A program made the translations under genes and the position numbers. 64,000 bases of DNA from Usitatibacter rugosus. Lineage in GTDB: Bacteria > Pseudomonadota > Gammaproteobacteria > Burkholderiales > Usitatibacteraceae. Of the stretch, positions 1 to 64,000 are shown one piece after another (position 1 is the first letter of the stretch; each line of letters opens with the position of its first letter). The notes under the pieces are model-generated. The model saw nothing but the letters and a program-made list of their open reading frames with translations, had not been told where the DNA came from and did no database searches. The stretch is taken from assembly GCF_013003965.1 (NCBI RefSeq), contig NZ_CP053069.1, positions 1,271,419-1,335,418 on the forward strand, read 5' to 3'.

Positions 1-362
1 TCGGCATCTCGTTCGAGTACCGCGCCAACGACGTGAAGAAGAAAGGCGCGCCGGTCGACATCGTGTTCCCGAAGGAGGGCCTGGGCTACGACATCGAGGG
101 CTCGGGGATCATGAAGTCCACGAAGAAGATGGCCGCCGCCCAGAAGCTGATGGACTGGGTCGCCTCGAAGGAAGCCAACGAGGCCTATGCCAAGAACTTC
201 GCGATCGTCGCCTACCCGGGGCTCAACATGAAGCTGGAGTTCGTCCCGGCCGATCTCGAGAAGCTCCTCATCAAGAACGACTTCGCGTTCGCCGCGAAGA
301 ACCGCGACAAGATCCTCACGGAATGGAACAAGCGTTACGCGTCGAAGACCGAGCCCAAGTGA
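1..362 (+). CDS. ABC transporter substrate-binding protein, C-terminal part (2-aminoethylphosphonate type)
   Basis: The reading frame is open from the first base, so the N-terminus and signal peptide lie outside the window. The visible 119 or so residues have the look of the last lobe of a periplasmic iron/phosphonate-type binding protein, with a block giving GYDIEGSGIMKSTKK and then an EANEAYAKNFAIVAYPG segment. The gene ends in GTGA, whose GTG is the likely start of the following ATPase gene. Being directly upstream of an ATPase, a fused permease and phnW suggests it delivers 2-aminoethylphosphonate to that importer. This is inferred from context; the fragment itself does not define the ligand. 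Confidence 0.75.
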   Translation, partial: GISFEYRANDVKKKGAPVDIVFPKEGLGYDIEGSGIMKSTKKMAAAQKLMDWVASKEANEAYAKNFAIVAYPGLNMKLEFVPADLEKLLIKNDFAFAAKNRDKILTEWNKRYASKTEPK

Positions 363-1477
363 CGTTGCGCGAGACCCCGGATGGCAACGTCATCCCCGAT
401 TCGTCGGGGATCCGGGGGTTCCTCGAACTCACCGATATCCGCAAGGATTTCGGTACCTTCGCCGCGCTGAAGGGTGTGAGCCTGGAGGTTCGCCAGGGGG
501 AGCTGATCTGCTTCCTCGGGCCCTCCGGGTGCGGCAAGACCACGCTGCTCAGGATCATCGCCGGCCTCGAGACGCAGACCTCGGGACGCATCGTGCAGGC
601 CGGGAAGGACATCTCCCGGCTGCCGCCGATGAAGCGCGACTACGGCATCGTGTTCCAGTCGTATGCGCTGTTCCCCAACCTGTCGATTGCCGAGAACGTC
701 GCCTACGGTCTCGTGAATCGCGGCAAGCCCCGCGCGGAGCGCGAGGCGCGCGTGCAGGAGTTGCTTGCGCTCGTCGGTCTCCCGGACAGCGGTCCCAAGT
801 TTCCCGCGCAGCTCTCCGGCGGACAGCAGCAGCGCATCGCGATCGCACGAGCGCTCGCCACCTCGCCGGGATTGTTGCTCCTCGATGAACCGCTCTCCGC
901 GCTCGATGCGCGCGTCCGGGCTCGGCTGCGCGGCGAGATCCGCAGCCTCCAGCAGCGCGTGGGCATCACCACCATCCTCGTCACGCACGACCAGGAGGAA
1001 GCGCTCTCCATGGCCGACCGCATCGTGGTGATGAAGCAGGGCGAGATCGAGCAGATCGGCACGCCCACCGAGATCTACGCGAGGCCCGCGTCGCCGTTCG
1101 TCGCGGACTTCGTCGGCAAGACCAACCTGCTGCCCGCGCAGTGCACGGTGGAGAACCGCGTGCAGGTCGGCGAGCAGCGCTTCGAATGCCACACCAACGG
1201 CGCCACCTGCAAGGGCGCCGTACAGGTCTTCTTCCGGCCGGAGGATGTGATGGTGCGAGGCGTGACCAGCGCCACGCCCAACTCCGCCGCCGCGGTGATC
1301 GAGAAAGTGGAATATCTCGGCTCGTTCTCGCGCGTGACGTTCCGGCTGAACGGCATCGAGCAGCCGCTCACGGCGGATCTGTCGCTGAACGACATGGCGG
1401 AGTTCACGCCGCGTCCGGGCGGAACGCTGCGCGTGGCCGTCCCCGCCGATCGCCTGCGGGTCTTCGCGAACGCCTGA
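359..1477 (+). CDS. phnT: ABC transporter ATP-binding protein, 2-aminoethylphosphonate (PhnT-like)
   Basis: Cytoplasmic ATPase of an importer of the PotA/FbpC type. Walker A GPSGCGKTT lies near residue 54, the signature LSGGQQQR near 151 and Walker B LLLLDEPLSALD near 173. A C-terminal TOBE-like regulatory region follows (FFRPEDV). The start chosen is GTG at 359, overlapping the stop of the binding-protein gene by 4 nt; an in-frame upstream start at 323 would overlap by 40 nt. The first 20 or so residues (ETPDGNVIPDSSG) come from a dispersed repeat at 389-413 and are not family sequence; homology begins at about FLELTDIRKDFG. The phosphonate role comes from the neighbouring permease and phnW. 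Confidence 0.85.
   Translation: MTLRETPDGNVIPDSSGIRGFLELTDIRKDFGTFAALKGVSLEVRQGELICFLGPSGCGKTTLLRIIAGLETQTSGRIVQAGKDISRLPPMKRDYGIVFQSYALFPNLSIAENVAYGLVNRGKPRAEREARVQELLALVGLPDSGPKFPAQLSGGQQQRIAIARALATSPGLLLLDEPLSALDARVRARLRGEIRSLQQRVGITTILVTHDQEEALSMADRIVVMKQGEIEQIGTPTEIYARPASPFVADFVGKTNLLPAQCTVENRVQVGEQRFECHTNGATCKGAVQVFFRPEDVMVRGVTSATPNSAAAVIEKVEYLGSFSRVTFRLNGIEQPLTADLSLNDMAEFTPRPGGTLRVAVPADRLRVFANA
389..413 (+). repeat. Short dispersed palindromic repeat, GTCATCCCCGA..TCGGGGATCC type
   Basis: An 8-bp stem ATCCCCGA/TCGGGGAT around TTCG. It resembles the repeat at 1498-1552 and belongs to the common proteobacterial family with the core GTCATTCCCG..CGGGAATCC. It sits within the first codons of the ATPase gene and is translated. 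Confidence 0.6.
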
Positions 1478-1497
1478 CCCCTTGAACGCCGCGAGCA

Positions 1498-1552
1498 GTC
1501 ATTCCCGAGACGTCGGGAATCCAGACTGGGTCCCCGCCTCCGCGGGGACGAC
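1498..1552 (+). repeat. Dispersed repeat with two hairpins (HSRESGNP-type)
   Basis: Two tandem palindromes: ATTCCCGA/TCGGGAAT and GTCCCCGC/GCGGGGAC. Read in the permease frame it gives HSRDVGNPDWVPASAGTT, close to the well-known HSRESGNPDWVPAFAGTT peptide seen when this repeat is mistaken for coding sequence. It fills the gap between the ATPase stop and the true permease start. Confidence 0.85.
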
Positions 1553-1553
1553 G

Positions 1554-3218
1554 GTGCGTTTGAAGGTCCACTGGACCGACCGGATCGGCAACGTGCTGCT
1601 GGTCGTGGCGGGCATCTCGCTCGCCGTGTTCCTCATCGCGCCGCTCGCGATGATCCTCATGAAGAGCCTCGAGGACAAATCGGGCGCCTTCGTGGCCCTC
1701 GCCAACTTCGAGCAGTACTTCCACACGCCCTCGCTCGCGAAGTCGATCTGGAACAGCGTGTGGGTCTCCACGCTGGTGACGGCGGTCACCATCCCGCTCG
1801 CCTTCACGTTCGCCTACGCGCTCACGCGAAGCTGCATCCGCTTCAAGCCGCTGCTGCGCAACATCGCTCTGGTGCCGATCCTCGCGCCCTCGCTGCTGGC
1901 GGCGATCTCGTTCATCTTCTGGTTCGGCAACCAGGGGTTGCTGAAGAGCTGGCTCATGGGCTCGCAGATCTACGGCGCGCCCGGCATCGTGATCTCGATG
2001 GTGTTCGCGACGTTCCCGCACGCGCTCATGATCCTCGTCACCGCGCTATCTCTCACCGACGCGCGGCTCTACGAGGCGGCCGATGCGCTGGGCACCAGCT
2101 CGGCCCGGAAGTTCTGGACCATCACGCTGCCCGGCGCCAAGTACGGGATCATCAGCGCATGGATGGTGGTGTTCACCTACGCGCTCTCCGACTTCGGCAT
2201 CCCGAAGGTGATCGGCGGCAACTTCAACATGCTCGCCACCGACATCTTCAAGCTGGTGATCGGCCAGCAGGACTTCCCCAAGGGCGCGGTGGTCGCGATC
2301 ATCCTCCTCGTGCCCGTGGCGGTGACATACGTGGTGGACGGCTACGTGCAGAAGCGACAGCAGGCTCTGCTCTCGGCACGATCGGTGCCGTACGTGCCCA
2401 AGCCTTCGAAGCTCTACGACTGGATCATGGCCGCGTACTGCTGGCTGCTCGCCATCGTCTTCCTCGCCGTGCTGGGCATGGCGATCTACGGCTCGCTGGT
2501 GAAGCTCTGGCCGTACAACTTCTCGCTGGTGCTGGACCACTACCGCCTCGGCCTCATCGATGCGGGCGTGATCGTCTCGTGGTGGAACAGCGTGAAGATG
2601 GCGCTCTGGTGCGCGACACTCGGCGCGGTCTTCATCTTCGCCACCGCTTACTTGATGGAGAAAACGCGCGGTGTCGACCCCCTGCGGCCCTTCGTGCGCC
2701 TGATGGCCGTGCTGCCGATGGGCGTGCCGGGCATGGTGCTGGGCCTGGGCTATATCTTCTTCTTCGTGCAAGCGGACAACCCGCTGCACTTCCTCTACGG
2801 CAGCATGGGCATCCTCGTGATCTGCACCACGGTGCACTACTACACCTCCTCGCACCTCACGGCCGTGACGGCGCTGAAACAGATCGACAACGAGTTCGAG
2901 GCGGTCAGCGCGTCGCTGCGCGTGCCGTTCTGGCGCACGTTCTTCAAGGTGACTTTCCCGGTGTGCCTGCCGGCGATGCTCGACATCAGCCGGTATCTCT
3001 TCGTGAACGCCATGACGACCGTGTCGGCGGTCGTGTTCCTGTATTCGCCCAAGACGACGCTGGCCTCGGTGGCGATCGTGAACCTGGACGAGGCGGGCGA
3101 CATCGGGCCGGCGGCGGCGATGGCCACGCTGGTGGTGCTGACGTCGGCGGCGATGTGCGTGGTCTATTATTTCCTCCAGGTCTGGCTCGACCGCAGGACG
3201 CAAGCCTGGCGGCTTTAG
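1554..3218 (+). CDS. ABC transporter permease, two permease domains fused (2-aminoethylphosphonate type)
   Basis: Inner-membrane channel of the importer, about 554 residues with two complete BPD-permease halves. Each half has a cytoplasmic EAA loop: EAADALGTSSARKFW near residue 175 and EAVSASLRVPFWRTFF near 450. The many hydrophobic helices begin with NVLLVVAGISLAVFLIAPLA. The fused arrangement is the one seen in putative 2-aminoethylphosphonate transporters, where PhnU and PhnV are replaced by one polypeptide. GTG 1554 (VRLKVHWTDR) is preferred because the upstream ATG-like start at 1482 would add a repeat-derived peptide. The gene follows the ATPase and is separated from phnW by an inverted-repeat element. 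Confidence 0.8.
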   Translation: MRLKVHWTDRIGNVLLVVAGISLAVFLIAPLAMILMKSLEDKSGAFVALANFEQYFHTPSLAKSIWNSVWVSTLVTAVTIPLAFTFAYALTRSCIRFKPLLRNIALVPILAPSLLAAISFIFWFGNQGLLKSWLMGSQIYGAPGIVISMVFATFPHALMILVTALSLTDARLYEAADALGTSSARKFWTITLPGAKYGIISAWMVVFTYALSDFGIPKVIGGNFNMLATDIFKLVIGQQDFPKGAVVAIILLVPVAVTYVVDGYVQKRQQALLSARSVPYVPKPSKLYDWIMAAYCWLLAIVFLAVLGMAIYGSLVKLWPYNFSLVLDHYRLGLIDAGVIVSWWNSVKMALWCATLGAVFIFATAYLMEKTRGVDPLRPFVRLMAVLPMGVPGMVLGLGYIFFFVQADNPLHFLYGSMGILVICTTVHYYTSSHLTAVTALKQIDNEFEAVSASLRVPFWRTFFKVTFPVCLPAMLDISRYLFVNAMTTVSAVVFLYSPKTTLASVAIVNLDEAGDIGPAAAMATLVVLTSAAMCVVYYFLQVWLDRRTQAWRL

Positions 3219-3228
3219 AGGCAACCCT

Positions 3229-3377
3229 TGAACCACGGAGGCACGGAGACACGGAGGGTCACGGAGGAAGGCTTGAATGGGCGGGAAGTGGCGCGGTGGG
3301 GACCCTTGGACGATGATCGCCATTGCAATACCAGAATTCCTCCGTGGCCCTCCGTGTCTCCGTGCCTCCGTGGTTCA
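3229..3377. repeat. 149-bp element bounded by 40-bp inverted repeats (CACGGAG family, copy 1)
   Basis: The left arm at 3229-3268 (AACCACGGAGGCACGGAGAC core) is mirrored at 3338-3377 with one mismatch, so the element could fold into a very long hairpin. A second, longer copy lies at 15696-15870. It fills the permease-phnW gap. No coding capacity is convincing in it. It may act as a partial transcription barrier within the operon, but that is inference. Confidence 0.9.
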
Positions 3378-3424
3378 GCTTGTGTGCGCGGTAGCGCAGA
3401 AGTAGAGATCCGAAAGGAAAGACC

Positions 3425-4561
3425 ATGATCAAAGGCAACGACCCCATCCTCCTCACCCCCGGCCCCCTCACGACGTCGCTCGAGACCAAGCAGGCGATGC
3501 TCCGCGACTGGGGCTCCTGGGATGCGACGTTCAACCGCATCACGGCGAGCATCTGCGAGGATGTCGTGGACGTGGTCCACGGCAAGGCGACGCACGTCGC
3601 GGTGCCGCTGCAGGGCTCGGGCACGTTCTCGGTGGAGGCCGCGATCGGCAACCTCGTGCCGCGCGACGGCAAGGTGCTGGTGCCGAACAACGGCGCGTAC
3701 TGCCTTCGCATCCTGAAGATCTGCAAGTACCTCGGCCGCGCGCACGTGGCGCTGGACATTCCCGAGGACAAGCATCCGACCGCCGCGATGATCGAGGAAG
3801 CCCTGGTGAAGGATCCGTCGATCACGCACGTGGCGCAGGTGCACTGCGAGACCGGCGCCGGCATCCTCAATCCTCTGGCGGAGATCGCGGAGGTCTGCGC
3901 GAAGCACGGCAAGGGCTTGATCGTCGATGCGATGAGCTCCTTCGGCGCGCTCGACATCGACGTGTCGAAGCATCCGATGGATGCCGTCATCGCCGCGTCG
4001 GGGAAATGCATCGAAGGCCCGCCCGGCATGGGCTTCGTGATCGCCCGCAAGGCCGTGCTGGAGAAGTGCCAGGGCAACTCGCACTCGCTGGCGATGGACC
4101 TCTACGACCAGTGGACGTACATGCAGAAGACCACGCAGTGGCGCTTCACGCCGCCGACGCACGTGGTAGCCGCGTTCCACGCGGCGCTGGGCCAGTTCAA
4201 GGCCGAGGGCGGGCAACCGGCGCGCGGTGCACGCTACCGAAAGAACTGCGAGACGCTGATCGAGGGCATGGGCGCGCTCGGGTTCCGCACGTTCCTCTCG
4301 AAGGAAGTACAGGCGCCCGTGATCGTCACGTTCCACGCGCCCGGCGATCCCGCGTACACCTTCAAGGACTTCTACGAGAAGGTGAAGGCGCGCGGCTACA
4401 TCCTCTACCCCGGCAAGCTCACGCAGGTGGAGACCTTCCGCGTCGGCTGCATCGGCGCCATCGACCACAACGAGATGCGCAACGTCGTCTCCGCGGTCGC
4501 CGAGACGCTCAAGGAAATGGGCGTCCAGAAGGTCGCGCCGAAGCTGCTGGCCGCGGCTTGA
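3425..4561 (+). CDS. phnW: 2-aminoethylphosphonate--pyruvate transaminase
   Basis: PLP enzyme that moves the amino group of 2-aminoethylphosphonate to pyruvate, giving phosphonoacetaldehyde and alanine. The 378-residue length is normal. The N-terminal [11 protein letters not shown] block, the DAMSSFGA segment and the PLP lysine in [12 protein letters not shown] (Lys194) are all present, matching the position of the catalytic lysine in characterised PhnW. AGGAAAG precedes the ATG. Neither phosphonoacetaldehyde hydrolase (phnX) nor the phnY/phnA route is in the window, so the next step must be encoded elsewhere. The gene is coupled to the following methyltransferase by a 4-nt overlap. Confidence 0.95.
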
Positions 4562-6135
4562 CGCTCGGGGAGGCGCTCGGGCTGGCCGAGGCCGGCCGCG
4601 TCGACGAGGCGATCCGCATTGCCCTCGCGGAGCTCGACCGCGCCGAAACACCGCAAGCCCGGTACGTCTTCACGCGCTGCATCGAGAGCGCCCGGCTCAC
4701 GCGCGTGCCGTCGCGGGTGCGCGCGCTGGTGGTGCGGGCGCTGCGCGAGGCCTGGATCCGCCCCGAGGACCTCGCTCGCGGTGCCGTGAGCCTGTTGCGC
4801 GGTTCCCCGCCGATCGATCGCACGGATCCGCTCTTGCTCGCGCTGCTGGAAACGTCGCCGGTGCCGGACGCCAAGCTGGAGCGCTTCCTCACGCAAGCGC
4901 GCCGCGAGTTGCTCGAGGCGGCCGTGCGCGACGACGATTCGGTCGTGACGGATTTCGAAGCGGCGCTGGCGCACGTGTGCCTGCGGAACGACTTCGTCTT
5001 CGATGCCCTGGACGACGAGCTCTCGGTGGTGGCGCGGTTGCGAAGCGATCTCGAGGCCGCGCTGGGATCCGGAAGACCGGTCGGCGAGCGTCGCTTGCTC
5101 GCCGCGGCCTGCTACTTTCCGCTCGTGGGCCTCACGCACTCGGCGGCGCTGCTGGACCCTGCGTGGAGTGCTCGTCTCGAAGATGTGCTTCGCGTCCACG
5201 TGCGCGAGCCGATCGAGGAGCGCGGGCTTCGCGCGCGGATGCCGCGGCTCACCGACATCGCGGACGGCGTTTCCGAAGCGGTGCGTGCGCAATACGAGGA
5301 GAGTCCGTATCCGCGTTGGTCGAGCCTCGAACCCGCGGGTGCGCCGGTTGCGCTCGACACGTACCTGCGCCAACGGGTTGCCGGACTTCCGCGCGAACCG
5401 ATCGAAGGAACGCAATTGCTCGTCGCAGGGTGCGGCACCGGCCGCGAACCGATCGGCCTCGCACGCCAGGTGGCGGGCTCGCAGGTGCTGGCCGTGGACC
5501 TGAGCCTCGCGAGCCTCGGCTATGCGCAGCGCAAGGCGGTGGAGCTCGGCGCGGACAACGTCGAGTTCGCGCAGGCCGACATCGTGCGGCTGGGCTCGAT
5601 CGGGCGCACCTTCGGCTACATCTCGTCGAGCGGCGTCTTGCACCATCTCGCGGATCCCGCCGAAGGGCTACGCAACCTCGTGCCGCTGCTGCGCCCCGGG
5701 GGATACATGATGCTGGGCCTGTACAGCGAGCTCGGCCGCCGTGCGGTGGTCGCAGCGCGGCGCCACATCGCGGAGCGAGGCTACGCGCCGACCGCGGACG
5801 GCATCCGACGCTGCCGGCGCGACATCCTCGCGGCCGATGCGGGCGAACTCGCGCAGGTGATGTCGTTCGACGATTTCTTCGTGGGCAGCGAGTGCCGCGA
5901 CCTGCTTTTCCATGTGCAGGAGCATCGCTTCACGGTTTCGAAGATCGCTGCGCTCCTCGAATCCGCGGGCCTCGCCTTCGCGGGCTTCAGCGTGCCACCG
6001 TCCACGCGCCAGCTCTACGCGAGGCAGTTTCCCGAGGATCCCCACGGCCTCGTGCTCGGCAACTGGCAGTCGTTCGAAGAAGCGCATCCGCAAACCTTCG
6101 CCGGGATGTACTTCTTCCTCGCGCGCAAGCCGTAG
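4558..6135 (+). CDS. Class I SAM-dependent methyltransferase with long N-terminal helical region
   Basis: About 525 residues. The first 230 or so are helical and of unknown family. Then comes the [10 protein letters not shown] motif that often precedes this methyltransferase type, followed by a Rossmann SAM-binding domain with [10 protein letters not shown] (motif I, near residue 292) and a later [12 protein letters not shown] block. The start is taken as TTG 4558, which overlaps the phnW stop (TTGA); earlier in-frame codons lie inside phnW. Substrate unknown. The overlap implies co-translation with phnW, but no role in phosphonate use can be read from the sequence. Confidence 0.75.
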
Positions 6136-6145
6136 TTGCGCCGGG

Positions 6146-6874
6146 TTAGCGGGGCTTCACGAACCTCAGCGCGAACTTGTCCGACGGGGGCGTGGCCTGG
6201 TTCGACGATTCCGCGCGCGTGTCCGCGGCGTTTCGCATGAATGAGCCTTCGCCGTCCAGCACGAATCCCGCGCGCCGGATCTCGGCGATCACGAAGGCCT
6301 CCTCGATGCGGTGCAGCGTCTTGCCCGCGCTGATGCCCGTGCCCGGCAGCGCCGAGTGATCGATGACGACGTAGCGGCCGCCGGGCTTGAGCGCGGCGAA
6401 GATCTTCCGGTTCATCGCGTCGCGATCGACCGGCAGGTAGCTGATGTCGTGATAGTTGAGGACCAGGGTCACGAGGTCCAGCGGGGCCGCTTCCGGCGGG
6501 ACCGGATCGTCGAACGTCCGCTTCGCCACCACGAGGTTCGCCTGCGGATGCGCGGCCATGCGTTCGTTCAGCACCGTGCCCGGCTGCTGCGCCTGCGCCC
6601 ACACCTTTCCGGACGGTCCCACCGCCAGCGTCAGCAGTTGAGCGGTGTAGCCGCCACCGGTGGCCATGTCGAGCACCTCCATGCCGGGCCGCACCTGGGC
6701 GAACTGCAGCAGCTCCACGGGACGGCGCGTCTCGTCCATCTTCCGGTCGCGGTCGGTGCGGATCGGATTCGCGAGCAGGGCGCGATATTGATCGGTGGAA
6801 ATCGGTGCGTCCTGGATGGCGCACGATGCGACGGCGGCGGACATCAGGAGTGTGGCGGCGATACGGGATTTCAT
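6146..6874 (-). CDS. Predicted methyltransferase-like lipoprotein (COG4798 type)
   Basis: 242 residues starting at ATG 6874, preceded by CGGGAG. The N-terminus is a lipoprotein signal with lipobox VASC (Cys20). The mature part has a SAM-fold glycine motif MATGGGYTAQ and later LVLNYHD and LKPGGRYVVID blocks. This matches a family of exported predicted methyltransferases. Whether it binds SAM outside the cytoplasm is unclear; the fold may have been reused. It converges on the preceding methyltransferase gene with 10 nt between stops. Confidence 0.75.
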   Translation of the reverse strand: MKSRIAATLLMSAAVASCAIQDAPISTDQYRALLANPIRTDRDRKMDETRRPVELLQFAQVRPGMEVLDMATGGGYTAQLLTLAVGPSGKVWAQAQQPGTVLNERMAAHPQANLVVAKRTFDDPVPPEAAPLDLVTLVLNYHDISYLPVDRDAMNRKIFAALKPGGRYVVIDHSALPGTGISAGKTLHRIEEAFVIAEIRRAGFVLDGEGSFMRNAADTRAESSNQATPPSDKFALRFVKPR

Positions 6875-6941
6875 CAGGACTCCCGGGAGAATGTCGTCAG
6901 GTGCGGGGCGGACATTCTCCCATGCAACTCCCGCGTGCTCC

Positions 6942-8849
6942 CTAGGGCGCACGGGCGATGCGTTGCGCGCCCGGTGCGAAGCTCGCTCGTCCCACCTCGT
7001 TGATCGTGCCGCTCGAGAAACGTCCTTCGACGATCTCGTAGCCCAGCAACGCGAAGATGCGCCCGCGCAGGAACACCGGGCGGGCGTTGCCGTACCAATC
7101 CACGCACGAGGCCTTGCACGCATCGTCGGTGCCGGTGGCCTTCGCGCCCAGCTCGCCGATGTCGCCGAGCATCAGCGCGTCGTTGCGCATGAACATCACG
7201 GCCGCGGATCCGTCGCGAAGCTGCTTGTGGCCCGCGCGGCCGCCGCCCACGACGGGAAGGCCAAGCAGGCCCGTGTCGTCGGTGTCCGGCTTGTAGAAGA
7301 ACCCGTGGCTGCGCGTCTCGCCCTGCGCCGCGTCCTCGCGTGTGAAGCGGTGCGCGACGGTCGCGGTGTCGTCGAGGCGAACGCTCGAGAGGAGCAGGTC
7401 CTTGCCGGCGGTGCCGACGACGAGCGCGTGGCGGCCGAGCGCTTCGATGCGATCGACGCCATGGGGGAGCGAGATCGTTTGCGGCGCATCGCACAGGTCC
7501 CAGCGGACGGCGTGGAGCGGATTGCGCTTCGTCGCGTTCGGTCCGCCCCAGGTGCTGCCGGACCCATAGAGCAGCCACGAGCCGACGAAGCGGTTCTGCA
7601 CGGTGTAGCCGGCGGGCGAGGGCAGCTTGCGGTAAGCCTCGGCGGGCGCGGCATCGGTTCCGTTGCCGAAGCGATCGAGCGAGACGCGCATCAGCGCGGT
7701 GGATCCGGCGGAGGATTCCGACGACCACATTGTCTCGCCGCGGCCTTCCGAACGCACGAGCACGTTGAGGAAGCCGTCGCTCTCGAGGAAGCTGAATTGA
7801 TCTATGGGGCTGCCGCTCGCCTTCAGCGCGGTGGGCGGCGCGCCGGAAAGCGGCATGCGGAAGACCGCGGAGGCCGAGCGCGCTTCCTTCGCGACACGGC
7901 GGTGATCCGTCGTCCACACGAACACGTTCTCCTGCGACACGTAGAACACGCGGCCGGCGGGGCCGAGCACGCCCGTGGCCTCGCACGCCATGTCGCGCTT
8001 CGCGAGATCGCAGGAGGTCACCGTGTGCAGCGTGAGGCCCTGGCCCTCGACCGCGTCGTCGGTGCGATAGATGCGCGTGGCGGGCGCGATGCGCTTGAAG
8101 TCCGCCGGCACCGCGTCCTTGCTCCACTTGCGCATCGCCGGGAAGCCCGCGAGCGTGTCGCCGTGCAAATTGAGATAAAGCGGCGTGTAGAAGACGAGCT
8201 TGTCGCCGACCAGGCGGCTCGCGTAGTTGCGCGAGGAATAGTAGTCGTTGGATTTCAAGTGATAGGTCCCGCGATGCGAGAGCTTGCCGGCGCGGTCGAT
8301 GTCGAAGAGGCCGACCTCGGTGCCGCCGCGCGCGTACGAGTAGCCGATCACGATCACGGTGTTGCGGTGGATCAGCATCTCGTCGTACCACGCGCCGCGC
8401 GGATCGACGCCTTCGCCGAACGCGTCCGCGTAGGAAGCCGGCGAGAGGCTGGCACCCATCGCCACCGTGAAGAGACGCCCGCGGCGCAGGATCACGAGGT
8501 GCTCGCCGTGCACCTTCACGATGCCGCCCTCGTCGACACCGACGGTCTGCGTGTTGGTGATCGATTCTTCCTTCGCGGTGCCCGCCATTGCTTTCGCGGC
8601 GGGTGCAGCGGGGGAGGTGAGTGCGGGAGCGTTTTGCGCCGACATGGAGTCGGCCATCGCCCCCAGCGCGCGCCGGCCGGGAGGCGCCTGCCGCTTGCGT
8701 TCCTTCTCCAGCCAGTCCTTCAACTCCGCCTCGTCTTTGAACGCGGTCAGCGTCTTGGCCGGCGGAATGGGAATGAGCGAACGGGCGGTGGCGGGCAGGG
8801 CGGCCGCAATGAGCGCCGCGGCGAGGACAACGATCGGGAACCGTTTCAC
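6942..8849 (-). CDS. Secreted beta-propeller domain protein (COG4880 type)
   Basis: 635 residues with a signal peptide (ALIAAALPATA). A helical charged stretch (DEAELKDWLEKERKRQ) and an Ala/Pro-rich linker follow, then a long beta-propeller region starting about TQTVGVDEGGIVKVHG. That TxxVDEGGIVK segment is typical of exported proteins with a C-terminal propeller distantly related to WD-40. Function unknown; probably a periplasmic or surface protein. It is divergent from the small lipoprotein gene at 8932. Confidence 0.75.
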   Translation of the reverse strand: MKRFPIVVLAAALIAAALPATARSLIPIPPAKTLTAFKDEAELKDWLEKERKRQAPPGRRALGAMADSMSAQNAPALTSPAAPAAKAMAGTAKEESITNTQTVGVDEGGIVKVHGEHLVILRRGRLFTVAMGASLSPASYADAFGEGVDPRGAWYDEMLIHRNTVIVIGYSYARGGTEVGLFDIDRAGKLSHRGTYHLKSNDYYSSRNYASRLVGDKLVFYTPLYLNLHGDTLAGFPAMRKWSKDAVPADFKRIAPATRIYRTDDAVEGQGLTLHTVTSCDLAKRDMACEATGVLGPAGRVFYVSQENVFVWTTDHRRVAKEARSASAVFRMPLSGAPPTALKASGSPIDQFSFLESDGFLNVLVRSEGRGETMWSSESSAGSTALMRVSLDRFGNGTDAAPAEAYRKLPSPAGYTVQNRFVGSWLLYGSGSTWGGPNATKRNPLHAVRWDLCDAPQTISLPHGVDRIEALGRHALVVGTAGKDLLLSSVRLDDTATVAHRFTREDAAQGETRSHGFFYKPDTDDTGLLGLPVVGGGRAGHKQLRDGSAAVMFMRNDALMLGDIGELGAKATGTDDACKASCVDWYGNARPVFLRGRIFALLGYEIVEGRFSSGTINEVGRASFAPGAQRIARAP

Positions 8850-8931
8850 GGGGCTTCTCCTTTTTTCGGGATCAGCCCCTGTGAACGGACGGAATGGGCG
8901 AACGGGTTAGCGAGCGAGGTTTCTTTCGTTC

Positions 8932-9357
8932 ATGATCACTCGCATGAACAGGCCCCGAAGGACTCTCCTCCTTTCGACCGTTGTCCTGCTCGCCGGCTGT
9001 GCAGGCCCCGGTTCGCGGCAGCAATCACAGGCGATCGAGATCGCAAATGTCGGGAGCGCGGATCTGCGAAACGTTCAGTTCCAGTACGCAAACGCGTTCG
9101 ACATCGACAGGTCGGTCCTGGGGCCAAGGGCGAGAGTGTCCCGCTTCGAGTTCTCACCCGTGCCCGATGCCGCCTACCTTTCGTGGATTCCCTCGGATGG
9201 CCGTCAGCGAAGCCTGGCAATCCCGATTCGAGGCGTTGTCCCGGATTCGATGGACGGGAAGGGACTGCTCTTCGAAATCGACGAAGGGTCGGTTCAGGTG
9301 TATCTCTCGCAGAACTTGCTGAATTTCTCGCGAAAAGAGCGAATCTTCCCGCCCTAG
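8932..9357 (+). CDS. Small lipoprotein of unknown function
   Basis: 141 residues from ATG 8932, or 137 from ATG 8944 (MNRPRRT), which gives the more usual spacing of positive charges before the hydrophobic core. The lipobox is LLAGC. The mature protein is short, beta-rich and without a family I recognise. Its strand is opposite to both neighbours, so it is probably transcribed alone. Confidence 0.65.
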   Translation: MITRMNRPRRTLLLSTVVLLAGCAGPGSRQQSQAIEIANVGSADLRNVQFQYANAFDIDRSVLGPRARVSRFEFSPVPDAAYLSWIPSDGRQRSLAIPIRGVVPDSMDGKGLLFEIDEGSVQVYLSQNLLNFSRKERIFPP

Positions 9358-9380
9358 CCGGGCCGCGACCTGCGGCCCGG
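9358..9380. terminator. Hairpin between convergent genes, possible terminator
   Basis: A perfect 9-bp stem CCGGGCCGC/GCGGCCCGG starts right after the stop of the small lipoprotein and lies 9 nt from the stop of the convergent gene. There is no U tract on either strand, so intrinsic termination is uncertain. Confidence 0.4.
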
Positions 9381-9388
9381 AACGGCGG

Positions 9389-10519
9389 TCATTGCGTCCG
9401 ATTGAATTTCTGCGCCCTGCGACCGTTGCCGACCTCGGCCGTATAAAGGTTGCCGGCCGAATCGATGGCGATGTTGTGGATCCAGCGGAACTCGCCGGCC
9501 ATGCGGCCCGGGCGGCCGATGGTGCCCACCACGGCGCCATCGCTGCGGCGAAGCGTGTGCACCTCGCCGTTTGCGCCGTCGGCCACGAACATCCAACGCT
9601 GCTGCGGGTCCTCCGAGAGCACGAGGTCCCAGGCCGAGCCGTTCTGGCGCGTCTGCGGCTCGACGCTGAATTCCTTCACGAACTTGCCGTCCTTCTGGAA
9701 CACCTGGATGCGGTCGTTGGCGCGGTCGCACACGTAGAGCAGGTTGTCGTTCGAGAGGCGCACGCAGTGCACGGGGTTGGAGAACTGCTGCGGGGCCGGG
9801 GCCTTCGGGTCGTACGGTGCCTGCTTGTCGTCGTTCGGTTTGTTGCCGTACGCGCCCCAGTGCCGCTTGTAGGCGCCGGTCTTCGCGTCGGCCACGAGCA
9901 CGCGGCGGTTCTTGTAGCCGTCGGCGATGTAGAGCTCGCCCGCGGCCTCGTCCACGATCATGTGCGCGGGCTTGCCGAGCAAGTTCGGATCGTTGCTGCC
10001 GCCCGTCTTGCCGGGCGTGCCCACCGTCATCAGCCACTTGCCGTCGGGCGTGAACTTGAGGAGGTAGTTGTCGTTGTCGTCCTGCGCGCCGATCCAGACG
10101 TTGCCGTCGGCGTCGACCATGATGCCGTGCTCGTTCTTCGGCCACGGATACTGGTCGGTGCCCGTGCCGCCCCAGCTGCGCAGCAGATTGCCCTGGCGAT
10201 CGAACTCCATCACCGGCGGCGCGGCCTTGCAGCATTTCGTCGTCGGCGGGTTCAACTGCGCGCCCTTCTCGTCGTCCACGAGCGACTTGGGACGATGCAC
10301 GATCCAGATGTGGTCGTTCTTGTCGACGGCGATGCCCGCGACCTGGCCGAGCATCCAGTTCTCCGGCAGCGGTTTCGGCCAGTACGGATCGACGGCGAAC
10401 TTGGGCGTGGCTTCGGGGTTGTGGCCGCGAACCGGCGCGGGCGTTTGCTGCGTGAGCTCGGCGCACGCGGCGGCGAGCACGGCGAGTGCCAGTGAAGCGG
10501 CGATCCGGGTGATTCGCAT
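9389..10519 (-). CDS. NHL/six-bladed beta-propeller lipoprotein
   Basis: 376 residues from ATG 10519, with GGAGGGG just upstream; a further in-frame ATG at 10555 would add residues before the signal sequence. The lipobox is AAAC. The mature region has repeated NHL-type segments such as GQVAGIAVDKNDHIWIVHR and RWIHNIAIDSAGNLYTAEVG, as in peptidyl-alpha-hydroxyglycine alpha-amidating lyase-like proteins. Such propellers can be lyases or binding scaffolds, and no catalytic assignment is made. A close pair, PPTTKCCKA, may form a disulfide or bind metal. Confidence 0.75.
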   Translation of the reverse strand: MRITRIAASLALAVLAAACAELTQQTPAPVRGHNPEATPKFAVDPYWPKPLPENWMLGQVAGIAVDKNDHIWIVHRPKSLVDDEKGAQLNPPTTKCCKAAPPVMEFDRQGNLLRSWGGTGTDQYPWPKNEHGIMVDADGNVWIGAQDDNDNYLLKFTPDGKWLMTVGTPGKTGGSNDPNLLGKPAHMIVDEAAGELYIADGYKNRRVLVADAKTGAYKRHWGAYGNKPNDDKQAPYDPKAPAPQQFSNPVHCVRLSNDNLLYVCDRANDRIQVFQKDGKFVKEFSVEPQTRQNGSAWDLVLSEDPQQRWMFVADGANGEVHTLRRSDGAVVGTIGRPGRMAGEFRWIHNIAIDSAGNLYTAEVGNGRRAQKFNRTQ

Positions 10520-10660
10520 GGTGTCCCCTCCAGGGTCTTGGTCTGTTTTCATCATTCGAACGACTAGCGCTCCATATTAGCCTTCGCGCAATGCCGGGAG
10601 TATTTTGCGTGTGCAGGTGTTTATCGCAGGCCAAACCAACAAATCCATGGAGGAAAGACG

Positions 10661-11143
10661 ATGAGATTCGCCCGATTGGCCGCCCTTGGGGGCGGCATTG
10701 CAGCGCTCACGGCCGGCATCGCGTTCGCGCAGGTTCCGCAGTACGGCCCCAACGTCACGATCGAACAGGCCCGCAAGATGGTTGCGGCCGGCGTCGTCGA
10801 GGCCAAGAAGAACAACTGGCCCGTGGCCATCGCCGTCGTCGACACCGCGGGCCAGCTCGTCGCATTCGAGCGACTCGACCAGACGCAGACCGCGAGCACG
10901 ATGATCGCGCAGGACAAGGCCGTGTCGGCCGCGATGCTGCGCCGTCCGACGAAAGTGATCCAGGACGCGCTCGCCGCCGGCGGCGCGGGCGTGCGATTCC
11001 TCGGGCTGCGTTACGCGAGCCCGGTGGAAGGTGGCATCCCGATCACGGTCGACGGCAAGATCGTCGGCGGCATCGGCGTTTCCGGCGTCACGTCCGAGCA
11101 GGACGGCATGGTCGCCGCCGCGGGTCTCGCCGGCCTGAAGTAA
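10661..11143 (+). CDS. GlcG/HbpS family protein, exported
   Basis: 160 residues with a clear signal peptide ending in AFA, preceded by GGAGGAAAG. The mature part is a complete GlcG/HbpS (heme-degrading-type) domain: AVVDTAGQLVAFERLD, a KAVSAAML segment and the C-terminal GKIVGGIGVSGVTSEQDG block. Members bind haem or small ligands, or accompany oxidoreductases; the ligand here is unknown. It lies 32 nt upstream of the FAD oxidoreductase gene and may be cotranscribed with it. Confidence 0.85.
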   Translation: MRFARLAALGGGIAALTAGIAFAQVPQYGPNVTIEQARKMVAAGVVEAKKNNWPVAIAVVDTAGQLVAFERLDQTQTASTMIAQDKAVSAAMLRRPTKVIQDALAAGGAGVRFLGLRYASPVEGGIPITVDGKIVGGIGVSGVTSEQDGMVAAAGLAGLK

Positions 11144-11175
11144 GCCCGTCACGGCCGTGCCGCTATGATGGCGGC

Positions 11176-12279
11176 ATGGCCGCATTCGACCTCGTCGTCG
11201 CGGGCGCGGGCATCCTGGGCCTCGCCCACGCGCTCGCCGCGACACGCCGGGGCCTGAAGGTCGCGATCGTCGAACGCGACCCGCACGCCCGGCGCTCTTC
11301 CGTCCAGAACTTCGGTTTCGTCACGCTCGCGGGACAGGCGGAGGGCGTGACGCGTTCGCGCGTCCTGCGCTCGCGCGAGGTGTGGCTCGAGGTGACGGAC
11401 AGCGCCGGCATTCCGGTACTGCAGCGCGGGGCGCTCCTCGTGGCTCGGCGCGCCGAGTCGCTCGCCGTACTCGAGGAATACGGCGCCACGCCGAGCGGCG
11501 CTCGCTGCGAGTTGCTTCCGGCAGCGGCGGTGCGCCAACGATTCGCCGCCGCCTCGGCCGGCATCGTGGGTGGCCTTCATTCACCGGACGAGCTTCGCGT
11601 CGAGGCGCGAGATGCGATTCCCGCGATCCTTCGCTGGCTGGAGGAGGCGAAAGGCGTCACGGTGCATCGTGGACGTACGGCGCTCGCGATCGAGGCCAAC
11701 GGTCTTGCAACAGACGCGGGCTTCATCGACGCGGGCGCGGTCGTCGTGGTGCCCGGATCGAATGTCGCCGCGTTCGCACCGGGGCTCGCCACACGGACGC
11801 GCGCGCACGACTGCCGCCTTCAAATGCTGCGCCTGCGCGCACCCGGCGTGGAGCTGCCCGGGGTCGTGATGGGTGACCTGAGCTTCCTGCGCTACGAAGG
11901 CTTTGCCACGCTGCGCTCGGCCGCGGCGTTGCGTGAGCGCGTGGCGGCCGAACAGCCGCGCCATGTCGCCGCGGGCGTGCACGTGATCGTCGCGCAAAGC
12001 GCGGACGGCTCGCTCGTCGTCGGCGATTCGCATCGCTACGATCGCGAGTGCGACAGCGAAGACGAAGCGCTCATCCTCGATGAGTTTGCCGCGCTGGTCC
12101 ATGCGCCCGGAGCCGAGGTAGTCGACCGCTGGACCGGCATCTATCCCGTGGCGGACGCGAAGCCGCTGCTGGCCGAATCGCCCACGCCGCGCTCCCGCGT
12201 GATCGCGGTCACCAACGGCCTGGGCATGAGCACGGGCTTCGCCATCGGCGAGGAAACGATCGCGGAGCTCTTCGGATGA
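11176..12279 (+). CDS. FAD-dependent oxidoreductase, TIGR03364 (phosphonate-cluster) type
   Basis: 367 residues beginning MAAFDLVVAGAGILGLAHA, a GxGxxG dinucleotide-binding motif. An ERDPHARRSSVQNFGFV segment follows, and the protein ends with the DAO-fold VTNGLGMSTGF block. This combination resembles TIGR03364, a family repeatedly found beside phosphonate-catabolism genes and proposed to oxidise substituted aminoethylphosphonates. ATG 11176 is chosen because it directly precedes the FAD motif. The phnW cluster lies about 7 kb upstream, so a link to phosphonate use is plausible but not shown by operon structure. Confidence 0.75.
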   Translation: MAAFDLVVAGAGILGLAHALAATRRGLKVAIVERDPHARRSSVQNFGFVTLAGQAEGVTRSRVLRSREVWLEVTDSAGIPVLQRGALLVARRAESLAVLEEYGATPSGARCELLPAAAVRQRFAAASAGIVGGLHSPDELRVEARDAIPAILRWLEEAKGVTVHRGRTALAIEANGLATDAGFIDAGAVVVVPGSNVAAFAPGLATRTRAHDCRLQMLRLRAPGVELPGVVMGDLSFLRYEGFATLRSAAALRERVAAEQPRHVAAGVHVIVAQSADGSLVVGDSHRYDRECDSEDEALILDEFAALVHAPGAEVVDRWTGIYPVADAKPLLAESPTPRSRVIAVTNGLGMSTGFAIGEETIAELFG

Positions 12280-12794
12280 GCCACGAACCGATCGCTTCGC
12301 CGTCCCCGTGGGTCACGCGCTGGGCGTCGATGATCCGCCCGGGCGGTGCCGTGCTCGACGTGGCGTGCGGTTCCGGCCGGCATGCGCGCTGGCTGGCGGC
12401 CCTCGGCTTCGAGGTGGACGCCGTGGACCGCGATACGTCGCTCTTTACCGGCCCGCCGTCCGGGGTGACCCTGCGCGCCGCCGATCTCGAGGACGGAAGC
12501 CCGTGGCCCTACGCCGGACAGCGGTTCGACGCCATCGTGGTCACGAATTACCTCCATCGCCCCTTGCTGCCCGTGCTGGTGGATTCCCTCGAGCCCGGCG
12601 GCCTGCTGGTCTACGAGACCTTCGCCCGGGGCAACGAACGCTTCGGGAAGCCCTCCAATCCGGCCTTCCTGCTGGCTCCGGGCGAGCTTTTGGACGCCGT
12701 TCGCGGACGATTGAGGGTCATCGGGTACGAGGACGTCACCGTCCTGGAGCCCCGGCCCGCCGCCGTCCAGCGCATGGCCGCCCGGCGCGAATGA
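12276..12794 (+). CDS. Class I SAM-dependent methyltransferase, TehB-like
   Basis: 172 residues. The compact Rossmann fold has VLDVACGSGRHARWLA (motif I, near residue 28), an acidic VDAVDRD loop, and FDAIVVTNYLHRPLLP. It starts with ATGA overlapping the stop of the FAD oxidase gene, so the two are translationally coupled. The substrate is not evident. It is followed by dapA after a 45-nt gap. Confidence 0.8.
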   Translation: MSHEPIASPSPWVTRWASMIRPGGAVLDVACGSGRHARWLAALGFEVDAVDRDTSLFTGPPSGVTLRAADLEDGSPWPYAGQRFDAIVVTNYLHRPLLPVLVDSLEPGGLLVYETFARGNERFGKPSNPAFLLAPGELLDAVRGRLRVIGYEDVTVLEPRPAAVQRMAARRE

Positions 12795-12839
12795 GGTGCT
12801 AAAATCGCGGTTTTTCAAGGCCCGAGAAGCGTGTCTGGA

Positions 12840-13718
12840 ATGTTGGCCGGAAGCCTGGTTGCGATCGTCACCCCCATGCTCGCCGACGGCGGGCTCGATT
12901 TCCCCCGCCTGAAGTCGCTCATCGACTGGCACGTCCAGGAAGGAACGGACGGGATCGTCGTCGTGGGCACCACGGGGGAATCGCCCACCGTCGACTTCGA
13001 CGAGCATCACCGCGTCATCTCCTCTTCGGTGGAGTACGCGGCCGGCCGCGTGCCGATCATCGCGGGCGCCGGCGGCAACTCGACCAAGGAAGCGATCGAG
13101 CTCACCCAGTACGCCAAGAAGGCCGGCGCCAACTACGTCCTGTCGGTCGTGCCGTACTACAACAAGCCGATGCAGGAAGGGCTCTACCAGCACTTCAAGG
13201 CGATCGCGGAATCCGCCGACATCCCCGTGATCCTCTACAACGTGCCCTCGCGCACGGTCGCGGATCTCCAGAACGACACGGTGGTGCGCCTCTCGAAGGT
13301 GAAGAACATCGTCGGCATCAAGGAATCCACCTCGAACATCGAGCGCGTCACCGAGCTCATGAAGCGCGTGCCGAAGGACTTCCTCGTCTTCAGCGGCAAC
13401 GACGACGCGGCGCTCGCCTACGTCCAGTTGGGCGCCCACGGCGTAATCTCGGTGACGGCCAACGTGGCCCCCCGCCTCATGCACGACATGATCGCCGCGG
13501 CGCGCGCGGGGGATTCGCGCAAGGCCATCGAGATCAACAACCGCCTGCTCGGACTGCACAAGAACCTGTTCCTCGAAACCAATCCGATTCCCGTGAAATG
13601 GGCCCTGGCGAAGATGGGGCGCATCGCGGAGGGCATCCGCCTCCCGCTCACACCTTTCGCCGCCCCGCACCACGACACCCTGGCCACCGCGCTTCGCGAA
13701 GCCGGGTGCATCGCCTAG
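12840..13718 (+). CDS. dapA: 4-hydroxy-tetrahydrodipicolinate synthase
   Basis: Condenses pyruvate with aspartate semialdehyde in the lysine/diaminopimelate pathway. ATG 12840 gives 292 residues starting MLAGSLVAIVTPM, the same length and register as E. coli DapA, with GAGAAG 10 nt upstream. An in-frame GTG at 12831 would add three residues. The GTTGE motif, the catalytic tyrosine in YNVPSRT and the Schiff-base lysine in VGIKEST are present. It is followed at 15 nt by bamC, a pairing common in proteobacteria. Confidence 0.95.
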   Translation: MLAGSLVAIVTPMLADGGLDFPRLKSLIDWHVQEGTDGIVVVGTTGESPTVDFDEHHRVISSSVEYAAGRVPIIAGAGGNSTKEAIELTQYAKKAGANYVLSVVPYYNKPMQEGLYQHFKAIAESADIPVILYNVPSRTVADLQNDTVVRLSKVKNIVGIKESTSNIERVTELMKRVPKDFLVFSGNDDAALAYVQLGAHGVISVTANVAPRLMHDMIAAARAGDSRKAIEINNRLLGLHKNLFLETNPIPVKWALAKMGRIAEGIRLPLTPFAAPHHDTLATALREAGCIA

Positions 13719-13733
13719 AACAAGGATTTCCCC

Positions 13734-14909
13734 ATGAAGCACATCCGCCTCGTCGTCCTGCCCCTGTTCGCGTTCCTCCTGATGGCGGGTTGCTCCTCCA
13801 CCGGCAACAAGAGCATGGAATACCGCAGCGCGCAGACCAAGCAGAACAACGCGCCGCTCGAAATCCCGCCGGAGCTCAGCAGCCCGACGATCGACGACCG
13901 CTTCGCCGTCCCCGATCCGAAGGCACAGACCACGTTCTCCACGTATTCGCGCGATCGCGCCGCGGGTCCGCAGATTCCCTCCACCGCGGGCGTGCTTCCG
14001 GCCGTGGACGGCATCCGCGTCGAGCGCTCGGGCAGCCAGCGCTGGCTCGTGGTGAAGACCACGCCGGACAAGGTGTGGCCGGTCGCCCGCGAGTTCTGGA
14101 TCGAGAAGGGCTTCACCATCCAGCGCGAGAATCCGCAGGCCGGGATCATGGAAACGGATTGGGCCGAGGACCGCGCCAAGATCCCGCAGGACGTGATCCG
14201 CCGCACCATCGGCCGCGTGTTCGACGGCCTGTATTCGACGCCGCAGCGCGACAAGTTCCGCACGCGCCTGGAGAAGAGCGCCGACGGCACCTCCACCGAG
14301 GTGTACGTAAGCCACCGCGGCATGGAAGAGGTCTACACCAGCAACGCCGAAGAACGCACGATCTGGCAACCGCGCCCGCCGAACCCGGAGCTCGAGGCCG
14401 AGTTCCTGCAGCTGCTGGCCCTCAAGTTCGGCTACGACGACAAGAAGACCGTCGCCGCGGCGGGCCTCAATCCGGCGACGAAGGCCGCCTCGGCCACCAC
14501 CGGCGGCACGACGCTGCCCACGCCCGAATCGCGCAACGCCGTGCTCGAGAACAACGGCGCCGGCCCGCTCGTGGTGAACGACGGTTTCGACCGCGCCTGG
14601 CGCCGCGTCGGCCTGGCGCTCGACCGCGTGGGCTTCACCGTCGAGGACCGCGACCGCTCCAAGGGCGTGTTCTTCGTGCGCTACATCGACCCGGAAGTGG
14701 ATCTCAAGACGGGCGAGAAGCAGGGTTTCATGGAGAAGCTCGCGTTCTGGAAGCCGGCGCCGAAGGCCGCGCAGCCCCAGTACCGCATCCATGTGGCCGA
14801 CGCCGGCACCAACGTCTCGCAGGTGGAGGTGCAGTCGCAGGCGGGAACGCCCGAGGCGAGCCCCACCGGCAAGAAGATCCTCAACCTCCTGTACGACCAG
14901 CTCAAGTAG
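13734..14909 (+). CDS. bamC: Outer-membrane assembly lipoprotein BamC
   Basis: 391 residues with lipobox LMAGC (Cys20). The unstructured N-terminal segment that contacts BamD follows, with LEIPPELSSPTIDDRFAVPD, the conserved BamC signature. Two helix-grip domains follow (residues about 100-220 and 270-391). It is a lipoprotein of the BAM complex that inserts outer-membrane beta-barrels. AAGGA precedes the ATG. Position directly after dapA agrees with the family context. Confidence 0.9.
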   Translation: MKHIRLVVLPLFAFLLMAGCSSTGNKSMEYRSAQTKQNNAPLEIPPELSSPTIDDRFAVPDPKAQTTFSTYSRDRAAGPQIPSTAGVLPAVDGIRVERSGSQRWLVVKTTPDKVWPVAREFWIEKGFTIQRENPQAGIMETDWAEDRAKIPQDVIRRTIGRVFDGLYSTPQRDKFRTRLEKSADGTSTEVYVSHRGMEEVYTSNAEERTIWQPRPPNPELEAEFLQLLALKFGYDDKKTVAAAGLNPATKAASATTGGTTLPTPESRNAVLENNGAGPLVVNDGFDRAWRRVGLALDRVGFTVEDRDRSKGVFFVRYIDPEVDLKTGEKQGFMEKLAFWKPAPKAAQPQYRIHVADAGTNVSQVEVQSQAGTPEASPTGKKILNLLYDQLK

Positions 14910-14911
14910 GC

Positions 14912-15676
14912 GTGATCCGCTTCGCCTCGCTGGGCAGCGGGAGCTCGGGCAACGCCACGATCGTCGAGCGCGCGGGCACGCGCGTGATGATGGATTGCGG
15001 CTTCGCCCTCGGCGAAACCAAGGCGCGGCTGGAGCGCCTGGGCCTCGCCCCCTCGCAGCTCACCGCCATCGTCGTCACCCACGAGCACGACGATCACCTG
15101 GGCGGCGTCGCGCGCTTCGCCAAGCGCTTCGCGATCCCCGTCTACCTCACGCGCGGTACCGCGCAGTGGCTGCCGGAGGATTTCCCGCTGAGCCTCGTGC
15201 ACATCATCGACTCGCACACCGTCTTCGCGATCGGCGACCTGCAGGTGGAACCCTTCCCGGTCCCGCACGATGCGCGCGAGCCGGTGCAATACGTCTTCGG
15301 CGACGGCGCGTCGCGCGTGGGCGTCGTCACCGACCTGGGTTGCACCACGGCCCACGTGGAAGAAAAGCTGAGCGGCTGCGATGCGTTGGTGCTCGAGTGC
15401 AACCACGACCTCGACATGCTGATGGGCGGGGCGTATCCGGTGAGCTTGAAGCATCGCGTGTCGGGGCGGTTCGGGCACCTGTCGAATCGCGATGCGGGCG
15501 CGATCCTCGCGAACGTGGATTGCTCGCGCTTGAAGCACATCGTCGCGGCGCACCTCTCCAAGCAGAACAACACGCCGGCGCTTGCCATCGCTGCGCTTGC
15601 CCATGCATTGGGTTGCGAGCACACGTGGGTGGGCATCGCGCAGCAGGAGACGGGGTTCGACTGGCGGGAAGCCTAG
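14912..15676 (+). CDS. Metallo-beta-lactamase-fold hydrolase, YycJ/WalJ-like
   Basis: 254 residues beginning IRFASLGSGSSGNATIVE, characteristic of this subgroup. The metal-binding THEHDDHLGG motif follows near residue 57, and later ECNHD and GHLSNRD carry further ligands. Start GTG 14912 lies 2 nt after the bamC stop. Homologues are cytoplasmic hydrolases or 5'-exonuclease-like enzymes; the substrate here is unknown. It is probably the last gene of a dapA-bamC operon. Confidence 0.85.
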   Translation: MIRFASLGSGSSGNATIVERAGTRVMMDCGFALGETKARLERLGLAPSQLTAIVVTHEHDDHLGGVARFAKRFAIPVYLTRGTAQWLPEDFPLSLVHIIDSHTVFAIGDLQVEPFPVPHDAREPVQYVFGDGASRVGVVTDLGCTTAHVEEKLSGCDALVLECNHDLDMLMGGAYPVSLKHRVSGRFGHLSNRDAGAILANVDCSRLKHIVAAHLSKQNNTPALAIAALAHALGCEHTWVGIAQQETGFDWREA

Positions 15677-15695
15677 CGGCTTGCTTTTGGGAGAC

Positions 15696-15870
15696 TCGGG
15701 ACCCCTTGAACCACGGAGGCACGGAGACACGGAGGGCCACGGAGGAATGCTCGAATGAACGTGAGTGACGCGGTCGGTGGCGAATCGCGACTACCCGCAA
15801 CTGACTTCCCTTAAAGCTTTTCTCCGTGGCCCTCCGTGTCTCCGCGCCTCCGTGGTTCAAGGGGTCCCGA
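15696..15870. repeat. 175-bp element bounded by 51-bp inverted repeats (CACGGAG family, copy 2)
   Basis: The left arm at 15696-15746 is mirrored by the right arm at 15820-15870 with two mismatches. The outer ends read TCGGGACCCCTTGAACCAC. The inner region of about 73 bp differs from that of copy 1 (3229-3377), while the arms are shared. It occupies most of the gap between convergent genes and has no plausible gene. Confidence 0.9.
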
Positions 15871-15900
15871 GTGGGTTCAAGCAGCGGTCCACGCAGACGA

Positions 15901-15927
15901 AAAAAAAGCCCGCCGAAGCGGGCTTTT
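15901..15927 (-). terminator. Rho-independent terminator
   Basis: Stem AAAAGCCCGC/GCGGGCTTTT with a 4-nt loop, followed on the minus strand by a run of seven T. It lies just after the stop of the lipoprotein gene at 15945-16274 and ends its transcript. Confidence 0.85.
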
Positions 15928-15944
15928 CCATTCGGAGAACCGAA

Positions 15945-16274
15945 TTACTTCTTCTTCGGCGCTTCCGGAACCTGCGACTTGCCCGCATCAGCCGGGGCGG
16001 TGCCGGCGGCCGGGGGAACCGGGGTCGCGGCAGCCGGAGCGGCGGTGGCGGGAGCAGCAGCGGCAGGAGCAGCGGCGGCCGGGGCAGCAGCGGCGTCAGC
16101 CGGCTTGGCGGCATCGGCAGCGCCGGTGGCGGGCGCGGCGGCGGGGGCTTCGGCGGGCTTCGGAGCCTCGGCCTTGGGGGCGGGGGCGGGAGCCGGCGCC
16201 GGCGGGGTTTCGGTCTTGCCGCAGGCGGTCAGGCCAACGGCGAAAAGGGCGGCGAGAAGGAACTTCGCGTTCAT
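15945..16274 (-). CDS. Ala/Pro-rich low-complexity lipoprotein
   Basis: 109 residues from ATG 16274 with lipobox LTAC (Cys18). Almost all of the rest is an Ala/Pro/Lys-rich repeat (APAPAPKAEAPKPAEAP), ending PEAPKKK. No globular domain. The start of the mature protein, CGKTETPPAPAP, closely resembles that of the lipoprotein at 26108-26572, suggesting related genes. It might serve as an envelope spacer. It has its own terminator. Confidence 0.7.
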   Translation of the reverse strand: MNAKFLLAALFAVGLTACGKTETPPAPAPAPAPKAEAPKPAEAPAAAPATGAADAAKPADAAAAPAAAAPAAAAPATAAPAAATPVPPAAGTAPADAGKSQVPEAPKKK

Positions 16275-16419
16275 GATTCGAGCTTCCTTGGTTGGTTTTA
16301 GCGGTGGATTGTTGTGAGGCGCTTTAATTTTTCGTGACATCCGGGGCTCGCTGCAGTGCAACGAAACGCAGGAACGACCGTAGCCAACCGAAGATTCTAC
16401 CAAAGTTCCCTTTCGGGAG

Positions 16420-16920
16420 TCACAAGCCCAGGGTTGTCGCGGAAACGGCGGGCTCCGTGAGCTCCCAGATCTCCTCGAAGCGCTGCAGGATCGGCAGCGT
16501 GTCCGCGGGCGAGTGCAGTGCAACAATCGCGCGCGGCTGCAGGTGGTGCATCTGGTGCCACACGCTGTGGTCGTCGGCGATCACGAAAGGATCCGCCGCA
16601 TTGCGGGCCTGCGCGAGCGTGCGATGGATCTCGATCGACATGGGGAACTGGCGCAGCAGCGTGAGCAGGCGCGGACACTCGCGCACCAGGTGCTCGGGCT
16701 CGTGCAGCGCGATGTGCAGCCGATGCACGCGGCCGGACACGAAGAAGGCGCGGAGCTGGTCGGCGCGAGCGGGCGAATTGAAGCCGCGGTTGGAAAGCGT
16801 GAAGTCGAAGATGCGAAGCGTGCGCTTCGCGCTGCCGATCACCTGCTCGATCGCCGCGTTCGACTCGGCGATGCCGGAGATCTGCCGGTAGCTCGGCTCG
16901 GGTGTTGCGTTCTCGGTCAT
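16420..16920 (-). CDS. Conserved hypothetical protein coupled to the JmjC hydroxylase
   Basis: 166 residues from ATG 16920, overlapping the stop of the upstream hydroxylase by 4 nt (ATGA). It has an alpha/beta look, with SAKRTLRIFDFTLSNRGF and later FVIADDHSVWHQMH. These faintly recall phospholipase-D-type folds, but no HKD motif is present, so no activity is claimed. Translational coupling suggests a function linked to the hydroxylase. Confidence 0.65.
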   Translation of the reverse strand: MTENATPEPSYRQISGIAESNAAIEQVIGSAKRTLRIFDFTLSNRGFNSPARADQLRAFFVSGRVHRLHIALHEPEHLVRECPRLLTLLRQFPMSIEIHRTLAQARNAADPFVIADDHSVWHQMHHLQPRAIVALHSPADTLPILQRFEEIWELTEPAVSATTLGL

Positions 16921-18047
16921 CGTGCGCTCCCGCCGCCTGGATGGAGGAATCCCTGCACGTACCAGCCGTGCGCGAGGCGCCAGAACGCGGCGCCCGCCTT
17001 CACCGGCCCCGGCAGGGCGCGAGCGTCGGCCAGCGCGCGCAGCTCGCGCGCTCCACCGCCTGCTGCGAGGGCCTCGCCGTTCATGAAGAACATCCTGCCA
17101 GAAAAGAAGAAGCGCGAGCGCCGGTCGAGCACGAGGCCGGCGCGGGATGCGCGGGCCTGGAAGCGCGAGGGCGACAGCGGCTTTTCCGGCGGATCGAAGA
17201 CGACGTGGGCCTTGGGCTCGGAGAGGAAGCGTCCGGCGAACTCCGCGACGTCGCGTTGCGTCCAACGAATGCCGCGCAGCGCCTTCGATGCGTGGTGCAC
17301 CATCTCGCCCGGCACCTCTCCCGCATGGCGCGGCGCTTGCGCGCGCGGATCCGCGTAGTGGCCCGTGGGTGCGAGGCGATCGTGCAGGAAATCGAGGAAG
17401 CCGCCGACCAACTCGCGGTCGCTCGGTGCGCGAAATCCGATCGACCAGGTGAGGCATTCCGTGGTCGCCACGCCGTGGTGCGCGACGCCGGGCGGGAGAT
17501 AGAGCATGTCCCCCGGGCCCAGCTCCCACTCCGATTCTGCTTCGAATCGTTGCAGGATTTTCAGCGGCAGTCCCGGCACGAATCGCACATCCTTGCGAGT
17601 CGACACTTGCCAGCGACGCCGCCCGTGCCCCTGCAGGAGGAAGACATCGTAGGAATCGACGTGGGGGCCGACGGTCCCGCCGGGAACCGCGTAGCTCACC
17701 ATGAGGTCATCCACTCGGGCGTGCGGAATGAAGTCGAAGCGCTCGAGCAAGCTCGCGGCCGCCGCGGAGAAGTGATTGGTGTCCTGCACGAGGACGGTCC
17801 AGTCGCGCTTCGGAAGGCGGGCCAGCGCGCGCGCGGAGAAGGGGCCATGCTCGAGCGTCCACGTCTTGCCGCGGTGTTGTACCAAGCGAGCGCTCGCATC
17901 CGGATCGCCGGCGAGGCGCAGCACCTCGCGGGGCGTGAGCGGATCGGCGAACGAAGGAAACGCGCCGCGTATCAGCAGCGGCTTCTTTTGCCAGTGGCGC
18001 GCGAGGAAAGCGCGGGCATCGAGGCCGCCGAGGAAGCCGTGCTTCAC
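16917..18047 (-). CDS. JmjC/cupin Fe(II)/2-oxoglutarate oxygenase, ribosomal protein L16 arginine hydroxylase-like
   Basis: 376 residues from GTG 18047. The Fe-binding HxD pair is in GPHVDSYD (His129, Asp131), very near the positions in E. coli YcfD/RoxA. The third ligand is probably in GVAHHGVA. The N-terminal LGGLDARAFLARHWQKKPLL block and DMLYLPPGVAHH are typical of the family, which hydroxylates an arginine of L16. A longer form starting at 18107 would run into the divergent bcp gene, and GTG 18056 is another option. It is followed by a coupled small gene. Confidence 0.85.
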   Translation of the reverse strand: MKHGFLGGLDARAFLARHWQKKPLLIRGAFPSFADPLTPREVLRLAGDPDASARLVQHRGKTWTLEHGPFSARALARLPKRDWTVLVQDTNHFSAAAASLLERFDFIPHARVDDLMVSYAVPGGTVGPHVDSYDVFLLQGHGRRRWQVSTRKDVRFVPGLPLKILQRFEAESEWELGPGDMLYLPPGVAHHGVATTECLTWSIGFRAPSDRELVGGFLDFLHDRLAPTGHYADPRAQAPRHAGEVPGEMVHHASKALRGIRWTQRDVAEFAGRFLSEPKAHVVFDPPEKPLSPSRFQARASRAGLVLDRRSRFFFSGRMFFMNGEALAAGGGARELRALADARALPGPVKAGAAFWRLAHGWYVQGFLHPGGGSAR

Positions 18048-18105
18048 AGCTTGCACGTCATGGATTTGGATTAATATTGGTTCGAGAGGTCGAGCGAAAA
18101 ACGCC

Positions 18106-18591
18106 ATGCTTCAGATAGGACAACCGGCACCGGCATTTTCCCTCCCCGACGCGAGCATGGAAATGATGAGTCTTTCCAGCTATCGGGGCAAGAAGAACGT
18201 TGTCCTCTATTTCTATCCGAAGGACGGCACGCCGGGCTGCACCATCCAGGCGATCGACTTCTCCGATCGCGAGAAGGAATTCCAGCGTCTCGACACCGTC
18301 ATCTTCGGCGTCTCGCGCGACGATGTCCTCTCGCACGCCGCGTTCCGCGACGAGCATGGCCTCACGGTCCAGCTGCTCGCCGACACTGAAGAGGAAGTCT
18401 GCAAGATGTACGACGTGCTCGCCGAGAAAAGCTACGAAGGCCGCAACAAGACGATGGTGCGCCGCTCCACGTTCGTGATCGACAAGAAGGGTTTCGTGCG
18501 CCACATCCTCTCCGAGGTCAATCCGCGCAACCACGCGGACGAGGTGCTGAAGGTCGTCAAGACCCTGAACGGAAACGGCCCGGCGAACTAG
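18106..18591 (+). CDS. bcp: Thiol peroxidase of the Bcp/PrxQ family
   Basis: 161 residues. The peroxidatic cysteine is in DGTPGCTIQAIDF (near residue 45). The resolving cysteine usually found five residues later in Bcp is an isoleucine here, so this is probably a 1-Cys type using an external thiol. STFVIDKKGFVRHI is the conserved C-terminal strand. It reduces hydroperoxides in the cytoplasm. Divergent from the hydroxylase gene; its stop overlaps the start of the next gene by 1 nt. Confidence 0.9.
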   Translation: MLQIGQPAPAFSLPDASMEMMSLSSYRGKKNVVLYFYPKDGTPGCTIQAIDFSDREKEFQRLDTVIFGVSRDDVLSHAAFRDEHGLTVQLLADTEEEVCKMYDVLAEKSYEGRNKTMVRRSTFVIDKKGFVRHILSEVNPRNHADEVLKVVKTLNGNGPAN

Positions 18592-19085
18592 TGCGGATCG
18601 ATCGCGACATGGTGGTCACGCTCTCGTGCGACGTGCGCGACAGCGACGGCGAATCCCTCGAGGAAGGCACACTCGTCTCCTACCTGCACGGCGGCTACGG
18701 CGGCATCTTCCCCAAGGTGGAGAGCGCGCTTCAGGGCCAGGAGGTGGGCCACGTGCTCGACCTCTCGCTCGATCCCGCGGATGCCTTCGGCGACTACGAC
18801 GCGGAGCTCCTGCGCGTGGAGCCGCGCAAGAAATTCCCCGAGACGCTCGAGGTCGGCATGCGCTTCGAAGGCGTGCCCGGCGAGGAAGACGAAGAAGCCC
18901 TGATCTACACCGTGACGGACGTGACGCCCGAAGCGGTGGTGGTCGACGGCAACCATCCCCTCGCGGGCGAGCGCCTGATCTTCCACGCCACGGTGAAGGA
19001 AGTGCGCAAGGCCACCGAAGAGGAGCTGGAAGAAGGCCAGGCCGCCGAAGATCTCGGCATCACGGCAGCCGAGGCTCGAAACTGA
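18591..19085 (+). CDS. slyD: FKBP-type peptidyl-prolyl isomerase, SlyD-like
   Basis: 164 residues from GTG 18591 (TAGTG overlap with bcp). The FKBP strands with the inserted chaperone flap are visible: VSYLHGGYGGIFPKVESAL, then DAFGDYD, and DGNHPLAGERLIFHATV. The C-terminus is acidic (ATEEELEEGQAAE) and lacks the His/Cys-rich metal tail of E. coli SlyD. Likely a cytoplasmic folding helper. Its last 26 nt overlap the convergent phosphoesterase gene. Confidence 0.85.
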   Translation: MRIDRDMVVTLSCDVRDSDGESLEEGTLVSYLHGGYGGIFPKVESALQGQEVGHVLDLSLDPADAFGDYDAELLRVEPRKKFPETLEVGMRFEGVPGEEDEEALIYTVTDVTPEAVVVDGNHPLAGERLIFHATVKEVRKATEEELEEGQAAEDLGITAAEARN

Positions 19086-19977
19086 AGAGCTGCGGGTCGT
19101 CCGGATCCACGTAGACCTTCACCCAGCCCACCCACGGGCTGCCGAACGTTTCCATGCGCGTGAGGTTGCGGATCGCCTCGCCGCGCGAATCCTTGAAGGG
19201 ATGGTCCACTCTCTGGTGGTGCGTGTCGCCATGGATGAAGGCCACGGGCTTGCCGAGCGTGGCAGCGGCGCCGGGGATCGCGTCGAGGTACCGCCGGTAG
19301 ATGTCCTGCCTGCTCGCCTCCCACGGATTGGCATGGAGGATCACGGCGAGGCCGCGCATGCCGGGCGCTTGCGCCGCGCGCACGGCGATCGAAAGCCATT
19401 CGAGGTTCGCGGCGAGGCGCTTCGCGTGCTCCGCGTCGTTGGCCGCGTCGAACCCGAAGTTGTCGTTGCTGCCTTGCACGTTGAGCGTCGTGAAGACCAC
19501 GCCCGATCGCGTCCAGCGGAGGTTCTCCGGGTACCCCGCTTGCCGCTCGCCCTCGATGCGCTTCGCCGTCGGGGCGAACGGCCCGCCCGTTCCGTAGTAC
19601 ACGGAGCGCAGCTTCTCCAGGCGCTCCAGCGGATCCATGCTGCCGTTGGTGGGGCGCCGGCAGTCGACCCAGTCGTTGTCGCCGGGCACGAAGTGGAACG
19701 GCGCCTTGAAGCGCTCGAACTGCGCGCGGCGTTCTTCGTAGAGCGCGTCGGTGCACGGCGAGTTGCCGCCGGCCTTCATGTCGCCCACGTGCACCACGAA
19801 GGCGAGGGGCTCCACGTTGATGTAATGGATCAGCTCGAGGAAGCGCACCGTCTCGTTCGCGCTGTAGGGCGCATCACCGAGGATGCCGAAGGCGAAAGCC
19901 TCGGGGTGCGGCGGCCGGGTCGCGCAGCCCGCGAGGGCGAGCGCGGCGGCGAGGAGGAGGGCGCTAAGCCTCGTCAT
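19060..19977 (-). CDS. Metallophosphoesterase-like lipoprotein
   Basis: 305 residues with lipobox ALAGC. It carries calcineurin-like metal motifs: GDAP, HVGDMK, PGDNDW (GDND in place of the usual GNHD) and a C-terminal IHGDTHHQR. So it is a periplasmic or membrane-anchored phosphoesterase of unknown substrate. Its start overlaps the mutS stop by 14 nt, implying cotranscription behind mutS, and its end overlaps the slyD end by 26 nt. Confidence 0.8.
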
Positions 19978-22540
19978 CGGCGAGGCGCTTCAGCTTGTAG
20001 AGCGCCTCGAGGGCCTCGCGCGGCGAAAGCTCATCGGGGCGGATCTCGTCGAGTGCGTCGTGCAATGGCGACACTTCCGGCTCGGCCACGGCTGCCGCGG
20101 GCGCCGAGAAGAGATCCGGCTGCGCGCCCGCCGGGCGGAGGTGCTGCTCCAGCTCGCCCAGGTGCTTGCGCGCGGTACGCACGACTTCCTTCGGGATCCC
20201 CGCGAGATGCGCCACGTGGATGCCGTACGACTTGTCCGCGGGGCCGCCCTCCAGCTTGTGCAGGAACACGATGCGGTCCTTGTGCTCGACGGCGTCCAGG
20301 TGCACGTTCGCGATGTTGGTGAGCGCCGTGGCGAGCTGCGTGAGCTCGAAGTAGTGCGTGGCGAACAACGTATAGCAGCGCGTGGTTTCGGCGAGATGAC
20401 GGGCGATCGCGTAGGCGAGGGCGAGGCCGTCGAACGTGGAAGTGCCGCGGCCGATCTCGTCGACGAGCACGAGGCTTCGCGTCGTGGCGTTGTTGAGGAT
20501 CGTCGCCGCCTCCGTCATCTCCACCATGAAGGTCGAGCGGCCGCCGGCGAGATCGTCGGAGGCGCCGATCCGCGTGAAGATGCGGTCGATCGGCCCGATG
20601 CGCGCCGATGCCGCGGGGACGAAGGCGCCGCAGTAGGCGAGCAGCGCGATCTGGGCCACCTGCCGCATGTACGTCGACTTGCCGCCCATGTTGGGCCCCG
20701 TGATCAGCAGCAGCTGGCGCGAGCGCGAGAGGTCCGTGTCGTTGGGAATGAACGCATCGACCTGGCTCTCGACGACGAGATGGCGGCCCTCGCGGATCTC
20801 GAAGCAGTCTTCCGAAATGAATTCCGGGCAGGAGAGGCCCAGCGACTCGGCGGAGGCGGCGAGCGCGGCGAGCGCATCGAGGCCCGCGCCGCCGTCGGCG
20901 ATCTCCTGCAGGCGGACCACATGGGTGCCGAGCTCGTCCAGCAGCGCTTCGTAGAGCTCCTTCTCGCGCGCCAATGCCCGGTCCCCGGCGGCGAGCGCCT
21001 TGTCCTCGAAGGCCTTCAGCTCCGGCGTGATGAAGCGCTCGGCGTTCTTCATCGTCTGGCGGCGCTTGTACTCCACCGGCACCTTGTCGAGCTGGCCCTG
21101 CGTGACCTCGATGAAGAAGCCGTGCACGCGGTTGAACTCGACGCGCAGGTTCGCGATGCCGGTGCGCTCGCGTTCGCGCTTTTCCATCTCGAGGAGGAAG
21201 GCGCTGCAGTCGTTCTGGATGGCGCGCAGCTCGTCCAGCTCCGTATCGAAGCCGTCGCGGATCACGCCGCCCTCGCGAATCACGGCCGCGGGCTCGTCCT
21301 GCAGCGTGGCGGCGAGGCGAGCGTGGATCGCGGGAACCGGCTGGAGGGCGCGCGCGGCCTGCTCGAGCGCGGGCTGGGCGCTGCTCGCGAGGAGCTCGTG
21401 CAGCCCCGGTAGCGTTGCAAGGGTATCGCGCAGGCCGGCGAGATCGCGGGGGCGGGCGTTGCGCAGCGCGATGCGCGAGGTGATGCGCTCGACGTCCGAC
21501 CACCCACGCAGCTCGGCGGCGACATGCGGATGACGCACGGTAGCTTGCCGATCGGCGAGCGCGGCAATGGCGCCCTGCCGCTGGCGGAGCACCACCGTGT
21601 CGCGCAGCGGATGGTGCAGCCAGTGGCGAAGACGGCGGCTGCCCATCGAGCTCGCGCAGCGGTCGAGCAGCGAGAAGAGGGTGGGTGAATCCGCGCCGGC
21701 GATGGTCTCGGTGATCTCCAGGTTGCGGCGCGTGGGCGCGTCCATCTGCACGAACTCGCTCTCGCGCTCGACCGCCAGGCCGGTCACGTGCGGCAGCGCG
21801 GATTGCTGCGTGTGGCGGCAATAGCCGAGCAGCGCGCCGGCCGCACCGAGGGCCGCCTCGAGGCCCTCGACGCCGTAGCCCGAGAGGTCCGCGGTTCCGA
21901 ATTGCTTGGCAAGGTCGCGCTTGGCGCCTTCCGGATCGAAGCGCCACGCCTCGAGCTTCCTCACGGACGGCGCCTCGCGGATCACCGGAGCCTCGAGATC
22001 GTCGGGCAGGAGCAGCTCCGCCACCTGCAGGCGCTCCAGCTCGGCGGCCAGGCGAATTCGCGGTACCTCGGTGACGCGCAGCCTGCCGCTCGCGAGCGAC
22101 AGCCACGCGATGCCCGCGGTGGATCCCGCGACGTACGCGGCAGCCAGCAGGCTCTCGCGCGTTGCGGGAAGCAGCGCCGAATCCGTGAGCGTGCCGGGCG
22201 TCACGATGCGAGTGACCCTCCGCTCGACCGGGCCTTTCGAGGTCGCGACGTCGCCCACCTGCTCGCAGATCGCGACCGACTCGCCGGCCTTCACGAGCTT
22301 CGCCAGGTATTGCTCGACCGAATGGAAGGGCACGCCCGCCATGCGAATCGGCTGGCCCGCGGTGGCGCCGCGCGTCGTGAGCGTGATGTCGAGCAGCTTC
22401 GCGGCGCGCTCGGCGTCGGCGAAGAACATCTCGTAGAAGTCGCCCATCCGGTAGAAAAGCAGCATGTCGGGGTACCCCGCCTTCAAGGCGAAGTACTGCT
22501 GCATCATCGGGGTGTGGGCGGCGGGGGCTCGATCGTTCAA
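19964..22540 (-). CDS. mutS: DNA mismatch repair protein MutS
   Basis: 858 residues, full length. The mismatch-recognition FYE motif is in [10 protein letters not shown] near residue 36. The C-terminal ATPase has the Walker A motif [22 protein letters not shown], the Walker B region [16 protein letters not shown], and the composite-site helix. It recognises mismatches and recruits MutL; mutL is not in the window. ATG 22540 was chosen for the typical start followed by [13 protein letters not shown]. Confidence 0.97.
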
Positions 22541-22572
22541 GCCCCCGATTCTACCGTCCCGCTACGCCCGCT

Positions 22573-23610
22573 TCAGGAGACCGGAACCGGCTCCGGGAAT
22601 TTCCAGGTGTTCTTGAGGATCTCGGCGCGCGGCCGGTAGAGGCGCACGGCGGCGTTCCAGCCCTTCATGATCGGGATGCAGTTCGGAATCTTGCCGTCGC
22701 AGCCGCCGAACTGGATCGCCATCGATCCGTCCGCCGCCTTCTTGCCCGTGATGTTGTTCACCGAGTAGGAGTTGAGCGCGTTCTTCTCGAAGTAGCCCTT
22801 CTCGTTGTAGACGCTGATCGACCAGAAGCCGTCCACGGGAACGTCCTTCACGGTGAGCCGGTAGACCTTCTTGCCGTCGTTCTCGGCCGGCGTGATATTC
22901 GCGTAGGACGCATCCTTGTCCGGATTGCCGCCCCAGCCCGTCGCGGTACCGATCAGGTGCTTCACCGGATCGACGTTGGCCTTGGTGCCGAAGGACCCTT
23001 TGTAATCCTGCACGGTGGAGCCGAGCACGAGGAGCGCGTCGCGCACCTTCTTCTGGCTCACCGCGTCCCAGTTCGGCAGCTCGAGCTTGCCCGGGTCCTT
23101 CTGGGTGATCTTGATCGCGTCCTGCAGCGCATGCACGGCCTTGATGTCGGCGGGATCGTTGGGGTCGACCAGTGTGCGGATCGCGAGGTTCACGTAGCGG
23201 GTTCCCACGTCCTTCTCGGTCAGCGTGCGCTTGCCCTTGCCGTAGTACACGCCGGGCACGTAGTGATCCTCGTCGATGACCATCAACGACATGAAGCGCT
23301 TGCCCGCATCGGGCATCTCGATGGTCATGGGGCCTGCCCGGAGATCGAAGACGCCAAAGGAGTAGAGGGTGTCGCGGTTCATCCGGATCACCGTCTGGTT
23401 GTCGATCGAGGCGGGCTCCCGGCGGTGCAGCAGCTTGCCGAAGGCGCCGTCCTTCGCGTTGGCAGCCGAGTACATGTCGGTTTCCGCGCGCGCGAAGTTC
23501 TCGATCGTCACCGGCACAGGCGCGGCGGCCTGCAGCGACTTCTTCTCTTGAGCGAATGTAGGAATTGCAGCGAACGCGAGTGCTACTACCGTGGCAACGC
23601 GTGCATTCAT
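22573..23610 (-). CDS. Exported DUF1254/DUF1214-type protein
   Basis: 345 residues from ATG 23610 with a signal peptide ending TFAQ. The N-terminal half (NFARAETDMYSAANA, NRDTLYSFGVFDLRAG) is DUF1254-like. The C-terminal part (GFWSISVYNEKGYF, SVNNITGKKAADGS) is DUF1214-like, as in COG5361 proteins. Function not established. It is divergent from the octahaem cytochrome, with 58 nt between starts, so the two may share a control region. Confidence 0.8.
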   Translation of the reverse strand: MNARVATVVALAFAAIPTFAQEKKSLQAAAPVPVTIENFARAETDMYSAANAKDGAFGKLLHRREPASIDNQTVIRMNRDTLYSFGVFDLRAGPMTIEMPDAGKRFMSLMVIDEDHYVPGVYYGKGKRTLTEKDVGTRYVNLAIRTLVDPNDPADIKAVHALQDAIKITQKDPGKLELPNWDAVSQKKVRDALLVLGSTVQDYKGSFGTKANVDPVKHLIGTATGWGGNPDKDASYANITPAENDGKKVYRLTVKDVPVDGFWSISVYNEKGYFEKNALNSYSVNNITGKKAADGSMAIQFGGCDGKIPNCIPIMKGWNAAVRLYRPRAEILKNTWKFPEPVPVS

Positions 23611-23668
23611 GGCGGCTCCTTCCATCGAGTCTGCCCATGATGCCACGGTGATACCATCGCCCGCAGCC

Positions 23669-26059
23669 ATGACGAAGCGCAAGAATCGCGCGGGCAGCGC
23701 GCCCTCGAAGCCCGAAGCTGCCGCGGCCCCCGCGCCTTCGAAGTCCCGCTCGGGATGGTGGTTGCTCGCGGCCCTGGCGGGTGCGTTCGCGATCGGCCTC
23801 TTCGCCTCGCAGGTCCTGAAGCGCGGCGTTTCCCCGGCACCGGTTCCCGCCGAGCGCGCGACGGCCGTGGTTACTCCCGCGAGTTACGTCGGTTCCGCGG
23901 CGTGCGCGTCCTGCCATGCGGAACAACACAAGCAATGGAGCGGCTCGCAGCATGCGGCCGCGATGATCGAGGCGAATGCGTCGAGCGTTCGTGGCGATTT
24001 CGCCAACGCGAAGGCCACGGTCGCGGGCGTCACGTCCACCTTCACCACGAAGGAAGGCCGCTACTTCGTCCGCACCGACGGACCCGACGGCAAGCTCGCG
24101 GACTTCGAGGTGAAGTACACGTTCGGCGTCGAGCCCCTGCAGCAATACCTCATCGCGATGCCGGGAGGGCGCATGCAGGCGCTCGGCCTCGCCTGGGACA
24201 CGCGCGGGAAAGCCGAGGGCGGGCAGCGCTGGTTCGCTGTCACGCCCGCGAATCCGAAGCCCGGGAGCGCGCTCCACTGGACGGGCATCGACCAGAACTG
24301 GAACTACCAGTGCGCCGATTGCCACTCCACCAACCTGCGCAAGAACTACGATGCGGCGACCTCGACGTTCAAGACAACGTGGTCGGAGATCAACGTCGCG
24401 TGCGAGAGCTGCCACGGGCCGGGCTCGAACCACGTGAACGCGAAGGGCAAGGGAGGGCTCACCGCCGCGCTCGACGAACGCCGTGGCGTGAGCTGGGCGA
24501 TCGACGCCGCGAGCGGCAACGCGAAGCGCTCGAAGGCGAAGGTATCGGACCGTGAGATCGAGGTGTGCGCGCGCTGCCATGCCCGGCGCGGCCAGTTCAC
24601 CGACGAACACGTCGCGGGCCAGCCGCTGCACGCTGCCTTCCGTCCCGCCGTGCTGGAGCGCGGCCTTTACTGGCCCGACGGCCAGCAACGCGACGAGGTC
24701 TACGACTACGCCTCCTTCCTGCAGAGCCGCATGCACGCGCATGGCGTGACCTGCTCCGACTGCCACGATCCGCACACGCAGAAGCTGCGCGCTCCCGGCA
24801 ACGAGGCGTGCTCGCAATGCCACGCGCCCGCCAAGTACCAGGCGGAATCGCATCATCATCATCGCGCGGGCTCGAAGGGCACGGAATGCGCCGCGTGCCA
24901 CATGCCGACGAACACGTACATGGTCGTGGACCCGCGTCACGATCACTCGATTCGCATTCCCCGCCCCGACCGCACCGTCTCGATGGGCGCACCCAACGCG
25001 TGCAACGCTTGCCACGGCGACAAGAAGCCGCCGTGGGCGGCCGAGGCGCTCCGCGGCTGGTTCCCGAAGGCGAATCCCGGCTTCCAGGGTTTTGCCGAGG
25101 CGCTGCATGCGGGAGATCTCGGAGCGCCCGGGGCGCAGAGCGCGCTGCGCGGCGTGGCGAAGGACGCGTCGCAATCGCCGATCGCGCGAGCCAGTGCCAT
25201 CGCGCGCCTCGGCCGCGGTCTCGATCCCCAGAGCGTCGACGTGATCGCCGGCGCATTGAACGATCCCGATGCCAACGTGCGCATGGCGGCCACGCAGGCG
25301 CTCGGCCGCGGCGACACGGAGATGAAGCTGCGCTACCTCCCGCGCATGCTCGCCGATCCGCTGCGCGTCGTTCGCATGGAAGCGGCGAGCGCGCTGGCGG
25401 GCGAGCCGGAGCGCAAGCTCAAGGCCCCGCGGCGCGAGGCGTTCACGAAAGCGCTGGAGGAGTTCCTCGCGGCGCAGCGCTTCAATGCCGATCGTCCGGA
25501 GGCGCAAGGCGCGATCGCGGCCGTGGCGCTCGCGCGGGGCGACACCGCCACGGCAATCACGGCGAACCGCACCGCGCTCAGGATCGATCCCTCCTATATC
25601 CAGGCGGCGGTGAACCTCGCGGACCTCTATCGCGGCCAGGGCAAGGACGCGGAGGGCGAGGCGGTGCTGGCGGAGGCGATGAAGGCGAACCCGGCTTCCG
25701 CGCCGGTGAAGCACGCGCTGGGGCTGCTCAGGATCCGCGAACGGCGCACGGCCGAAGCGCTCGGATTGCTGGGCGAGGCGGCGAAGCTCGCACCGGACGA
25801 CGCTCGCTATGCCTACGTCTACGGCGTGGCGCTGCACGACATGGGCAAGCGCGAGGAGGCGTTGAAGGCGCTCGGATCGGGAATCGCGCGCAATCCCTAC
25901 GACCGCGAGACGCTGGTCGCTCTGGCCACGTACGAACGCGAAGCGGGGAACCTCGCCTCCGCGCGTGCGCGCATGAAGCTCTTGCGCGAGCTCGAGCCCG
26001 GCAATCCCGACATCGAGCGCATGGCGGCCGAGATCGAGGGCCGCGCCCCGCCGCGCTGA
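23669..26059 (+). CDS. Octahaem cytochrome c with HEAT and TPR repeats
   Basis: 796 residues. A lysine-rich cytoplasmic start is followed by one membrane helix (WWLLAALAGAFAIGLFA, about residues 31-47). Eight CXXCH haem sites lie near residues 79, 215, 245, 300, 362, 381, 407 and 445 (the first is CASCH, the last CNACH). HEAT-like repeats follow around residues 500-610 and TPR units from about 615 to the end. The haem part resembles cytochrome c554-type multihaem domains. It is probably anchored in the inner membrane and faces the periplasm; the electron partner is unknown. No maturation genes are nearby. ATG 23669 is the start nearest the membrane anchor. Confidence 0.85.
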   Translation: MTKRKNRAGSAPSKPEAAAAPAPSKSRSGWWLLAALAGAFAIGLFASQVLKRGVSPAPVPAERATAVVTPASYVGSAACASCHAEQHKQWSGSQHAAAMIEANASSVRGDFANAKATVAGVTSTFTTKEGRYFVRTDGPDGKLADFEVKYTFGVEPLQQYLIAMPGGRMQALGLAWDTRGKAEGGQRWFAVTPANPKPGSALHWTGIDQNWNYQCADCHSTNLRKNYDAATSTFKTTWSEINVACESCHGPGSNHVNAKGKGGLTAALDERRGVSWAIDAASGNAKRSKAKVSDREIEVCARCHARRGQFTDEHVAGQPLHAAFRPAVLERGLYWPDGQQRDEVYDYASFLQSRMHAHGVTCSDCHDPHTQKLRAPGNEACSQCHAPAKYQAESHHHHRAGSKGTECAACHMPTNTYMVVDPRHDHSIRIPRPDRTVSMGAPNACNACHGDKKPPWAAEALRGWFPKANPGFQGFAEALHAGDLGAPGAQSALRGVAKDASQSPIARASAIARLGRGLDPQSVDVIAGALNDPDANVRMAATQALGRGDTEMKLRYLPRMLADPLRVVRMEAASALAGEPERKLKAPRREAFTKALEEFLAAQRFNADRPEAQGAIAAVALARGDTATAITANRTALRIDPSYIQAAVNLADLYRGQGKDAEGEAVLAEAMKANPASAPVKHALGLLRIRERRTAEALGLLGEAAKLAPDDARYAYVYGVALHDMGKREEALKALGSGIARNPYDRETLVALATYEREAGNLASARARMKLLRELEPGNPDIERMAAEIEGRAPPR

Positions 26060-26065
26060 AAAGAA

Positions 26066-26097
26066 AACGGGGCGCGCCGCGAGCGGCACGCCCCGTT
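26066..26097 (-). terminator. Intrinsic terminator between convergent genes
   Basis: A 13-bp stem with one mismatch (ACGGGGCG/CGCCCCGT plus inner pairs) and a CGAG loop. On the minus strand it is followed by TTTTCTTTT, so it mainly ends the lipoprotein transcript; it may also slow the plus-strand cytochrome transcript. Confidence 0.8.
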
Positions 26098-26107
26098 CGG
26101 CCTGCCG

Positions 26108-26572
26108 TTACTTGACCGCGAACTTCTTCGTCTGCACGACCTGGTCGTTCAGCAGGATCTCGACCTGGTAGTCGCCGGCGGGCCATCCGTCCGGCTTGCT
26201 GATGTGGAACTCGGTGACGGCCGGGCCCGTGGCCTGGATCGTCTGCGTGTCTTCCTTCACCGGAACCGACTTGCCGCCCGTGGTGTAGGTCCAGCGCGCC
26301 TTGACCGTGGCAGTCCCGGAGCCCGTGGTGGCGACCGCGACATAGATCGTGTCCTTCTTCGCGAACGATTCGGTCGGAGCGGTGATGTTCTTGTCCGCAC
26401 CCACGGCGGTGCCGAGCGTCGCGGACGACACGGCCACCACGGCAGGAGCCGGTGCGGGCGCGGGTGCCGGTGCGGGGGCCGGTGCGGGCGGGGGCGGGGT
26501 TTCCTTCTTGCCGCAGGCCACGAGGCCCAATCCGATGACGGCCACGGCGAGGTAACGCAGGTAGGTATTCAT
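26108..26572 (-). CDS. Lipoprotein with Pro/Ala linker and C-terminal beta domain
   Basis: 154 residues with lipobox LVAC (Cys20), then KKETPPPPAPAPAPAPAP as a linker. A beta-rich domain of about 100 residues follows (GTATVKARWTYTTGG, WPAGDYQVEILLND). This resembles small periplasmic ligand- or cargo-binding domains, but no family is assigned. Its mature N-terminus resembles the lipoprotein at 15945-16274. The LysM gene lies 16 nt upstream in the same direction. Confidence 0.75.
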   Translation of the reverse strand: MNTYLRYLAVAVIGLGLVACGKKETPPPPAPAPAPAPAPAPAPAVVAVSSATLGTAVGADKNITAPTESFAKKDTIYVAVATTGSGTATVKARWTYTTGGKSVPVKEDTQTIQATGPAVTEFHISKPDGWPAGDYQVEILLNDQVVQTKKFAVK

Positions 26573-26588
26573 GTCGGGTCTCCGGAGG

Positions 26589-26810
26589 TCAGGCCTTGGG
26601 GGGAATCTTGAGCTTCTGGCCGGGGAAGATCTTGTCGGGATCCTTGATGAGGTCCTTGTTCGCCTCGAAGATCCGCTTCCAGGCGTTGGCGTCGCCGTAC
26701 TCGTTCTTGGCGATCTTCGACAATGAATCGCCGGACTTCACGACATAGATCTTCGTCGCGGTAGAGCTGCCGCCGCTTTGCACGTTGGAGAAATCGGGGG
26801 TGTCGCTCAT
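26589..26810 (-). CDS. Small LysM-domain protein
   Basis: 73 residues. One LysM domain (IYVVKSGDSLSKIAKNEYG through FPGQKLKIPP) fills the protein after a short polar N-terminus. There is no signal peptide, as in YgaU-type proteins, so it may be cytoplasmic or exported in another way. LysM domains bind glycan chains with N-acetylglucosamine. GGAGGT precedes the ATG. Probably cotranscribed with the following lipoprotein gene. Confidence 0.85.
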   Translation of the reverse strand: MSDTPDFSNVQSGGSSTATKIYVVKSGDSLSKIAKNEYGDANAWKRIFEANKDLIKDPDKIFPGQKLKIPPKA

Positions 26811-26903
26811 CGGGACCTCCTTGGAATGGGACTTCCGTGTCCTCAGTATGGACCGATGATCGACAGCGTACCGGGGGCGGCGTTCAACGCTGCGAGGGCG
26901 AAT

Positions 26904-28235
26904 CTAGTGCAGCTTCACCTTCGGCTCGGTCTGCCGCTTGATGAGGCGGGCGAGGGTATCGAGCGCCATGCGCCAGAAGCCATGCAGCGCCCAGATGTGT
27001 TGCCGGTAAAGGGCAACGTAGAAGAGCTTCGCGAGGTAGCCCTCGACCCGCATGCGTCCGCCGCCCGCGAAGCCCATCAGCTGGCCGATGGTGTCGTAGT
27101 GGCCGAGCGAGATGAGGGAGCCGAAGTCGCGGTAGTGGTACGGCTGGCTCGCCTTGCCGGCGAGCCGGCGCTTGATCGTCTTCACGAGGTGGCTCGATTG
27201 CTGGTGCGCGGCCTGCGCGCGCGGCGGCACGGTCTTGCCTTCGGTCCACGGAGCGGCGGCGCAATCGCCGATCGCGAAGATGTTCGCATCGCGGGTGGTC
27301 TCGAGCGAGGGCTTCACGACGAGGCGGTTGATGCGGTCGGTCTCGAGGCCGAGTGTCGCGAGCACGTCGGCGCAGCGGATGCCGGCGGTCCACACGGTGA
27401 AGCGGCCCGGGACCTCGCGGCCGGTCGCGGTCTTCACCGCCTCTTCCGTGATGCCCACGACCTTCTCGTTCACGAGCACCTCGATGCCCAGCGACTGCAG
27501 GACCTTCAGCGTCTCCTCGGCCACGTACTCGGGCAGGCCGGGAAGGATGCGCGGGCCGGCCTCGATCAGCGTGATGCGGATCTGTTTCGTGGGATCGAAG
27601 TTCTTGAGCCCGTACGCGGCCAGCGTGCGCGTGGTGTTGTGCAGCTCGGCCGCCAGTTCCACGCCCGTGGCGCCGGCGCCGACGATCGCGATGTGCAGCA
27701 CGCTGCCGTCGGCCGCGAAGTTGGCGCGGAAGCAGGCGTTCACCAGGCGGCGGTGGAATACGTTCGCGTCGCGGGCCTGGTCGATGGTGAACGCGTGCTC
27801 GCGGACGCCCGGCGTGCCGAAGTCGTTCGACTGGCTGCCGATCGCGATTACCAGCGTGTCGTACGCGAGGCGCCGCTCGGGAAGCACCTCCGCGCCTTCG
27901 TCGTCGCGAACCGGAGCCACGATCGCCTCGCGCCGTTCGCGGTCCAGGCCGGAGAGCGCGCCCAGCGCGAACGTGAAGCGGTGCCAGCGCGCCTGCGCGA
28001 GGTAGTCGAGCTGGTGCTGGTGGATGTCCATGCTGCCCGCGGCGACCTCGTGCAGGAGCGGCTTCCACAAGTGCGTCTGGTCGCGGTCCACGAGCGTGAC
28101 CTCGGCGCGGCCGGAGCGGCCGAGGGAATTGCCGAGCTTGGTGGCGAGCTCGAGGCCGCCCGCGCCGCCGCCAACGATGACGATGCGGTGCGGAATGTGC
28201 GGCTGCGGGTTGGAGGCGATTGCGGTAGGCTGCAT
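26904..28235 (-). CDS. ndh: Type II NADH dehydrogenase (NDH-2)
   Basis: 443 residues from ATG 28235. The FAD-binding motif IVGGGAGGLELATKLG lies near residue 20 and the NADH-binding motif VGAGATGVELAAEL near 170. The C-terminal FAIGDCAA block places the flavin, and an amphipathic C-terminal region (YVALYRQHIWALHGFWRM) attaches to the membrane. It passes electrons from NADH to quinone without pumping protons. ATG 28256 is possible but adds seven atypical residues. Single gene, divergent from the methyltransferase at 28262. Confidence 0.9.
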   Translation of the reverse strand: MQPTAIASNPQPHIPHRIVIVGGGAGGLELATKLGNSLGRSGRAEVTLVDRDQTHLWKPLLHEVAAGSMDIHQHQLDYLAQARWHRFTFALGALSGLDRERREAIVAPVRDDEGAEVLPERRLAYDTLVIAIGSQSNDFGTPGVREHAFTIDQARDANVFHRRLVNACFRANFAADGSVLHIAIVGAGATGVELAAELHNTTRTLAAYGLKNFDPTKQIRITLIEAGPRILPGLPEYVAEETLKVLQSLGIEVLVNEKVVGITEEAVKTATGREVPGRFTVWTAGIRCADVLATLGLETDRINRLVVKPSLETTRDANIFAIGDCAAAPWTEGKTVPPRAQAAHQQSSHLVKTIKRRLAGKASQPYHYRDFGSLISLGHYDTIGQLMGFAGGGRMRVEGYLAKLFYVALYRQHIWALHGFWRMALDTLARLIKRQTEPKVKLH

Positions 28236-28261
28236 CGGACAAATTATAGGGTGCACGGCAG

Positions 28262-28903
28262 ATGCGGCAGTGGATCGATGGCCTGCTCGCGAATTCCGCG
28301 ATGAGGCAAATGGGCCACGGGCAGCGCGCGGAGGACGGCAACCTCGGGCTGGGATGGATCTACTACGCGCTCGCGCGGGCGCTGCGTCCGCAGCGCGTGG
28401 TCGTCATCGGCTCGTGGCGAGGCTTCGTGCCCATCGTGCTCGCGCGCGCGCTGGCCGACAACGTCGAGGGCGGGCAGGTCGTGTTCATCGATCCCTCGCT
28501 CGTCGACGATTTCTGGAAGGACCCCGCGGCCGTCGCGGCGCACTTCGAGGCGAGCGGTGCTCCCAACGTCACCCACCACCGCGCGACCACGCAGCAGTTC
28601 GTCGAGACCGATGTCTATCGGGCGCTTGCGGACGTGGGCCTGCTCTTCATCGACGGCCTCCATACGCACGAGCAGGCGCGCTATGACTACGAGGCCTTCC
28701 GCGACAAGCTCTTGCCCGGCGCGCCCGTGCTCTTCCACGACAGCGTGCGGCAGCGGACCTCGCGCATCTATGGCCCGGACAAGGCGTACGAGCACAGCGT
28801 GGTGGATTTCATCGAGACGCTGCGCACGGACCCGGACCTGCAGGTGCTGGACCTCCCGCTGGCCGACGGCCTCACGGTCGTGCGCCGGCGCGACGTCCCA
28901 TGA
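28262..28903 (+). CDS. Class I methyltransferase-like protein (Methyltransf_24 type)
   Basis: 213 residues. RVVVIGSWRGFVPIVLARAL stands where the SAM-binding glycine loop should be, followed by an acidic VVFIDPSLVDD. A DVGLLFIDGLHTHEQARYDYEAF segment matches the class-24 family acting on sugars or cell-surface substrates. The glycine motif is weak (GSWRG). It is the first gene of a tightly overlapping three-gene cassette with a glycosyltransferase-like and an ATP-grasp-like gene. Confidence 0.7.
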   Translation: MRQWIDGLLANSAMRQMGHGQRAEDGNLGLGWIYYALARALRPQRVVVIGSWRGFVPIVLARALADNVEGGQVVFIDPSLVDDFWKDPAAVAAHFEASGAPNVTHHRATTQQFVETDVYRALADVGLLFIDGLHTHEQARYDYEAFRDKLLPGAPVLFHDSVRQRTSRIYGPDKAYEHSVVDFIETLRTDPDLQVLDLPLADGLTVVRRRDVP

Positions 28904-29835
28904 GCGCGTCCCCGATCTGGGCGATCTCCTGCCTCTTCAATCCGCGCCGCTATCGCGCGCGGATCGCCAATTTCCGCGAGTTCCGCTCCCGCCTCGAGGT
29001 GCCCCTGGTCGCGGTGGAGCTCTCGTTCGATGGCCGCTTCGAGCTCGGTCCGGAAGACGCCGACGTGCTGGTGCAAGTCGAGGGCGGCGACGTGATGTGG
29101 CAGAAGGAGCGACTCCTCAATCTCGGCCGCGCGCACCTGCCGGCCGAATGCGAGGCGGTTGCGATGCTCGACGCGGATGTGGTCTTCACGCGGCGCGGTT
29201 GGACCGAGGCGGCCCGCGAGCGCCTGCGCACGGTGCCGGTGCTGCAGTTGTTCGAGCGCATGCACTACCTCGAGCCTTCGGACCGGGTCGAGGAGGTTCT
29301 CGAGCAGGGGCGCGAAGGGGGTGACCCGGGGTACGGCTGGGCGCTGCGCTCGGGAGCCGTGACGCTCGATCGTCTTCGCGAACCGGGGCCGCATGGCCGG
29401 GGCCGCTGCACGCCGGGCTTCGCCTGGGCCTACCGGCGCGACCTGCTCGATCGCCACGGGCTCTTCGACGGCAACATCATCGGCGGCGGCGATACGGCGA
29501 TGCTTTGCGCCGGGTGGGGCGCGTTCGACGCCGTCGAGATGCGGCATGCCATGACGCCGCGACATCGCGACTACTACCGCGCATGGGCCGAGCCCTGGTT
29601 CGCCGACGTGAAGCGCGAGGTGCACGCGCTCGAGGGCCACCTGCTGCACCTGCACCACGGGACGCTCCTGGATCGCAAGAGCTACGATCGCCACCGGCTC
29701 CTGGCCGCGCACGAGTTCGATCCCTACACGGACATCGCGCCCCACGCGGCGGGAAGCTGGCGCTGGGCCAGCGACAAGCCGGAGATGCACCGGGGCCTCG
29801 AGCGCTACTTTGCCGACCGGCGCGAGGACGGCTGA
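28900..29835 (+). CDS. GT-A-like glycosyltransferase family protein
   Basis: 311 residues starting with ATGA over the stop of the upstream gene. The N-terminus WAISCLFNPRRYRARIANF is typical of nucleotide-sugar transferase folds. The DAD motif in EAVAMLDADVVF (near residue 91) would hold a metal ion, and GGGDTAMLCAG and HLHHGTLLDRKSYDRHRL occur later. Acceptor and sugar donor unknown. Its stop overlaps the next start by 1 nt. Confidence 0.65.
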   Translation: MSASPIWAISCLFNPRRYRARIANFREFRSRLEVPLVAVELSFDGRFELGPEDADVLVQVEGGDVMWQKERLLNLGRAHLPAECEAVAMLDADVVFTRRGWTEAARERLRTVPVLQLFERMHYLEPSDRVEEVLEQGREGGDPGYGWALRSGAVTLDRLREPGPHGRGRCTPGFAWAYRRDLLDRHGLFDGNIIGGGDTAMLCAGWGAFDAVEMRHAMTPRHRDYYRAWAEPWFADVKREVHALEGHLLHLHHGTLLDRKSYDRHRLLAAHEFDPYTDIAPHAAGSWRWASDKPEMHRGLERYFADRREDG

Positions 29836-30773
29836 TGGGGCCTATCCGCATCGTCCGCCACGCGAGCTACCAGAAGCGATTGTTCGACGTGATCCCGGCG
29901 TGGATCGGCAACAACCTTCCGCACTTGTCGGAGCTGCTGTCGATTCGCGAGCTGCCGTGCGAATTGGGTGCGGGGGCGCGCTTGCTGGTGCCGTGGCTCC
30001 AGGACCCGGTGGAAGCCTGGTCGCGCGAGACCTACGACCTCGTGATGGCGCTGCAAGCGGAATGTGATGCGACCGGCATTCCCGTCGTGAACCGTGTGGA
30101 CCGGCTCGCGAACGCAGGCAAGGCCCGCGGTTCCGAGATCGCCGCCTCTCTGGGACTGCGCTCGCCGCGCATGTCGCTCATCACCGATGCGGCCGCGTTC
30201 CGGCGCGACTTCGGCGGGCTCGCGTTCCCGCTCTTCGTGCGCGAGGATTGGGAGCACGGCTCCGTGATCCACCAGGCCGACACACCGGAGGCCGCGCGCC
30301 TCGTTCCCCTCGAGCGCTACCGGCGGCCGGTGGCCGTGGAGTTGATCGACGTGCGCGATCCGCGCGACGGCCTCTTCCACAAGTACCGGTATTTCGCGTG
30401 CGGCGAGACCGGCGTCTCCGGCCACGTGCAGGTCTCGAAATCGTGGATCACGCGGGGCAACAAGCGCATCACGAACGAGCAGACACAGGCCGAGGAGCTC
30501 GCCTACGTCGGGAACCCGGACCCGTTCCACACCCGTTTCCAGGCCCTGCGAAAGGCGATGGGGTTGGACATGATCGCTGTGGACTATGGCCTCGACGCGC
30601 AGGGCGAGCCCGTCGTCTGGGAGGCGAATCCCTATCCGCACATCCAGTTCGGGACGTACACCGCGTACCGCAACCGCGCGGTCCATCGCACGGTCGCGGG
30701 GGTCGTGCGGATGTACCTGCGGATGGCGGGATTGCCCGTGCCGCCCGAGCTGGACGGCGTCGTGGACTACTGA
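29835..30773 (+). CDS. ATP-grasp-like protein
   Basis: 312 residues from ATG 29835. The central part has FPLFVREDWEHGSV and later YGLDAQGEPVVWEANPYPHIQFG, which fit the ATP-binding lobe and the acidic/asparagine Mg-binding strand of ATP-grasp ligases. Substrate unknown; such enzymes join a carboxylate to an amine or thiol. It ends the methyltransferase/glycosyltransferase cassette and overlaps the convergent suhB by 7 nt. Confidence 0.65.
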   Translation: MGPIRIVRHASYQKRLFDVIPAWIGNNLPHLSELLSIRELPCELGAGARLLVPWLQDPVEAWSRETYDLVMALQAECDATGIPVVNRVDRLANAGKARGSEIAASLGLRSPRMSLITDAAAFRRDFGGLAFPLFVREDWEHGSVIHQADTPEAARLVPLERYRRPVAVELIDVRDPRDGLFHKYRYFACGETGVSGHVQVSKSWITRGNKRITNEQTQAEELAYVGNPDPFHTRFQALRKAMGLDMIAVDYGLDAQGEPVVWEANPYPHIQFGTYTAYRNRAVHRTVAGVVRMYLRMAGLPVPPELDGVVDY

Positions 30774-31561
30774 GGCGACTCGGCCCGCGCGCCGAGCGTC
30801 TTCAGCAGTTGCGTGAAGATCTTCGGGTTGGAGGCGACGACCTTTCCGCTCTCGAGGAATTTATCCTCGCCCTGCAGGTCGCCGATGCGCCCGCCGGCTT
30901 CGCGCACCAGCAGCGCTCCCGCGGCCATGTCCCACGGCGACAGGCCGATCTCCCAGAAGCCGTCCACGCGCCCGCAGGCGACCCACGCGAGGTCGAGTGC
31001 GGCCGCGCCGGGGCGGCGAAGGCCGGCCGTCGCGCGAACCATCGCGGAGAACTGGGCGATGTACTCGTCGAACTGCGACTCCTCGCGGAACGGGAAGCCC
31101 GTGGCGATGAGCGAGTCCTTGAAGTTCTCCAGCTTCGAGGTGCGGATGCGCCGCTCGTTCAGGTAGGCGCCCGAGCCTTTGGTGGCGGTGAAGAGCTCGT
31201 TGCGGTTCGGATCGAACACCACCCCCTGCTCGGGCACGCCGTTGTGCAGCAGCGCGATCGACACGCAGTACTGCGGGTTGCCGTGCAGGAAGTTGGTCGT
31301 GCCGTCGAGCGGATCGATGCACCAGACGTACTCGTTCTTCGCGCGGTCCTTGCCGCTCTCCTCCGCGAGGAAGCCGTGGGTGGGATAGGCCTCCTTGAGG
31401 ATCTTGATGATCTCGGCCTCGGCGGCGTGGTCCACCTCGGAGACGTAATCGTTCTGCCGCTTGCGGTGGATGGTGAGGCGATCGAGGTCGTTCGCCCCCC
31501 GGTTGATCACGGCGCCCGCCTTGCGCGCGGCCTTCACGGCGGTATTGAGCATGGGATGCAT
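30767..31561 (-). CDS. suhB: Inositol-1-monophosphatase family protein
   Basis: 264 residues with the Mg/Li-sensitive phosphatase motifs: FLAEESG, the WCIDPLDGTTNFLHG signature, and GRVDGFWEIGLSPWDMAAG near the C-terminus. Length and motifs match SuhB, which also takes part in rRNA antitermination in E. coli. MHPML gives two possible starts, 31561 and 31552. It is divergent from trmJ with only 14 nt between starts, a neighbour pair often conserved in proteobacteria. Confidence 0.92.
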   Translation of the reverse strand: MHPMLNTAVKAARKAGAVINRGANDLDRLTIHRKRQNDYVSEVDHAAEAEIIKILKEAYPTHGFLAEESGKDRAKNEYVWCIDPLDGTTNFLHGNPQYCVSIALLHNGVPEQGVVFDPNRNELFTATKGSGAYLNERRIRTSKLENFKDSLIATGFPFREESQFDEYIAQFSAMVRATAGLRRPGAAALDLAWVACGRVDGFWEIGLSPWDMAAGALLVREAGGRIGDLQGEDKFLESGKVVASNPKIFTQLLKTLGARAESPQ

Positions 31562-31575
31562 GGCAGAATTTTACT

Positions 31576-32445
31576 ATGGAGCCCGCCAACGCCCTTTCGG
31601 GCACTCGCATCGTCCTCGTCCGCACCAGCCATCCGGGCAATATCGGCGCTGCGGCGCGCGCGATGTGGACGATGGGTTTCGCCGACCTCGCGCTCGTGCA
31701 GCCGCGCCATTTCCCTCACCCGGAAGCCACCGCGATGGCCGCGGGTGCCTCCGATCGGCTCGCGAACGTCACGGTGCACGAGACGCTCGAGTCGGCGCTT
31801 TCGGGCTGCGTGCACGCGGTGGGCTTCAGCGCGCGGCGCCGGGATCTTTCGCATGCCGTCGTGGCCCTTCGCGAGGCGGCACCGGCGATCGTCGCGGCCA
31901 CGCTCGAGGGGCGGGTGGCGCTGGTGTTCGGCAACGAGACTTCGGGCCTGAGCAATGCCGAGCTCGCGCGCTGCCAGGCCTTCGCCACGATCCCCGCCAA
32001 TCCCGCGTACGGCTCGCTCAACCTCGCGATGGCCGTGCAAGTGGCCTGCTACGAGGTCGCGGTCGCCGCCAACGCGCACGTCCCTGCGAAAGGGCGCGAG
32101 CGCCTGCCCGCGACGATGGACGACCTCGAGGGCCTGTTCGCGCACCTGGAGCGAGCCTCGCTGCACACCGGCTTCGTCGATCCCGTGAAGCCCGGGCGAT
32201 TCCTCGAGCACATGCGCCGGCTCTTCGCGCGGGCGCGGCTCGAGCGGCCGGAGGTAAAGCTGTTGCGCGGGCTGCTGGGAGCGCTCGAGGCGAAGGCCGC
32301 GGCGGCGGCGAGCGCGGCTACTCCGCGGGCCGCGGCGAAACCGAAGGCGCCGGCGAAACCGGCAGCGCGAAAGCGAGCAGCGCCATCGCGAAAGCCAGCG
32401 CGGCCGCCGTCGCGAAAACGCTCGGGAGCCCGTAAGTCTCGATGA
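31576..32445 (+). CDS. trmJ: tRNA (cytidine/uridine-32-2'-O)-methyltransferase TrmJ
   Basis: 289 residues with SPOUT-fold motifs: [20 protein letters not shown] at the N-terminus, [17 protein letters not shown] and [13 protein letters not shown] (knot region). It methylates the 2'-O of position 32 in tRNA. The last 45 or so residues are an Ala/Lys/Arg/Pro-rich tail ([18 protein letters not shown]) that overlaps the 3' end of the opposite-strand MFS gene by 128 nt. The tail may come from loss of an earlier stop. The gene lies upstream of cysE and iscR, a common betaproteobacterial order. Confidence 0.9.
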
Positions 32446-33535
32446 GCGTGCCGCCCAGCGCCATCCCGGCGCCGAGGCCCGTCACGATGAACGTCGAGGA
32501 CCACGTGAACGCCTCGGTGGCGTACTTGGCGGGTGCCAGCCGCGACACCAGCACCGATTGCGAAGCGATCGACGGCGCGATCAGCATGCCGGCCAGGAAC
32601 GCGACGACGGCGAAGAGCACCGGCACGTCGATCACCGGAAGGTGCAGCAGCAGCGGGATCGTCATGAGGCCCATCGCGGCCACGAACTGCCGCTCCACCG
32701 GAAGCTTGAGCCTCAGTCCCCCGAAGATGGCGCCTCCGAACGCGCTTCCCAGCCCGTTCAACGCGAGCAGCAGGCCGGCGGTCGCGGGCGATCCGAGGTA
32801 GGTGCCGTAGCCGGGATAGCCGACTTCGAGCAGGCCGAAGGACGTCGTGAGGCCGAAGGAGGCGAGGAAAAGCAGCCACAGGCGCGGCTCCGTGAGCGGG
32901 CCGAGGAAGTGGCGCTCGCCGGCGGGCTCGCGCTTGAAGTACGAGAGCGCGGGCGACACCTGGTAGATCACGAACGAGGCCACGACGACTCCGATCGCGA
33001 GCCCGAACGCGACCGTGGTCCCGAACACCGCGAGCACCAGCGCGATGATCGCCGGGCCGGCGGTGAAGTTGATCTCGATCAGCACCGAGTCGAGCGAGAA
33101 GGCCGTGCGCCGGTCTTCCTCGCTCTCGAAGCGATGGCGCCAGATCGTGCGCGTGAGGACCGTGATCGGCTGCGCGAATGCGCCCGATACCGCGACCGCG
33201 ATCGCGACCACGGCGAACGACATCCCCGCGAGCGTGGAGGCGATGACGCACGCGAGCGCGATGGGTTGCACGAGGCCGGTCACGATCAGCGGCAGGCGCG
33301 GCCCCTTGCGGTCGATCAACCGGCCCTGGATCGGAGCGGCGATCGCCATCGAGAGGAAGAAGATCCCGCTGGCGCTTCCCGCCAGCGTGAAAGAGCCGAG
33401 GTGCTCGCGCAGGAACATGAGCATCGCGAACCCCACCATCCCGATCGGCATGCGCGACAGCAGCGCGACCACCATCAGGGTGGCGACGTCGGGCTGGCGA
33501 AGGAAATCGAGGTACCGCCGGAAAAACGGCTGCAT
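32318..33535 (-). CDS. Major facilitator superfamily transporter
   Basis: 405 residues with about 12 hydrophobic helices. The A-loop [14 protein letters not shown] follows helix 2, and a cytoplasmic central region ([17 protein letters not shown]) separates the two halves. Substrate unknown. Its C-terminal region is antisense to the trmJ tail. A G+C-rich hairpin with a T-run lies 20 nt before the start on its strand. Confidence 0.8.
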
Positions 33536-33554
33536 GCGAGGGTCGGGAGCGAGG

Positions 33555-33577
33555 AAAAAAGCCCGGGTGGCCCCGGG
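33555..33577 (-). terminator. Hairpin plus T-run upstream of the MFS gene, possible attenuator
   Basis: CCCGGG/CCCGGG stem with a 4-nt loop; on the minus strand it is followed by six T, ending 20 nt before the MFS start codon. It could stop transcripts entering the MFS gene from the cysE promoter region. There is no evidence for a leader peptide. Confidence 0.4.
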
Positions 33578-33584
33578 GCAATAG

Positions 33585-33613
33585 TTGATAACTTTACTCG
33601 GGAATTATATATT
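33585..33613 (+). promoter_or_regulatory. Sigma-70 promoter for cysE
   Basis: TTGATA at 33585-33590 and TATATT at 33608-33613, separated by 17 nt, in a locally A+T-rich stretch 27 nt before the cysE ATG. Confidence 0.7.
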
Positions 33614-33640
33614 CGGTCCAGACGCCCCCTGAGCCCAGCC

Positions 33641-34357
33641 ATGTTCCGAAAGATCCGCGAGGACATCCAGTGCGTTTTCGAGCGCGACCCGGCCGCCCGC
33701 ACGGTCTGGGAGGTGCTCACGTGCTATCCGGGCTTCCACGCGCTGCAATTCCACCGGATTTCCCACGGCCTCTGGAATGCCGGCTTCAAGTGGCTCGGCC
33801 GCCTGGGCTCCCACTTCGGCCGCTTCTTCACCGGCATCGAGATTCATCCTGGCGCCACGATCGGCCGGCGGGTCTTCATCGACCACGGGATGGGCGTCGT
33901 TATCGGTGAAACGGCGGAGATCGGCGACGATTGCACCCTTTACCACGGAGTTACGCTCGGCGGCGTGTCCTGGAATCAGGGCAAAAGGCACCCCACATTG
34001 GGTAAGGGGGTGGTTGTCGGCGCGGGGGCCAAGATCCTGGGCCCCTTCATCGTCGGGGACGGCGCCAAGGTGGGCTCCAACTCCGTCGTCGTGAAAGCGG
34101 TCCCCCCGGGGGCCACCGTCGTGGGCATCCCCGCCCGGGTCGTGGAGATGAACAGCAAGTCGGAGGCGGGCCGCATGGCCTTCGACGCGTATGCCGTCAG
34201 CGCGGACCTGGATGATCCGCTGAACCGGGTGATCCAGGCCCTGGGAACCCGGTCCGATGACATCGACGGACGGTTGGAAGAGATTCTCCTTCGGATTCAA
34301 GCGCTTGAAACACCAGCTGAAGAATCCGGGCGGCGCTCGGCGGGCAGCCAGCGTTAG
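33641..34357 (+). CDS. cysE: Serine O-acetyltransferase
   Basis: 238 residues from ATG 33641, a short-form SAT. Left-handed beta-helix hexapeptides run from [18 protein letters not shown] (catalytic histidine near residue 86) through [20 protein letters not shown] to [19 protein letters not shown]. It makes O-acetylserine, the precursor for cysteine that IscS later uses. Its end is 68 nt before iscR; the iscR promoter and IscR box fall in that gap. The C-terminal tail after residue 185 is long and helical. Confidence 0.93.
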
Positions 34358-34386
34358 CAAGGGCTTACCGGGGCGCCAGAACTAAA

Positions 34387-34416
34387 GTCGACTAAATTAG
34401 TCGGATTTGTTAGAAT
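34387..34416 (+). promoter_or_regulatory. iscR promoter with type I IscR operator
   Basis: GTCGACTAAATTAGTCGGAT (34387-34406) is an imperfect palindrome closely matching the type 1 site bound by [2Fe-2S]-IscR. The -35 TCGACT (34388-34393) lies inside it, 17 nt from the -10 TAGAAT (34411-34416). This arrangement predicts that holo-IscR represses the isc operon when clusters are plentiful. Confidence 0.8.
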
Positions 34417-34425
34417 GAGGCCACT

Positions 34426-34884
34426 ATGAGACTCACCACCAAGGGTAGATTCGCGGTCACCGCCATGCTCGACCTGGCGCTGAACTCGACACACGGGCCG
34501 GTCACGCTTTCGGGCATCAGCGGCCGCCAGAAGATCTCGCTGTCGTACCTGGAGCAGCTCTTCGGCAAGCTCCGCCGGCGCGAGCTGGTGGAAAGCGTCC
34601 GCGGCCCCGGCGGCGGCTACAACCTCGCCCGCCCGGCCACCGAAGTCACGGTCGCCGACATCATCTGCGCCGTCGAGGAGCCGATCGATTCCACGCAGTG
34701 CAGCGGCCGCGAGAACTGCCGCGACAACGAGCGCTGCATGACGCACGACCTCTGGGAAGAGCTGAACGAGACCGTCTACGGCTTCCTGTCGACGGTGAAG
34801 CTCTCGCAGCTGGTCGAGAAGCAGCGCACGCGCCCGGTGGCGATGGTGCGCAATCCCGCCAAGCCGGAACCCGTATCGGCCTGA
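34426..34884 (+). CDS. iscR: Iron-sulfur cluster regulator IscR
   Basis: 152 residues, Rrf2 family. The winged helix covers [19 protein letters not shown] to [12 protein letters not shown]. The cluster cysteines are in [13 protein letters not shown] (near residues 92, 98 and 104), and the histidine shortly after (CMTH) is the likely fourth ligand. It senses Fe-S status and autoregulates through the operator at 34387. It is the first gene of the isc operon; iscS begins 2 nt after its stop. Confidence 0.97.
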
Positions 34885-34886
34885 AC

Positions 34887-36095
34887 ATGAAGCGGCCCAT
34901 CTACCTCGATTACTCGGCGACCACGCCGGTCGACCCGCGCGTGGCGCAGGCGATGATCCCGTGGCTCACCGAGCAGTTCGGCAATCCCGCCTCGCGCAGC
35001 CACGCCTTCGGGTGGGAAGCCGAGCAAGCGGTGGAGAACGCGCGCGCGGAAGTCGCGAAGCTCGTGAACGCCGATGCCAAGGAAATCGTGTGGACCTCCG
35101 GGGCCACCGAGAGCGACAACCTCGCGATCAAGGGCGCCGCCTTCTTCTACAAGACGAAGGGCAAGCACCTCATCACGATGAAGACCGAGCACAAGGCCGT
35201 GCTCGACACGATGCGCGAGCTGGAGCGCCAGGGCTTCGAGGTCACGTACCTCGATCCGAAGCCGGATGGCCTGCTCGACCTCGAGGTGTTCAAGGCCGCG
35301 ATCCGCCCCGACACGATCGTCGTCTCGATCATGCACGTGAACAACGAGATCGGCGTGATCCAGCCCATCGCGGAGATCGGCGAGATCACGCGCTCCAAGG
35401 GCATCATCTTCCACGTCGATGCCGCGCAGTCCACCGGCAAGGCGCCGATCGACCTCGAGAAGCTGAAGGTCGACCTCATGAGCTTCAGCGCGCACAAGAC
35501 GTACGGCCCGAAGGGCATCGGCGCGCTCTACATCCGCCGCAAGCCGCGCGTGCGCCTCGAAGCGCAGATGCACGGCGGCGGCCACGAGAAGGGCTTCCGC
35601 TCGGGCACGCTGCCCACGCACCAGATCGTCGGCATGGGCGAGGCGTTTCGCATCGCGCGTGAGGAGATGGCCACCGAGGGCGAGCGCATCCGCATGCTGC
35701 GCGACCGCCTGCTCGCGGGCCTGAAGGACATGGAAGAGGTCTACGTGAACGGCGACCTCGAGCAACGCGTCCCGCATAACCTCAATGTGAGCTTCAACTT
35801 CGTCGAGGGCGAGTCGCTGATCATGGGCATCAAGGAGCTGGCGGTTTCGTCGGGCTCCGCGTGCACCTCGGCGTCGCTCGAGCCCTCGTACGTGCTGCGT
35901 GCGCTGGGCAGGAACGATGAGCTCGCGCACAGCTCCATCCGCTTTACCCTCGGCCGTTTCACGACCGAGGCCGACATCGACTTCGCGGTGAAGCTTCTCA
36001 AGGAGCGCATCGGCAAGCTCCGCGAGATGAGCCCGCTGTGGGAGATGTACAAGGACGGCATCGACCTCAATACGGTCCAGTGGGCCGCGCACTAG
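34887..36095 (+). CDS. iscS: Cysteine desulfurase IscS
   Basis: 402 residues from ATG 34887 ([19 protein letters not shown]). PLP is bound by the lysine in [15 protein letters not shown], and the active-site cysteine is in [21 protein letters not shown]-type context near residue 327. It removes sulfur from cysteine and passes it to IscU. Length and motifs match E. coli IscS (404 residues). Confidence 0.98.
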
Positions 36096-36118
36096 AGCAA
36101 GACTGAGGAGCACCTAAA

Positions 36119-36550
36119 ATGGCATACAGCGAAAAAGTCATCGATCACTACGAGAACCCGCGCAACGTCGGCTCCTTCGGCAAGGACGAGTCGGGCGTGG
36201 CCACCGGCATGGTGGGCGCACCTGCGTGCGGCGACGTGATGAAGCTTCAAATCAAGGTGGGCCCGGACGGGCGCATCGCCGATGCGAAGTTCAAGACGTA
36301 CGGCTGCGGCTCGGCCATCGCTTCTTCCTCGCTCGTGACCGAGTGGGTGAAGGGCAAGACGCTCGCCGAGGCGGAGACCATCCGCAATACGCAGATCGCG
36401 GAGGAGCTGGCACTCCCCCCCGTGAAGATCCACTGCTCCATCCTTGCGGAAGATGCGATCAAGGCCGCTGTCGCGGACTACCGCAAGAAGCATGGAACCC
36501 CGGAGAGCACGGAGAACACGGAGAAGCCCGGTTTGAGGGCGGCGGACTGA
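36119..36550 (+). CDS. iscU: Fe-S cluster scaffold IscU with extra C-terminal tail
   Basis: 143 residues. Cluster cysteines are in [22 protein letters not shown] and [11 protein letters not shown]. IscU is normally about 128 residues. Here the sequence after AVADYRKK continues with [19 protein letters not shown], encoded by repeat-like DNA (36494-36524, GAGAGCACGGAGAACACGGA). The tail lies beyond the last family helix and is probably disordered. It may affect contact with HscA or IscS, but that is inference. The scaffold receives sulfur from IscS and hands clusters on through HscB/HscA. Confidence 0.95.
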
Positions 36551-36551
36551 C

Positions 36552-36875
36552 ATGGCGGTCACTCTTACCTCTGCTGCGGCCGACCACGTTCAGCGCTATA
36601 TCGCGAAGCGTGGGAAAGGTATCGGCCTTCGCCTGGGCGTGAAGACGACCGGCTGCTCGGGTCTTGCGTACAAGCTCGAGTTCGCCGACACCGCGCAGGA
36701 TGGCGACCAGGAATTCGAATCGAACGGCGTGAAGGTGCTGATCGACCCGAAGAGCCTTGCCTACCTCGACGGCACCGAGCTCGACTTCGTGAAGGAAGGC
36801 CTCAACGAAGGCTTCAAGTTCAACAACCCGAACGAGAAGGATCGCTGCGGCTGCGGTGAGTCGTTCAACGTTTGA
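36552..36875 (+). CDS. iscA: Iron-sulfur assembly protein IscA
   Basis: 107 residues. The three conserved cysteines are in [12 protein letters not shown] and in the C-terminal CGCGESF. A-type carrier that takes clusters or iron to target proteins. It begins 1 nt after the iscU stop, and its own stop overlaps the hscB start. Confidence 0.97.
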
Positions 36876-37408
36876 ATGAGGGCGCGAACCACTTCGAGCT
36901 GATGGGACTGCCGGTCGCTTTCGCGATCGATGCTCCCAAGCTCGAGCGTGCCTACCGCGAGCTGCAGTCCCGCGTGCACCCCGACAAGTTCGCCGCCGGC
37001 TCGGGCACCGACAAGCGCCTCGCCATGCAATGGGCCACGCGCGCCAACGAGGCGTACCGAACCCTCAAGGATCCCGTCGCCCGGGCTCGCTACATGCTCT
37101 CGCTCAAGGGGTTCGACACCGGCGAAGAGACCAACACTTCCATGCCGCCCGATTTCCTGATGGAGCAGATGGAGCTGCGCGAGGCCGCCGCCGAGGCGCG
37201 CGCCGCCCGCGACGCTTCCGCCCTCCAGGGCCTGCACAAGACCCTGGCGGCCAGCCGCGACGACATGATCCGCCAGCTTGGCCGCGCCCTCGACGCCGAC
37301 CATAACTACGACGCGGGCTGCTCGCTCGTGAGGAAGCTCCGCTTCCTCGAGAAACTGGACGAGGAGCTCGACGAGGCGCTCGAGCTGATGCACGAGGAAG
37401 CGCGATGA
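36872..37408 (+). CDS. hscB: Fe-S co-chaperone HscB
   Basis: 178 residues. A J-domain ([22 protein letters not shown], then the HPDK motif in VHPDKFA) stimulates HscA, and a C-terminal helical domain ([18 protein letters not shown]) binds IscU. The only in-frame start at the right place is TTG 36872, overlapping the iscA stop (TTGA). The nearby ATG at 36876 is out of frame. It overlaps the following questin-oxidase-type gene by 4 nt. Confidence 0.93.
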
Positions 37409-38379
37409 GCCTCAAGCCTTCGACGGTTGCACGGATCGAGGCGGCGCATCGCTTCGGCGCCTTCTATCGCGGCTACCTCGCCAACCACCTGCCGATGGCG
37501 CTCGCCTCACTGGACCGCATGGGTGCGGACGAGGCGACGCTGGAGCGCTTCGAGGCGCAGCACGTCGAGACGCACCTGGAGCCGATCGGCAACGATCCGC
37601 GCTTCGCGCAGGCCGTGGAAGCTTTCGCGCAACGCATCGCGCTCGAGGGCCGCGACGCGGTCCTGCGCTCCACGATCGGTCACCTCGTCACCGGGACCGG
37701 CAGCGGAGCCTTCCATGGCGCGATCCGCACGGCCTTCGCGCTCGAATCGGGCAGCGACCGGGAGATGGCGCATGCGCTCGCCTATTGGACGCTCGCCTTC
37801 GAGCCGCTGCCCGCGCCGCCCGCGCTCACGGGCAGCGAGACGCCGCACGAGGTGCTGATCGCGATCTCGCGCGATCCGCGCTTCGCGAAGCATCGCTTTC
37901 CCGGCAAGAACATCGCCGAGCGCCTGCAGTCCGCCTCGCGCGACCCGGCCTTCGCAGGCCTCGTCGCCCGCGTGGATCCCGCGAAGCTCTCGGTGGCCTC
38001 GATCGCCGCGGCCATGATCCGCGTCTACGCGGCGTCCACGGACTTCACGATGCTGCACGGCGTCACCGGCACGCATGCGTTCCGATTGCTGGCGCCGTTC
38101 TCGTCCGCCCCCGCGCTCGCCACCGCGCAGCTGTGGCAGGCGGTCGTCGCGGCCTACCTCGGCGCGGGCAGTCCCGCCGCCGAAGGCGAGGCGCTGAAGG
38201 GCAGCGACGCGCTCGCCTGGAAGGACATCCACGCGCGGGCGATCCGATGCACCGACGAGCACGACATCAAGCTCGCCTACTCGTGCTGGGAGGAATGCGG
38301 CCACTCGGGCGACGATCTCTATCGCCGCGTCGCGAGCAGCGTGGTGTGCCACGCGCTGCGCGAAACGGTGGAGTGTTGA
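37405..38379 (+). CDS. Questin oxidase (DUF4243) family protein inside the isc operon
   Basis: 324 residues beginning with ATGA over the hscB stop. Family-like segments are AAHRFGAFYRGYLANHLPMA near the start, GAFHGAIRTAFALESGSDREM in the middle, AHALAYWTLAFEPL, and FTMLHGVTGTHAFRLLAPF. These are the conserved blocks of the questin oxidase fold, whose founding fungal enzyme is a Baeyer-Villiger-type oxygenase; bacterial members are uncharacterised. Several conserved histidines could bind metal. The reading frame is intact with normal codon use and tight spacing to hscA (3 nt), so it is a genuine operon member. A link to Fe-S assembly is unproven. Confidence 0.75.
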   Translation: MSLKPSTVARIEAAHRFGAFYRGYLANHLPMALASLDRMGADEATLERFEAQHVETHLEPIGNDPRFAQAVEAFAQRIALEGRDAVLRSTIGHLVTGTGSGAFHGAIRTAFALESGSDREMAHALAYWTLAFEPLPAPPALTGSETPHEVLIAISRDPRFAKHRFPGKNIAERLQSASRDPAFAGLVARVDPAKLSVASIAAAMIRVYAASTDFTMLHGVTGTHAFRLLAPFSSAPALATAQLWQAVVAAYLGAGSPAAEGEALKGSDALAWKDIHARAIRCTDEHDIKLAYSCWEECGHSGDDLYRRVASSVVCHALRETVEC

Positions 38380-38382
38380 CCG

Positions 38383-40251
38383 ATGGCATTGCTGCAGATT
38401 TCCGAGCCGGGCGAGACCCCGGACCCGCACCAGCACCGCCGCGCGGTCGGCATCGACCTCGGCACCACGCATTCGCTCGTGGCCACCATCCGCAGCGGGT
38501 CCTCGGAGGTGATCGCCGACGAGGCGGGCCGTCCGCTGCTGCCCTCGATCGTCCGCTACCTGCCTGACGGTTCCATCGTGGTCGGCGAGGAGGCGCGGGC
38601 CGCGCAGGCCGACGATCCCGCCAACACCATCGTCTCCGTGAAGCGCTTCATGGGCCGCGGCGTGGCCGATGTCGCCAAGTACGGCGCGCTTCCCTATCGC
38701 TTCCGCGGCGGCGGCGGCATGGTCGGCATCGAGACGGCCGCGGGCGTGCGCTCGCCGGTGCAGGTCTCGGCGGAGATCCTGAAGCGCTTGCGGGACCAGG
38801 CCGAGCGCGCGCTGGGCGGCGAGCTCTTCGGTGCCGTCGTGACGGTTCCCGCGTACTTCGACGACGCGCAGCGCCAGGCCACCAAGGATGCCGCGCGCCT
38901 CGCGGGCCTGAACGTGCTGCGGCTGCTGAACGAACCCACGGCAGCGGCCATCGCCTACGGCCTCGACCATCGCAGCGAGGGCACCTTCGCGATCTTCGAT
39001 CTCGGCGGCGGCACCTTCGACATCTCGATCCTGCGCCTCACGCGCGGCGTGTTCGAGGTGCTCTCCACCAACGGCGACTCGGCCCTGGGCGGCGACGACT
39101 TCGACATGGCCATCGCGACGCACTGGCGCACCCGCCACCAGCTCGCCGACGCGTCGGGCCGCGACACGCGCAGGATGCTCGCGACCGCGCGCCAGGTGAA
39201 GGAAGCCCTGACCACCGCGACCGAAGCCGATGCGCACGTGGCCCTCTCGCACGGGCAGAAGGTTCATCTTCATCTCACGCGCGCGGAATTCCAGGACATC
39301 ACCGCGAGCCTGGTGCAGAAGACGCTCTCGCCCACGAGGAAGGCCCTGCGCGATGCGAACCTCCGCGTGGAGGAGATCGAAGGCGTCGTGCTGGTCGGCG
39401 GCGCCACGCGCATGCCGCACCTGCAGGCGGGCGTCGAGAAGTTCTTCGGCAAGCCCGCGCTGAAGGATCTCGACCCGGACCAGGTCGTCGCGCTCGGCGC
39501 GGCGATCCAGGCCAACGTGCTCGCGGGCAACCGCACCGGCGACGACTGGCTGCTGCTCGACGTGATCCCGCTCTCGCTCGGGCTGGAGACGATGGGCGGC
39601 CTGGTCGAGCGCGTCATCCCGCGCAACTCCACGATCCCCGTCGCGCGTGCGCAGGAATTCACCACGTTCAAGGACGGCCAGTCGGCGATGGCGATCCACG
39701 TCGTTCAGGGCGAGCGCGAGCTCGTGGCCGACAACCGTTCGCTCGCGCGCTTCGAGCTGCGCGGCATTCCGCCGATGGTGGCCGGTGCCGCGCGCATCCA
39801 GGTCACCTTTCAAGTCGACGCGGATGGCCTGCTCGCGGTCTCCGCACGCGAGAAGACCACCGGCGTCGAGTCCTCCATCGTCGTGAAGCCCTCGTACGGG
39901 CTCACGGACGACGAGGTCGCCCGCATGCTGCAGGAAGGCTTCGTGCACGCGGAGGGCGATCGCGACGCGCGGGCGCTGGGTGAGCAGCAGGTCGAGGCCG
40001 AGGCGATGATCGCCGCGGTCGGCACGGCGCTCGCCAAGGACGGCGACCTCCTCTCGAAGGAAGAGCGCGCTTCGCTGGACGGATTGCTCGCGAAGCTGGA
40101 GGCCGCGCGCCTCGGCTCCGACCACCGGGCGCTGAAGGCGGCGATCGAGGCCGTGAACCACGGCAGCGAAGCCTTCGCCGCGCGCCGCATGAATCGCGCG
40201 GTCGCCACGGCCTTCACGGGGCGCACCGTGGACGAGGTCGCCTCGCGATGA
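38383..40251 (+). CDS. hscA: Fe-S chaperone HscA (Hsp70 family)
   Basis: 622 residues. The N-terminal ATPase has [15 protein letters not shown], the phosphate-2 region [14 protein letters not shown] and the adenosine loop [12 protein letters not shown]. The C-terminal substrate domain ([19 protein letters not shown]) recognises the IscU loop. Works with HscB to move clusters from IscU. Its stop overlaps the fdx start by 4 nt. Confidence 0.97.
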
Positions 40252-40586
40252 CCAAGCTCACCGTCCTGCCGCACGAGACGCTGTGCCCGGGCGGCAAGGT
40301 GATCGAGGCCGCGGAGGGCCGCTCGATCTGCGACGTGCTGCTCGAGAACGGCATCGAGATCGAGCATGCGTGCGAGAAGTCGTGCGCCTGCACCACGTGC
40401 CACGTGATCGTGCGCGAGGGCTTCAATTCCCTCGAGACCGCGAGCGACAAGGAAGACGACCTCCTCGACAAGGCCTGGGGCCTCGAGCTCACCTCGCGGC
40501 TTTCCTGCCAGGCGCGCGTGGACGGCTCACCGCTCACTATCGAGATTCCCAAGTACACGCTGAACCAGGTGAGCGAGAGCAAGTAG
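40248..40586 (+). CDS. fdx: [2Fe-2S] ferredoxin of the isc operon
   Basis: 112 residues. Three cluster cysteines are in [14 protein letters not shown] and a fourth is in SRLSCQARV, giving the adrenodoxin-type C-X5-C-X2-C...C pattern. Donates electrons during cluster assembly. Begins with ATGA at the hscA stop. Confidence 0.96.
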
Positions 40587-40592
40587 CATCTC

Positions 40593-40617
40593 GCCATCCC
40601 CGCGAAGGCAGGGATCC
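40593..40617 (+). repeat. Degenerate dispersed repeat, CATCCCCGCGAAGGCAGGGATCC
   Basis: Same family as the repeats at 389-413 and 1498-1552, here non-coding. It lies in the 52-nt gap between fdx and iscX. Confidence 0.6.
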
Positions 40618-40638
40618 ATCCTTCGAAAGGCACGAGAA

Positions 40639-40833
40639 ATGAAGTGGGTCGACACGCGCGAGATCGCCATCGCGCTCTGCGAGAAGCATCCCGACGTGGA
40701 TCCGAAGGCCGTGAACTTCGTCGACCTTCGCAACTGGGTCCTGGCCCTCGACGGCTTCGACGACGACCCGAAGCGCTCGGGCGAGAAGATCCTCGAGGCG
40801 ATCCAGATGACCTGGATCGAGGAAGCCGACTGA
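40639..40833 (+). CDS. iscX: IscX (YfhJ) Fe-S assembly adaptor
   Basis: 64 residues, normal length. Conserved acidic surface and the WVDTREIAIALCEKHPDVDP start, with FVDLRNWVLALDGF. It binds IscS and is thought to tune cysteine desulfurase activity. GAAAGG precedes the ATG. Last gene of the isc operon; the next gene converges. Confidence 0.95.
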   Translation: MKWVDTREIAIALCEKHPDVDPKAVNFVDLRNWVLALDGFDDDPKRSGEKILEAIQMTWIEEAD

Positions 40834-40863
40834 GCGTTTCGCCTTCCCGCCGGTGATGCTGCC

Positions 40864-42048
40864 CTAGCGGCGGAAGGCGCCCGACCGGTCGATGATCGAG
40901 AGGTCGGTGAATTCGAGCCCGCTGTGGTCGGTGGGCGAGTAGGCGAGGCGCACGCCGCCCAGGTCGATGTCGAGGGTTTCCAGTGAGCGCTGCAGGTCGG
41001 CGCGCGTGCACGTGCCGGCGCAGCGGCGCAGTGCCTCCACCGTCACCTTGGCCGCCGCGTAGCCCTCCATCATGGCGGGGGTGAGCTGCATGTTGCGTTT
41101 CTGGGCCAGGCGGGTCGCTTCGCGCGCGAGGGGTACGTTGGCCACGCGCTCGTCGGGGAAGACCTGCGTGACCATCACGCCGGTCGCGTTTCCGCCGAGC
41201 GACTTCACGAATCCGGTCGACGCATTGTTGGAGACGGTGGCCACCGGAGCCATCACGCCCTGGCCGCGCAGGGCCTCGATGCCCGTGGCCACGGCCTGGC
41301 CGGCGCCGATCAGCACGATGGAATCGGGGTTCGCCTTCTTCACGTCCGGGACCAGCTTCGCGATGTCGACCGTCTTGCGGTCGAACTTGTAGACGCCGAT
41401 CGGCTTCAGGTTGCGCTCGGCGAGGCCGGCCACGATGCCTTCGGCCACATCGTCGCCGAACGAGTCCTGCACGTGGATGAGCGCGATGCGCTGCTTGCCG
41501 AGCAGGGCGAGGAAGGAGGCGAGCTTCGTCGCTTCGGAGCGGTAGGCGGTGCGGACGTTGAAGACCATCTTCTTCACCGGCTTGTGCAGCACCATCGCGC
41601 CGGTGGACGGGCCGATGAGGGGCACGCCGGCCTTGTCGATGATCGGCAGGATGGCTTCGTTGTGCGGCGTGCCGCGCACGAGCAGCAGCGCGTCCACGTG
41701 ATCGACGTCGACCAGCTGCTCGACGTTCTTGATGGTCCGGGTCACCTCGAAGTTGTCGTCACGCTGAAGGACCTCGATCTTCCGGCCCTTCACGCCGCCG
41801 GTCTCGTTGACCATGTCGAAGTAGAGCTTGGCGCCGTCGAGGAGCTCGAGCATCGAGGCGGAGTTGGGTCCGCTCGACGGGCCGCTGTTGCCGATGCGGA
41901 AGGGATTCGCTCCGGGGGGCACGGCCTTCGGGGACGAGGCGGCGGCCGCCTTCGCCGAGATCGCGGCGCTGGAGACGTTGTTGTTCGCCGGCTGGGCCAG
42001 GGCGGCACCCAGGGGGAGCAGGGCGGCAATCAGCAGAAATGTGCGCAT
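40864..42048 (-). CDS. Periplasmic binding protein, branched-chain amino acid (Peripla_BP_6) type
   Basis: 394 residues from ATG 42048 with a signal peptide ending ALA. After an Ala/Pro-rich linker, the two-lobed fold runs from ASMLELLDGAKLYFDMVNETG through GVPLIGPSTGA to LIHVQDSFGDDVAEGI. There are no permease or ATPase genes nearby, so the ligand and transporter are unknown; it may be a receptor for a remote transporter or a sensor. Convergent with iscX and divergent from the next gene. Confidence 0.85.
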   Translation of the reverse strand: MRTFLLIAALLPLGAALAQPANNNVSSAAISAKAAAASSPKAVPPGANPFRIGNSGPSSGPNSASMLELLDGAKLYFDMVNETGGVKGRKIEVLQRDDNFEVTRTIKNVEQLVDVDHVDALLLVRGTPHNEAILPIIDKAGVPLIGPSTGAMVLHKPVKKMVFNVRTAYRSEATKLASFLALLGKQRIALIHVQDSFGDDVAEGIVAGLAERNLKPIGVYKFDRKTVDIAKLVPDVKKANPDSIVLIGAGQAVATGIEALRGQGVMAPVATVSNNASTGFVKSLGGNATGVMVTQVFPDERVANVPLAREATRLAQKRNMQLTPAMMEGYAAAKVTVEALRRCAGTCTRADLQRSLETLDIDLGGVRLAYSPTDHSGLEFTDLSIIDRSGAFRR

Positions 42049-42247
42049 CGTCACTTTCTTTCTTGTTGTGTTGCAACGTTGTTCATATGGGATGCCGGGC
42101 ATCGTATCGGCGAGGGCCGCGGACGCGTGTGTGACTGATCACAAAGGGGATTCACCGAGGAATACAGGTGTAAGGAAGCCCGTAGCGGAAGCGGGTCCCG
42201 GCGGGGGCGTGGATAATGGCGCTTCCACCCTCCAGGGAGTCCCCCGA

Positions 42248-43090
42248 ATGAAACGTATTGCCCTCGCCGGCATCCTTTGCGCCGGCCTGATCGCGTCGGC
42301 CCAGGCCGGCACGCTCGACGACATCAAGAAGCGCGGCACCATCCGCCTCGGCTATTCCGAGACCTCCGTCCCGTTCTCGTGGAAGAAGGCGGAGGGCGGC
42401 GAGGTCGCTGGCTACTCCGTCGAGCTCTGCAAGCGCGTCGCCGCGGGCGTGGCGAAGCAGCTGAAGCTGGCGGACCTGAAGACCGAATGGGTCGCTCTCA
42501 CGCCGGCCGATCGCGTGACGGCCGTGGCCTCGGGGAAGGTGGACCTCGAGTGCGGCACCACGACGACCTCCCTCGGGCGCCGCGAGAAGGTCGAGTTCAG
42601 CGTCCCCATCTTCGTGGACTCCTCGACGCTGATGGGCCGCGAGTCGTCGGCCAACACCATGGTGCAGATGGCGGGCAAGAAGATCGCCGTTGCCGAGAAC
42701 ACGACGACGGTCGGTGCCGTGGAACGCGCGCTTGCTCGCCGTTCGCTGAAAGCGGAGATCGTGAAGACCAAGACGGTGGCCGAGGCTTTCGAGCTGCTGA
42801 AGGCCGGCAAGGTCGACGCGATGGCCGGCGACCGCACCGTGCTCGTGGGTACCTTCTATGGCGGCGGCGGCGCGCAGGGGCTCGTGGTGTTCGGCGAGGA
42901 CCTCTCGATGGAGCCGTACGGCCTGGTGCTGCGCCGGGGCGATCCCGACTTCCGCCTCGCCGTGGATCGCATCCTCGCCAACGTCTATCGCACGGAGATC
43001 GACCAGATCTACGCGCAGTGGCTCTCGCCGCTGGGCAAGCCCACGCCGCCGCTGCTGATGATGTACCTGCTGAACGCGCTGCCGGATTAA
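42248..43090 (+). CDS. Amino-acid-type periplasmic binding protein (SBP_bac_3)
   Basis: 280 residues with a signal peptide ending AQA. The family pattern GTIRLGYSETSVPFSW at the start and VAGYSVELCKRVA are typical of glutamate/aspartate-type binding proteins, as is VDLECGTTTTSLGRR. No transport genes are adjacent. It may serve a transporter encoded elsewhere. A 199-nt divergent gap separates it from the preceding binding-protein gene. Confidence 0.85.
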   Translation: MKRIALAGILCAGLIASAQAGTLDDIKKRGTIRLGYSETSVPFSWKKAEGGEVAGYSVELCKRVAAGVAKQLKLADLKTEWVALTPADRVTAVASGKVDLECGTTTTSLGRREKVEFSVPIFVDSSTLMGRESSANTMVQMAGKKIAVAENTTTVGAVERALARRSLKAEIVKTKTVAEAFELLKAGKVDAMAGDRTVLVGTFYGGGGAQGLVVFGEDLSMEPYGLVLRRGDPDFRLAVDRILANVYRTEIDQIYAQWLSPLGKPTPPLLMMYLLNALPD

Positions 43091-43127
43091 GTAACGGCGC
43101 TGCATACCGGCGTGGTGGGTCCCCGGT

Positions 43128-43155
43128 TTGACACCGGGGTCGCCAGGCGTACGAT
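43128..43155 (+). promoter_or_regulatory. Sigma-70 promoter for the PQQ-dehydrogenase operon
   Basis: A perfect TTGACA at 43128-43133, a 16-nt spacer and TACGAT at 43150-43155. The -35 lies in the loop of a 7-bp stem CCCCGGT/ACCGGGG (43121-43139) with no T-run. GAGGAGAG serves as the ribosome site for ATG 43199. Confidence 0.6.
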
Positions 43156-43198
43156 CTTCGAAGGCCCCGTCCTGAGGGCCACTCAGAGGAGAGAACGC

Positions 43199-44488
43199 AT
43201 GAACCGCCACGCCGCGCTTTGCTGTGCGCTGGTCGGCTCGCTCGCGATCGGATTCTCGATCCCGGCTTCCGCCCAGGCGCCCAACATCGAGAAGCTGAAG
43301 CAGATGAAGGTCTCGGGCACGGACCTGAACATCCCGCCCGTGCTGCAAACCGGACCGAATGCCACGGCGATCCGCGAGAACCTGAAGCGGGTCAAGCTGC
43401 CGCCGGGCTTCAAGATCGACCTGTACGCCATCGTCCCGGACGCACGCCACATGGCGGTCGCGCCGTCGACGAACATGCTGTTTGTCGGCACGCGGAAAAC
43501 CACGGTGTGGGCGGTGACCGACCGCAACAGCGACGGCGTGGCCGACGAAGTGAAGGCGTTCGCGCCCTCGCTCAAGTTCAGCGTGCCCAACGGCGTGTGC
43601 TGGACGAGGGACGGCTTCCTCCTCGTAATCGACCACAACCGCGTGCTGAACTTCCCCGCGGCCGAGTTCTTCTATGAAGGCCCGGACGTCGCGGTGATCG
43701 AGGTGGTGCCGCAGGGCAAGCTGATCCCCGTGGAAGAGGAGTCGTACAACCACGGGGCGCGCACCTGCCGCGTGGGCAAGGACGGTCTGCTCTACATCAC
43801 GCTGGGCCAGCCGTTCAACGTGCAGCCGCGCGAGAAGCTGAAGATCTTCGACGAGTGGGGCATCGGCGGCATCGTGCGCATGAACGCTTTCGACGGCAGC
43901 AAGCGCGAGGTCTACGCACGCGGCATCCGCAACTCGGTCGGCCTGGAGTTCAACCCGAAGGACAACACGCTCTGGTTCACCGACAACCAGACCGACGGGA
44001 TGGGTGACGACATCCCCGCGGGCGAGATCAACCGCGCGACGCAGGCCGGCCAGTTCTTCGGCTATCCGTGGATCCAGGGCAAGACCCGCATCACCGAGTT
44101 CGGCTACGACAAGGATCCGCTGCCGAACAACGTGACGAACCCGCAGGTGTACATGGATGCGCACGCCGCGGATCTCGGGCTCGCGTTCTACACGGGCAAC
44201 AAGTTCCCCGCGAAGTACCGCGGCGGGCTCTTCAGCGCGCAGCACGGCTCTTGGAACCGCACGACGCCGATCGGGGCCCGCATCATGTTCACCAGCCTCA
44301 AGGCCGATGGCACCGCCGACAAGACGGAAGTCTTCGCCGACGGCTGGCTCGACGCCGAGACGGGCCTGTATCGCGGGCGCCCGGTGGACGTGGCGATGAT
44401 GAAGGACGGCTCGATGCTCATCTCCGACGACTTCGCGGGCGCCATCTACCGCGTCGTCTACGTCGGCGAGGCGCCGCCCGCCCGGTGA
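43199..44488 (+). CDS. PQQ-dependent sugar dehydrogenase (sorbosone/glucose dehydrogenase-like)
   Basis: 429 residues with a signal peptide ending ASA. The six-bladed propeller fold of soluble quinoprotein dehydrogenases is suggested by PPGFKIDLYAIVPDARHMAV, EEESYNHGARTCRVGKDG, YARGIRNSVGLEFNPKDNTLWF and ISDDFAGAIYRVVY. The HGARTCR and RGIRNSVG regions fall where the catalytic histidine and PQQ contacts lie. Substrate uncertain. Probably periplasmic. It overlaps the cytochrome gene by 4 nt, which suggests electron transfer to that cytochrome. Confidence 0.8.
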   Translation: MNRHAALCCALVGSLAIGFSIPASAQAPNIEKLKQMKVSGTDLNIPPVLQTGPNATAIRENLKRVKLPPGFKIDLYAIVPDARHMAVAPSTNMLFVGTRKTTVWAVTDRNSDGVADEVKAFAPSLKFSVPNGVCWTRDGFLLVIDHNRVLNFPAAEFFYEGPDVAVIEVVPQGKLIPVEEESYNHGARTCRVGKDGLLYITLGQPFNVQPREKLKIFDEWGIGGIVRMNAFDGSKREVYARGIRNSVGLEFNPKDNTLWFTDNQTDGMGDDIPAGEINRATQAGQFFGYPWIQGKTRITEFGYDKDPLPNNVTNPQVYMDAHAADLGLAFYTGNKFPAKYRGGLFSAQHGSWNRTTPIGARIMFTSLKADGTADKTEVFADGWLDAETGLYRGRPVDVAMMKDGSMLISDDFAGAIYRVVYVGEAPPAR

Positions 44489-44790
44489 GGCGAGCGGTAT
44501 CCATCCTGCTGGTCGCGGCGCTCTCGGGCGCCGCGGCCGCAGCTCCTCCTGAAAAGGCCAGGCTGTGCGTCGCCTGCCACGGCGTGGAAGGCCTGAGCGT
44601 CCAGCCGGACGCACCCAACCTCGCGGGACAACCCGAGATCTACGTGCGTGACCAGCTGCGTGCCTATCGCAGCGGCAAGCGCACGCACGAGGTGATGGGC
44701 GTGATCGCGAAGCCGCTCACCGACGCGGAGATCGCCGAGCTGGCCGCGTATTATTCGGCCATCGCCATCGAGCTGAAGAAGAAGCCTTGA
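44485..44790 (+). CDS. Small exported cytochrome c
   Basis: 101 residues from GTG 44485, overlapping the dehydrogenase stop (GTGA). The signal peptide ends about AAAA, and the single haem site CVACH lies near residue 28 with a likely axial methionine in HEVMGVIAKPL. Ordinary class I fold. Likely accepts electrons from the quinoprotein dehydrogenase. Its stop overlaps the start of the TonB receptor (TTGA). Confidence 0.85.
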   Translation: MRRAVSILLVAALSGAAAAAPPEKARLCVACHGVEGLSVQPDAPNLAGQPEIYVRDQLRAYRSGKRTHEVMGVIAKPLTDAEIAELAAYYSAIAIELKKKP

Positions 44791-46841
44791 AGGGTTCCCT
44801 TGCGTTGACCGCGGCGTTCGCCGCGTTGCCGGTTGCGGCCCAGTCACCGGGCGCAGAAGATCCGGTTCCCCTCGATCCGATTGTCGTCACCGCAACGCGC
44901 GGCGAGACGCGCGTGTTCGACACGCCCGCCTCGGTGAGCGTCGTCGACGGCTCGGTGATCCGCCTCGCGGGCCCGCAGGTGAACCTCTCCGAGGCGCTCT
45001 CGCGCGTGCCCGGCCTCACGATCCTGAATCGCCAGAACTACGCGCAGGATCTCCAGCTCTCGATCCGCGGCTTCGGTTCGCGCTCGACCTTCGGCATCCG
45101 CGGTGTGCGCCTCGTCGTCGACGGCATTCCCGCGACCATGCCGGACGGCCAGGGCCAGGCGTCGAACATCATGCTGTCGTCCACGAGCCGCATCGAGGTG
45201 CTGCGCGGCCCGCTCGCACTCCTCTACGGGAACTCGGCCGGCGGGGTCGTGCAGGCCTTCTCCGAGGCCGGCTCGCCGCAACCGACGCTGACCGCGGGCG
45301 GCTCGATCGGCTCCTATGACGCACAGCGCTACGACCTGCAGTTCTCCGGATCCAGCGGAGCGCATGCCTACACGGTCGACGCCGCGACGTTCTCCACCGA
45401 CGGCTATCGCGACCACAGCGAGGCGCGCCGCGACCAGCTGAACGCCAAGTGGCGCTGGGACGTGAGCGGGGCCACGCGGCTGGAGACCGTGGTGAACGTG
45501 CTGGACCAGCCGCATTCGCTCGATCCTCTCGGGCTCACGCGCGCGCAGTGGGAGGAGAACCCGCGCCAGGCTCCCGCGATCGCCTACACGCAGGACGCGA
45601 GCAAGACCGTGCGCCAGAAGCAGGTGGGCACGGTGCTCGAGCATGCGTTCGACGACCGCACGCAATTCACCGCGCGGGCCTACGTGGGCCAGCGCGATCT
45701 CGAGAACGCGCTCTCCACGCCGCTGGCGAACCAGGTCGCGCCGACTTCGGCGGGCGGCATCGTCGTGTTCGAGCGCATCTATGCCGGTGCAGCCGCGCAG
45801 GTCGCGCGCCGCTTCACCTGGGATGCCGGAATCGGCGGGCGCGTCGTGGCGGGCCTCGAGTACGACCGCATGGAAGAGGATCGCCAGGGCTACATCAACA
45901 ACGCCGGCCAGCGCGGGGCGTTGAAGCGCGACGAGGACAACACCGTCTACAACGGCGACGCATTCGTGCTCGCCACGCTCGACCTCGGCGAGCGCTGGAG
46001 CTTGGCCGGCGGTGCCCGCTACAGCGGCGTTCACTTCAAGACGCAGGACCACTACATCGCGCCCGGCAACCCCGACGACAGCGGCTCGCTCGACTTCACC
46101 TCGACCAGCCCCGCGCTCGGGCTCACCTGGCACGCCGCGCCGTCGGTGAATGTCTACGCCAACGCCGGGCGCGGCTTCGAGTCGCCGACCTTCACCGAGC
46201 TCGCGTATCGCAACGGGGCATCGGGCCTCAACACCAGCCTCAACGCCTCCAAGAGCCGCCACGGCGAGCTGGGTGTGAAGTGGCGCGTCGGCGCGCACGC
46301 AATCGATGCGGCCGTGTACGAGATCCGCACGCGCGACGAGATCGTCGTCGACACCAACGTCGGCGGCCGCTCGACCTTTCGCAACGCCGGCGGGACCACG
46401 CGGCGCGGCGCGGAGATCTCGGCCAATGGACCGCTCGGCGGCGACCTGCGCTACACCCTCTCCGCCACGCGCCTGGATGCCACGTTCGACAGCGGCGGCT
46501 TCCTTCCGGCCACGCCCGACAAGAGCGCGTTCGCCGAGCTTGCGTGGGTGCCGCGCGCCTGGCCCGGCCTGCAGGCCGGCGTCGAGGTCGTGCACACCGG
46601 GCGCCTCTTCGTGAACGATGCGAACGAGGACAGCGCGCCGTCGGTCACCGTGACCAACCTGCGCCTCGCCTATACGTGGCGCTTCGGCGACTGGGAGGCC
46701 ACGGCCCTGGCTCGTCTCGAGAACGCGACCGATCGCAACTACGCGGGCTCGGTGATCGTGAACGAGGCCAATCGACGCTTCTTCGAACCGGCGCCGCCGC
46801 GCAACGCCATGGGATCGCTCACGGTTCGTTATCGTTTCTAG
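44787..46841 (+). CDS. pqqU: TonB-dependent receptor, PqqU/YncD-like (PQQ uptake)
   Basis: 684 residues from TTG 44787 with a signal peptide ending VAAQ. A TonB-box-like DPIVVTAT precedes the plug domain, and the beta-barrel ends with the aromatic RYRF. The plug segment NRQNYAQDLQLSIRGFGSRS (residues 81-100), DGIPATMPDGQGQ and the C-terminal GSVIVNE match my recollection of E. coli YncD, now known as the PQQ receptor PqqU, almost word for word. With a PQQ-type dehydrogenase and its cytochrome encoded upstream in an overlapping run, import of PQQ is the likely role. The symbol is by similarity and should be confirmed. Confidence 0.82.
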   Translation: MKGSLALTAAFAALPVAAQSPGAEDPVPLDPIVVTATRGETRVFDTPASVSVVDGSVIRLAGPQVNLSEALSRVPGLTILNRQNYAQDLQLSIRGFGSRSTFGIRGVRLVVDGIPATMPDGQGQASNIMLSSTSRIEVLRGPLALLYGNSAGGVVQAFSEAGSPQPTLTAGGSIGSYDAQRYDLQFSGSSGAHAYTVDAATFSTDGYRDHSEARRDQLNAKWRWDVSGATRLETVVNVLDQPHSLDPLGLTRAQWEENPRQAPAIAYTQDASKTVRQKQVGTVLEHAFDDRTQFTARAYVGQRDLENALSTPLANQVAPTSAGGIVVFERIYAGAAAQVARRFTWDAGIGGRVVAGLEYDRMEEDRQGYINNAGQRGALKRDEDNTVYNGDAFVLATLDLGERWSLAGGARYSGVHFKTQDHYIAPGNPDDSGSLDFTSTSPALGLTWHAAPSVNVYANAGRGFESPTFTELAYRNGASGLNTSLNASKSRHGELGVKWRVGAHAIDAAVYEIRTRDEIVVDTNVGGRSTFRNAGGTTRRGAEISANGPLGGDLRYTLSATRLDATFDSGGFLPATPDKSAFAELAWVPRAWPGLQAGVEVVHTGRLFVNDANEDSAPSVTVTNLRLAYTWRFGDWEATALARLENATDRNYAGSVIVNEANRRFFEPAPPRNAMGSLTVRYRF

Positions 46842-47377
46842 GATTCGCTTCCAGGATCGCTTCCGGGAGCAAGCGCGAGGCTCGCTACGCGGATGCCCCG
46901 GTCGCCGGGATGGGGCGTGACGGAGAAACCCACCTTGCGGGCGAGCGCCAGCATCGCGGCATTGCCCGCGAGGATCTCTCCGAAGAGCTCGCGTAGTCCC
47001 CGCCGCCGCGCCTCGTCGACCAAGGCCCGCAACATGCGCGTGCCGATGCCGCTGCCCTGCCACTCGTCGGCCAGCAGCAGCGCGAACTCGGCGCGGTCCC
47101 CCGGAGCGACGACGAAGAACTGGCCCGCGCCCACGGCGATCTCGCGGCCGGCGTCCTCGGCCGTCACGATGAGTGCGTGGGCCAGCTTCGGATCGGGATC
47201 GACGGTCTTGCGCAGGCGCTCGTCGTTCGGCTTCCAGGCGCGGATGAAGAAGCGCAGGTAGCGCGAGCGCGGCGACAGCCGCCGCAGGGCCTCGCGGGCG
47301 ATGTCGAAGTCGGCAGGGACCAGCGGGCGCAGGGTGAGCGCCTTGCCCTCCTCGTTCGTCCAGCGCTCGGTGGCCAT
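46838..47377 (-). CDS. GNAT family N-acetyltransferase
   Basis: 179 residues from ATG 47377. The acetyl-CoA-binding signature is in ADEWQGSGIGTRMLRALV, with the preceding beta strands FFVVAPGDRAEFALLL. Substrate unknown. It converges on the TonB receptor gene (4-nt overlap). Upstream is the small-RNA candidate, separated from this gene by a terminator. Confidence 0.85.
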   Translation of the reverse strand: MATERWTNEEGKALTLRPLVPADFDIAREALRRLSPRSRYLRFFIRAWKPNDERLRKTVDPDPKLAHALIVTAEDAGREIAVGAGQFFVVAPGDRAEFALLLADEWQGSGIGTRMLRALVDEARRRGLRELFGEILAGNAAMLALARKVGFSVTPHPGDRGIRVASLALAPGSDPGSES

Positions 47378-47404
47378 GGCGCCATCCTCACGGGAAAAAA
47401 GGGC

Positions 47405-47431
47405 AAAAAAAAGGGGCAGGAAACCTGCCCC
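47405..47431 (-). terminator. Perfect Rho-independent terminator of the candidate small RNA
   Basis: Stem GGGGCAGG/CCTGCCCC (8 bp, 47413-47431) with an AAA/TTT loop, followed on the minus strand by eight T (47412-47405). It lies 36 nt upstream of the GNAT start and about 300 nt beyond the glrR stop. Confidence 0.9.
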
Positions 47432-47538
47432 ACAAGGCGCACTCTTAAATACAGGAGGGTGAATGACTTGGCGGGGGGATGGAACCGCTTCGGTCATCGC
47501 TCCCTTCGGGAGGGAGCGACACTCCCGGGGGAGTGCTC
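47405..47538 (-). ncRNA. Candidate GlrR/sigma-54-controlled small RNA (about 134 nt)
   Basis: It starts about 12 nt after a sigma-54 promoter (47549-47564) and ends at a strong intrinsic terminator. No start codon with a ribosome site opens a reading frame of useful length. On the minus strand three hairpins can form: 47520-47535 (6-7 bp), 47498-47518 (CGCTCCCT/AGGGAGCG, 8 bp) and 47483-47495 (4-5 bp). An unpaired stretch of about 50 nt follows, with CCCCCC (47473-47478) and CCUCCU (47453-47458). The latter could pair with Shine-Dalgarno sequences. The position directly after glrR and two TGTC-N10-GACA sites upstream recall GlmY of enterobacteria, but no primary sequence likeness is claimed. 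Confidence 0.7.
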
Positions 47539-47548
47539 ACAGCTATTC

Positions 47549-47564
47549 AGCAAGGTCGATGCCA
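47549..47564 (-). promoter_or_regulatory. Sigma-54 promoter
   Basis: On the minus strand TGGCATCGACCTTGCT, with GG and GC separated by 10 nt as RpoN requires. It matches the consensus TGGCAC-N5-TTGCW except for T at the sixth base. It faces the candidate small RNA. Confidence 0.8.
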
Positions 47565-47639
47565 CATTGTCCAAGTCCCTGAATCCCAACGATATGACAT
47601 TTGTCACAGTTCTGGCGTTACGGTGAGTACCCACCAATG

Positions 47640-47657
47640 TGTCGGGTTCCGGCGACA
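47640..47657. promoter_or_regulatory. GlrR-type upstream activator site 1 (TGTC-N10-GACA)
   Basis: TGTCGGGTTCCGGCGACA, a perfect match to the motif reported for GlrR. Its centre is about 111 nt before the predicted start of the small RNA, a usual distance for an enhancer of sigma-54 promoters. Confidence 0.75.
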
Positions 47658-47706
47658 GGGGGTGGGCTGTATTGGCCTATCGTGTTGATTTAGTTACGAA
47701 AATTCA

Positions 47707-47724
47707 TGTCGCTGAAAAACGACA
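47707..47724. promoter_or_regulatory. GlrR-type upstream activator site 2 (TGTC-N10-GACA)
   Basis: TGTCGCTGAAAAACGACA, a second perfect match, centred about 178 nt before the predicted start and directly after the glrR stop codon. A near-consensus IHF site (AATCAACACGATA on the minus strand, about 47680-47692) lies between the two sites. Confidence 0.75.
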
Positions 47725-47729
47725 GGGTG

Positions 47730-49091
47730 TCATTTGACGTCCGGCTTGAAAAGCGCGGCCTCGATGCCGTGGCGCTGCAGCAGTTTGTAGAACTCCGTGC
47801 GGTTGCGCCGCGCGAGTTTCGCCGCCTGCGTGACGCTTCCCTTGGTGAGCTTGAGGATGCGCGTGAGGTAGTCGCGCTCGAAGCGCTTCCTCGCGTCCTC
47901 GAACGACGTCATCTCGTGCATTTCCACTTGAATGGCCTGCTCGACGAAGGCCTGCGGGATGATCTGCGTCGGGCAGAGCGCGATCGACTGCTCGACCACG
48001 TTGTAGAGCTGGCGCACGTTGCCCGGCCACTTCGCCTTCACGAGGAGCTCGAGCGCTTCCGGCGCGAACGCGGACTTCTCGCGTCCATAGCGCGGCGCGA
48101 GCTTCTCGAGGAAATGATCGGCGAGCATCGGGATGTCTTCGGGCCGTTCGGCGAGCGAAGGCAGGCGCAGCGTGACGACGTTCAGCCGGTAGTAGAGATC
48201 CTCGCGGAAGCCGCCCGTCTCCTTCTCGCGCGCGAGGTCGCGATGGGTCGCGGAGATGATGCGCACGTCGAACGGAATGGCGCGCGTGGCGCCGATGGGC
48301 CGGACCTCGCGCGTCTCGATCACGCGCAGCAGCTTCACCTGGAGGGCGAGCGGCATGTCGCCGATCTCGTCGAGGAACAGCGTTCCCTTGTCGGCCGCGA
48401 CGAACAGGCCGCGCTGGTCGGCGATCGCGCCCGTGAACGAGCCCTTGGTGTGGCCGAAGAGCTCGCTCTCCAGCAGCGTCTCGGGGATGGCGCCGCAGTT
48501 GATCGCGACGAAGGCATGGTTGGCGCGCGGGCTGGCGCGATGGATGGCTCGCGCGAGCAATTCCTTGCCCGTGCCGCTCTCGCCCTGGATGAGGATGCTC
48601 GCGTCGCCCGCGGCAACACGCTGCGCCTTCGCGAGCAGGTCTTCCATCAGCGAGGAGCGCGTGACGAGATCCTCGCGCCACACCTGGCCGCCGCCGGAGC
48701 GCAGCGCCCCGCCATGCAGGGTGAGCGCGCGCTCGATCTGCGCCAGCAGCTCGTCGGCATCGTAGGGCTTGGTGAGGTAGCCGAAGACGCCGCGATTCAC
48801 GGCGGTCACGGCTTCGGGAATCGATCCGTGCGCGGTGAGGATGATCACCGGCAACCCGGGATAAGAGGCCTGGATCTCCTGGAAGAGCGCCATGCCGTCC
48901 ATGCCGTCCATGCGCAGATCCGTGAGCACGAGCTCGGGACGCGAGTGCGAGATGGACGCGAGCGCGCGCTGCCCGCTCTCGACCGCCGTCACCGCGTATC
49001 CGTTGGCCTTCAGGCGAATGGAGAGGAGCCGGAGGAGATCCGGATCGTCGTCGACCAGCAGCAGCGAAGCCTTGCCTTCCTTCGACATCAA
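47730..49091 (-). CDS. glrR: Sigma-54-dependent response regulator GlrR (QseF)
   Basis: 453 residues. The receiver domain holds ASLLLVDDDPDLLRLLSIRL and the phosphorylated aspartate in LVLTDLRMDG (near residue 57). The AAA+ domain has Walker A GESGTGKELLARAIH, the sigma-54 contact loop KGSFTGA and DEIGDMPL. A C-terminal Fis-type helix-turn-helix follows (GSVTQAAKLARRNRTEFYKL). It is the third gene of the glrK-qseG-glrR operon and overlaps qseG by 4 nt. Its expected DNA sites stand directly downstream. Confidence 0.93.
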   Translation of the reverse strand: MMSKEGKASLLLVDDDPDLLRLLSIRLKANGYAVTAVESGQRALASISHSRPELVLTDLRMDGMDGMALFQEIQASYPGLPVIILTAHGSIPEAVTAVNRGVFGYLTKPYDADELLAQIERALTLHGGALRSGGGQVWREDLVTRSSLMEDLLAKAQRVAAGDASILIQGESGTGKELLARAIHRASPRANHAFVAINCGAIPETLLESELFGHTKGSFTGAIADQRGLFVAADKGTLFLDEIGDMPLALQVKLLRVIETREVRPIGATRAIPFDVRIISATHRDLAREKETGGFREDLYYRLNVVTLRLPSLAERPEDIPMLADHFLEKLAPRYGREKSAFAPEALELLVKAKWPGNVRQLYNVVEQSIALCPTQIIPQAFVEQAIQVEMHEMTSFEDARKRFERDYLTRILKLTKGSVTQAAKLARRNRTEFYKLLQRHGIEAALFKPDVK

Positions 49092-49651
49092 TTTCCCTTG
49101 CGCCCCGAGAGGCTTTTTTCCAGGTTCGTCAGCGCATCGAGCTTCTGCTGCAGCTGCGCGTTTCGCTCCTGGAGCGTGTCCGCGCGCTGCCGCTGGGACT
49201 CGAGGGCCCGCCGGTCATCCTTGGCTTTTGTACCGGCGGCCGCCGCGGTTTCCTTCAATTTCCGGCGTTCGACCGTCTGGTGTTGCAAGAAGCTTGCCAT
49301 CGCACGCACATCCGGATCGATTCCCTTCGGCTCCCGGGCCAGCGGCTCCACGAGCATCAGGATCTCGCTTTCCTCCGATTGCAGGGCCGAGAGCGCCAGG
49401 GCGAGCTTGAGGCGGCTCACCTCGCCGGGCTGCTGCTTGATGAACTCCCGCTGGCGCGTGGCCTCGAGCGTGAGGCCGGTGTCGTCCAGGTCGCGGAGCC
49501 GCGCCAGGTAGGCCACCAGCTCGTCGGCGGTGGAGGGCGGGCGGGGCGGAGGCGGTGCGGTGGTGGACGTCGAGGACTCGGGCAGGACGCTGCAGGCGCC
49601 GAGGGTGGCGGCCAGCAGGAGGGTTCCGAGGTATTTCAGGCTCCGCCTCAT
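49088..49651 (-). CDS. qseG: QseG-like outer-membrane lipoprotein
   Basis: 187 residues from ATG 49651 with lipobox LGAC, a Thr/Pro-rich linker and a helical domain (ELVAYLARLRDLDDTGLTLEATRQREFI). It ends in a coiled coil (RQRADTLQERNAQLQQKLDALT). Shorter than E. coli QseG (about 237 residues) but in the same place between the kinase and regulator genes. QseG in enterobacteria interacts with the kinase and controls its activity. Overlaps both neighbours by 4 nt (ATGA). Confidence 0.8.
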   Translation of the reverse strand: MRRSLKYLGTLLLAATLGACSVLPESSTSTTAPPPPRPPSTADELVAYLARLRDLDDTGLTLEATRQREFIKQQPGEVSRLKLALALSALQSEESEILMLVEPLAREPKGIDPDVRAMASFLQHQTVERRKLKETAAAAGTKAKDDRRALESQRQRADTLQERNAQLQQKLDALTNLEKSLSGRKGN

Positions 49652-51090
49652 GCGGCCTCCTCCATGTCTCTCTTCCGGGGAATGCGGATGCGGAAGTGCG
49701 CTCCGGGGCCTTCCAGGATCTCCACCTGCCCTTTGTGGAGCTGCACGTACTCCTTCACGATCGACAGGCCCAGGCCGCTGCCCTTGATCGCGGAGACGGG
49801 CGCGTCGGTCCCGCGGAAGAAGGCGTCGAAGACCTTGTCGCGCTCGGATTCCGGGATGCCCGGGCCTTCGTCGAGCACTTCGAACACCGCGTCGGCGGCA
49901 TCCTTGTAGAGCTTGATCGAGATGAGGCCGCGCTCGGGGGAGAACCGCACGGCGTTGGACATCAGGTTGTCGAGGAGCACGCGGACCTTCTCTTCGTCGC
50001 AGAACGCGGTGACGTTCTCGCAGTTGAGCTCGATTCGGATTCCCTTCGCCACCAGCGCGAGCTTCCGGTCGTTGACGACGCGGCGGACCACCTCGCGCAG
50101 CTGCACGATCTTCGCGTCGATGTACGAGGCCTGGTGGTGGACGGCGCTGTAGTTGAGCAGGCCCTCGATCAGGCGGCGCAGCTCGATCGAGTTCTCCTGC
50201 AGGATGCGCGCGATCTCGCGCTGCTCCGGATTCAAATTTCCCACCACGCCGGAGAAGAGGAGGTCGGAGCCCTCGCGCAGCGCCGTGAGCGGCGTCTTCA
50301 GCTCGTGCGAGAGGTGCTGCAGGAAGCGCGTCTTCTGCGCCTCGAGCGTCACGAGGCGCTCCCGCAGCCAATCGAGCTGCTCGCCGAGCCGCACCATGTC
50401 GCCCGGGCCTTCGATGCGGATCGGACGCGCGAACTGTCCCTCGCCCAGCCCGCGGATGCCCGCGCTCACCTGTGAGATCGGCTTCGCGATGAGGAAGGTG
50501 AACGACGCGATGAGCAGGATGGCGGTGGGGATCATCGCGATCATCAGCCAGAAGACGCGGTTGCGGGACTTGACGGCTTGGACCCGCAGCTCCTCGATGC
50601 CCTCGTCGATGACGAGGTCGCCGAGGCGCACCAGGGCCTGGGCACGCGTGGAGAGCTGCGCGAACTCGCTCGCGAGGCGAATCGAAAGATCCGGCGTGGG
50701 TGCACTGCGGCCGATGGCGGCGGCGATCGACTCTTCCTGACGGGAGAGCGACGTGAGCTCACCGCGCTGCTCGTCCGTGAGCGCCATTTCCTCCAGCTGC
50801 TTCACCGCGCCCTGGAACGCCGAACGGTTGGCGCGGTAGGCCTCCAGGAACGTCGCCTCGCCGGCGACCGCGTACTGGCGGGCCGAGCGCTCGAGCGCCG
50901 TCACGTTCCCCGTGAGCGCGCGAGACGATTGCGTCACCTTCACCGCCGAGAGCACCGCCTGCTCGGAGATCGCGGCCAGCCGCTCGAACGCGACGGCATT
51001 CGAGAAGAGCGCGAAGAGCAGCGGTGCGGCCACGATCGTGAAGCCGATCAGCAGCAGCGACAGGAAGGAGCGCGGATAGGTGAGCCTCAT
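49648..51090 (-). CDS. glrK: Sensor histidine kinase GlrK (QseE)
   Basis: 480 residues. A membrane helix (SLLLIGFTIVAAPLLFALF) precedes a periplasmic helical region of about 145 residues. The second helix (FWLMIAMIPTAILLIASF) leads into HAMP (ISQVSAGIRGLGEGQFARPI). The phosphorylated histidine is in HLSHELKTPLTALREGS; the ATP-binding boxes are DNLMSNAVRFSP (N), DEGPGIP (G1) and GSGLGLSIV (G2). It phosphorylates GlrR in response to envelope signals. First gene of the operon; divergent from the DUF3460 gene. Confidence 0.93.
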   Translation of the reverse strand: MRLTYPRSFLSLLLIGFTIVAAPLLFALFSNAVAFERLAAISEQAVLSAVKVTQSSRALTGNVTALERSARQYAVAGEATFLEAYRANRSAFQGAVKQLEEMALTDEQRGELTSLSRQEESIAAAIGRSAPTPDLSIRLASEFAQLSTRAQALVRLGDLVIDEGIEELRVQAVKSRNRVFWLMIAMIPTAILLIASFTFLIAKPISQVSAGIRGLGEGQFARPIRIEGPGDMVRLGEQLDWLRERLVTLEAQKTRFLQHLSHELKTPLTALREGSDLLFSGVVGNLNPEQREIARILQENSIELRRLIEGLLNYSAVHHQASYIDAKIVQLREVVRRVVNDRKLALVAKGIRIELNCENVTAFCDEEKVRVLLDNLMSNAVRFSPERGLISIKLYKDAADAVFEVLDEGPGIPESERDKVFDAFFRGTDAPVSAIKGSGLGLSIVKEYVQLHKGQVEILEGPGAHFRIRIPRKRDMEEAA

Positions 51091-51152
51091 GCCTCGCCCG
51101 CGGGTGTGGGTGCTACCATTATCGCCGAATCGATCAACGGTCCTCCCGAGCC

Positions 51153-51338
51153 ATGTACGAATCCGAAGCCACGAAGTTCCTCAAGGAATTGCTCGCCCAC
51201 AATCCGCAGCTGGAGGAGCAGCGTCGCAAGCTCCGTGCCACCTGGTGGGACCGCCCGCAGGACCTCGAGACCGCCCGGGAGCGGCGCGAGTCGGATTCGC
51301 CCGCCTCGTCGTACGTCTACTTTCCCCACCCGAAGTAG
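51153..51338 (+). CDS. DUF3460 family small protein
   Basis: 61 residues. The MYESEATKFLKELLAHNP start and ATWWDRPQDLE block are diagnostic of this betaproteobacterial family. Probably cytoplasmic; function unknown. Divergent from glrK with 62 nt between starts, and convergent with serB (12 nt). Confidence 0.88.
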   Translation: MYESEATKFLKELLAHNPQLEEQRRKLRATWWDRPQDLETARERRESDSPASSYVYFPHPK

Positions 51339-51350
51339 CACCGCCCGGGA

Positions 51351-52196
51351 TCACGTCCCGGGAAACAAGCCCAGCACGCCGTCCAGCCCCACGAAGTCGA
51401 GGGCGTAGGTGGCTTGCGCCTTCACCACCGCCTTCGCGTGATAGGCGATGCTGGTCCCGGCTTCGGCCATCATCGGCAGGTCGTTGGCGCCGTCGCCGAT
51501 CGCGAGGATACGGTCGCGCGGCAGCGTGAGCGAAGCCGCGACGCGTGCCACATGGGCGGCCTTGCCGCGCGCATCGACCAGCGGGCCGGTGGTCGTTCCG
51601 GCGAGCTTGCCGCCTTCGATCACCAGCACGTTGGAATAGGCGTGATCGAGCGAGAGGCGATCGCGCACGCGGTCGGTGAAATAGGTGAAGCCGCCGGAGA
51701 CGAGCAACGTGGTGACGCCCGCGGCGCGAGCGGCGGCGATGAGCTTCTCGGCGCCCGGGTTGAAGCGCAGGCGCTCGTCGTACACGCGGCGGAGAACCGA
51801 CTCTTCGAGGCCGGCCAATTGGGCCACACGCTGGCGCAGGCTCTCCGGCCAGTCGATCTCGCCGCGCATCGCCGCGGCCGTGACGGCGGCCACCTCCGCC
51901 TTGCGGCCGGCGAAGTCGGCGATCTCGTCGATGCACTCGATCGAGATCAGCGTCGAATCCATGTCCATCGCGAGCAGGCCGAAGTCGGCGAGCTTGCGGC
52001 CCGCGGGCACGAAGGCCCAGTCGAGCTTCGCTTCGGCGCAATGCTCGGCCACCGCTGTACGCGTCGCAGGATCCGCCCCCGTGATGCGGAAGGCCTCGCC
52101 CGCGCGCTGGATGAAATCCCCATGCGCGATCGCGTGCAGCCGCTTGAGATCCGGCGTGGGGACGTCTTCGCCCTGGATCACGAGGTCGGTCGTCAT
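51351..52196 (-). CDS. serB: Phosphoserine phosphatase
   Basis: 281 residues. HAD motif I is in LAMDMDSTLIS (nucleophile near residue 86), motif II in TLLVSGGFTYF and motif IV in AIGDGANDLPMM. It removes the phosphate of phosphoserine in the last step of serine synthesis. The short N-terminal part before the HAD core may replace an ACT domain. ATGA overlap with the mfd stop, so cotranscribed behind mfd. Confidence 0.93.
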   Translation of the reverse strand: MTTDLVIQGEDVPTPDLKRLHAIAHGDFIQRAGEAFRITGADPATRTAVAEHCAEAKLDWAFVPAGRKLADFGLLAMDMDSTLISIECIDEIADFAGRKAEVAAVTAAAMRGEIDWPESLRQRVAQLAGLEESVLRRVYDERLRFNPGAEKLIAAARAAGVTTLLVSGGFTYFTDRVRDRLSLDHAYSNVLVIEGGKLAGTTTGPLVDARGKAAHVARVAASLTLPRDRILAIGDGANDLPMMAEAGTSIAYHAKAVVKAQATYALDFVGLDGVLGLFPGT

Positions 52197-55100
52197 GCGA
52201 GCTTCTTCAGGAACTGGCGGACCTCGCCGGCGCGGGCCTTGAGGTCGTCGTGCTTCATGTCGATGCGCACGCGGTCCGGACCCGGAAGCTTGTACGTGCG
52301 GTCCGACTGCACGAGCTTGAGGACCTTGCGCGCATCGATCGGAGGCTCGGCCATGAACTGCACCACGATGCCGGAGGGGGCGGCGTCGATCTTGGTCACG
52401 CCGAGGGGAGCGCCCTGGACGCGCAGCCGATGCGCCTCGAGGAGCGTGCGGGTCGGATCCGGCAGCGGGCCGAAGCGGTCGACCAGCTCCTCGGTGAGGC
52501 GGCCGAGGTCCTCGTCGCTGTTGCAGTTGGCGAGACGCTTGTAGAGCACGAGGCGCTCGTGGACATCCGGGCAATACACCTCCGGGAGCAACGCGGGCGT
52601 GTGCAGGTTCACCTCGGTAGCCACGTTGAGCGGCTGCGAGAGGTCGGGCTCCTTGCCGGCCTTGAGCGACTTCACCGCGGTATCGAGCATCTCGGTGTAG
52701 AGCGCGAAGCCGACGTCGTGGATGCCGCCCGACTGCGAATCGCCCAGCACCTCGCCGGCCCCGCGGATCTCGAGGTCGTGCATCGCGAGGTAGAAGCCGG
52801 CGCCGAGGTCTTCCATCATCTGGATCGCCTCCAAGCGCTTCTTCGCGTTGGCGTTCAGCGCTTCCTCGGGCGGCGTGAGCAGGTAGGCATACGCCTGGTG
52901 GTGCGAGCGGCCGACGCGGCCCCGCAGCTGGTGGAGCTGCGCCAGGCCCATGCGATCGGCACGGTTGATGAGGATCGTGTTCGCCGTGGGCACGTCGATG
53001 CCGGTCTCGATGATGGTCGAGCACAGCAGCACGTTGCTGCGCTGGTGGTAGAAGTCGCGCATCACGCCTTCGAGGTCGCGCTCGCGCATCTGGCCGTGCG
53101 CCACCGAGATGCGCGCCTCGGGCAGCAACTCCTCGAGATCGGCCCTCGCATTCTCGATCGTCGAGACCTCGTTGTGCAGGTAATAGGCCTGGCCGCCGCG
53201 CTTCAGCTCCCGCAGCACCGCTTCGCGCACGATGCCCTTCGAGTAGCGGTTCACGAACGTCTTGATCGCCAGGCGGCGCTGGGGCGCGGTGGCGATCACG
53301 GAGAAATCGCGCAGCCCTTCCAGCGACATCGCGAGCGTGCGCGGGATGGGAGTGGCGGTGAGCGTCAGCACGTCGACCTCGGAGCGCAGCTTCTTCAGCT
53401 GCTCCTTCTGGCGCACGCCGAAGCGATGCTCCTCGTCGATGATCACGAGCCCCAGGTTCTTGAACACGACGTCGCTCTGGATCAGCTTGTGCGTGCCGAT
53501 CGCGATGTCGATGCCGCCGCTGGCAAGCCCCGCCACCGCCGCGTCGATCTCCTTCGCGTTGCGGAAGCGCGAGAGCTCGGCGATCTTCACCGGGAACTGC
53601 GAGAAGCGGTCGCTGAAGTTGCCGAAGTGCTGCTCGGCCAGGAGCGTCGTGGGCACGAGGATGGCAACCTGCTTTCCGGCAGCGACCGCGACGAACGCCG
53701 CGCGCATCGCGACCTCGGTCTTGCCGAAGCCCACGTCGCCGCACACGAGCCGGTCCATCGGCTTGCCGCTCGTCATGTCCTTCACCGTGGCCTCGATGGC
53801 CGCGGCCTGGTCGGGCGTCTCCTCGAACTCGAAGCCCGCCGAGAACGCCTCGAAGTCCTTCGCCGAGAGCGGGAAGGCATAGCCCTGGCGCGCAGCCCTC
53901 TTGGCGTAGAGGTCGAGCAGCTCCGCCGCCGTGTCACGCACCTGCTTCGCGGCGCGCCGCTTGGCCTTGTCCCACTGGCCGCTGCCGAGGCGATGCAGCG
54001 GCGCCTGGTCCGGTGCGGCGCCGGTGTAGCGGCTGATCACGTGCAACTGCGACACCGGCACGTAGAGCTTGTCGCCGCCTTCGTATTCGAGGTGCAGGAA
54101 CTCGGTAGGCCCTTCGCCGAGGTCCATCGTGACCAGGCCGTGATAGCGGCCGATGCCGTGCTGGCTGTGGACGACGGGGTCTCCCGCCTTCACCTCGGCG
54201 AGATCGCGCACCATCCCCTCGGCGCTCGAACGCGCGCGCGCATCGCGCCTTCGCGCCTGGCGCACCTGGCCGGGATAGAGCTCGGCCTCGGTGAGGATCG
54301 CGATGTTCTCCCCCGGAACCTGGAAGCCCGCGGCAACCGGGCCATAGGTGAGTGCGAGGGGGTGGGCGGAATGGCGGAAGCGGTCCCAGTCGTCGACCAG
54401 CGCCGGATGGAAATCGTGCTCGCCGAAGAACTGCGACAGCGTCTCGCGCCGGCCGGGGCCTTCGGCGACGATGAGCACGCGTCCGTCGAAACCATCCACG
54501 TAGGCTTTCAAGGCCCGCAGCGGTTCGACCGAGCGGCGGTCGACGTCGAGGCGCGGAAGACCTTGCTGCGCGGCCTCGTCGCCCAGCGCGGCCTTCACGT
54601 CGTAGCGATCGAACTCCGCGAGGCCCACGAAAAGGTCCTCGACCGGGAGGTAGAGCTCGCGCGGCTCGAGCAGGGGACGGTCCGCATCGCCGCGCAGGAG
54701 CTCGTAGCGCGACTTGAGATCCTTCCAGAAGGCCTCGCCCGCCTGCGACACCGGGCCGTGCAGCACGAAGGCCGTGTCGTCGGGGACGTAGTCGAAGATC
54801 GTCGCGGTCGCCTCGAAGAAGAGCGGCAGGTAGCCTTCCACGCCGGCGGGTGCCAGGCCGCTCGAGACATCCTTGTAGATGCGCGATCGCGTCGGGTCGC
54901 GCTCGAAGCGCTCGCGGAACGCGTCACGGAATTTCGCGCGGCCGGTCTCGTCGAGCGGGAACTCGCGCGCGGGCAGCATGCGGATCGAAGGCACCGGGTA
55001 GATCGATCGCTGCGTGTCCACATCGAAAGTGCGGATGGTCTCGATCTCGTCGCCGAGGAGGTCGATGCGGTAAGGAATCGCGCTGCCCGCGGGGAAGAGG

Positions 55101-55573
55101 TCGATCAACCCGCCGCGGATGCAGAACTCTCCCGGGGACATCACCTGCTGCACGTGCGCGTAGCCGGCGGTGACGAGCTGGTCGCGCAGCGCGTTGAGGT
55201 CGAGCTTCTCCTTCTGCTTCAGGTCGAAGGTGCGGCCCGCGAGGTAGGCCTTGGGCGCCAGGCGCTGCAGCGCGGTGGTCACCGGCGCGATGGCTACGTC
55301 GAACGCCCCTGCGGCCAGTTGCCAAAGCGTCGCAAGGCGCTCGGAGACGAGATCGGGGTGCGGCGAGAACTGGTCGTAGGGAAGGATCTCCCAGTCCGGC
55401 AGGCGGTGCACGCGCAGGTGGGGATCGAACCACGCGATCTCCGCGCGCAGGCGCTCGGCGTCGAGGGCGGAGGCGGCGAGGACCAGCAGCGGACGGCGTT
55501 CACGCGCGAGACGCGCGAGGTGGAGCGCGTCAGAGCTTCCCGTGGCGGCGACGGGAGGGTGTTGCGCCGTCAA
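52193..55573 (-). CDS. mfd: Transcription-repair coupling factor Mfd
   Basis: 1126 residues from TTG 55573, which overlaps the fumarase stop (TTGA). The UvrB-like N-terminal modules lead to the RNA-polymerase-binding domain (VHSQHGIGRYHGLVTMDLG). The translocase has Walker A CGDVGFGKTEVAMRAAF, the DEEH box IIDEEHRFGVRQKEQL and motif VI GRVGRSHHQAYAYLL. The C-terminal TRCF domain begins around DVHERLVLYKRLANC. Removes stalled RNA polymerase and recruits UvrA. Upstream in-frame codons lie inside the fumarase gene. Confidence 0.96.
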   Translation of the reverse strand: MTAQHPPVAATGSSDALHLARLARERRPLLVLAASALDAERLRAEIAWFDPHLRVHRLPDWEILPYDQFSPHPDLVSERLATLWQLAAGAFDVAIAPVTTALQRLAPKAYLAGRTFDLKQKEKLDLNALRDQLVTAGYAHVQQVMSPGEFCIRGGLIDLFPAGSAIPYRIDLLGDEIETIRTFDVDTQRSIYPVPSIRMLPAREFPLDETGRAKFRDAFRERFERDPTRSRIYKDVSSGLAPAGVEGYLPLFFEATATIFDYVPDDTAFVLHGPVSQAGEAFWKDLKSRYELLRGDADRPLLEPRELYLPVEDLFVGLAEFDRYDVKAALGDEAAQQGLPRLDVDRRSVEPLRALKAYVDGFDGRVLIVAEGPGRRETLSQFFGEHDFHPALVDDWDRFRHSAHPLALTYGPVAAGFQVPGENIAILTEAELYPGQVRQARRRDARARSSAEGMVRDLAEVKAGDPVVHSQHGIGRYHGLVTMDLGEGPTEFLHLEYEGGDKLYVPVSQLHVISRYTGAAPDQAPLHRLGSGQWDKAKRRAAKQVRDTAAELLDLYAKRAARQGYAFPLSAKDFEAFSAGFEFEETPDQAAAIEATVKDMTSGKPMDRLVCGDVGFGKTEVAMRAAFVAVAAGKQVAILVPTTLLAEQHFGNFSDRFSQFPVKIAELSRFRNAKEIDAAVAGLASGGIDIAIGTHKLIQSDVVFKNLGLVIIDEEHRFGVRQKEQLKKLRSEVDVLTLTATPIPRTLAMSLEGLRDFSVIATAPQRRLAIKTFVNRYSKGIVREAVLRELKRGGQAYYLHNEVSTIENARADLEELLPEARISVAHGQMRERDLEGVMRDFYHQRSNVLLCSTIIETGIDVPTANTILINRADRMGLAQLHQLRGRVGRSHHQAYAYLLTPPEEALNANAKKRLEAIQMMEDLGAGFYLAMHDLEIRGAGEVLGDSQSGGIHDVGFALYTEMLDTAVKSLKAGKEPDLSQPLNVATEVNLHTPALLPEVYCPDVHERLVLYKRLANCNSDEDLGRLTEELVDRFGPLPDPTRTLLEAHRLRVQGAPLGVTKIDAAPSGIVVQFMAEPPIDARKVLKLVQSDRTYKLPGPDRVRIDMKHDDLKARAGEVRQFLKKLA

Positions 55574-57084
55574 ACCACCGCGACGGGGATCTTGCCGATC
55601 TTGGCTCTCCACTCCGCCGGCCCGCTCTTGTGTACCGCGTTGCCGGTGGAATCCACGGCCACCGTGACCGGCATGTCCTTCACCTCGAACTCGCGGATGG
55701 CTTCCATGCCGAGGTCCTCGAACGCGATGAGCTTCGAGCCCTTGATGGCCTTGGAGACGAGGTACGCCGCGCCGCCGACGGCAATGCAATACACCGCGCC
55801 GTGCTTCTTGATCGACGCGGTGGCCGCTTCCTTGCGCTCGCTCTTGCCCACCATGCCGATGAGACCGGTCTGCGCCAGCATCGGTTCAACGAACTTGTCC
55901 ATGCGCGAGCTGGTCGTGGGGCCCGCGGGGCCGACCACCTCGTCGCGAACCGCATCGACGGGGCCCACGTAATAGATGAACCGGTTGGTGAAGTCGACGG
56001 GCATCTTCTCGCCCTTGTCGAGCATCTCGACCAGCCGCTTGTGCGCCGCGTCGCGGCCGGTGAGCAGCTTGCCGTTCAGCAGCAGGCGGTCGCCGGCCTT
56101 CCACGTGGCGATCTCGGCCTTGTCCAGGGTGTCGAGGTTCACGCGCTTGCTCTTCGACGTGTCGAACGCGAGCTTCGGCCACGCGTCGAGCGAGGGGGGC
56201 TCCAACTTGGCGGGGCCCGAGCCATCGAGCACGAAGTGCACGTGGCGCGTGGCGGCGCAGTTGGGCAGGAGCGCCACGGGCTTCGACGCGGCGTGCGTCG
56301 GGTAGTCCGTGACCTTCACGTCGAGCACGGTGGTCAGGCCGCCCAGGCCCTGGGCGCCGATGCCGAGCGCGTTCACCTTCTCGTAGAGCTCGAGGCGCAG
56401 CTCTTCGCTGCGCGTCTTCGGTCCGCGAGCCTTCAGCTCATGGATGTTGAGCGGCTCCATCATCGCCCACTTGGCCATCAGCATCGCCTTCTCAGGCGAG
56501 CCGCCGATGCCGAGCGAGAGCATGCCGGGCGGGCACCAGTCCGCGCCCATCGTCGGCACCTGCTGCAGCACCCAGTCGACGATGTTGTCGGAGGGCAGCA
56601 GCATCGCGAACTTCGACTTGTTCTCCGAGCCGCCGCCCTTCGCGGCGACGACCACGTCGACCGTGTTGCCCGGGACGAGCTCGACGTGCGTGACCGACGG
56701 CGTGTTGTCGCCCGTGCTCTTCCGCTTGCCGTCCGGATCCGCGAGCATCGAGGCGCGCAGCGGGTTGTCCTTGTCGGTGTAGGCGCGGCGAACGCCTTCG
56801 TCCACCAGCTCCTGCAGCGATTTCTTCGTGTCCCAGCGGACATCCATGCCGACCTTGATGAAAGCGATCGCGATGCCCGTGTCCTGGCACATCGGGCGCC
56901 GGCCCTCCGCTGCCATGCGCGAGTTGATGAGGATCTGCGCCATCGCATCCTTCGCGGCGGGAGACTCCTCGCGCTCGTAGGCCTCCACGAGCGGCAAGAT
57001 GTAATCCATCGGGTGATAGCAGCTGATGAACTGGAAGCCGTCGGCGACGGACTGGATGAAGTCTTCTTCGCGGATCGTGGTCAT
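55570..57084 (-). CDS. Fumarate hydratase, class I (Fe-S)
   Basis: 504 residues, single-chain type like E. coli FumA/FumB. Cluster-binding cysteines are likely in PMCQDTGIAIAF and in the PNCAATRHVHF and GADWCPPGMLSLGIGG segments. The C-terminal domain (VGPAGPTTSSRMDKFVEPML) matches the beta region of two-chain enzymes. Hydrates fumarate to malate in the citric acid cycle; oxygen-sensitive cluster. First gene of the fumarase-mfd-serB run. Confidence 0.93.
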   Translation of the reverse strand: MTTIREEDFIQSVADGFQFISCYHPMDYILPLVEAYEREESPAAKDAMAQILINSRMAAEGRRPMCQDTGIAIAFIKVGMDVRWDTKKSLQELVDEGVRRAYTDKDNPLRASMLADPDGKRKSTGDNTPSVTHVELVPGNTVDVVVAAKGGGSENKSKFAMLLPSDNIVDWVLQQVPTMGADWCPPGMLSLGIGGSPEKAMLMAKWAMMEPLNIHELKARGPKTRSEELRLELYEKVNALGIGAQGLGGLTTVLDVKVTDYPTHAASKPVALLPNCAATRHVHFVLDGSGPAKLEPPSLDAWPKLAFDTSKSKRVNLDTLDKAEIATWKAGDRLLLNGKLLTGRDAAHKRLVEMLDKGEKMPVDFTNRFIYYVGPVDAVRDEVVGPAGPTTSSRMDKFVEPMLAQTGLIGMVGKSERKEAATASIKKHGAVYCIAVGGAAYLVSKAIKGSKLIAFEDLGMEAIREFEVKDMPVTVAVDSTGNAVHKSGPAEWRAKIGKIPVAVV

Positions 57085-57093
57085 GGCGGGCCT

Positions 57094-57702
57094 CTAATGC
57101 TTGGCTGGCTTGTCGGGGGAGGGACCGTGCGGCATCAGGCGGTCGGATGCGGCGATCGCCAGCGCCGAGAACAGGAAGACGAGGTGGATGCCGACCTGGG
57201 CGATGATCACGCGGTCGGGATAGTGCGCGGCGTTGATGAACGTCTTCAGCAGGTGGATCGACGAGATGCCGATGATGGCCGTCGCGAGCTTCACCTTCAG
57301 CACCGAGGCGTTCACCGACGAGAGCCACTCCGGCTGGTCCGGATGGTTCTGCAGACCCATGCGCGAGACGAAGGTCTCGTAGCCGCCGACGATCACCATG
57401 ATGAGCAGGTTGGAGATCATCACCACGTCGATCAGGCCCAGCACCACGAGCATCAGCACCGTCTCGTTGGGCTTGGCGGCGCGCTGGCCGCCTTCCACCG
57501 TGACCGCATCGAGCACGTGGGTGAGCGAGTCGGCGTTGCCGAAGGTCGCCATCACGAGGTGGAAGAGCTCCTGCCAGAAGACCCAGACGTAGATCCCCTG
57601 GGCGACGATCAGGCCGAGATAGAGCGGCAGCTGCAGCCACCGGCTCATGAAGATCAGGTTGGGGAGGGGCTTCAGGGGCTGGAAGGGCTTTTGTTCGTTC
57701 AT
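57094..57702 (-). CDS. UPF0114/TIGR00645 (YqhA-like) membrane protein
   Basis: 202 residues with three to four hydrophobic helices (WLQLPLYLGLIVAQGIYVWVF at the start, LMLVVLGLIDVVMISNLLIM, and GIHLVFLFSALAIAASD near the end). The RWLQLPLY start and the DVVMISNL segment are family features. Function unknown. It precedes the fumarase gene by 9 nt and is probably cotranscribed. Confidence 0.88.
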   Translation of the reverse strand: MNEQKPFQPLKPLPNLIFMSRWLQLPLYLGLIVAQGIYVWVFWQELFHLVMATFGNADSLTHVLDAVTVEGGQRAAKPNETVLMLVVLGLIDVVMISNLLIMVIVGGYETFVSRMGLQNHPDQPEWLSSVNASVLKVKLATAIIGISSIHLLKTFINAAHYPDRVIIAQVGIHLVFLFSALAIAASDRLMPHGPSPDKPAKH

Positions 57703-57769
57703 TGTGTGCGCCAAAAAATGGAAAACACCCGGAAGCGTCATGTTCCGGGCGTGAGGTTGCGGCGGGATG

Positions 57770-59428
57770 TCAGGCGGAGGAGCGCGAAACGGCGATCGAA
57801 GGCGTGATTTCCCGACGCAGAATCTTACCATTGCGGGTGCGGGGAAAATCCCGGGCGAGATAGACCGCCTTGGGTGCCTTGTACGCGGCGAGATGCTCGC
57901 GGCCATAGGCGAGCAGCGCTTCCGGCGCGACCTTCGCTCCGGGGTGGGGAATCACGTACGCGACCACGAGGAGCTTGTCGGCTCCGGCCTGCTCGCCGAC
58001 ACAGGCGCAATCCGCGACATCCGGGTGGCCCTTCAGGACGCGCTCGACCTCGTACGGAGAGACGCGATAGCCGAAGCTCTTGATGATGTCGTCGCGCCGG
58101 CCGAGGAACCACAGGTAGCCGTCCTCGTCGTGGCGTGCGTAGTCGCCGGTGAGGAACCAGCCGGCGCGGCGCGACTGCGCCGTCTCCTCCGGCCGGTTCC
58201 AGTAGCCGATGAACAGGCCCGGATCTGTGTCCGGGACGCAGATCATCCCCTCTTCCCCCTCCTTCACCCGCTTCATCGTCGCCGGATCGAGCAACGCGAT
58301 GTCGTGCCCCGGCTGCGCGAAGCCCGCGCTGCCCGGACGGATCGGCCGCTGCTTGCCCTGCGACAAGTAGTAGCTGAACTCGCTCATGCCCACGGCCTCG
58401 TAGATGTCGAGGCCGAAGCGCGCCTTCCACTGGCCGAAGACCTCGTCGGACAGGTGCTCGCCGGCGCTCATGCAATGGCGAAGCGTCGGCACGTCGGCTT
58501 TCCCGAACTCGGTCTTCTGCAGGATCTGGCGGTAGATCGTCGGCACGCCGATGAAGATGGTGGCGCCGTGCTTCGCGATGAGGCGCGGCCACGTGGCGGC
58601 GTCGTTGCGGCCCTCGTGGGCGATGACGGTCTTGCCGCGGTAGAGCGGATCCATCAGCGCGGAGCCGAGGACGTAGGTCCAGTTGAACTTGCCCGAATGG
58701 ACGATCCTGTCGACAGGGGCGCCCTCGCCGTCGCCCGCGAAAGGGAACCAATACGTCGATGCCGGCGAGCGGCCGATGAGCGACCGGTGCGCGTGGAGCA
58801 CGCCCTTCGGAAATCCCGTCGTGCCCGAGGTGTAGACGAGGTAGGCGGGATCGTCGGCGCGCGTGGGCTCGGACGGCTCCCAGCTTTCGATGCGCTCCAG
58901 CGCCGGGTCGAGATCCACCGATTCGATGCCGGCCACGTGCGTGACCGCGCCGGCACCCGAGAGCAGGGCGAAGCGAAGGCCCGAGCCGGCGAGCCGCGGT
59001 CCCAGCGTTTGCCAGGCCGCCTTGTCGACGACGATCGCCGCGGCGCCCGAATCGCGCGCGAGGAAGAGCACCTCGTCGGCCGTGAGCAGCGTCGAGGTCG
59101 GCACCGCGATCGCGGCGCGCTTCAGGCTGCCGAGGAAGGCGGTGGGATAGTCGATCGCGTTGGGCAGCCGGATCAGCACGCGCTCGCCCGCGCCCACGCA
59201 GAGGTGGCGAAGCAGCTGCGCGAAACGGCTGGTGCGCTCGGCGAGCTCCGCATACGTGATCGTGCTCGTGCCGAGCGCGTCGTCCTCGACGATCATCGCG
59301 GCGCGACCGGCCGCGGGCGTTTCGAGGTGAGCATCGGTACAGGCAACGCCGATGTTGAGGAATTCCGGCACCTGCCACTTCCACGGCGGGAAGGGCGCGG
59401 GCCGCGCGGTTTCGCGAACGGCGTTCAA
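57770..59428 (-). CDS. AMP-forming acyl-CoA synthetase, benzoate-CoA ligase-like
   Basis: 552 residues from TTG 59428, overlapping the stop of the upstream aldolase gene (TTGA). AMP-binding signature YTSGTTGFPKG (near residue 186), IRLPNAIDYP, the hinge FLGRRDDIIKSFGYRVSP and the catalytic lysine in RTRNGKILRRE. It joins CoA to a carboxylic acid; the acid is unknown (aromatic or short acyl). Tight coupling to a citrate-lyase-type gene suggests a shared acyl-CoA pathway. Confidence 0.85.
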   Translation of the reverse strand: MNAVRETARPAPFPPWKWQVPEFLNIGVACTDAHLETPAAGRAAMIVEDDALGTSTITYAELAERTSRFAQLLRHLCVGAGERVLIRLPNAIDYPTAFLGSLKRAAIAVPTSTLLTADEVLFLARDSGAAAIVVDKAAWQTLGPRLAGSGLRFALLSGAGAVTHVAGIESVDLDPALERIESWEPSEPTRADDPAYLVYTSGTTGFPKGVLHAHRSLIGRSPASTYWFPFAGDGEGAPVDRIVHSGKFNWTYVLGSALMDPLYRGKTVIAHEGRNDAATWPRLIAKHGATIFIGVPTIYRQILQKTEFGKADVPTLRHCMSAGEHLSDEVFGQWKARFGLDIYEAVGMSEFSYYLSQGKQRPIRPGSAGFAQPGHDIALLDPATMKRVKEGEEGMICVPDTDPGLFIGYWNRPEETAQSRRAGWFLTGDYARHDEDGYLWFLGRRDDIIKSFGYRVSPYEVERVLKGHPDVADCACVGEQAGADKLLVVAYVIPHPGAKVAPEALLAYGREHLAAYKAPKAVYLARDFPRTRNGKILRREITPSIAVSRSSA

Positions 59429-60561
59429 AGGATGACCCCGTACGGCCAGTTCTCGCGTACGACCTGCGCGGGGAGGCGCTTCAGCACATCGATGGCGAAG
59501 GCGGTGTCCGCATCCGAGAGCGCGTGCAAGGCGTGGGCGCGCAGCAGCGTCTGCAGCGCCTTGCCGAACATCGGCGGGTCGAGCATCTCGCCGTTGAACT
59601 TGATGGCCCCGCCCAGCAGCGCGTCGGCCTCGATGGCCGCGGCGAGGATCGCCATCTTGGTCTTGATCTCGGAGGGCGAAGGCGTGAACGCGACCTTGCA
59701 CGGGTGGATGTGCGAGGGATGGATCACCTGCTTGCCGGAAAGGCCCATCGAGGCCTCGGCGAGCGCGTGGTTGTAGACGACGCGCGACTCCTCGTCGCCG
59801 TGGAGGTCCAGCCAGCGGCGGACGTCGTCGGATTCCACGCAGGCCTCGGGCATCGTCGACTGCCCGATCAGCGTCTCGACCGCGCCGATCACGCCCTTGC
59901 CCGCGATGCGCGCCTCGAAGAGGATGTCGTGCAGGTAGAACTTGAGCTCCTCGATCCAGTTCCTCGGCGTGATGTGGATGCCCATCGCCTTGGAGAAATC
60001 GTGGATGCCGAAGACGACGTGCTTCACCGTCGGGTACTGCATGAGGTCGGGCGCGATCTTGAGCGACTTCGGATGCTCGATGATCGGCTGGATGGTGATG
60101 TTTCCGTTCAGGCCCACGAGCACGGCGGAAAGGTCGCGAATCTCCGGCGAGCCGTAGGCCTCGCCCGCCTTCGCCAGCATGACCACGTCGAAGCAACCGG
60201 CGAGGTCGCGGATCATCTGCAGGTCCTTCTCGTACTCCTCCGTGCGGAACGGGTTGATGCGGACCGCGATCTGCACCTGCTTCTTCCGCGCGAGGCCCGG
60301 GAGCTCCCGGCGCAGCAGCTCGCGGCTCATCTCCTTCTGCCGGCACCCGTCCTCGAGGTCGAACAGCAGCGTGTGGGCGGTGGTGTGGCACGCGTGCTTC
60401 TTGAAGCGCTGGGCCGCCTGGTCCAGGTCCTCGTAGATGCCGAGGGAGGGCGCGTACTTCACCGGTGGGTAGTAGATCTGGATGCCGGGCCAGTAGTCGC
60501 CCAGGAGGGCGGCGCTTTCGCGGTCGGGCGTGAGGCGGGAGGTGGCGAGGGGGGCGTTCAT
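59425..60561 (-). CDS. HpcH/HpaI aldolase / citrate lyase beta family protein
   Basis: 378 residues from ATG 60561. The (beta/alpha)8-barrel features include AHTLLFDLEDGCRQKEMS (metal-binding acidic residues), AVRINPFRTEE with the catalytic arginine, and KQVIHPSHIHP near the C-terminus. It resembles malyl-CoA-type lyases or CitE-like proteins. The substrate is not determined. First gene of the pair with the acyl-CoA synthetase; divergent from acs. Confidence 0.82.
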   Translation of the reverse strand: MNAPLATSRLTPDRESAALLGDYWPGIQIYYPPVKYAPSLGIYEDLDQAAQRFKKHACHTTAHTLLFDLEDGCRQKEMSRELLRRELPGLARKKQVQIAVRINPFRTEEYEKDLQMIRDLAGCFDVVMLAKAGEAYGSPEIRDLSAVLVGLNGNITIQPIIEHPKSLKIAPDLMQYPTVKHVVFGIHDFSKAMGIHITPRNWIEELKFYLHDILFEARIAGKGVIGAVETLIGQSTMPEACVESDDVRRWLDLHGDEESRVVYNHALAEASMGLSGKQVIHPSHIHPCKVAFTPSPSEIKTKMAILAAAIEADALLGGAIKFNGEMLDPPMFGKALQTLLRAHALHALSDADTAFAIDVLKRLPAQVVRENWPYGVIL

Positions 60562-60623
60562 GGCGGTTCCGGTCGGGGGACGCGACGCCAAGCTAGCACC
60601 CCGTGTTGCGCTGCGTCAATAGG

Positions 60624-60635
60624 TCTTATATAAGA
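60624..60635. promoter_or_regulatory. Perfect 12-bp palindrome TCTTATATAAGA in the acs control region
   Basis: The only strongly A+T-rich palindrome in the 198-nt divergent gap between the aldolase and acs genes. It looks like an operator for a dimeric regulator. I believe similar motifs occur before central carbon genes in other betaproteobacteria, but I cannot name the regulator with confidence. Confidence 0.6.
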
Positions 60636-60700
60636 TATGGGACTTGGGGCCAAACCCCGGGTTTTCCCTCGGTGACTGGGGCGCAACCACCGGGGCCCTG

Positions 60701-60709
60701 TGCTATAAA
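60701..60709 (+). promoter_or_regulatory. Extended -10 promoter for acs
   Basis: TGCTATAAA carries an extended -10 (TG then TATAAA at 60704-60709), 50 nt before the acs ATG. The -35 region is weak, which fits a promoter relying on an activator. GAGGAGA is the ribosome site. Confidence 0.55.
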
Positions 60710-60759
60710 TCGGACAAAACACGTCGTCCTTTCCGAACGACTCCCCGAGGAGAAGATTC

Positions 60760-62730
60760 ATGTCGTCGACCATCGAGTCGGTCCTGCAGGAAACCCGCGC
60801 CTTTCCGCCGCCCGAAGCCTTCGTGAAGCAGGCCAACATCTCGGGCATGGCCGCCTACGAGGCGATGTGCAACGAGGCCGAGCGCGATTTCGAGGGCTTC
60901 TGGGCCAGGCTCGCGCGCGAGAACCTGCTCTGGCACAAGCCGTTCACCAGGATCCTGGACGAGTCGAATGCCCCGTTCTTCAAGTGGTTCGAAGACGGCG
61001 AGCTGAACGCCTCCTACAACTGCCTCGACCGGCACCTGAAGACGCAGCCCGACAAGATCGCGATCGTCTTCGAGGCGGACGACGGCAAGGTGACCCACGT
61101 CACCTACCGCCAGCTCTACGAGAAGGTCTGCCAGTTCGCCAACGGCCTGAAGAAGCGCGGCATCGCGAAGGGTGATCGGGTCCTCATCTACATGCCGATG
61201 TCCGTGGAGGCGATCGTCGCCATGCAGGCCTGCGCGCGCATCGGGGCCACCCATTCCGTCGTGTTCGGGGGCTTCTCCGCGAAGAGCGTGCAGGAGCGCA
61301 TCGTGGATGCGGGCGCGGTCGCGGTGATCACGGCCGACGGCCAGTTCCGCGGCGGCAAGGAGATCCCGCTCAAGCCCGCCATCGACGAGGCGCTCGCCAT
61401 GGGCGGCTGCGAGGCGATCAAGAGCGTGGTCGTCTACAAGCGCACCGGCACCAGCATTCCCATGACCGCGCCGCGCGACGCCTGGTGGAGCGACGTGGTC
61501 GCCGGCCAGCCCACGGACTGCGAGCCCACCTGGGTCGGCGCCGAGCACCCGCTCTTCATCCTCTATACCTCCGGCTCGACCGGCAAGCCCAAGGGCGTGC
61601 AGCACTCGACGGGCGGCTACCTGCTGCACGCGATGATCACGATGAAGTGGGTCTTTGACATCAAGCCCAAGGACATCTTCTGGTGCACGGCCGACGTGGG
61701 CTGGGTCACGGGCCACACCTACATCGCCTACGGCCCGCTCGCGGTCGGCACCACCCAGGTGGTGTTCGAGGGCGTGCCGACGTATCCGGATGCCGGGCGC
61801 TTCTGGAAGATGATCCAGGACCACAAGGTCAACATCTTCTACACGGCGCCCACGGCCATCCGTTCGCTGATCAAGGCGGGGGGCGACCTTCCGAAGAACT
61901 ACGACCTGAAGAGCCTTCGCATCCTCGGTTCCGTGGGCGAGCCGATCAACCCCGAGGCGTGGCGCTGGTACTACGAGACGGTGGGAGGCAGCCGCTGCCC
62001 GATCGTCGACACGTGGTGGCAGACCGAGACCGGCGGCCACATGATCACGCCGCTGCCGGGCGTGCATGCGCTGAAGCCCGGCTCCTGCCAGGCGCCGCTG
62101 CCGGGCGTGATCGCCGACATCGTCGACGAGACCGGCCACTCGGTGGGCAACGGCAAGGGCGGGATCCTCGTGATCAAGAAGCCCTGGCCCTCGATGATCC
62201 GCACCATCTGGGGCGACCCGGAGCGCTTCAAGAAGAGCTATTTCCCCGAGGACTTCCAGGGCAAGTACTACCTCGCGGGCGACGGCGCCACCAAGGACGA
62301 GAAGGGCAACATCACCATCATGGGCCGCATCGACGACGTGCTGAACGTCTCGGGGCATCGCCTGGGCACGATGGAGATCGAGTCGGCGCTGGTCTCCAAC
62401 TCGAAGCTCGTGGCCGAGGCCGCGGTGGTAGGCCGCCCCGATGACCTTACCGGGGAAGCGGTGGTCGCATTCGTCGTGACCAAGGGTCCGCGCCCGAGCG
62501 GCGAGGAAGCCAAGGCGATGGCCAACGAGCTCCGCGCCTGGGTTGCGAAGGAGATCGGGTCGATCGCCAAGCCGAAGGACATCCGCTTCGGCGACAACCT
62601 GCCCAAGACGCGCTCCGGCAAGATCATGCGCCGGCTGCTGCGCTCGATCGCGAAGGGCGAGGCGATCACGCAGGACGTCTCGACGCTGGAGAACCCGGCC
62701 ATCCTCGACCAGCTGAAGCAGAACCTGTAG
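60760..62730 (+). CDS. acs: Acetyl-CoA synthetase
   Basis: 656 residues, normal length. The phosphate-binding loop [11 protein letters not shown] lies near residue 270. [36 protein letters not shown] and the acetylation-controlled lysine in [12 protein letters not shown] complete the family set. It activates acetate to acetyl-CoA. The neighbouring CrbS-like gene encodes the type of sensor known to control acs in other proteobacteria. Confidence 0.97.
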
Positions 62731-62757
62731 GCGCCTGGCGCCGCGGAGAGCCGACCG

Positions 62758-62955
62758 ATGAAGCGTCCCGGCCGCCGCGGCACCCAGCTGGCCTGCCTGT
62801 TCCTGCTGGGCTGCGTGCTGTTCAACTTCCCGCTGCTGGCGATCTTCAACGTGCCGGTGCGGATCCTCGGCATCCCGGTCCTCTATGCGTACATGTTCGC
62901 GGCCTGGCTGCTGCTCATCGTGTTGCTGGCCGTCGTGATGGAACGGAAGGACTGA
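62758..62955 (+). CDS. Small membrane protein, DUF3311-like
   Basis: 65 residues with two hydrophobic helices (LACLFLLGCVLFNFPLLAIF and LYAYMFAAWLLLIVLLAVVM) separated by a short NVPVRILGIP loop. This resembles the small membrane partners encoded just before sodium:solute symporters. It begins 28 nt after acs and ends 8 nt before the symporter-kinase gene, so the three are probably cotranscribed. Confidence 0.75.
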   Translation: MKRPGRRGTQLACLFLLGCVLFNFPLLAIFNVPVRILGIPVLYAYMFAAWLLLIVLLAVVMERKD

Positions 62956-62962
62956 AGCGGCC

Positions 62963-64000
62963 ATGCTCGAAGGCTGGGTGATCGTCAGCGCGTCGTTCGC
63001 GTATATCGGCTTGCTCTTCGCCATCGCGTACTACGCCGACCAGCGCGCCGATGCCGGGCGCTCGGTGATCGCGAACCCGTGGATCTACAGCCTGTCGCTC
63101 GCGGTGTACGCGACGGCGTGGACTTTCTACGGGAGCGTCGGGCGCGCGGCGAGCGACGGCGTGGGCTTCCTGCCGATCTACATCGGCCCCACGCTGATGA
63201 TCGTGCTGTGGTGGCTGGTGGTGCGGAAGATGATCCGCATCGCGAAGCTGAACCGCACGACCTCGCTCGCGGACTTCGTCGCCGCGCGCTACGGGCGCAG
63301 CGCCCTCATCGGCGGGCTGGTCACGGTGATCGCCGTGATCGGCATCCTTCCCTATATCTCGCTCCAGCTGAAGGCGATCTCCACCAGCTTCCAGATCCTG
63401 CTCGAGTACCCGCAGATCGTGATGCCGCAGAAGGCCGGCACCGTGAGCGTGATGCAGGACACGGCTTTCTACGTGGCGCTCTTCCTCGCGATGTTCACCA
63501 TCGCCTTCGGCACCCGACAGCTGGACGCCGCCGAGCGCCACGAGGGCATGGTCGCCGCGATCGCGTTCGAATCGATCGTGAAGCTGGTGGCGTTCCTCGC
63601 CGTGGGGGTCTACGTCACGTTCGTGATGTACGAAGGCCCGGGAGACATCTTCGGCCGCGCCGCGGAGCGGCCCGATCTCGCCGCGCTGATGGCGCCCTTC
63701 GGCGAGGCGGCGGGCGGCTACGCCTCGTGGGTGTGGCTCACGGTGCTCTCGATGATGGCGATCATGTTCCTGCCGCGCCAGTTCCAAGTAGCAGTGATCG
63801 AGAACGTCGATGAGCAGCACGTGAAGCGCGCGATGTGGGTGTTCCCGCTCTACATGCTCGCGATCAACCTCTTCGTGCTGCCGATCGCGGTCGGCGGCCT
63901 GCTGCACTTTCCGAGCGGGGTCGATGCCGACACGTTCGTGCTCACGCTGCCGATGGCGCGCGGCAACGAGGCGCTGGCGCTGCTGGTGTTCATCGGCGGG
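62963..64000 (+). CDS. Sodium:solute symporter-type sensor kinase, N-terminal part (CrbS-like)
   Basis: The frame is open from ATG 62963 to the window end (346 residues), so the rest is missing. The visible part is a sodium:solute symporter domain with many helices, for example GWVIVSASFAYIGLLFAIAYY and TAWTFYGSVGRAASDGVGFLP. The IAFGTRQLDAAERHEGMVAA and MFLPRQFQVAVIENVDEQH blocks are typical of symporters fused to histidine kinases. CrbS has this layout and, with CrbR, turns on acs in Vibrio and Pseudomonas. Being right behind acs supports that role, though the kinase part is not visible and a plain symporter cannot be excluded. Confidence 0.8.
   Translation, partial: MLEGWVIVSASFAYIGLLFAIAYYADQRADAGRSVIANPWIYSLSLAVYATAWTFYGSVGRAASDGVGFLPIYIGPTLMIVLWWLVVRKMIRIAKLNRTTSLADFVAARYGRSALIGGLVTVIAVIGILPYISLQLKAISTSFQILLEYPQIVMPQKAGTVSVMQDTAFYVALFLAMFTIAFGTRQLDAAERHEGMVAAIAFESIVKLVAFLAVGVYVTFVMYEGPGDIFGRAAERPDLAALMAPFGEAAGGYASWVWLTVLSMMAIMFLPRQFQVAVIENVDEQHVKRAMWVFPLYMLAINLFVLPIAVGGLLHFPSGVDADTFVLTLPMARGNEALALLVFIGG

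Follow-up and report, generated by a model that had tools for sequence, protein, structure and literature searches.

A predicted GlrR-type promoter at the end of the glrK-qseG-glrR operon faces a candidate small-RNA gene in Usitatibacter rugosus

The window, by which we mean the whole 64,000-nt stretch of Usitatibacter rugosus DNA that was analyzed, carries an operon of the glrK-qseG-glrR kind on its minus strand. The histidine kinase gene glrK (qseE; 49648..51090, 480 aa) encodes HisKA and HATPase_c domains and is named from gene order, the best NCBIfam match of its product being CreC, below the cut-off. Next to it lies a probable qseG-type lipoprotein gene (49088..49651, minus strand), assigned from its position and from its sequence, which includes a signal peptide with an LGAC lipobox; its product returned zero matches to protein families, NCBIfam included. 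The response regulator gene glrR (qseF; 47730..49091, minus strand, 453 aa) encodes receiver and sigma-54 interaction domains, and its best match is the NCBIfam model PRK15115 (GlrR), at 629 bits and thus under the equivalog cut-off of 763. The GlrR protein has at least 61 matches (E <=0.001) in the genome as a whole (G000), with 60 of 102 first-look candidates scored; the genome thus appears to be rich in regulators of this kind. On the far side of the interval that concerns us here, a GNAT acetyltransferase gene (46838..47377, minus strand) lies 3' of a terminator and outside the conserved unit, its start about 20-28 nt past the terminator's T-run.

Behind glrR, on the same strand, stand the elements of a predicted promoter. 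Two upstream activator sites of the GlrR/QseF type, both exact matches to TGTC-N10-GACA, are found at 47707..47724 (site 1, TGTCGCTGAAAAACGACA) and 47640..47657 (site 2, TGTCGGGTTCCGGCGACA), and a sigma-54 promoter of the GG-N10-GC form (TGGCATCGACCTTGCT, 47549..47564), one mismatch from the consensus used, has its predicted start at 47538. Between the two activator sites, an IHF-like site (AATCAACACGATA, 47678..47690, minus strand) differs at one position from WATCARNNNNTTR, which we take to be the IHF consensus. All of these elements had been proposed in a first-pass annotation of the stretch and are present as described there; a palindrome listed with them (TGACATTTGTCA, 47595..47606) is likewise in the sequence but is not generally conserved, being limited to 2 of 19 family sequences, those of the window and of L009.

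Counts of single motifs are weak by themselves. Sites 1 and 2 are the only exact TGTC-N10-GACA matches in the 64-kb window, for which 0.69 are expected, and at least two such matches occurred in 19 of 100 shuffled windows; sigma-54 matches with up to two mismatches number 12 in the window versus 21 expected, and are therefore not rare singly. The whole genome holds 30 exact activator sites. At none of the other 28 does a sigma-54 match with up to two mismatches lie 30-220 nt downstream, and 8 of the 28 have one with three mismatches at that distance. Judged on exact sites, the combination of site and promoter at the end of glrR (hereafter the slot, defined as a site behind glrR with at most one mismatch that precedes, by 60-110 bp, a sigma-54 element with no more than two) appears to be the sole strong one in this genome.

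The arrangement gains its significance from relatives, because sites and promoter occur together at every family locus and not in the controls. We compared 19 loci from the window's family, each with a near full-length close glrR (at least 638 bits) and a readable 3' flank; left out were G219, where a contig edge cuts glrR, and a second, more distant and partial glrR in G218 (L036 and C511). A comparison of the region behind glrR, of the kind that the first-pass annotation had suggested, reveals at least two sites with at most one mismatch and a sigma-54 promoter at 19 of 19 loci, and the slot was found neither in 20 rounds of dinucleotide shuffling nor on the opposite strand. The first activator site is within one mismatch at every locus, and the geometry is nearly fixed, with 63-67 bp from site 1 to site 2 and 92-95 bp from site 2 to the promoter at all 19. 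The IHF-like site keeps its strand and lies 30-33 bp ahead of the second activator site across the family; it is perfect at 14 loci and within one mismatch at 18 of the 19, versus 0.4% perfect and 8.3% within one mismatch in mononucleotide shuffles of that stretch. These comparisons support the reading of 47549..47724 as a predicted promoter of the kind that relies on GlrR, IHF and sigma-54, directed toward an RNA unit.

The second glrR-like gene of G218 (L289, contig 511) is partial, with 53% identity over its end. In its 3' flank, sites of the form TGTTGG-N6-CC(G/A)ACA, together with an IHF-like site and with a sigma-54 element one mismatch from the consensus, precede an ORF, and the RNA core described below is missing. 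The gene is perhaps a GlrR paralogue with an altered operator specificity and an output slot of its own.

The interval downstream of the promoter ends in an intrinsic terminator that the first-pass annotation does not contain, an 8-bp stem (47413-47431) followed by T8 (47405..47431, minus strand). Given the strength of this terminator, we read the interval as a terminated transcription unit running from 47538 to 47405 on the minus strand, and thus as the gene of a predicted small RNA of about 134 nt (47405..47538), marked by its fold, its 3' core, covariation in sister genera and the lack of a family-wide ORF. The fold has a z-score of -4.4, and 0 of 200 dinucleotide shuffles were as stable. 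Two CU-rich segments resembling an anti-Shine-Dalgarno sequence lie on the same strand, CUCCCUCCC at 47508..47516 and ACCCUCC at 47454..47460, the latter 5' of the core and recurrent in the family, and are followed by a near-invariant core, GAGUGCGCCUU, at 47434..47444 (minus strand). In the family RNAs the 3' end is kept while the middle varies: the core GUGCGCCUU is present at 19 of 19 loci and GAGUGCGCCUU is exact at 18 of them (L012 reads AUGUGCGCCUU), and the terminator is found at 18 loci, while at the remaining one (L024, in G218) a contig end interrupts the RNA. Two alignments of 17 sequences show no variation in AGAGUGCGCCUU or in the GGGG at the start of the terminator. The window's genus includes two short versions, of 64 nt at L010 (G022) and 43 nt at L012 (G221), and the latter consists of little beyond core and terminator and is without a CU-rich segment.

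In the sister genera the RNA is built from a long closing stem and two hairpins, the first of them with a CU-rich loop, followed by UUCUCCUC, the core and the terminator. Covariation was tested on seven RNAs from two sister genera, a set in which the window's genus is absent, and 17 of 39 pairs had changed on both sides, with 94.5% of cells paired; 0 of 500 shuffles reached either value, and slid controls were 39.7-48.3% paired. One of the five covariation measures, the number of further pair types, was reached in 49 of 500 shuffles, and deriving the structure from the same alignment on which it was tested biases the test in its favor. As the window's genus lies outside the test and folds differently, the common structure holds for the sister genera only. 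Within the window RNA, partial pairing is predicted both for the core (unpaired 0.42) and for the CU-rich segment (unpaired 0.31).

The distribution of this RNA follows that of its putative regulator. A close glrR is present in 20 of 28 family genomes, and the core pattern with a T-run in 18 of the 28, always on the glrR contig and at the same place; the two glrR genomes without a pattern match are explained by contig ends, G219 having no flank and the RNA of G218 being cut before its terminator. The pattern is absent from all eight family genomes without a close glrR, five of which are at least 98% complete. Found with glrR and not in its absence, the RNA and the regulator thus appear to come and go together. 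Each genome has one core-pattern site, and a sibling RNA of that kind was not found. With a stricter pattern, 17 stretches were found in 84,980 species genomes, and 15 of these were assigned to family glrR contigs. The other two (L038 from Halothiobacillus and L047 from Fibrobacteria) we attribute to chance, both being coding-like by eye (leuC-like and ABC-transporter-like). In a sample of 300 genomes of the order, a covariance model of the 3' module gave 68.6-79.1 bits for the five family genomes that carry the RNA and at most 29.7 bits for all others. Outside the family, 23 genomes passed E 0.001, at 24-29.7 bits, with matches that are presumably terminators. As far as these searches reach, the RNA seems confined to the window's family.

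The slot itself extends much further. Among the 300 genomes of the order, 120 had a GlrR match (E <=1e-140), at 128 places, of which five belong to the family. The slot stands behind glrR at 56 of the 123 non-family places, 32 of the 56 having at least two sites, and 67 places fail the rule; shuffled controls averaged 0.15, and the opposite strand had none. An IHF-like site with at most one mismatch was present at 23 of 31 two-site loci outside the family. What follows the promoter is usually a protein gene: at 47 of the 56 non-family slots an ORF of at least 40 aa with a Shine-Dalgarno-like stretch comes before any terminator, 9 are undecided by our rule, and a terminated unit without an ORF was found at none. 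From five cargo products tested, EF-hand, CsbD and BON domains were recovered with one match each, one further product gave a sub-threshold glycine-zipper match and one had no match; by eye, further cargo includes small membrane proteins and more EF-hands. At L110, the sigma-54 promoter is followed by the frame of a 53-aa peptide in which GGFGGTGAP is repeated three times.

We also drew a class-wide sample of 229 genomes, 53 of which had a GlrR match, at 55 places. Taking 29 new loci, among which L286 had no recognizable glrR end and L278 and L287 had short flanks, we examined 28 loci, one of them from the same order as the window, and found the slot arrangement at 7. The rule flags five of these seven as terminated without an ORF, although by eye one of the five (L274) has an EF-hand-like ORF, as do L260 and L265. 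At the other four, L263, L268, L279 and L280, each from a single genome, the GlrR-type promoter leads into a unit that ends at a terminator after about 120-320 nt, crossed at L280 by a 41-aa ATG frame that runs through the terminator; none of these four loci had an Rfam match below E 0.1. The four units are possibly further small RNAs, unrelated to that of the window.

Since the slot in other families mostly leads to an ORF, we read it as a conserved output slot in which the RNA is lineage-specific cargo, and not an inherited glmY module. To judge from the comparisons above, the operon end is an output slot dedicated to GlrR that is wider in distribution than the RNA. A broader view, to which we would give even chances, is that the operon end serves as a socket, in which a GlrR/IHF/sigma-54 promoter of fixed geometry would be retained while the gene behind it is swapped between lineages, proteins giving way to unrelated small RNAs or the reverse. 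The window's family would then hold one such RNA, L263, L268, L279 and L280 others, and glmY, at the other operon end, would be one more.

With respect to mode of action, CUCC occurs three to five times in 16 of the 17 RNAs longer than 100 nt, versus 0.4-1.1 times in mononucleotide shuffles, 18 of 19 family RNAs have a CU-rich anti-Shine-Dalgarno segment ahead of the core, and all 8 genomes tested contain an hfq gene. Because of this enrichment and recurrence, the presence of Hfq and a build like that of the NmsR RNAs, we infer that base pairing through the CU-rich segments is the most likely function. A search of six genomes with an 11-nt target pattern, AAGGCGCACTC, returned 22 places, six of which are the RNA gene itself, and the other 16 compare with 20 in a reversed-pattern control; no conserved target was found by this search. 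Three of the places fall at one position of a TonB-receptor-like coding sequence (in G152, G208 and G022). Another, in the window's genome, is 29 nt upstream of yicC and makes up half of a self-complementary hairpin, and we rejected yicC as a conserved target on finding that only G000 and G152 of 12 upstream regions pair well, the start in G113 being uncertain. L217 and L219, both from the window's genus, have a GCGCCTTGTAAAGGCGC hairpin before yicC that includes the letters of the RNA core. The simple version of base pairing is weakened by the partial pairing of the segments within the window RNA and by the lack of a conserved target in the search.

We think it probable that the interval is a small-RNA gene, an output of GlrK-QseG-GlrR envelope signaling, whose product would be a base-pairing RNA working with Hfq. 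The reading starts from what can be seen in the DNA, namely the sites, the promoter, the terminator, their conservation, the shared absence with glrR, the sister-genus covariation and the lack of a family-wide ORF; we infer from there the phosphorylation step, the use of GlrR, IHF and sigma-54, transcription, the part of Hfq and the targets. In such a scheme, phosphorylated GlrR would bind the two TGTC-N10-GACA sites, IHF would bend the DNA between them, and sigma-54 polymerase would start at about 47538 and stop at the terminator at 47405-47431. The resulting RNA of about 134 nt would bear segments complementary to Shine-Dalgarno sequences together with the conserved GUGCGCCUU core and, with Hfq, would most likely repress in trans the translation of envelope or metabolic mRNAs. 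The explanation is weakened by a GlrR that scores under the equivalog cut-off, by the very short versions at L010 and L012, and by the second slot of G218, which has no RNA.

Other explanations deserve consideration. As core and terminator form the most conserved stretch, and are nearly all that is left in the two shortest versions, the RNA might act by titrating a protein, either Hfq or some other binder of the GUGCGCCUU-terminator module, with no mRNA pairing; the enrichment and recurrence of CU-rich segments (18 of 19 RNAs) fit base pairing better, and we regard titration as rather unlikely. It is also conceivable that the promoter serves a leader of the downstream gene (GNAT in the window), in which case the terminator would be an attenuator and the product a 5' UTR. 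The GNAT gene is indeed close behind the T-run and on the same strand, and a like promoter leads to protein genes in other families, yet by eye the DNA 3' of the unit differs at L010 and L011 while promoter, core and terminator persist, and the only family locus without the terminator is the one cut by a contig end, so that a leader seems to us improbable. Whether the RNA encodes a small protein, or has a dual function, turns on its reading frames. An open frame on the minus strand of the window (46838-47497) begins inside the RNA and passes across the terminator into the GNAT gene, GTG- or TTG-led frames occur in 19 of 19 family RNAs and ATG-led frames of at least 12 aa in 8. A common ATG at L021, L023, L024 and L025 opens frames with a similar start, MLLD(R/H)PPSLGA, and L008, L016 and L017 have the stretch FKSAPCGAG in common, in one frame. 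However, 11 of the 19 RNAs are without an ATG frame of that length, including L019, L020, L022 and L026, which belong to the same sister genera as the four and lack their ATG though the rest of the RNA is kept; the frames that begin alike vary in length (from 21 to 85 aa), the core shows no change at any codon position, and no ORF common to the whole family across the RNA was found at the 19 loci. In our reading the common frames are a side effect of the conserved RNA and do not represent one protein, and a coding role appears very unlikely.

A remaining explanation takes the RNA for a true relative of GlmY, a decoy that would shield a GlmZ-like partner from RapZ and that has moved to the other operon end. 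The first-pass annotation had proposed that the kinase operon and a nearby RNA target are kept as one module, and this holds insofar as the GlrR-type promoter is directed at an RNA unit and is kept together with glrR in the family; that the enterobacterial glmY arrangement itself has been kept in a betaproteobacterium is not borne out. In favor of kinship are the type of regulator and the logic of sites, IHF and sigma-54, and RapZ-like proteins are encoded in 5 of 5 genomes tested. Read directly from the sequences, the C-termini of these proteins appear to lack a basic tail like that of E. coli RapZ. Against kinship, three family members had no match to the GlmY or GlmZ models of Rfam at E up to 10, and the single 3'-core place per genome means that such a sibling is lacking. 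The RNA-binding domain of RapZ is reported to be restricted to Enterobacteriaceae (PMC7073468), and glmY lies before qseE/glrK (PMC6075780), the opposite end of the operon from the window's RNA behind glrR. The protein cargo in other families points the same way. As far as tested, then, the RNA does not appear to be GlmY, and we hold descent from it to be highly improbable.

If the interval is a GlrR-controlled small-RNA gene, as we favor, a two-component system would have kept a dedicated promoter while the controlled gene shifted from protein to RNA, a natural experiment on the purpose of the GlrK/QseG/GlrR envelope signal. It would add a small-RNA family that lies under every Rfam gathering score and whose nearly invariant 11-nt core can be used in target searches, and it would predict that dozens of betaproteobacterial genomes contain a target of GlrR.

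None of the 19 family loci reached an Rfam gathering score, and the nearest known RNAs are analogues at most. Matches to AniS (RF02274) are weak, with 22.5 bits for L022 and 18.5 bits for the window against a gathering score of 50. Sub-threshold matches to RF02278 occur in 16 of 28 family genomes, with 0 of 28 over the cut-off of 50 bits and no match in the window's genome or RNA, and we rejected this identity, since the best sub-threshold place (G209/L055:1303-1366) has a CU-rich segment, CUCCUCCUCC, and a terminator but is without the GUGCGCCUU core. We presume that RF02278, the betaproteobacterial toxic sRNA family, is the one to which S17 (bdhR1) is tied. S17 is described as a betaproteobacterial RNA that has a CU-rich segment and a terminator and that base-pairs close to ribosome binding sites (PMC11722255), and it has a sigma-A promoter in Bordetella, whereas a sigma-54 promoter is predicted here. 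The closest likeness in build is to NmsRA and NmsRB of Neisseria (NgncR_162/163, RF02877), which are likewise betaproteobacterial and combine hairpin, UUCUCCUC and terminator. L022 matches RF02877 at 28.4 bits (E 0.0064), under the gathering score of 52, and as RF02877 is not among the matches of L021 or of the window, we reduced homology to analogy. The NmsR RNAs are reported to have alpha-SD segments complementary to the Shine-Dalgarno sequences of the targets, and they are under a different control (PMC5362039). In the open-licence literature we found no report of a glrR-linked RNA outside Enterobacteriaceae, of GlrR targets in betaproteobacteria or of the slot's protein cargos. The system that resembles the locus in its control is enterobacterial glmY, for which TGTC-N10-GACA (TGTN12ACA) sites, IHF, sigma-54, an adjoining envelope kinase operon and an RNA product are reported (PMC6075780, PMC8745638). 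E. coli glmY has three reported activator sites versus two here, and within the window exact TGTC-N10-GACA matches are absent elsewhere, including before glrK. As far as the data go, the promoter logic appears to be common with enterobacteria, and what differs is the gene that the promoter would drive.
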